Below are positions 1 to 21,453 of a stretch of DNA of 21,453 nucleotides, one piece after another. Within the stretch, counting starts at the first letter, position 1; every line of letters starts with the position of its first letter. Under the pieces are notes generated by a model that was given only the letters and a program-made list of their open reading frames with translations, was not told the DNA's origin and did not search any database. The position numbers and the translations under genes were made by a program. The DNA is from a virus: positions 1 to 21,453 of IMG/VR virus record IMGVR_UViG_3300039456_000032; one strand, 5' to 3'.

Positions 1-221
1 GCATCCTTAGCAGTGACAGTGACCTGATAGGCCAGTCGCGTGACTGCATCGGCACTGCTGGAGTTCGTCCATTGCAGCGTCACGTCCACATCGTCGGCAC
101 CATCCACATTGCAGGCTTGAACCTGCAAGATGTGACGCACCTTGCCAGCGGGCACGGCGAAAAGGTCAGCGGCAACGGTTGTCAGCGCTGCGCCGATCAC
201 GTCAGGGGTTGGGGTGGTCAT
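1..221 (-). CDS. Partial hypothetical phage tail-region protein (3' end cut by window edge)
   Basis: The frame opens at an ATG 3 bp after the stop of the upstream gene and runs open for 73 codons to the window edge, so the C-terminus is missing. The visible part starts MTTPTPDVIGAALTTVAADL and continues with alternating hydrophobic residues (KVRHILQVQACNVDG, then DVTLQWTNSS), which suggests a beta-rich fold. I do not recognise the family. Its position after the tape measure and two putative host-contact genes suggests a small virion or tail-tip accessory protein; that is inference from order only. Confidence 0.7.
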   Translation of the reverse strand, partial: MTTPTPDVIGAALTTVAADLFAVPAGKVRHILQVQACNVDGADDVDVTLQWTNSSSADAVTRLAYQVTVTAKD

Positions 222-224
222 CGA

Positions 225-662
225 TTAAACTCCAGTCCAGAGGGAATGCAGGCTCAGTTCGGCTGCAACTGCATCGGGGGATGTAAGGCCCACCCAGTTC
301 ACCTTGTCGGCGCTTGGATCAGTGGCCACATCGCTATGCGTGGTTTTGGCCCGGTAGGTCTGGAAATCGACATTCGACCAGACCTTAGCGCCAGCCTCGT
401 AGGCCGCGCTTGGAACGTGAGCCGAAGCCCCCGCCGAGACCTCGGCAGTGTTCGCCGCAGCCTGGGCGGCCTGCTTGGCGGTATCAGCAGCTTGGGCAGC
501 GCTGGTGACTTCCGCCACCTTTGCGCTGATCCAGGCAACCACCGCAGTTATTTCCCCCGCGAATGTCACCAGCCACGCAAGGAAGGCGTCCATGCGCTCA
601 GAGAAGAGCCCCTCACGGCGGTTTGGCGCGACAGGGGGCGGTGTAATATTCGGATCTGCCAT
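225..662 (-). CDS. Small tail-fibre-like protein with a CBM5/12-like C-terminal motif
   Basis: A 145-aa protein in three parts. Residues 1-35 are Pro-rich and then follow the pattern PPPVAPNRREGLFSERMDAF, an opening I associate with short phage tail-fibre or tail-tip proteins. Residues 36-82 are Ala-rich and helical, probably a coiled coil or trimerisation stalk. Residues about 88-126 carry a Y-x-G-x-V ... Y-x-A ... DPS ... W-V-x-L pattern resembling carbohydrate-binding CBM5/12 modules. The start codon shares one base with the upstream stop (TGATG), with a GGAGGG ribosome site inside the upstream gene, so the two are translationally coupled. A role in host surface contact is inference. Confidence 0.7.
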   Translation of the reverse strand: MADPNITPPPVAPNRREGLFSERMDAFLAWLVTFAGEITAVVAWISAKVAEVTSAAQAADTAKQAAQAAANTAEVSAGASAHVPSAAYEAGAKVWSNVDFQTYRAKTTHSDVATDPSADKVNWVGLTSPDAVAAELSLHSLWTGV

Positions 663-1573
663 CAGGTCATTCCCTCCACTTTCAGTCTCAATTCAGATTC
701 GATTGGGTCGCCGGTATCGATCGACCAGTCAGACAATTTGCCGTAGACAGTGACGCCGATTTGGTCGCTGTCTTCACCGCCAAAAACCACAACCGGCTTT
801 GCCCGGTTCTCCTCCAGGATAATGGCGATGCGCCGCCCCTGTTCAGTCGGCACTCTCGCCCGGTAATCGACCACCTTTGCGAAAGGGCGTTCAACAATGG
901 TCATATTGCCCCACTGATCCCGCTCTGCCGTTGAATAGTCCTCAATGCCAAAAGACGTGCCAAACAAGGCCTCGCCCATATCGTACTCACGCCCCAGAAC
1001 GATCTGACCAATTTTTGGCACCGCGTCTGGTGAGGTCAGCGAGATCTCATAAGTCGCCTGCGCATAGGGTGGGATCTCATTGAACACCGCTTCACTGCGT
1101 ACCCGATGCGGCTCAAAGCAATAGGTGAAGGCGTCAATGATAAAGCTGGTATCAACCAAGGAAATCGTCTCGGCATAGACCACCCCGTCATTTGGATCTG
1201 TCACCGTCAAAGTGATCTCTGTCCCTGCGAGGCCAAAACAGCTCACAGCGCTAACCGGCTGCTGCAAGTTGTTCAGACGATACACCATCGCCACGCCCGC
1301 CTGGCCCTCGGCCTGGTCCGTAATGAACCTATCAAAGGGACGCCACCGATTGGTGGCCCCAAGAACAATCCAATGCGCCCGCGTTACGTCACCCGCTGGA
1401 TCAACCCCTGCGCCTGCCTGAATGCACTCATAGCGCAAGTGATCGTGCATCACCTGATCGTTAATCTGATAGCCGGTGCCAATGTCCCAGGCGGGATGGT
1501 CATCCTCTGAAAGACTGGAATACGAAAGGTTCACCTCCCCGATCGGGAAGGCAACCGCAAGCCTCAGTGTCAT
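662..1573 (-). CDS. Phage tail protein with CBM5/12-like module, immediately after the tape measure
   Basis: A 303-aa protein. Residues 29-71 contain a WDIGTGYQINDQV ... YECIQAG ... DPAGD ... HWIVLG pattern similar to small carbohydrate-binding modules found in phage tail-tip and fibre proteins. The rest alternates charged and aliphatic residues with many beta-prone stretches and no transmembrane segment. The gene begins five bases after the tape measure stop and ends by sharing one base with the next start. In siphophages this position usually holds distal tail or baseplate proteins, so a tail-tip component with glycan affinity is the likely role. I do not recognise a more exact family. Confidence 0.7.
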   Translation of the reverse strand: MTLRLAVAFPIGEVNLSYSSLSEDDHPAWDIGTGYQINDQVMHDHLRYECIQAGAGVDPAGDVTRAHWIVLGATNRWRPFDRFITDQAEGQAGVAMVYRLNNLQQPVSAVSCFGLAGTEITLTVTDPNDGVVYAETISLVDTSFIIDAFTYCFEPHRVRSEAVFNEIPPYAQATYEISLTSPDAVPKIGQIVLGREYDMGEALFGTSFGIEDYSTAERDQWGNMTIVERPFAKVVDYRARVPTEQGRRIAIILEENRAKPVVVFGGEDSDQIGVTVYGKLSDWSIDTGDPIESELRLKVEGMT

Positions 1574-1578
1574 GTGAT

Positions 1579-4500
1579 TTATACCTCTTGCCGGGTTGGT
1601 GGCTGGCCCAGGATCTCACGTCCGCGCTCCAGCTTGGCGAGATCCGCAGTATGTTTTGCGACCTCAGAAAGAACCTTTCTGGTGCTGGCATCCATTGCAG
1701 AAACAGCCCCCAAAACCTCCTGCAGCACTGCCACAACACCGCGATTGTCCAGCATTGCCTTACTGTCAGAATTGCTAATCACGCGGGATGGTCCGGTGTT
1801 TTCCAACTCCCAACCCCTTTCCCCAACAACGCGCCACCCGCCCAGGTGTTCGCCACCCGAAGCGAAACCAGGAACAGCGCTCGCGTTGCGTAGGTTTTCC
1901 AGCAGGCGCTCCTGATAATCGAGCGCCCGCTGACGGTTTGCGTTGACTGCTGCGATTTGAGCCTGAAGTCCATCCGGACCATCAAAAGCCGCTCTGAAAG
2001 CATCATAGTTCGAACCAGAGCCATGCAATCTTGATGATGCGTCATACCTGATAGTTCCATCAGCGCGCTGCCGCAGAATGGCGTCCCCACCACCAAGAGT
2101 TAGAGAGACCCCAGTGCTGGCCTGAAGCTCCTCAATTTTTGAGATCAGTCCCGCCGCTTTAGCATCGCTATTTGCACCCCAATTATTATTGAACTTCTCA
2201 ACCTTCGCCTGCAGCTCGGACACCCGTGCCGCCGCCTGTGCTGCCGCTTCTGCCCTTGCTCGATCGGCTGAGATTTCCGCCTGCAAAGAGACAAGCGAAC
2301 CGCTCAAAGATTGCAGCCCAGAAGTCATGCTTTCGATATGCCCCGACAGAGTATCGATCGGCGTTCCAACTGCATCCTGCATGCTGGCCGCAAAGGTGCC
2401 GCGCGGGTCAAATTCAAACGACCCTCCCAACATCAGCCGCCCCCTGGTCACCCCAGAAATTGCTTCAAAGAAACCACGCTGCTCATCGTTAAGGCCTGAC
2501 AGATCAACTCGCCCATCCATGACCCGCTCAAACCGCGTATTGATCCCCCGCAGGGCAATCAGATCATCCTCTGACAGATCACCCTGCGCACTGATTTCAA
2601 CAACGCGCTCTGCATTGGTCACCGCTTCAGCCAGCAATTCGCGCTGGCGATCGGTCAACTGATCACCGAAATGAGCCTCAATTGCCAAGGCCCGCGTTCC
2701 GTTAGTCAGAGACTGCAGCAAAAGCTCTTGCGTGACCTCTGGCAAATCGGAATTCACCGTTGCATCCATGCCCACCAGTAGCCCCCGCTGAGAGGCCAGC
2801 AGCTCGCGAATTTCACGAGGTCCAAGATCACCGGAAACCGAAAGATCCAAAGAGGCAGAATAGCTACTCGCGCCACCAGCAACAATTGCGCGAACTTCAT
2901 CCGAGACCCCAGCGTCCAGAGAAGCCCCCAAGGCATCCCCCAAGGCATCGATCCCGGCCATAGCCTGGCGCATAGACCTGTCATTCAGATCAGACCCCAG
3001 CACCAGATTAACCGATCGGGTCAGATCGCCATTCTCAGCCAGAACCACCGACAACAGATCAGGATCAAGCCCCGCCGCCGCTGCCAGCTCGACATTGCGC
3101 ACCAGGTCGGAGCTGGCCCCAATCGCCATTTCAAGAACACGATCGGGCACCCCGTCCAAATCCGTCAACAGCGTGATTGTGCGCGTATGCTGGCTTGTGG
3201 TTTGCAGCGCCAACCAACGCATTTCAGGGGTCAGCCCATCAGTGCTGAGAACGAATTCAATTGCCGCTTGCAGCGCATCCCGACTGCCTTCGATCAGCTC
3301 CTGAAGCTCAGGCGATAGGCTGGAAAGGTCTAGATCATCCACAGATAGGGTGATGCCATTGCGCAGAAAATCTAGGCTCAAATCTGACCCTTCGATTGCT
3401 CCCTGAAGCGCAAGCAACCGAGATTCAAAGGCAGCGATTACTGTCTCATCAATCGTTTCTGCGTTCTGCAGGTAGCTGGCCAGCTCTTCCAAAACGGCCA
3501 ACTGATCACGGGCCAAACTCTCCAGCACTGTATCTGCCGCGCCCTCAACATCCGTGAAGCCAGCCAGCCTGTCAGCCTCTGCACCAACTTGCGCAGCGAT
3601 CCTCTGGGCATCCACCAAAGATCCCGCCTGCGAGGTCGCCAGCGATAGATATCGATTAGCGACACCGCCGAAGGCTTTGGCTGCATCAACATCCCCCTCG
3701 CGAGCCGCCGCGCTCAATCGGTTCATTTCGGCCCGCGCCGCAGCCATCTGGGCACCAGCCCCCTGCAAGGAGGTCGTGCCATAGGCCAGATCTTTTTGCA
3801 GATTCCGCAAACTCACACCCGCGCGAAACCAATCTTGCGCCGCCCGCGCCGCGTCAGAGGCCGTGTCGCGCGCTTGCGTCATCAGGCTGGCCACCTCGCC
3901 ATTGACCCCGGCCACGCTCGCTGTCACCGCTGCACTCAGGCCCTGCACTGCAGGCAGTGCCTCATTCATCGCCCCGCTCATCTGGATCAATTCCGCATAG
4001 AGCGAGCGGCCCGCCTCAGAGCTGAGATCGATCGCCTCAACCATAGCGCGGAACCCTTCGCGGCTCTGCGGCATCACAAGATTTAGCTCTGCAAACCGCT
4101 CTGACAGACCGCGCAGCGTGGCCTCTTGCCGTTCCGCATCAGTGAAAAATGCGCCCCAATAGGCTAGCACCGAGGTATTGAAGGCCTGAACTCCGCCAAA
4201 CTGATCAACCAAGTGCGAGGCCGCATCGCCGCCCAGGATCGACGCCTCAAAGGCAGAGCGGCCCAGAAGGTCAAAAGCCTCATTCGTGGTCTCCAGCCCA
4301 GTTGCAAGCCGGGTCAATGTATCCGATGCAGTTTCCCCGGCGCGGGCAACATCCTGCTCGCCCAGGATCAGCTCCGCCATTGCGGCAGATGTTTGCTCCA
4401 ACTGCTCAGCAAGAGCCGCCTGGATATCCTCCTGGCTTTTGCCATTGGTCCAGAGGGTGAAGCCTGCGCCTTCGAATTTGTCGATGGCATCAGAATTGAG

Positions 4501-7260
4501 ATCCAGCACATTGGCCATATCATGCAGGCCAGCAGTGATGCCCGCCATGCTTTGATCAAGAGCCAGCTCAAACTCAGCTTCCAGCGGCTTGTAATTGGTC
4601 CTATTGGACCGCAGAAAACCACCTTTGTAGAAATCAATCTGTGAGCCATTGAATCCATCAGCATCAAAGTTGCCCCGAATACCGGAACCGGCATATTTAC
4701 GGCTCAGACCTTTGGCCAGCAGAGCAATGCCACCCAGGACGATGCCGACAGCAGGCAGGGCTGCCCCGATGGCACCCAGGCCACTGGAAGCCCCAGAGAC
4801 CAGCCCACCGAGGTTGGCAAAGCTGGACCCCAGTCCGCCACCGGAAAACACCCCAGCCAAACCAGATCCAATGCCAGAAGCTATCCCGCCGCCGCCCGCC
4901 AGGTTCAGTGCAGAGCCAATCAACCCGAGGCCGCCCCCACCGCCACCACCAGACAATGACAGGCCTGCAGATCCGCCACCACCAAGCAATTGATCAAGCC
5001 CAAGCGTTTCCGTAACCGAAGCCACCACCGGCAGCACAATCTTGGTATGGGCAAACTGGTAGGCAATATCGCGCAACATGCCCTGGATCGTATCCGACAG
5101 GCTGCCACCCTCAAACGCCGTGCGCGTGATCTGCTCAGACCAGCGCTCCTGCTGATCCCTAACCCGCTCCATTGCGGCATCAACCCGGTCTAGCTCGATG
5201 ATCTCATTTGCCAGACCTTCAATCTGCGCTTTGCTGAGGCCAAGCCCCTCTTTGCCCAGCTTTTGCTGAACAGAGCGAATTGCCTCCAGCTTTTTCCGCT
5301 GATCATCCGTGAGACCAAGCATCGAACGGCGCGCGGCAATCTCCTTCTGCAATTGTGCCAGCGCACTTTTGGCGGCTGCACCCCCAGCGGAACTGACCTT
5401 ATTCAACGCTGAAAGGCGGCTCCTGTATTCCTCATTCAGAAGTTGCTCCTGCTCATAAAGCTGGACCTGCTGACTAATACTTTCCTGCACGAATGCCCGC
5501 TGCCCATCCTGCATCTCAGAAAGTGCTGGGAGACTTGCTTCTAGCTGCGCCCGATACTTGGCGACATTAGCCGTTAACTCACTGCCACCACCCGCAAGGG
5601 CCGCAATTCCGGCCTTGATCCCCGCGATATTTGCCTGTGCGCCGGCCAACGCCCCAGGCAGGCCTGACAGGTAGCTTTTCAGAGTTGCCGCTTGCCCTGC
5701 AGCCACGCCAAGCCCCTGGGCGAGCTGGCCTGCCGCCACAGTGCCGCGATCGGTTAGGGTGACATTTTCAGCGGTAATCCCGTTCAGCTCATTCAAACGG
5801 CGCTGCAGATCTGCAATATTGGCATCGATCTGCTTTCGATTTGCCGCCTCTTCCTCGGTCAGGACATTGCCAGCCTGCACAAGTTTGAGCATTTCGGCCT
5901 GTTTCAGAAGCAGCCGCACAACATTGCGCTCCGCAGCCTCATAGCCCGCAGCCATGAGCGCCGGCATTTCCACCAGGTCTTTATCACTGGGCTTTGCCAG
6001 CTCATCCAATCCGGCCTTTGCGGCCTGCAGCTCAACCAGCAGATCGCCATAGCCCAGTGCCGCCAAAACCGCTTCGCGCCGCTCCGCTTGAAGCTGCTCG
6101 ATCACAGCGCGGCGCGCGTCCGCCTCTGCCATTTTGGCTTCAATGGTGGCCAGCGTGACCGGCCCGCCCTTGCGCAGGGCATCGGCCAGCCGCGCAGTCG
6201 CGTGGATCTGATCGCCCATCGCAATGGTCACGTTATCCATCGCAATCTCATGCGCTTCAGCAAAGGCCTTAGCATCAGAGTTGCCCCCGGCAAGGGCAGT
6301 GCTGGCGACAGCCAGAGCGGTGAAGCCTGCGACCACCAGGCCAACAGGAGACGCCAGTGCAACCATTGCACCGACCAGCGGCGCTGACAGCTTCAGAACC
6401 AAGCCCAGCCCAATGGCCACCGGCCCCAGGGTCGCGGTCAGGGCGGCACCTTTGGCGATCAGGGCTTTGGCCCCATCGCTCAAGTTGTTGAACCACTCAG
6501 CAGCCCCCGCCGCTTTGTCGCTCAGATCCTCCAGGAATGGTGCCAGCGCCACGGTCAACTGATTGGCGACACCGCGCCCCACAAGCCCCATGCGCGAAAT
6601 CGCATCATTGGTGCGCTCAATTTGATCAGCATCCACCTCAGAGACCGCCACGCCAAATCGCGTCACATCTTCAGAGGCCACGCGCAGCGCGCTGCTATCG
6701 ATCCGGGTAAAGATCAAACCGGCGCGACTGCCAAACAACTCAGAGGCCACCGCTGCGCGCTCTGCGACCGGCACATATTGAGCGATCGCACTCTGGATTT
6801 TGGCCATCCGCTCATCAAGGGGAAGGCGCTGCAGCTCAGATGCACTCAGGTGCAATTGCTCCAGCGCCTTTACTGCTGGCCCTGCACCACCCGCCGCCTG
6901 ACTCAGACGCTTGGTGAGCTGGATGGTCGCCTGCTCAACCTCACCGATCGACACGCCAGACAGATCCGCCGCGCGCTGTAGCACCTGCATCGATTGCACA
7001 GAGGTGCCCAGCGATTGCGCCATTTTAGCTTGTGCGTCTACAATTTTGAGACTGGACTTGACAGCCACCACAGCAGCACCAGCCATCGGCAAGGTGAGAC
7101 CAGCCGACAGCCTACGACCCTGCCGAGAAACCGTATCGCCCAGACGCACCATGCGCCGCTCCACGTTGCCCATGGCGGCAATGCCGCGCTTCGCACCGCT
7201 CTCAAAGGCGGCAGATTCCAGAGACAACAGCCCGCGCAGGGAGCCGATAATAGCGCTCAT
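1579..7260 (-). CDS. Tail tape measure protein
   Basis: A 1893-aa protein, the longest in the window. The N-terminal 200 residues look like a typical tape measure head, including FGSRAGLIF near residues 176-184. A strongly hydrophobic stretch lies at about 272-325, helical coiled-coil-like sequence at about 370-710, a Gly-rich hydrophobic block at about 757-860, then a GSGIRGNFDADGF ... YKGGF segment. Residues 1303-1620 form degenerate tandem repeats. The C-terminus has GGWRVVGERGWELENTGPSR (about 1807-1826), a motif common at tape measure ends. Tape measure proteins set tail length during assembly and are threaded inside the tube. At roughly 0.15 nm per residue the whole chain would correspond to about 280 nm, long for a siphophage; part may be processed or not extended. 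It follows the tail chaperone genes, as expected. Confidence 0.95.
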   Translation of the reverse strand: MSAIIGSLRGLLSLESAAFESGAKRGIAAMGNVERRMVRLGDTVSRQGRRLSAGLTLPMAGAAVVAVKSSLKIVDAQAKMAQSLGTSVQSMQVLQRAADLSGVSIGEVEQATIQLTKRLSQAAGGAGPAVKALEQLHLSASELQRLPLDERMAKIQSAIAQYVPVAERAAVASELFGSRAGLIFTRIDSSALRVASEDVTRFGVAVSEVDADQIERTNDAISRMGLVGRGVANQLTVALAPFLEDLSDKAAGAAEWFNNLSDGAKALIAKGAALTATLGPVAIGLGLVLKLSAPLVGAMVALASPVGLVVAGFTALAVASTALAGGNSDAKAFAEAHEIAMDNVTIAMGDQIHATARLADALRKGGPVTLATIEAKMAEADARRAVIEQLQAERREAVLAALGYGDLLVELQAAKAGLDELAKPSDKDLVEMPALMAAGYEAAERNVVRLLLKQAEMLKLVQAGNVLTEEEAANRKQIDANIADLQRRLNELNGITAENVTLTDRGTVAAGQLAQGLGVAAGQAATLKSYLSGLPGALAGAQANIAGIKAGIAALAGGGSELTANVAKYRAQLEASLPALSEMQDGQRAFVQESISQQVQLYEQEQLLNEEYRSRLSALNKVSSAGGAAAKSALAQLQKEIAARRSMLGLTDDQRKKLEAIRSVQQKLGKEGLGLSKAQIEGLANEIIELDRVDAAMERVRDQQERWSEQITRTAFEGGSLSDTIQGMLRDIAYQFAHTKIVLPVVASVTETLGLDQLLGGGGSAGLSLSGGGGGGGLGLIGSALNLAGGGGIASGIGSGLAGVFSGGGLGSSFANLGGLVSGASSGLGAIGAALPAVGIVLGGIALLAKGLSRKYAGSGIRGNFDADGFNGSQIDFYKGGFLRSNRTNYKPLEAEFELALDQSMAGITAGLHDMANVLDLNSDAIDKFEGAGFTLWTNGKSQEDIQAALAEQLEQTSAAMAELILGEQDVARAGETASDTLTRLATGLETTNEAFDLLGRSAFEASILGGDAASHLVDQFGGVQAFNTSVLAYWGAFFTDAERQEATLRGLSERFAELNLVMPQSREGFRAMVEAIDLSSEAGRSLYAELIQMSGAMNEALPAVQGLSAAVTASVAGVNGEVASLMTQARDTASDAARAAQDWFRAGVSLRNLQKDLAYGTTSLQGAGAQMAAARAEMNRLSAAAREGDVDAAKAFGGVANRYLSLATSQAGSLVDAQRIAAQVGAEADRLAGFTDVEGAADTVLESLARDQLAVLEELASYLQNAETIDETVIAAFESRLLALQGAIEGSDLSLDFLRNGITLSVDDLDLSSLSPELQELIEGSRDALQAAIEFVLSTDGLTPEMRWLALQTTSQHTRTITLLTDLDGVPDRVLEMAIGASSDLVRNVELAAAAGLDPDLLSVVLAENGDLTRSVNLVLGSDLNDRSMRQAMAGIDALGDALGASLDAGVSDEVRAIVAGGASSYSASLDLSVSGDLGPREIRELLASQRGLLVGMDATVNSDLPEVTQELLLQSLTNGTRALAIEAHFGDQLTDRQRELLAEAVTNAERVVEISAQGDLSEDDLIALRGINTRFERVMDGRVDLSGLNDEQRGFFEAISGVTRGRLMLGGSFEFDPRGTFAASMQDAVGTPIDTLSGHIESMTSGLQSLSGSLVSLQAEISADRARAEAAAQAAARVSELQAKVEKFNNNWGANSDAKAAGLISKIEELQASTGVSLTLGGGDAILRQRADGTIRYDASSRLHGSGSNYDAFRAAFDGPDGLQAQIAAVNANRQRALDYQERLLENLRNASAVPGFASGGEHLGGWRVVGERGWELENTGPSRVISNSDSKAMLDNRGVVAVLQEVLGAVSAMDASTRKVLSEVAKHTADLAKLERGREILGQPPTRQEV
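2401..3354 (-). repeat. Degenerate 27-28-residue tandem repeats inside the tape measure gene
   Basis: Codons 1303-1620 of the tape measure gene encode about 11 consecutive units. Each begins with a Gly/Ser-Asp-Leu-like turn followed by a Ser/Thr/Asn/Pro-rich helix cap, then an amphipathic helix, then a Thr-Arg-x-Val/Leu-x-Leu strand-like end. Examples of unit starts are TDGLTPEMR, AGLDPDLL, GDLGPREIRELL, GDQLTDRQRELL and GDLSEDDL. The inner units are 27 or 28 residues; the first and last appear longer (37 and 34). The units are diverged at DNA level, so this is an old expansion rather than a recent slippage array. Confidence 0.75.
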
Positions 7261-7268
7261 ATTCTCAC

Positions 7269-7601
7269 CTATTTGGATTGGAAGGATTGGTTTAGAAGGT
7301 ACTGGTGCAGCCGCGAATGATCGGCCTTTTTCTCACCAGATCCACGCTTCTGTTCAGCCTTTGCTTTGGTGAAGTCCGGCATTTTGTTTGGGCTGTGGTA
7401 GGCAAACTTGACCAGTATTCCCAACTCTTGATTAAGCACCCGATGCGCCTTGAACTCTTCGTTTTTGGCTTTGATCTTACCGGATGTAATCAGGTGATAT
7501 TCCCGCAAGGAAACGTCCCAAAAGTCGTCGTGGTGCAGGTCAAACCCGCACCACGTCTCCAACAGGGCTTGCCAGTTTAGGGGCTTGCGGGGGTCTCTGT
7601 C
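7269..7601 (-). CDS. Tail assembly chaperone, T part of a G-T frameshift fusion
   Basis: This frame encodes DPRKPLNWQALLETWCGF followed by DDFWDVSLREYHL, a pattern typical of the second half of siphophage tail assembly chaperones. The only near-start is a TTG at 7562 with no Shine-Dalgarno sequence, which would remove conserved-looking residues. The frame is open back past the GGGAAAG heptamer in the preceding chaperone gene and lies in its -1 frame. I therefore read it as expressed by -1 frameshifting: 120 residues of the upstream protein plus 110 residues from here give a 230-aa fusion. In lambda the equivalent gpGT recruits tail tube protein and binds the tape measure. The next gene here is the tape measure, as in lambda. 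Confidence 0.8.
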   Translation of the reverse strand, partial: DRDPRKPLNWQALLETWCGFDLHHDDFWDVSLREYHLITSGKIKAKNEEFKAHRVLNQELGILVKFAYHSPNKMPDFTKAKAEQKRGSGEKKADHSRLHQYLLNQSFQSK

Positions 7602-7960
7602 TTTCCCGCACTGGCTTCGCCAGCCTCTTCATCGGTCTCGCCAGCCTCGCCGCTAGCCGGGGCCAGCTCAGGAAAGGCACAGCCAACCGCATCGGACAAC
7701 AGTGGCATCAGTTCACGATAGCCGCCCGCCGCATCGATCAGCTCATAGGCCGCATCAAGCTCGATGCCTTTGCCATCGTCCAGGCCAGCAGCCAGGACAG
7801 AGGCCACCAATGTGACGCCGCCTGCCCCGGTCAAGATCTGCTCCAGCAGCTCATTGAAGGGCTTGCCGCCCTGCTCCGCTTCCAGGCGCACCAGGGCGCG
7901 CGTGGACAGTTTCAGTTTCAGGGTTTTCTTTCCCACCTTATGGGTCGCTGAACTGATCAT
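7577..7960 (-). CDS. Tail assembly chaperone, G-like product
   Basis: A 127-aa protein. Residues 1-95 form a compact domain (KTLKLKLSTRALVRLEAEQG ... ELLEQIL ... LVASVLAAGL ... YRELMPLLSDAV) resembling tail assembly chaperones of siphophages and gene transfer agents. After that comes a Glu/Ala/Gly-rich linker carrying the slippery heptamer. The start overlaps the tail tube stop by 4 bp (ATGA). Such chaperones coat the tape measure and are absent from the finished virion. Most ribosomes would make this short form; a minority would shift frame and make the long form. Confidence 0.85.
   Translation of the reverse strand: MISSATHKVGKKTLKLKLSTRALVRLEAEQGGKPFNELLEQILTGAGGVTLVASVLAAGLDDGKGIELDAAYELIDAAGGYRELMPLLSDAVGCAFPELAPASGEAGETDEEAGEASAGKTETPASP
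7601..7607 (-). promoter_or_regulatory. Programmed -1 ribosomal frameshift site GGGAAAG
   Basis: On the minus strand the chaperone gene reads GCG GGA AAG ACA near its end, i.e. the heptamer G GGA AAG in the zero frame. This is the same slippery sequence used by lambda gene G. Slipping back one base gives GGG AAA GAC and continues into the downstream chaperone frame with no stop until 7269. The zero frame stops seven codons after the heptamer. Confidence 0.8.
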
Positions 7961-8415
7961 ACGATAGCCGTCCCAGCAGTGAAGGTCACAGCGCCGCTGG
8001 ACTTCAGTTTCAGGGCAAAGACAAAATCGCCATCCACATCCTGCTCGCCGCCATTCGACACCTGGACGATTGCGCTATATTCAAACGCATCACCGGTCGT
8101 TTGGGTCGCAGGGTTTACAGGGAACGTGGCACGGAACATGGGCGGCGCTTCATCCGGCAGAGCTTCCATCGCCTTGGCCGCCACAAAAGCCTCAGTCGTG
8201 TAGAGGCAATTGATCGTGGTATCTGAAGCATCGATCATGCCACGCCCGTAGCGCTTGCGCCGATCGGTGACATTCAAAGTTGTGCGATCGCGCCAGTCCG
8301 CCTCATCTTCGGGAATGACGACATTCTTCGCCTCTGGCACCTCGGCCCAAGTGGTACCTGCATCCAGAGAGTATTCCAGCGTAATTTCGTCCACACCGAC
8401 TTTCATTCCGGCCAT
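7957..8415 (-). CDS. Major tail tube protein
   Basis: A 152-aa protein with the features of a siphophage tail tube subunit: VDEITLEYSLDAGTTWAEVP at the N-terminus, a central region rich in Thr and Asp, and a C-terminal beta section (FEYSAIVQVSNGGEQDVDGD, then FALKLKSSGAVTFTAG) common in lambda gpV/HK97-type tube proteins. It assembles as stacked hexameric rings around the tape measure. It sits between the tail terminator and the chaperones, the usual place. A ribosome site AAAGGA lies upstream of the ATG. A small GC hairpin precedes the gene. Confidence 0.88.
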   Translation of the reverse strand: MAGMKVGVDEITLEYSLDAGTTWAEVPEAKNVVIPEDEADWRDRTTLNVTDRRKRYGRGMIDASDTTINCLYTTEAFVAAKAMEALPDEAPPMFRATFPVNPATQTTGDAFEYSAIVQVSNGGEQDVDGDFVFALKLKSSGAVTFTAGTAIV

Positions 8416-8445
8416 GAGACAATCCTTTCAGTTTGTTTAGAATTC

Positions 8446-8459
8446 GCCGGTCACCCGGC
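8446..8459 (-). other. Short stem-loop in the leader of the tail tube gene
   Basis: On the minus strand GCCGG-GTGA-CCGGC forms a perfect 5-bp GC stem closed by a GTGA (GNRA-class) loop. It lies in the 50-bp gap between the tail terminator and tail tube genes, one of the few real gaps in the late operon. No T-tract follows, so it is unlikely to be a terminator; an mRNA processing or stability element is possible. Confidence 0.45.
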
Positions 8460-8465
8460 CAGGGG

Positions 8466-8828
8466 TCAGGCGCGGTAGCGCACCTGAAAATCCAGCATTT
8501 GCAGCCGGATCACATCGCCACCGGACTCAGAAGATCCGTCCCGGCGCGATAGTTCCTTGCAGCGGATCACTGACCCGCCGCGATAATTTGTGATTAAGCG
8601 CGAAACCTGCGGCGCAAGCCGGATCAGCCCGCCATCGGTTTCGGCATAAAGATTGACCTGCACCCGTGCGGTCTCATTCTGGGAGCGCCCCTTTAGGGTG
8701 TAGCCGGTCAGATTGCTGATCCGCTTCAGGCTGATCCGGGGAAAGCCGACGTCCTTTTTGAAGCTACCCCAAACAACGGGATGGCCGAGGGTTTCCAGCA
8801 ATATCCGCAGCTCGCTTTCCATGCTCAT
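8466..8828 (-). CDS. Tail terminator/completion protein (DUF3168-like)
   Basis: A 120-aa protein opening MESELRILLETLGHPVVWGS and continuing with FPRISLKRIS ... VQVNLYAE ... GLIRLAPQVSRLI, then VIRLQMLDFQVRYRA at the end. The short-helix then beta-strand pattern, the size and the slot just before the tail tube gene fit the DUF3168 / gpU-like tail terminator family, which caps the tube and joins it to the head. The start at 8828 overlaps the previous stop by 4 bp; an ATG two codons later (8822) is also possible. Confidence 0.82.
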   Translation of the reverse strand: MSMESELRILLETLGHPVVWGSFKKDVGFPRISLKRISNLTGYTLKGRSQNETARVQVNLYAETDGGLIRLAPQVSRLITNYRGGSVIRCKELSRRDGSSESGGDVIRLQMLDFQVRYRA

Positions 8829-9310
8829 TTGCCCGCCCTCGCTGCCTTGCGCCGTGCGCGCTCCAAGGTTTTTTCAATCTCTTTCCAGGTCTCGCGCCGC
8901 AGGGTCGCCAGCATCAGCTCAGTGCTGGCATCCCAGGCAGGCCGCAGGAAAGGCTGCGCGGGCATTACCCCCACTGCCTTGCCGGTCTTGGCGTGGAAAC
9001 GTGGCGCGGTGCCAAATTCATAAAGATGTGCATGCGGCGAAGGGCTGCCATCTTCCTGCACCGGCCCGACATACAGCGCCAGCTTGCTGCGCCCCCGGTC
9101 ACCACGCGCGCCACGGGCTTGCCTCTTGCTCAGCTTGCTGGTCACAGCCACTTTGAACTTGCCACCTGACAGGCCTTCAGCCATTGCCGCCACCGGCTGC
9201 AGCGTTTTCTTCATCGCCCGCCGCGTGGCCCCCTTGGCCGTGCCGCGCGCAAGCTCCGCAAGGGCGCGCTCGATATCGCCCCCACCCTCTATTTTGAGTT
9301 TCATCGACAT
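8825..9310 (-). CDS. HK97 gp10-like tail/neck protein
   Basis: A 161-aa protein from the ATG at 9310, one base after the previous stop; an in-frame upstream extension (to 9370) has no good start and lies inside the neighbouring gene. Recognisable stretches are IERALAELARGTAKGATRRA near the start, then PHAHLYEFGTAPR, PAQPFLRPAWD and a basic C-terminal helix (WKEIEKTLERARRKAARAGK). The LYEFGT and PFLRPA pair is typical of the HK97 gp10 family of tail component/neck proteins. It lies between the head closure and tail terminator genes, as in many HK97-like phages. Confidence 0.88.
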   Translation of the reverse strand: MSMKLKIEGGGDIERALAELARGTAKGATRRAMKKTLQPVAAMAEGLSGGKFKVAVTSKLSKRQARGARGDRGRSKLALYVGPVQEDGSPSPHAHLYEFGTAPRFHAKTGKAVGVMPAQPFLRPAWDASTELMLATLRRETWKEIEKTLERARRKAARAGK

Positions 9311-9311
9311 A

Positions 9312-9662
9312 TCAGCCCCCAGCCTCGCGGATCTTCCAGGCCGAGAACTCCAGCCCGAGATGCCGACCAACCTCTTTCACGCCAGTGATCTGCCAATCCG
9401 CCCCGTCAAAGCGCAGGCGGTTCTGGCCATCAATCTCGGCCAGCGCCCTTGTCCAGCGCGTCACAAATCGCGCCTCTGCCCTTTGCTCAACAGCCGCCGC
9501 CCGCAGCCGCTCACCATCAGAAACAGGCGTAAAGCTTGCCCTTGCAGAAGCCACTTCACCCCAGCCCGTAGCCACCACCTCACCAGAATCTGGATCTTTG
9601 CCCTCAGTCGCTGCCAGAAAGGTGATTTTACGATCGAGCGCTGGCAGGCCTTGCCGCGTCAT
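9312..9662 (-). CDS. Head closure (head-tail joining, SPP1 gp16-like) protein
   Basis: A 116-aa protein with LDRKITFLAATEGKDPDSGE, then ASARASFTPVSDGER, FVTRWTR, and NRLRFDGADWQITGVKEVGR. This order (D-R-I-T-F, R-F-x-x-R-W, F-x-G-x-x-W-x-I-x-G) is characteristic of phage head-tail joining/stopper proteins. It would close the connector channel after DNA packaging. It overlaps the upstream connector gene by 4 bp (ATGA), so both are translated in step. Confidence 0.88.
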   Translation of the reverse strand: MTRQGLPALDRKITFLAATEGKDPDSGEVVATGWGEVASARASFTPVSDGERLRAAAVEQRAEARFVTRWTRALAEIDGQNRLRFDGADWQITGVKEVGRHLGLEFSAWKIREAGG

Positions 9663-10264
9663 AGCGCAAAAGCTCGATAGCGGCGGGTCAAGCGGTCAAC
9701 CCCACGCTGCACCTGCTCGGGGACACCCAAAGCAGCATCGGCTAGCGGGCAGTCATAATAGAACTTCACCAACTCACGCGCCGCCGCCTTCAGATCTTCC
9801 GGCACCTTTTCCAGCGTTTCAAATCCGGCAGTGAACTTGAGCCTCACAGCATCAGGTCGGTTAGCGACAGAAGGCCAGACCGAACCAGAAACCAGCTCCA
9901 CAGAACGCCCCCGCCCCCGCCCTACCAGGACATAGCTCTCTGCAGGAACAACCATCTCCACACCCTCGGCGTCCAGGTATCCAATCTCATCAATCGACAG
10001 GATGCGCACAAATGGGAGCTGCAGAAACTGACCATCAAACGTGGCGGCGTAGCGGCGCCACTGTTGCGCAACCAACGGGAAACCCAAGCCCCCAAAACCG
10101 TCCTGATCCACATCAAGCGCAGCCGATGCAGAGGCAATTGCTCGGGAAACCTCAGCATCCAATTCAGGATCGTCACCTTCGGGCGAAATGATCCGCAATT
10201 TATCCTTGGCATCCGCCAAGGTGATCAGATCAACCGCCTCACCTGTAAGCCTCTCAAGCCACAT
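9659..10264 (-). CDS. Head-tail connector/adaptor (gp6-like)
   Basis: A 201-aa protein with VDLITLADAKDKLRI and ELDAEVSRAIASASAALD at the N-terminus, PLVAQQWRRYAATFDGQFLQ in the middle, and LKAAARELVKFYYD towards the end. This matches the gp6/gp15-type connector fold, in which the four-helix core is interrupted by a beta region. These proteins form a ring under the portal and bind the head closure protein, encoded next. An AGGAG ribosome site lies 8 bases upstream of the ATG. Confidence 0.87.
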   Translation of the reverse strand: MWLERLTGEAVDLITLADAKDKLRIISPEGDDPELDAEVSRAIASASAALDVDQDGFGGLGFPLVAQQWRRYAATFDGQFLQLPFVRILSIDEIGYLDAEGVEMVVPAESYVLVGRGRGRSVELVSGSVWPSVANRPDAVRLKFTAGFETLEKVPEDLKAAARELVKFYYDCPLADAALGVPEQVQRGVDRLTRRYRAFAL

Positions 10265-10278
10265 CGCCTGCGCTCCTG

Positions 10279-10575
10279 CTAGTCTTTGGATTTTGGCTTG
10301 TCAGCCGCATCAGGATCTGCGGTCGCCGCAGTCTGGCTGGCATTCTGAGGCGGCTCGCTTGCCTTTTTTTCCGGCGCTGAGGACTGGCTCGCACCGTTGG
10401 CGCCGGTTTCGGTCTGGGCTTTTTGGCCGCCTTCACCCGCAGCATCATCTTGATCCGCAGGCTTCAGAACACCTTTCGCCACCAGGTGGGACACCGCCGC
10501 AGCCTTGGCCGATCGCACATCACCGGGGAGATACGGCTTATCGCCCAGATGCGGGCGCAACACTTTATAATCCAT
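10279..10575 (-). CDS. Hypothetical protein between capsid and connector genes
   Basis: A 98-aa protein I do not recognise. The first 40 residues (MDYKVLRPHLGDKPY, then GDVRSAKAAAVSHLVAKGVL) look folded and may form a small helical domain. Residues about 43-98 are Ala/Gln/Lys/Pro-rich low-complexity sequence, probably disordered. It has a GGAGTG ribosome site and lies between the major capsid and connector genes, where other phages place small accessory head proteins. It could be a decoration or connector accessory protein; there is no direct evidence. Confidence 0.75.
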   Translation of the reverse strand: MDYKVLRPHLGDKPYLPGDVRSAKAAAVSHLVAKGVLKPADQDDAAGEGGQKAQTETGANGASQSSAPEKKASEPPQNASQTAATADPDAADKPKSKD

Positions 10576-10605
10576 GAGAAATCACTCCAGATGTCAGGAC
10601 AGGAA

Positions 10606-10647
10606 GGCGGCTGACCCGCCTCCCCGATTAGTTAGAGAGCGGGTCAG
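10606..10647 (-). other. Overlapping inverted repeats at the 3' end of the capsid gene
   Basis: CTGACCCGC (10611-10619) pairs with GCGGGTCAG (10639-10647), a 9-bp stem that includes the capsid stop codon. A second hairpin, GGCGG (10606-10610) with CCGCC (10616-10620), uses part of the same sequence, so the two cannot form together. No T-tract follows. The position fits an mRNA 3'-end protector or a partial terminator that would raise capsid mRNA relative to downstream genes; function is inference. Confidence 0.5.
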
Positions 10648-11846
10648 TCAGCCTGGCGGCCAAAATCGCCATAGATGAAGGATTCATCCCGGTAGACAGC
10701 CAGCGCCAGGCGCTCTTCAGCCAGGACGGTCACCTTGTTCCGGGTGAAGTCATCATTCTGGAAACCCGTCTCGATGCGCGAAGTCCACTGATCAAAGATC
10801 TGCGCGCCCATATCAAAGGCACCAACCAGCACTTTATCCAGCGCCATCGCGGGCGTTGCGACCACCGGCAGACCCCAGAGCGTGGGCGACAGGGTGCCCT
10901 GCGGGTTACCGATGATATAGCGCCCTTCACCATCTTTCAGGGTTTCGATCCAGGCCCAATCCGCCGGGTGCATGACAATGCCTGTTGCAGGATATTCAGC
11001 CAGCACCGCTTGCAGGGCCATGTAACGCACCTGGTCGATCGATGTTCCCGCAGGGAACCCAGCAGGCTGCGCAAAGGCCGTGGCTTGCGGAATGATGCCA
11101 TGCAGGTTTTCGCCAGTGCCATCACCAAACAAGAGCTGCTGCTCTTCTTTGAAAGACAGGCCATAGAGGAGGCGGTTATCGATGATTGAGCGGATCTGTG
11201 ACACATCAGAAAGGGTCTGTTTCGAGGCCCGGATCCAGTGCGCAATGACCTTTGTGCGGGTCTGGATTTCTTCAATTTCGAAATCCGACTGTGGCTTTAG
11301 CCCACCCTCGGCAACCACATCCGCATTGTTGGTGAACCCGGTTTCGCGATCATAGTCGATGATGGGCTGGTCCGTCTGCCCCGGCATCAGCAGGCCACGC
11401 ACAGTCATCCGGCGCTGCGGCAGTGGTGCAATGCCAGGCAGGTGATTGGAGTGCACAGCCGCCCCCATACCACCAGCACCGCCCGTGGTGGTGGTCAGAT
11501 CCGCCTTGACCATCAGCTCTGCGCTGTCGCTCTTGCGTGGGTTGTCCTTGAAGCGCAGGAACTCGTCGCTCTCGGTAAACTGGCTGCCAACCGATTTGAC
11601 CTCAGCCCCGGCACCACCACCAGAACGATCGAGCTTTTGCTCCAGCTCTTCCAGGCTACCCTTGAGACCGCCCAGCTCATTCAGGGCCTCATCGGCCTTT
11701 TCCTTCATCGACTGGCTCAGAGCTTCACCCGCCTTGGCCTTGCCCAGGGCATCTTCTGCGATCTCTTTCACCGCATCGAACTTGGTTTCAAATGCAGTTT
11801 TCATTTCCACTGCAAGCTCTGCAGCGGATTTGGTTTCTCCCGACAT
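10644..11846 (-). CDS. HK97-fold major capsid protein with N-terminal delta domain
   Basis: A 400-aa protein. Residues 1-114 are a charged coiled-coil delta domain acting as built-in scaffold. The likely cleavage site is after K114 (LMVK-ADLTTTT), by analogy with HK97. The mature part closely matches HK97 gp5: PGI at 137-139, TNNADVVAEGGLKPQSD (172-188), IAHWIRAS (201-208), NRLLYGLSFKEEQQLLFGDG (224-243), EGRYIIGNPQ and WGLPVVATPA. K184, N370 and E377 line up with HK97 K169, N356 and E363, the residues of the isopeptide cross-link. Expression is expected to be high: the ribosome site is AGAGGAGGT. The protease gene lies just upstream. Confidence 0.96.
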   Translation of the reverse strand: MSGETKSAAELAVEMKTAFETKFDAVKEIAEDALGKAKAGEALSQSMKEKADEALNELGGLKGSLEELEQKLDRSGGGAGAEVKSVGSQFTESDEFLRFKDNPRKSDSAELMVKADLTTTTGGAGGMGAAVHSNHLPGIAPLPQRRMTVRGLLMPGQTDQPIIDYDRETGFTNNADVVAEGGLKPQSDFEIEEIQTRTKVIAHWIRASKQTLSDVSQIRSIIDNRLLYGLSFKEEQQLLFGDGTGENLHGIIPQATAFAQPAGFPAGTSIDQVRYMALQAVLAEYPATGIVMHPADWAWIETLKDGEGRYIIGNPQGTLSPTLWGLPVVATPAMALDKVLVGAFDMGAQIFDQWTSRIETGFQNDDFTRNKVTVLAEERLALAVYRDESFIYGDFGRQAD

Positions 11847-11851
11847 GGGGA

Positions 11852-11860
11852 ACCTCCTCT
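11852..11860 (-). promoter_or_regulatory. Strong Shine-Dalgarno sequence of the capsid gene
   Basis: AGAGGAGGT lies 5 bases before the capsid ATG, a near-perfect match to the 16S rRNA anti-SD. It is the strongest site seen in the late operon and fits the need for hundreds of capsid subunits per head. It sits in the 37-bp gap after the protease gene. Confidence 0.75.
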
Positions 11861-11883
11861 AAATTGTGGGATGTGGTTTTGGG

Positions 11884-12546
11884 TTAGGAACCCATAAGGG
11901 CGGTGAGAAACGCCCTCGCTTCATTCTCCGCTGTAGCAGGATCCCCCTGCCCTTTCAGATGGATGCGCGCGGAACGCTCCGCCTGTGAATTCGAGAGGCC
12001 AAGACCCTTGGCAACATTCTCAAATTCCCGCTCTGTCAGCCGGTCCCCGGCCTTGAGCTTTTCAATAATCTCTGATGGCACGTCGCCCTTGGTGGCCACG
12101 CGCGCTGTCGGCAGCATCGGGAAGGTCACCAATGACACTTCCCAAAGATCGACCTCTTTCAGCACCCGGTTGCCACCATCATCTTTTTGGGAGTTGACAG
12201 TTCGGTAGCCGATCGACAGCCCGTCGATCGAACCTGCCTTGATCAGGGCAAGCGCCTCGCGCCCTTTCTCGACTTCGGTCAAGATCCGACCCTTAACCCA
12301 AAGCCCGCGATCATCTTCGCGCAACTCTTCCCAGATCCCGATCGGGTGAGACGGGTCATGCTGCCATAGCATTTTCACTTTGCGGTCCTGTGCTGCCAGC
12401 TTGGCGAGACTTGCCCCATAGGCACCCTGGGCGACGATATCGCCGCCCTGATCGACCTCGCCAAACAGGCTTGCATAGCCTTCGATCGCGCCATCTTCTG
12501 CTGCAGCCTTTAGGTCAAAGGCCATATCTTTTGTCTCGATCGACAT
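11884..12546 (-). CDS. HK97-family prohead protease
   Basis: A 220-aa protein with the hallmarks of the HK97 prohead protease family (U35/S78 type): EGYASLFGEVDQGGDIV (22-38), MLWQHDPSHPIG (59-70), IKAGSIDGLSIGYR (102-115) and LWEVSLVTFPMLPTA (134-148). By family alignment the catalytic residues are probably H63, S111 and an acidic partner near E136. It would cut the delta domain from the capsid protein during maturation and then itself. The C-terminal part (about 155-220) is helical and charged and may target it to the prohead interior. The start shares one base with the portal stop. Confidence 0.95.
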   Translation of the reverse strand: MSIETKDMAFDLKAAAEDGAIEGYASLFGEVDQGGDIVAQGAYGASLAKLAAQDRKVKMLWQHDPSHPIGIWEELREDDRGLWVKGRILTEVEKGREALALIKAGSIDGLSIGYRTVNSQKDDGGNRVLKEVDLWEVSLVTFPMLPTARVATKGDVPSEIIEKLKAGDRLTEREFENVAKGLGLSNSQAERSARIHLKGQGDPATAENEARAFLTALMGS

Positions 12547-13775
12547 CAGGTCTCTCCTGCATTTGTAATCGGGATGTCTTTGGTAATTGGTATGTTCTGC
12601 ATCTGCATCCGCACGACATCACCACCAGGAACCGGCGGTTTGCCCTCCAGCTTGCGGATCTCATTGATGGTCAGGCCACCAATCTGAGCCATAGTCTGAT
12701 AGAAACTTGCCCGGCTCGCACTGTCGCCCCGCAGCAGCCCCTCCATATTGATCCGCACCGAAATCCCAGCCGCTTTGTCAGCTGGGGTCAGGAGCTGCTT
12801 GCGCACCGCCTGCTCGATCCGCTTCACCCGGCGGCGCAGATAGAATTTGGTGAACATCAGAACTTGCTGGTCCACACTGGTTGGCCAGGCGGTCGAGGCC
12901 CCCGCATGCCCGATCAAGGCAGGCGGCACCTGAAAGAACCGGCAGATCTCCTCGACAGAGAACTGCCGGGTTTCCAGCATCTGCGCATCTTCTGGCGAGA
13001 TGGTGATATGATCATACTCCAGACCGCCCTCTGCGATGAAGGGTTTGCCTGAGTTCACTGCCCCTTGGTATTTCTCAACGATGGCTTCCGCAGCGGCGCG
13101 CTCTTCCGGGTTAAGCCATTCCTTGAATTTAATCAGACCCGAGGGACGCAACCCGTTTTTGAACACGCTTGACGCCGCACGTTCCGCCGCCAGGGCCGAG
13201 GAAAAGGTCTGCAACCCAAAGCGCAGGGTGGACATACCACCCAAGGGATTGCCGCCTGGACCACGAACATGGAACACATCACGATCGAGCTTTACATAAG
13301 ACGTGCCGTTGTCGCTCCACCGATATTCAATGCGACCATTCTCAAGACGCCGGACTGCCATAGCCTCTGGATGCACCGGATAGAGCGCAGTCACCTTCCC
13401 GTCCTTACGCACCACAGAAGCGTAGGCATTGCCCCACAGCTCAAGCGACAGGTTCATGAAGTCCCAGAAATCCAGCGCCGTCTGGTCAAAATTTGGGCTT
13501 TCATAGATCACCCGGTGCAGCGGATGGGCGCTGGCCACCTCGGCAATCCCGCCCTCAGTTTGCCGGATCGCCTCAAAGGGTAGCGATGACAGGGTGCCGC
13601 TGATCAGATTAGCGCAACCCCAAACCGCCGAAAGTCCAAGGCTCGATTGCGCACTGACCAACTCACCGGCGTTGCCCGCCGCGCCACCCTGTCCCCGGCC
13701 ATCAGTCCATTGCACCGCATTCGCGGATTTAAGCTGCAGCCCTACGGCTGACAGCGCCTTGTCGATCAGGCTCAT
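12546..13775 (-). CDS. Portal protein, HK97 family
   Basis: A 409-aa protein typical in length for HK97-type portals. Diagnostic stretches are SLGLSAVWGCANLISGTLSS (45-64), LELWGNAYA, a VFHVRG strand, GLRPSGLI, QFSVEEICRFFQVPPALIGH, and GLTINEIRKLEGKPPVPGGD near the C-terminus. It forms the dodecameric ring at the head vertex through which DNA is packaged and to which the connector binds. It overlaps the large terminase stop by 4 bp and the protease start by 1 bp. Confidence 0.95.
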   Translation of the reverse strand: MSLIDKALSAVGLQLKSANAVQWTDGRGQGGAAGNAGELVSAQSSLGLSAVWGCANLISGTLSSLPFEAIRQTEGGIAEVASAHPLHRVIYESPNFDQTALDFWDFMNLSLELWGNAYASVVRKDGKVTALYPVHPEAMAVRRLENGRIEYRWSDNGTSYVKLDRDVFHVRGPGGNPLGGMSTLRFGLQTFSSALAAERAASSVFKNGLRPSGLIKFKEWLNPEERAAAEAIVEKYQGAVNSGKPFIAEGGLEYDHITISPEDAQMLETRQFSVEEICRFFQVPPALIGHAGASTAWPTSVDQQVLMFTKFYLRRRVKRIEQAVRKQLLTPADKAAGISVRINMEGLLRGDSASRASFYQTMAQIGGLTINEIRKLEGKPPVPGGDVVRMQMQNIPITKDIPITNAGET

Positions 13776-15535
13776 GAGGAGGCTCCAAGTGCTGCAAAGA
13801 AGCTGCCGCGTCGTTCCGCGGCGCTTGTATCTTCAGCCACCTGACACAAAGGCCAGATGGCATTCATGGTGGCGATCATTCCGTCGATGGAATCCTCAGG
13901 CACCTGTTTGGTCGGGTAGATATAGTCACCGCCCTGCACCTGTTTCTGCAGGGTGTTACCGGCCATCCAGGTCAGAACCTCATTGCCGTCATTGACCACC
14001 CGGTGATCTTCAACGCTGGCAATCAGCTTGTTAAAGGGCTCATTCAGGTTCGCCGCCCGCGATCGCAACTCAACAGCTGTGATCCCGGCGTTTTCCCAAT
14101 TGGCGGCCATCTGCGCCGCAAAGGCTGCATCATAAACCACCATCTCAACATCAAGCGCCGGCACATCAGACCAGCCCCAGGTATCATCACCCAGACCGGC
14201 AAGCTGCAGAACAAGCGCCTCAACGATATTGAGATCCAGCTCTGCCCCCGGCGTGGTGTAGATTAAGCCCTTTTTCTTCCAGCCCCAGAGGTGCTCATTG
14301 CCCGGTGCATCCACGATTTTTTCCGGCAGAAAATGCCAACTGAACAAGCGGTACATCTTGCCGTCCGGTATCAGCGCCACAACGCTGGCCGGGTCTTTGC
14401 GGGTCGCCAGATCCACACCGATGTAGGCCTTGTGCCCTCGATACTGCGCCAGTGTCATGCTGGCATCTTCGCTGGCTCGCCAGGCTTCCATATCGATGGC
14501 AGCGGCGCCAACGCTGGTCCAGATATCCAGATGCTTGCGCAGAAATTCCCCAAGCGCCGCCGGGCTAGCCTCCGCCTTTTCCCATTCGTCCTGCATGTAA
14601 TCCAGCGACTTGGCCTCATGCAGGCTTGGGTTTGCCTTAGCCCATGTCTCTGGATTTCCAGGCTCGTCGCCCTCATCGGCCTCAAAGATCAGGCCGAAAT
14701 AACGCTCATTCTTGCGATCGCCCTCCAGGAGGCTCTGCAAGTATTTGCGCTGCTCAAAGCAAATGCCGCCGGTATTATAACCGGCTGTTGTGATTGCAAT
14801 CAGCAAGGGTTGCTCACGCGCCCCCAGGGCCGAGGCCATCGAGTCCCACACATCACGTTTGTCATGCTCATGCAGCTCATCGACAATGGCGCAATGCGGG
14901 TTCTTCCCATCCTTCGATTTGGTCTGACTGGCGATCGGCTGAAACACTGCAGCCGGATCCAGGGTTTTGATCTTATGCTCTTCAACCGTCAGGCCCAGCA
15001 CCTCATCAAGGCCCATGCCTTCGGCCTCACCAGACAGCGCCATCACACGCGCTGCGTCAAAGACGATCCGCGCCTGATGGGTCGAAGCCGCCGCTGAATA
15101 GACCTTGGCTCCCGGCTCACCATCAGGAACCAGGAAGTAAAGCCCAACACCAGCCAGCAGCGTAGATTTGCCATTCTTGCGCGGCACCTCAACATAGGCC
15201 GTCCGGAACCGGCGCAGCCCTGTCACCATATGACGCCAGCCACCAATCTGCCCGATCATGAAGGCCTGCCAAGGCAACAACTTCAGAGTTTCGCCACGCG
15301 CGGCCCAAGCGCCTTCGATATGAGGAAGAGCCTCCAGGAAAGCGCACATGTGTTCCGCCGCCTCGGCATCAAACACATAAGGAAAGGCATCCGTCCCAGC
15401 CCTCTTTAGATCCCCTTTGAACCTCTTGCAGGCCTGCTGGATCCGCTTGCAGCTCGGCACTTTGCCCGCCAGAACATCTTCGCCCCACTGCAAACCGCGC
15501 TGAGTGACCGGCGTTGAAATACCACAATCCAACAT
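13772..15535 (-). CDS. terL: Terminase large subunit
   Basis: A 587-aa packaging motor. The ATPase part has a Walker A motif VPRKNGKST (117-125, K123), Walker B CAIVDELHEH (D219, E220) and the coupling motif AITTAGYN (247-254). The nuclease part has a RuvC-like acidic set: D375 in YIGVDLATRKD, D469 in VVYDAAF and D551 in EDSIDGMIA. All expected residues are present, so it should be active. The N-terminal 100 residues are the usual P27/HK97-type lead-in. Its ATG shares one base with the small subunit stop. It cuts concatemeric DNA and pumps it into the prohead through the portal encoded next. Confidence 0.96.
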   Translation of the reverse strand: MLDCGISTPVTQRGLQWGEDVLAGKVPSCKRIQQACKRFKGDLKRAGTDAFPYVFDAEAAEHMCAFLEALPHIEGAWAARGETLKLLPWQAFMIGQIGGWRHMVTGLRRFRTAYVEVPRKNGKSTLLAGVGLYFLVPDGEPGAKVYSAAASTHQARIVFDAARVMALSGEAEGMGLDEVLGLTVEEHKIKTLDPAAVFQPIASQTKSKDGKNPHCAIVDELHEHDKRDVWDSMASALGAREQPLLIAITTAGYNTGGICFEQRKYLQSLLEGDRKNERYFGLIFEADEGDEPGNPETWAKANPSLHEAKSLDYMQDEWEKAEASPAALGEFLRKHLDIWTSVGAAAIDMEAWRASEDASMTLAQYRGHKAYIGVDLATRKDPASVVALIPDGKMYRLFSWHFLPEKIVDAPGNEHLWGWKKKGLIYTTPGAELDLNIVEALVLQLAGLGDDTWGWSDVPALDVEMVVYDAAFAAQMAANWENAGITAVELRSRAANLNEPFNKLIASVEDHRVVNDGNEVLTWMAGNTLQKQVQGGDYIYPTKQVPEDSIDGMIATMNAIWPLCQVAEDTSAAERRGSFFAALGASS

Positions 15536-15993
15536 CAGGAACGCGCTCCCTTTCGGGTCATGGGTCGGAACGGCGTGACAACCTTGCCGCCTTGCCCCTC
15601 GCCCTCAGGCGCCGGATCCCCAAGCAAACCCATGAAAGAGGTTTGTGTTGACGCCCCCTGCTTGGCCCGAACATAGGGCGTTCCCAGCAGCTCACGCTCC
15701 AGAACTGCAATCCGGTTTTCATGGGCCGCGCGCTGCTGCGCCAGACCCGACATAAAGTTGCCCTCTGTCCCGGTGAACCCCTCGTCAACAATCAAGACAG
15801 AGAGACGATCGAAGGCGGCGCGGTGAACCGCGTAGCGAACCACCTGGCCAAAGACCGGCTCATCAATCAGCCCATCCCGTTTCAGATAGCGCAGCAGGCT
15901 TTCACCATGCGACCGCTCAACCTCATCAAAATGAGGGGGCCAGCCTCCGAGAAGATTGACCAGTTTCTGAATGTCAGTGCCAGTGTGGTGCAT
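15535..15993 (-). CDS. terS: Terminase small subunit (P27-like)
   Basis: A 152-aa protein from the ATG at 15993. Another in-frame ATG lies four codons upstream (16005), but the G-tract between them gives a good ribosome site for the inner start. The sequence has GGWPPHFDEVERSHGESLLR, then DEPVFGQVVRYAVHRAAFDR, a central helical region with ENRIAVLERELLGTPYVRAK, and a GLLGDPAP tail, in line with P27-type small terminases. It would bind the phage packaging site and direct the large subunit. The call leans on its place directly before terL. Confidence 0.82.
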   Translation of the reverse strand: MHHTGTDIQKLVNLLGGWPPHFDEVERSHGESLLRYLKRDGLIDEPVFGQVVRYAVHRAAFDRLSVLIVDEGFTGTEGNFMSGLAQQRAAHENRIAVLERELLGTPYVRAKQGASTQTSFMGLLGDPAPEGEGQGGKVVTPFRPMTRKGARS

Positions 15994-15994
15994 A

Positions 15995-16003
15995 CCCCCC
16001 CCC
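15995..16003 (-). repeat. G9 homopolymer at the terminase small subunit start
   Basis: The minus strand has nine consecutive G residues between two possible in-frame start codons. The run probably acts as Shine-Dalgarno sequence for the ATG at 15993. A change in its length would put the outer ATG out of frame but leave the inner one usable, only altering spacing. Confidence 0.6.
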
Positions 16004-16067
16004 ATAAATTTGCGCGCGAATAAATCCGATTATTCCCGCCGGTTTCAGCCTCGAAGGGTCCAGACTT

Positions 16068-16460
16068 TCAAAGCCCCCCCTTGACCTGTTCACGCCTCTC
16101 GGCCCGTTGTTTCTTGATGTCGTGACAGCTTTTGCAAAGCGACTGCAGCGCGCCAAACCAGAACAACCCGTGGTCGTCCCGATGTGGCACCACGTGATCT
16201 GCGATCGTGGCCAGTTGTTTTGAGTGTTCCGGACAGAGCCGACACAGCGGCTCTGCATTCAGTTGTTGCAAGCGCCTGCCCGTTTTGCCGCGCCAGCCCT
16301 TGCTGTTGTACCACTTGCGGCTGGGACGGTCCGAGCGCCGCTTGGCTTCAGTTGGCTTGTCGCGGTCCTGCTTTTCCGATCGGGCATGCGCATCGCAATA
16401 GCCCGTTCCAACCTCAACCAGTCGGAAACAGCCTGGATGCGCGCAGGGTTTCTTTGGCAT
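16068..16460 (-). CDS. HNH endonuclease next to the terminase genes
   Basis: A 130-aa protein; I chose the ATG at 16460, preceded by GAGGG, over a TTG 11 codons upstream that falls in a terminator. N-terminal zinc knuckle CAHPGC ... YCDAH (C6, C11, C22, H25), basic linker, then the nuclease core: C73/C76 and C109/C112 zinc pairs, DHVVPHRDD (H89 general base) and LCKSCHDIKK (H113). The usual central Asn before L-Q-x-L-C is Ala104. HNH proteins beside terminases in HK97-like phages help cleave DNA during cos packaging. This one is the first gene of the late operon, 75 bp before the small terminase. Confidence 0.9.
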   Translation of the reverse strand: MPKKPCAHPGCFRLVEVGTGYCDAHARSEKQDRDKPTEAKRRSDRPSRKWYNSKGWRGKTGRRLQQLNAEPLCRLCPEHSKQLATIADHVVPHRDDHGLFWFGALQSLCKSCHDIKKQRAERREQVKGGL

Positions 16461-16496
16461 CCCGCGCCCTCTCGTCAATGTCAGATGAAACAACGC

Positions 16497-16529
16497 AAAA
16501 ACGCCCGCCGGTTTCCCGTGGGCGCTTTT
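16497..16529 (-). terminator. Rho-independent terminator at the head of the late operon
   Basis: On the minus strand AAAAGCGCCC pairs with GGGCGTTTTT around an inner CGG-GAAA-CCG stem, ending in five T. The opposite strand ends in four T after the stem, so it may act in both directions. It lies between the end of the putative regulator gene and the HNH gene, where a terminator would block all late genes unless it is read through. Confidence 0.75.
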
Positions 16530-16544
16530 GTAGATGATGCACTA

Positions 16545-16574
16545 TTCATGCTCTGCGGGTGGGTTAAGTGTCAA
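16545..16574 (-). promoter_or_regulatory. Putative late promoter (pR'-like)
   Basis: A perfect TTGACA -35 hexamer (16569-16574) overlaps the last codons of the putative regulator gene. With an 18-base spacer the -10 would be CATGAA (16545-16550), a poor match to TATAAT; the A/T-rich TGAATA two bases on is an alternative at a long spacing. Transcription would start just before the terminator. The -35 is clear, the -10 is weak, so this is a moderate call supported by position. Confidence 0.4.
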
Positions 16575-17343
16575 CACCCTTTTTCATTTTGGCCAAATCA
16601 TATCCCTGCATTCGATCAAGAGCCGAACAGAGAGACAGCCGTAAAGCCTTTGATGCGCCACCATCTTTTGACCATCCATGCGAATGAAGAACCTGAAGAA
16701 TTGACATGTCACCGAGGCAAACCATATCCACCAACCGACGAACATAGATGGCCCGGCGCTTCACCCCACCATTCTTTGATGGCCGGATGCGTCTAACCTC
16801 CTTTGCCAGCCCATCGCCAATGCGGCGATGCAAAGCCCGCAATCTCTGGAAGTCCCGAATGATCGCAGCCTCTCGATCACCACCACCGGCACCGCCGGAA
16901 TGAACAGCCTCAAGAGACGAACATTTGACGCCCGACGCTGTGACCCGCTCGACCAGCGCCGCATAGTCGCGCGCCGCGCTGATCTGCCCCGGCGTGAACA
17001 ATGCGCTATAGGCCTGCGGATTCTTTCCAGCCGAGGCCCGCCTGACCTCTGCCGCCCGATGCGCCTTTAGTGAAGCCCGCTCCATCGCATCGAACGCATC
17101 TGCAACCCGTGCCGCATCCCGGCCCGCCTCGCCAGTCTTGACCGAGACAAAGCCGCCACATTCGGTCTGGCGCATCTCGCGCGGCGTGAAGCGCATCATT
17201 GGCCCTCGGCCTGGGGCCATCGGAATGGCAGGCCCACACTCAGCCGGAACACGACCGCGCGCCTTAATCTTGGCAATCCGCGATACCTCATCTTGCAACC
17301 GGGCCACCCCTGCCGAGGTTACAATCACCACCTGTTCGCTCAT
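16564..17343 (-). CDS. Putative late-gene regulator, DUF6456-like
   Basis: A 259-aa basic protein. Residues 1-115 have low complexity and many Arg/Ala. The C-terminal half looks folded: FTPGQISAARDYAALVERV (116-134), a helical basic stretch, RRAIYVRRLVDMVCLGDMSI (196-215) and LHSHGWSKDGGASKALRLSL (219-238) ending LDRMQGYD. The pattern resembles the DUF6456 group of alphaproteobacterial DNA-binding-like proteins, with a terminal helix-turn-helix; this is a by-eye match. It is the last gene before the late promoter and terminator, the place of lambda Q, so a role in switching on late genes is a reasonable inference. It overlaps the upstream gene by 4 bp. Confidence 0.75.
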   Translation of the reverse strand: MSEQVVIVTSAGVARLQDEVSRIAKIKARGRVPAECGPAIPMAPGRGPMMRFTPREMRQTECGGFVSVKTGEAGRDAARVADAFDAMERASLKAHRAAEVRRASAGKNPQAYSALFTPGQISAARDYAALVERVTASGVKCSSLEAVHSGGAGGGDREAAIIRDFQRLRALHRRIGDGLAKEVRRIRPSKNGGVKRRAIYVRRLVDMVCLGDMSILQVLHSHGWSKDGGASKALRLSLCSALDRMQGYDLAKMKKGVDT

Positions 17344-17915
17344 TTATTCACCTCAATTTGCCGCATGATCAGCGCGCATTTTTCAGCCGCCGCCGCTCGT
17401 TTTTTCTGCATGTCCAGGTCAACAGGGTTTGGAACACGGCCTTGCCCTTGCACCTCTTCGATCAACTCCAACCGGCGGCGCGCTTCCTTTGCCCTCTCTT
17501 TGATCGCAACAAGGGGAATTCCCTTGGGCCAAATACGTTCTTTGCGCACATAGGAGCGCAGCTCGGGCGCCCAATCCTCCGCCATAGCCTGGCTTCCCAA
17601 AGGCCCGGAGAAGACAGCAATCAACAGGGGAGAAGCGCTATCCTCTGGCGGCTGAATATCCGCAGCCCAAGCAAGAATTTTTGAGGCACTGGGAAACAGT
17701 GAGCGATCTTTCCCACCGGCCAATCTTGAGGCCTGCTCTGCCAAGGCATCCAGGTTGATAGCCGTCATGTAGGACAGGCGACCACATAGCTCATCAATCG
17801 TTGCATCAAACTGCGCCACGGTCACGCCAGAGGCGCGCCGCAACCCCAAACGGGTCAAGGGCTGCACCAGATGGTCCCGCACCCGTTGCTTTGCCTCTTT
17901 CAAATCCGATGCCAT
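17340..17915 (-). CDS. Hypothetical replication-region protein with SYVR-IW motif
   Basis: A 191-aa protein I cannot name. Residues 1-95 form a helical domain (VRDHLVQPLTRLGL ... FDATIDELCGRLSYMTAINL ... LFPSASKILAWAADIQPPED), reminiscent of small phage replication or helicase-loading proteins. Residues 121-141 carry SYVRKERIWPKGIPLVAI, closely similar to the C-terminus of the DnaA-like protein in the same operon. A basic coiled coil follows. It is translated from an ATG with AGGAAAGAGG upstream and overlaps the next gene by 4 bp. A partner role in replication initiation is inference from context and the shared motif. Confidence 0.75.
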   Translation of the reverse strand: MASDLKEAKQRVRDHLVQPLTRLGLRRASGVTVAQFDATIDELCGRLSYMTAINLDALAEQASRLAGGKDRSLFPSASKILAWAADIQPPEDSASPLLIAVFSGPLGSQAMAEDWAPELRSYVRKERIWPKGIPLVAIKERAKEARRRLELIEEVQGQGRVPNPVDLDMQKKRAAAAEKCALIMRQIEVNK

Positions 17916-18030
17916 CGCCTCTTTCCTTTTCTCAGCAATTCCAGGCTATCCACACACACCAGCCTTTCGGTTTTCGGCCAGTAAGGTGTTTTGTATTTTT
18001 CTGTTTTTTTTTGTTCTGTCCTGTAGGGCA

Positions 18031-18113
18031 ATTTCACCTGCAGGCCGAAATCTTACTGAAATCTAAGTGAAATCATTTCACTTCATTTCAGTTGTATTTC
18101 AGTTGAATTTCAC
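18031..18113 (+). repeat. Iteron-like array of TGAAAT/ATTTCA units, candidate replication origin
   Basis: GAAAT units start at 18047, 18058 and 18069 (11-base steps) and inverted ATTTCA units start at 18075, 18085, 18096 and 18107 (10, 11 and 11-base steps). The two sets meet at a 15-base palindrome GTGAAATCATTTCAC (18067-18081). One more ATTTCACC lies at 18031. All units face the same side of the helix. The array fills the gap after the DUF1376-like gene, overlaps its stop codon, and is next to an AT-rich tract with a T9 run. A CTATCCACA DnaA-box-like site lies at 17946-17954. Confidence 0.7.
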
Positions 18114-18766
18114 CGATCCCGCGCCGCACTAATGGGCGTTACCTCGCCCGTGTAACCAAGCACCTCCGCCATGGCCGCGCGCACATTGTCGGGGGTGATG
18201 TATAGCTCCGAATGCTCGAAGTGTTCAGCTAGGGCCGTGATGGCGCGATCGTCTTTGATGATGTACTCCTGGACGCCCATGTCCCGCATTTTGGTGCGGA
18301 TCTTGTGCTTCTTGAGCGCCAACCGGCCAGCTTCACGGGCAGCATCACGCCCCCGCTTTCGCTTGTTCATGTCCGTCACGATCGCTTCAATTATGCCCGG
18401 ATGACCTAAGCGGGTTTCATATTCGCCGGTGCGGGCATCCTCCACCAGAACTGGAACCCAACCGTGCAGAACGTTCTCCTTGGCTTCCTGCCAGTCTTCG
18501 ATCGAACGGAACCGGGCTAGGTCAGCTAAATCAATGTCATCCCCTGGCAACGTCCCAGCAGGATCCTGGCGCATGGACTCGGTCCACAGGATCACGGCGG
18601 TGCCAACATCCTCGCGCCTGCCCAGCATCACGCAGCGGCTAAGGAATCGAGATCCCAAGAACCGGTGAGTGAAAAAGGGGAACCAGTCATGCGAAGACAG
18701 GGTATCGCCTCGCCGCAACGGCCAGACATCCGCAGGTACATTCTGGCCTTCAATCAGATCCGACAT
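18110..18766 (-). CDS. DUF1376-like phage replication protein
   Basis: A 218-aa protein. The N-terminal part (WFPFFTHRFLGSRFLSRCVM, then VGTAVILWTESMRQDPAGTL and DDIDLADLARF, residues about 28-87) follows the pattern of DUF1376/YdaU-like domains found in phage replication initiators. The middle has GWVPVLVEDARTGEYETRLG and a very basic helix (NKRKRGRDAAREAGRLALKK, about 134-153) that could bind DNA. The C-terminus ends with an YITPDNVRAAMAEVLGYTGE segment. A strong ribosome site GGGAGGT lies upstream. It overlaps the DnaA-like gene by 13 bp and sits directly against the iteron-like array, which it may recognise (inference). Confidence 0.8.
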   Translation of the reverse strand: MSDLIEGQNVPADVWPLRRGDTLSSHDWFPFFTHRFLGSRFLSRCVMLGRREDVGTAVILWTESMRQDPAGTLPGDDIDLADLARFRSIEDWQEAKENVLHGWVPVLVEDARTGEYETRLGHPGIIEAIVTDMNKRKRGRDAAREAGRLALKKHKIRTKMRDMGVQEYIIKDDRAITALAEHFEHSELYITPDNVRAAMAEVLGYTGEVTPISAARDR

Positions 18767-19173
18767 TGGCCCACCTCCCTTTTTCTAACAGAGACAAACG
18801 GCTTGCCCCAGATATGCTCGCGCCGGACATAGGATTGCCCCAAGGCCAGCTCGACCCGGCGTTCAATTTCGACAAATTCTGCTGCGCACTGCCGATCAGC
18901 CTTGCGCCGATCAGCCACAGCGCGCAGCGCATGCATGACCGTGGTGTGATCCCGCCCGCCAAAGCGCCGGCCAATTTCTGGCAGGCTGCAGTTGGCCTTT
19001 TGGCGGATCAGCGCCATGGCGATCTGGCGTGGCCAGGCCAGCCGCCGCGCACGGCTGGGCCCAATCATTTCGCCAGCGCGCAGATGGTAATAGCCGCGCA
19101 CAACGCCCAGAATAACCGCCACCGGGTCCGATGCTAGCCTGTGCCTGATGGCGTTGCTTGGATTGACTTTCAT
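18754..19173 (-). CDS. Free-standing DnaA domain IV (DnaA-box-binding) protein
   Basis: A 139-aa protein from the ATG at 19173, preceded by GGAAAGGTG and coupled to the small gene upstream (TGATG). Residues about 18-105 match domain IV of bacterial DnaA: LRAGEMIGPSRARRLAWPRQ then IAMALIRQ, and the signature SLPEIGRRFGGRDHTTVMHA (63-82), including the R-D-H-T-T residues that read the DnaA box. There is no AAA+ ATPase domain. The C-terminus (114-132) has SYVRREHIWGKPFVSV. It probably binds DnaA boxes in the phage origin or competes with host DnaA; the first part is firm from sequence, the role is inference. Confidence 0.88.
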   Translation of the reverse strand: MKVNPSNAIRHRLASDPVAVILGVVRGYYHLRAGEMIGPSRARRLAWPRQIAMALIRQKANCSLPEIGRRFGGRDHTTVMHALRAVADRRKADRQCAAEFVEIERRVELALGQSYVRREHIWGKPFVSVRKREVGQCRI

Positions 19174-19334
19174 CAGTCGCACCTTTCCCAAAACAGTGAC
19201 ACAGGCCCAAATTCGAAATGCCAACCGCCCCGCAACCAGACACCCGTTAACGGATGGAACCGGCAGTGAGATCGATGCAGACTGATCCGCCACTCTCGTA
19301 TGACGATCCAATTGAATAGGATTTCAGGGATCAC
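19173..19334 (-). CDS. 53-aa small protein, translationally coupled
   Basis: A GTG start overlaps the stop of the DUF1937-like gene (GTGA) and the TGA stop overlaps the ATG of the DnaA-like gene (TGATG). A GGAGGG ribosome site lies 6 bases before the GTG. The product is rich in Trp, His and Arg: IPEILFNWIVIREWRISLHR at the start, then TGVWLRGGWHFEFGPVSLFW at the end. There is no recognised family. The precise fit between two genes is the main evidence that it is real. The alternative is that the DnaA-like protein starts further up at a TTG (19311), which has no ribosome site. Confidence 0.6.
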   Translation of the reverse strand: MIPEILFNWIVIREWRISLHRSHCRFHPLTGVWLRGGWHFEFGPVSLFWERCD

Positions 19335-19768
19335 GCGCAGCCCTCCAACAGATAGACAGGTTTTACCGCCGCCAAGGCCAGGCAAACCGCCTGCCAGACA
19401 TCCGGCGCATCACGCCAACCAACCGCTGGGGGAACGATGACGCAGCCCGAGGCCCGCACCGCAGGCGCTGGCGCGGCAATGTCCTGCCCGGCCCAACCCG
19501 CCATGAAAGCAGGCGAAATCGCCATGACCTGCGCCTGGGCAAGATCCTGCAGCCATGCGCCGGCATAATCAGCACCCAGCACCGGCCCGCCCTCAGAATA
19601 TCGATAAGGCGTGGCAAGGCAGGCAAGCTGACCGGTTTGGCGCGCAGCGATCTCGGCCAGTGTCAGACCTTCATACAAGATTGGCTGGCCCTGCCAGTGC
19701 CACCGCAACCAGGTCCAATCCGGCTGCGGTGGGAATTGGCAGCGCCGGGCTGTGAGCGGCGCGATCAC
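19331..19768 (-). CDS. DUF1937-like protein (deoxyribosyltransferase-like fold)
   Basis: A 145-aa protein with ACLATPYRYSEGG (49-61), a central helix, VMAISPAFMAG (81-91), CVIVPPAVGWRDAPDVWQAV (109-128) and LAAVKPVYLLEG at the end. This resembles DUF1937 and nucleoside 2-deoxyribosyltransferase-like phage proteins (LATPY ... P..GW ... V..E...A...KPV), but the usual late acidic residue is Gln127. A nucleotide metabolism role is plausible, not shown. The start is uncertain: GTG at 19768 has a weak ribosome site, and the frame is open upstream through a hydrophobic stretch without a good start codon. It is the first gene of the leftward operon. Confidence 0.65.
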   Translation of the reverse strand: MIAPLTARRCQFPPQPDWTWLRWHWQGQPILYEGLTLAEIAARQTGQLACLATPYRYSEGGPVLGADYAGAWLQDLAQAQVMAISPAFMAGWAGQDIAAPAPAVRASGCVIVPPAVGWRDAPDVWQAVCLALAAVKPVYLLEGCA

Positions 19769-19788
19769 TGCGGCACCGCCAATAGCCG

Positions 19789-19840
19789 CAATCCACAGAA
19801 TCGACCCAAATTTCCCACGACAACGCCAAGGTTATCCACG
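19789..19840 (+). promoter_or_regulatory. Three phased DnaA-box-like sites upstream of the replication operon
   Basis: CAATCCACA (19789-19797), TTTCCCACG (19811-19819) and TTATCCACG (19832-19840) resemble the DnaA box TTATCCACA with 2, 3 and 1 mismatches. They lie in the same orientation 21-22 bp apart, two helical turns. On the minus strand the last one covers a GATAAC -10-like hexamer, 16 bases after TTGGAC. They sit 21-72 bp before the first gene of the operon that encodes the DnaA-like protein, suggesting autoregulation. Only the third is a good match. Confidence 0.4.
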
Positions 19841-20028
19841 GGATTTCCAGATGTCCAAATCTGCCAGAAATGTGATTGAATAGGTGTGCCGGGGCGGCAA
19901 TTCGCAGTCGCCACCCCAGCTAAGGAAACCGCGCCCTTACACACAGCGCGGAACCATAGGATCGCGGGCAAAATACCACTCACGCCCAATGCGATCCGGC
20001 CAACCATGTCTGCAAAGGAGACAAACTC

Positions 20029-20289
20029 ATGGCCGACCTGTTTGGGGAAGAACCCCCTACGAAACGACACCACATTACTGGTGTCGAATTGAACGTAATC
20101 GCCAAAAGGCGACCAAAACTCTCGTTCAAAGACGCTATAACAGCGCATGTCATGCGCATTCAAGGCGTCGAAACTACGCATATCGCTCACGAGATGGGAA
20201 CCAACCCGGCACGCGTAGTCGAAGTACTTAAGGGTGAAGTTCACCCCAATGCCAAAACAGAAGCATACAGACTTTTGACGGCAGCCTAA
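20029..20289 (+). CDS. Small helix-turn-helix DNA-binding protein
   Basis: An 86-aa protein on the plus strand, divergent from the replication operon. AAAGGAG lies 8 bases upstream of the ATG. Residues about 34-68 look like a helix-turn-helix: KDAITAHVMRIQGVETTHIA then HEMGTNPARVVEVLKGE, where a GTNPARVVEVLKG recognition helix follows the turn. The N-terminus (MADLFGEEPPTKRHH) is short and polar. The opposite strand has a much longer open frame, but this one has the ribosome site and a clear domain. It may regulate the divergent 260-bp promoter region, as a Cro- or repressor-like switch protein; that is inference. Confidence 0.75.
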   Translation: MADLFGEEPPTKRHHITGVELNVIAKRRPKLSFKDAITAHVMRIQGVETTHIAHEMGTNPARVVEVLKGEVHPNAKTEAYRLLTAA

Positions 20290-20300
20290 CAAGGGCAAGG

Positions 20301-20348
20301 CCAACAGGGAGAAGACAACCTGTTGGGCGGCAAATCGTTTTGCCGTCC
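20301..20348 (+). terminator. Two tandem hairpins after the helix-turn-helix gene
   Basis: CCAACAGG (20301-20308) pairs with CCTGTTGG (20319-20326). CGGCAAA (20328-20334) pairs with TTTGCCG (20339-20345), extendable by three pairs outward to 20348 at the expense of the first stem. Neither is followed by a T-run, so termination is not certain; they begin 12 bp after the stop codon. Confidence 0.4.
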
Positions 20349-20363
20349 GGCGACCGCAAACTG

Positions 20364-20546
20364 AAAAAACGGGGCGCGCGGCGCGATCGGCACCAACACG
20401 CCCCAAGTTCAACAGGGAGGTTTTGGGGGCCACTTGCAGGCGCGCCTGCCCCCGGTCAGCAAAGGCGACGGATGGCGATCCGCGTCCTGCAGTGTTTTCG
20501 CAGACAGCCGAGGCTTGTTTACCGCCCCGATTGCCTGCACCTTTCG
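20364..20546. repeat. 183-bp direct repeat, copy 1
   Basis: This 183-bp block recurs at 21150-21332 with, by my count, nine substitutions and no gap (about 95% identity). It contains the 14-base palindrome GCAGGCGCGCCTGC and a second small hairpin CGGAT-GGCG-ATCCG. It lies in the 291-bp gap between the two plus-strand genes and ends 34 bp before the start of the membrane protein gene. There is no transposase or clear terminal inverted repeat. It may be a dispersed intergenic element of the host genome. Confidence 0.85.
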
Positions 20547-20580
20547 TCACACGCCAATGATTTTCGAAAGGGATTCTTAA

Positions 20581-21042
20581 TTGGACCTGCAACACGCGAC
20601 CTTCCTCGCCGCCGCAATCTCCGCTTTTGCCGCCTGCCTTGCCGCCTATAGCAGCTTCAAACAAACCCGCCTCCTCAACCAACAAGCACAACGCCCGGAG
20701 CCAATTTTTGAAGTAGTGAGAATGGGCGAAGATATCAGCAGATCTGACAATTGGCGCCCGGTCCGCATTCGCGTGACCAATCCCAGCAACGTCGTGCTTG
20801 AAGTGAAATCCGCCACCGCCAGCTCTTGGAAAGCAAGACTGCGCCCCTCCAAACCATCCTCTCCACCGCAAGGCGAAAGAACGCTCAATTTCGATAGGCC
20901 TCGCCCGGTCAGACCAGGGGCGACCGACGCCTTTTTCAACTTCAATCTTCAGGGAAGAAAGCGGAGAAGCGTTCGAATTCGGTTCGACTATTTTTACAGG
21001 GACCGGATCAGTGAAATCAAAAGCCATACAATCGAAATCTGA
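20581..21042 (+). CDS. Membrane-anchored hypothetical protein between direct repeats
   Basis: A 153-aa protein from a TTG start with AAAGGGA upstream. Residues 6-24 (ATFLAAAISAFAACLAAYS) form one transmembrane helix, followed by a polar linker and, from about residue 40, a beta-rich domain (PIFEVVRMG ... RPVRIRVTNPSNVVLEVKSA ... VRIRFDYFYRDR). This layout, a short N-terminal anchor and a single soluble domain probably in the cytoplasm, is seen in many uncharacterised bacterial proteins. No function can be given. It stands alone, on the opposite strand to the phage operon, and is flanked by the two repeat copies, which suggests a separate cargo or moron gene. Confidence 0.65.
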   Translation: MDLQHATFLAAAISAFAACLAAYSSFKQTRLLNQQAQRPEPIFEVVRMGEDISRSDNWRPVRIRVTNPSNVVLEVKSATASSWKARLRPSKPSSPPQGERTLNFDRPRPVRPGATDAFFNFNLQGRKRRSVRIRFDYFYRDRISEIKSHTIEI

Positions 21043-21149
21043 GCGAAGGCCAGGGCGAACTGCGCCAATGCAATAGTTAGCATCACCACTTCGGCGGACA
21101 AAACGAACTCGATCATCAGACCTATTATCTCCTATTTCAAACGCCCCCC

Positions 21150-21332
21150 AAAAAACGGGTCGCGTGGCGCGATCGGCGCCAACACGCCCCAAGTTCAACA
21201 GGGAGGTTTTAGGGGCCACTTGCAGGCGCGCCTGCCCCCGGTCAGCGAAGGCGACGGATGGCGATCCGCGTCCTGCAGTGTTTTCGCAGACAACCGGGGC
21301 TTGTTTAGCACCCCGATTGCCTGCACCTTTCG
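21150..21332. repeat. 183-bp direct repeat, copy 2
   Basis: The partner of the block at 20364-20546, in the same orientation and 786 bp away, with the same palindrome and hairpin. The rest of the 411-bp stretch from the membrane protein stop to the window edge holds no gene I can support. It includes about 107 bp of unassigned sequence before the repeat and, after it, a perfect 14-base palindrome GGCCTGATCAGGCC at 21391-21404. Confidence 0.85.
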
Positions 21333-21453
21333 GTTGTGTCTCGAATCTGGTGGAAATTCTCTGGCGGCGTTCTCCGAGCATGTGGATTTGGGCCTGATCA
21401 GGCCGCGAGGTCAAGTCTGATCGGGGCGATGGGCTGAGCCAAGGTTTCCCAGC

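Follow-up and report, generated by a model that had tools for sequence, protein, structure and literature searches.

A group of bacterial viruses probably turns on its late genes in the fashion of lambda, with a regulator of no known Q family

Does the junction between the early and late genes of this virus hold a late-control switch of the lambda Q-pR'-tR' kind, and which protein would work it? The window, that is, the whole stretch of DNA that was analysed, is the 21,453-nt (21.5 kb) IMG/VR virus record IMGVR_UViG_3300039456_000032. A preliminary description had proposed such a switch from a gene for a basic protein with a helix-turn-helix-like end, a TTGACA overlapping the 3' end of this gene and a strong terminator within about 50 bp. 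All of these parts were found where they had been described, on the minus strand, and the module occurs only once in the window. The original observation is confirmed, and it is much stronger than a single window allows. Comparison added three features that had gone unseen: a -10-like sequence at the spacing of lambda pR', a motif locked to this sequence and a strict linkage of site and gene.

Anatomy and conservation of the module

The module and its surroundings consist of the following features, in the order of transcription.

16564..17343, minus strand: p259, an open reading frame of 259 aa, the proposed late antiterminator
16569..16574, minus strand: TTGACA, -35 element, overlapping the end of p259
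16559..16568, minus strand: CTTAACCCAC, proposed QBE-like protein-binding element between -35 and -10 (family motif CTTA-N-GTC); there are no binding data
16545..16551, minus strand: weak -10 region, GCATGA at 17-nt spacing or CATGAA at 18
16533..16539, minus strand: CATCATC, -10-like, proposed sigma-dependent pause element at about +1 to +7 of an inferred start site
16501..16525, minus strand: GCGCCC...GGGCGT, hairpin of a tR'-like intrinsic terminator
16497..16501, minus strand: TTTTT, T-tract after the hairpin
16068..16460, minus strand: HNH endonuclease (PHROG 144, 9e-24), first late gene, with its ATG at 16460
15535..16005, minus strand: small open reading frame in the position of the terminase small subunit; its family was not identified
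13772..15535, minus strand: terminase large subunit, TerL (PF20441 and PF03354)

The product of p259 is indeed basic (45 Lys and Arg versus 26 Asp and Glu, pI 10.4). Its AlphaFold model, built from an alignment of 50 sequences, has a mean pLDDT of 84.9 and ends in three helices (residues 201-209, 215-221 and 228-245) that are compatible with a helix-turn-helix. No match to p259 was found in Pfam, PHROG or NCBIfam at E 0.1-0.5, and comparison of its fold with the PDB gave nothing with E < 0.001, neither a solved antiterminator nor lambda Q or 21 Q. The statement that the protein does not look like lambda Q therefore holds for every known Q that could have been matched through Pfam, PHROG, NCBIfam or PDB folds. 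Homologs with about 40% identity are present in Rhodobacter phage RcapNL, in Paracoccus phages Pthi1 and Psul1 and in three phages recorded from cyanobacteria. Every homolog in an annotated phage is labelled hypothetical, and each lies just before the late genes; a function is thus proposed here for these proteins. In IMG/VR, 79 loci of the family were identified. A homolog was found in 46 of 393 Rhodobacterales genomes, and a wider search of alphaproteobacterial genomes added almost no members (4 of 385), so the family is apparently centred on Rhodobacterales. This switch, elsewhere typical of Rhodobacterales phages, is also present in two phages recorded as infecting Microcystis and Pseudanabaena (L004, L005), whose host assignment may be wrong.

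In the window, TTGACA (16574-16569) covers the last codons of the gene, whose stop codon, TAA, lies at 16566-16564. The hairpin (16525-16501) begins 44 nt past TTGACA and is followed by TTTTT. Generic promoter and terminator scans of the window listed neither the TTGACA promoter nor the hairpin, owing to the poor -10 hexamer and to an internal loop in the stem. One TTGACA alone proves nothing, and it is conservation that lifts the module above chance. The same string of TTGAC, CTTA, CATCATC and a GCGCCC hairpin follows each homolog gene. TTGAC and GCGCC lie within 30-70 nt of each other in 74 of 93 non-redundant homologs, versus 1.1% of shuffles, and the distance from TTGAC to the hairpin is 49 or 50 nt in 73 of these 74, unlike the distance from TTGAC to the stop codon, which varies widely. 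This bears on the simplest reading of the locus, that the hairpin merely terminates the early operon, that TTGACA is an unrelated or chance -35 and that p259 does something else. A gene does stand directly before the hairpin, as before any operon terminator, and no promoter was flagged here by the generic scans. However, a mere operon terminator accounts neither for the fixed distance between TTGAC and the hairpin nor for the movement of TTGAC, YATCAT and hairpin as a unit behind 0.3-3 kb of other genes. We rejected this reading on these two grounds and regard it as very unlikely. It was also observed that in 28 of the 74 homologs, not including that of the window, the TGA stop codon of the regulator lies inside TTGAC, so that the same bases end the regulator gene and start its target promoter.

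The spacing within the promoter-like part was analysed in about 110 non-redundant elements. YATCATC is nearly invariant, and positions A2, A5 and T6 of YATCAT are invariant or nearly so. YATCAT lies at TTGAC+35 in 89 of 119 elements and at TTGAC+36 in 26. CTTA and YATCAT are separated by 29 nt in 74 of 79 elements, and CTTA follows YATCAT rather than TTGAC: the distances from TTGAC to YATCAT and to CTTA are 35 and 6 in 51 elements and 36 and 7 in 23 elements. This lock is what one would expect of a factor that binds both DNA and a polymerase which sigma keeps at the pause element.

The hairpin is conserved in structure. Of 200 shuffles of the region in the window, 197 fold less well than the region itself (z -2.8), and the mean z for the family is -3.7. 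The stem covaries; pair 7 flips between GC and CG and is paired in 43 of 46, and the outer pairs vary among GC, GT, AT, CG and TA. In the first four positions past the stem, T occurs in 82, 68, 71 and 54%. The T-tract is interrupted (TTTTnnnTTT), and it is weak in some relatives, such as L003 and L119.

Linkage of the element to the regulator gene and to the late genes

If the layout were kept where the regulator gene is absent, the proposal of a switch would fail. The DNA pattern of the element was therefore run over IMG/VR independently of the protein. Of 108 matches, 98 have a p259 homolog at most 1.8 kb upstream, usually ending within 30 nt. The remaining 10 consist of 5 chance matches without a hairpin, 2 at contig ends and 3 (L223, L266, L305) whose record also has the homolog, but further upstream or at another place. 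With the chance matches and those cut by contig ends excluded, a homolog is on the record in 101 of 101, and no complete element without a p259 gene was found among the IMG/VR matches. Thus, the proposal survived this test.

The linkage also bears on whether the leader RNA itself antiterminates in the manner of put, in which case p259 would not be needed in trans. The leader is conserved and structured, as this would require. Nevertheless, its structure is a short hairpin with a T-tract, and every complete element found shares a record with a p259 gene; we hold this to be extremely unlikely.

In the other 19 of the 93 homologs, TTGAC and GCGCC do not both occur within 30-70 nt of each other. 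About 8 of these have degenerate copies, as judged by eye. In five (L316, L317, L318, L323 and L078) the element is found 0.3-3 kb further downstream behind inserted genes, with a weaker copy in L322; behind such insertions TTGAC, YATCAT and the hairpin have shifted together as one unit. What remains is a contig end, one copy with a frameshift, one with an in-frame TGA and two or three true exceptions. The stretch from regulator gene to late promoter appears in itself as an insertion hotspot, with 0.3-3 kb of unrelated genes (L305:68-1495; L266:115-2079; L316, L317, L318, L323 and L223). The insertion in L305 includes a dCTPase-type defence protein (PADLOC 9e-147).

A search for the order of regulator gene, terminator and HNH gene in other phages had been suggested. 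An HNH or TerL gene like that of the window comes next in 47 of the 73 homologs with enough flank. Ten of the remaining homologs were examined, and nine of these have a terminase of the lambda gpA type (PF05876/PF20454) and one has the TerL_nuclease type. The module thus stands before both HK97-type and lambda gpA-type terminases. This pairing with unrelated packaging modules argues for a transcription switch and against a cos or pac site recognised by terminase. A packaging site would be in keeping with the adjoining HNH, TerS and TerL genes and with the long conserved palindrome. On the other hand, the element is found before terminases that are unrelated to each other (PF03354/PF20441 and PF05876/PF20454), the annotated cohesive end of RcapNL lies upstream of its p259 homolog, about 1 kb away, and what is conserved is a promoter-like spacing. 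The packaging-site reading was rejected for these three reasons, and we find it hardly credible. The parts of the module, their fixed spacing, conservation and covariation and the linkage of gene and site were established by sequence and comparison alone.

Proposed mechanism and the question of activation

We propose that p259 is a processive antiterminator of the Q type that loads at a sigma-dependent pause, and we give this reading a probability of roughly 0.7; antitermination is inferred, without wet evidence. The TTGACA that overlaps the end of p259 would serve as the -35 of the promoter at which RNA polymerase starts. Once the first nucleotides have been joined, region 2 of sigma would grip the -10-like CATCAT, and the polymerase would pause. 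Without p259, it would then meet the hairpin and T-tract and release a leader of about 40 nt, and the late operon would stay off. Once made from the last early gene, p259 is predicted to bind CTTA-N-GTC between -35 and -10, contact the paused polymerase and travel along with it, so that this and later terminators would be ignored and the HNH, terminase and structural genes transcribed. The start site, the pause, termination, binding of p259 and antitermination are all inferences. This reading is favoured by the fixed anatomy, the lock between CTTA and YATCAT, the covarying hairpin with its T-tract, the linkage of gene and site and the occurrence before two types of terminase, and the suggestive kinship with the antiterminator GafZ (see below) also speaks for it. 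The points against it are the poor -10, the interrupted or weak T-tracts, the absence of a fold match to a solved antiterminator, the lack of transcript or binding data and the failure of the GafZ kinship to reach significance in a standard family search.

The main rival of antitermination is pure activation. In this case p259 would act as a classical activator, bound near TTGAC-CTTA-N-GTC and bringing polymerase to a weak promoter, and the hairpin would stabilise the mRNA at its 5' end or be no more than an incidental attenuator. The -10 hexamer is degenerate across the family; A at -11 is found in 46-58% of elements, and T at -7 is seldom found and not conserved. Because the -10 is this poor, the promoter may need activation, and an activating role of p259 stays possible; this is the main weakness of our proposal. 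The C-terminal helix-turn-helix of the p259 model and the poor U-tracts of some relatives also suit an activator, and two regulators of gene transfer agents, GafY and GafA, are activators (PMC11150451, PMC6363796). However, a -10 at YATCAT would put TTGAC 29-30 nt upstream of it, a distance too great for a -35, whereas the near-perfect TTGAC places YATCAT at about +1, which fits a sigma pause. In addition, at least 4 of the first 8 nt past the stem are T in 88% of relatives. Activation alone is therefore unlikely in our view, but it is not excluded. In summary, the proposed Q-pR'-tR' arrangement is supported by anatomy and comparison, while antitermination itself remains inferred.

No description of late-gene control in Rhodobacterales phages was found in the literature searched, which did not extend to subscription papers. 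The outcome of this analysis is a defined family, a precise site and predictions at single-base level, and RcapNL, a prophage of the laboratory strain Rhodobacter capsulatus SB1003, is a system where these predictions can be tested.

Comparison with known antiterminators

The preliminary description had assumed that the protein has no relation to known antiterminators. It matches no known Q, as described above, but there is suggestive evidence of a distant kinship with GafZ, the antiterminator of the Caulobacter gene transfer agent. GafA homologs contain the domain DUF6456 (PF20057; PMC9638019). GafZ is the counterpart of the C-terminal part of GafA and uses a putative binding element between -35 and -10 (PMC11150451). 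Like the p259 system, GafZ is alphaproteobacterial, with a sigma-like helix-turn-helix and a putative element between -35 and -10, and it antiterminates a phage-type structural cluster (PMC11150451), as is inferred for p259. It differs in that its putative site is the palindrome GCGCCCG-CTGGCGC rather than CTTA-N-GTC and in that it acts with GafY and IHF. The similarity of the proteins is weak in both profile and fold. p259 was below the Pfam threshold for PF20057 and gave no Pfam match. Against a broad DUF6456 set, hhalign gave p259 a probability of 41-52% over 105-117 collinear columns; seven decoy families reached at most 0.2%, and 1 of 300 column shuffles scored higher. A narrower pair of p259 and DUF6456 profiles gave only 0.2%. 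In a Foldseek search of BFVD with p259, the fourth match was a DUF6456 protein with a probability of 0.96, but with E 0.024 and TM 0.36. Our own DUF6456 structure model was too poor for comparison (pLDDT 38), and comparison of GafA DNA with phages gave no match. Kinship of p259 with GafZ/DUF6456 is thus plausible but not proven. The early region of the window also encodes, at 18754-19311 on the minus strand, a protein with a DnaA C-terminal DNA-binding domain (PF08299, 1.7e-23). The N-terminal helix-turn-helix of GafA/GafY gave no clear match to this protein (E 0.02), though GafY and GafA have a DnaA-like domain.

The best BFVD match of p259 was gp44 of Rhodobacter phage RcRhea (AKU43288.1, a hypothetical protein; L327:4929-5600), with E 6e-4 and a probability of 1.0. 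This likeness is by fold only. The gp44 gene also follows the primase and is one of the last genes, and TTGACTTTTAGAACC comes just past its stop codon. It differs in its length (172 aa) and in having no GCGCCC hairpin at the usual distance, and its function is untested. Another phage (L328:2851-4968) encodes a clear DUF6456 (GafZ-like) protein (PF20057, 7e-41) directly before HNH-TerS-TerL, and an element-like TTGAC lies at the stop codon of a weakly p259-like protein of 275 aa just upstream of it; this phage is a possible bridge to the regulators of gene transfer agents. We tentatively consider, at somewhat less than even odds, that p259, RcRhea gp44 and GafZ/DUF6456 belong to a single superfamily of antiterminators from alphaproteobacterial phages. 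This superfamily would be independent of lambda Q, 21 Q and AlpA, and its members would all load at a sigma-paused promoter of one kind. If this superfamily is real, the gene transfer agent regulator is a domesticated phage late antiterminator, and if p259 is of the Q type, it may explain the origin of the gene transfer agent antiterminator.

If p259 is of the Q type, it is also a further, apparently independent protein solution to the loading problem that lambda Q solves. Lambda pR' reads TTGACT-17-TAAATT-TGACTC-AACGAT, with AACGAT, which we take to be the -10-like pause sequence in keeping with PMC6606751, at TTGAC+35. The -10-like sequence that lambdoid Q systems have in the initial transcribed region is present here (YATCAT at TTGAC+35/36, with the start site inferred). 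A conserved element (CTTA-N-GTC) stands in the right place between -35 and -10 for a binding element, a role that is only proposed, as no binding data exist. The start of the hairpin lies about 14 nt beyond that of the pause element, whereas the lambda terminator lies near +194. The layout shared with lambda Q/pR'-tR', and with the Q systems of phages 21 and 82, runs from the last early gene through -35, binding element (putative for p259), -10-like pause element at TTGAC+35 and terminator to the late operon (PMC6606751), and these Q proteins have no sequence or fold similarity to p259. Q proteins and AlpA require a -10-like sequence and a binding element between -35 and -10 (PMC6606751, PMC9371919). 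AlpA of Pseudomonas aeruginosa likewise has a -10-like CACGAT at -1 to +5, a downstream terminator and a binding element between -35 and -10, the last of which is only proposed for p259, and A2 and T6 of the -10-like sequence of its target have been shown to matter (PMC9371919). The PDB search with p259 gave no match to its fold, and it governs lysis genes, not a late operon. Thus, p259 is Q-like in layout and a member of no known Q family.
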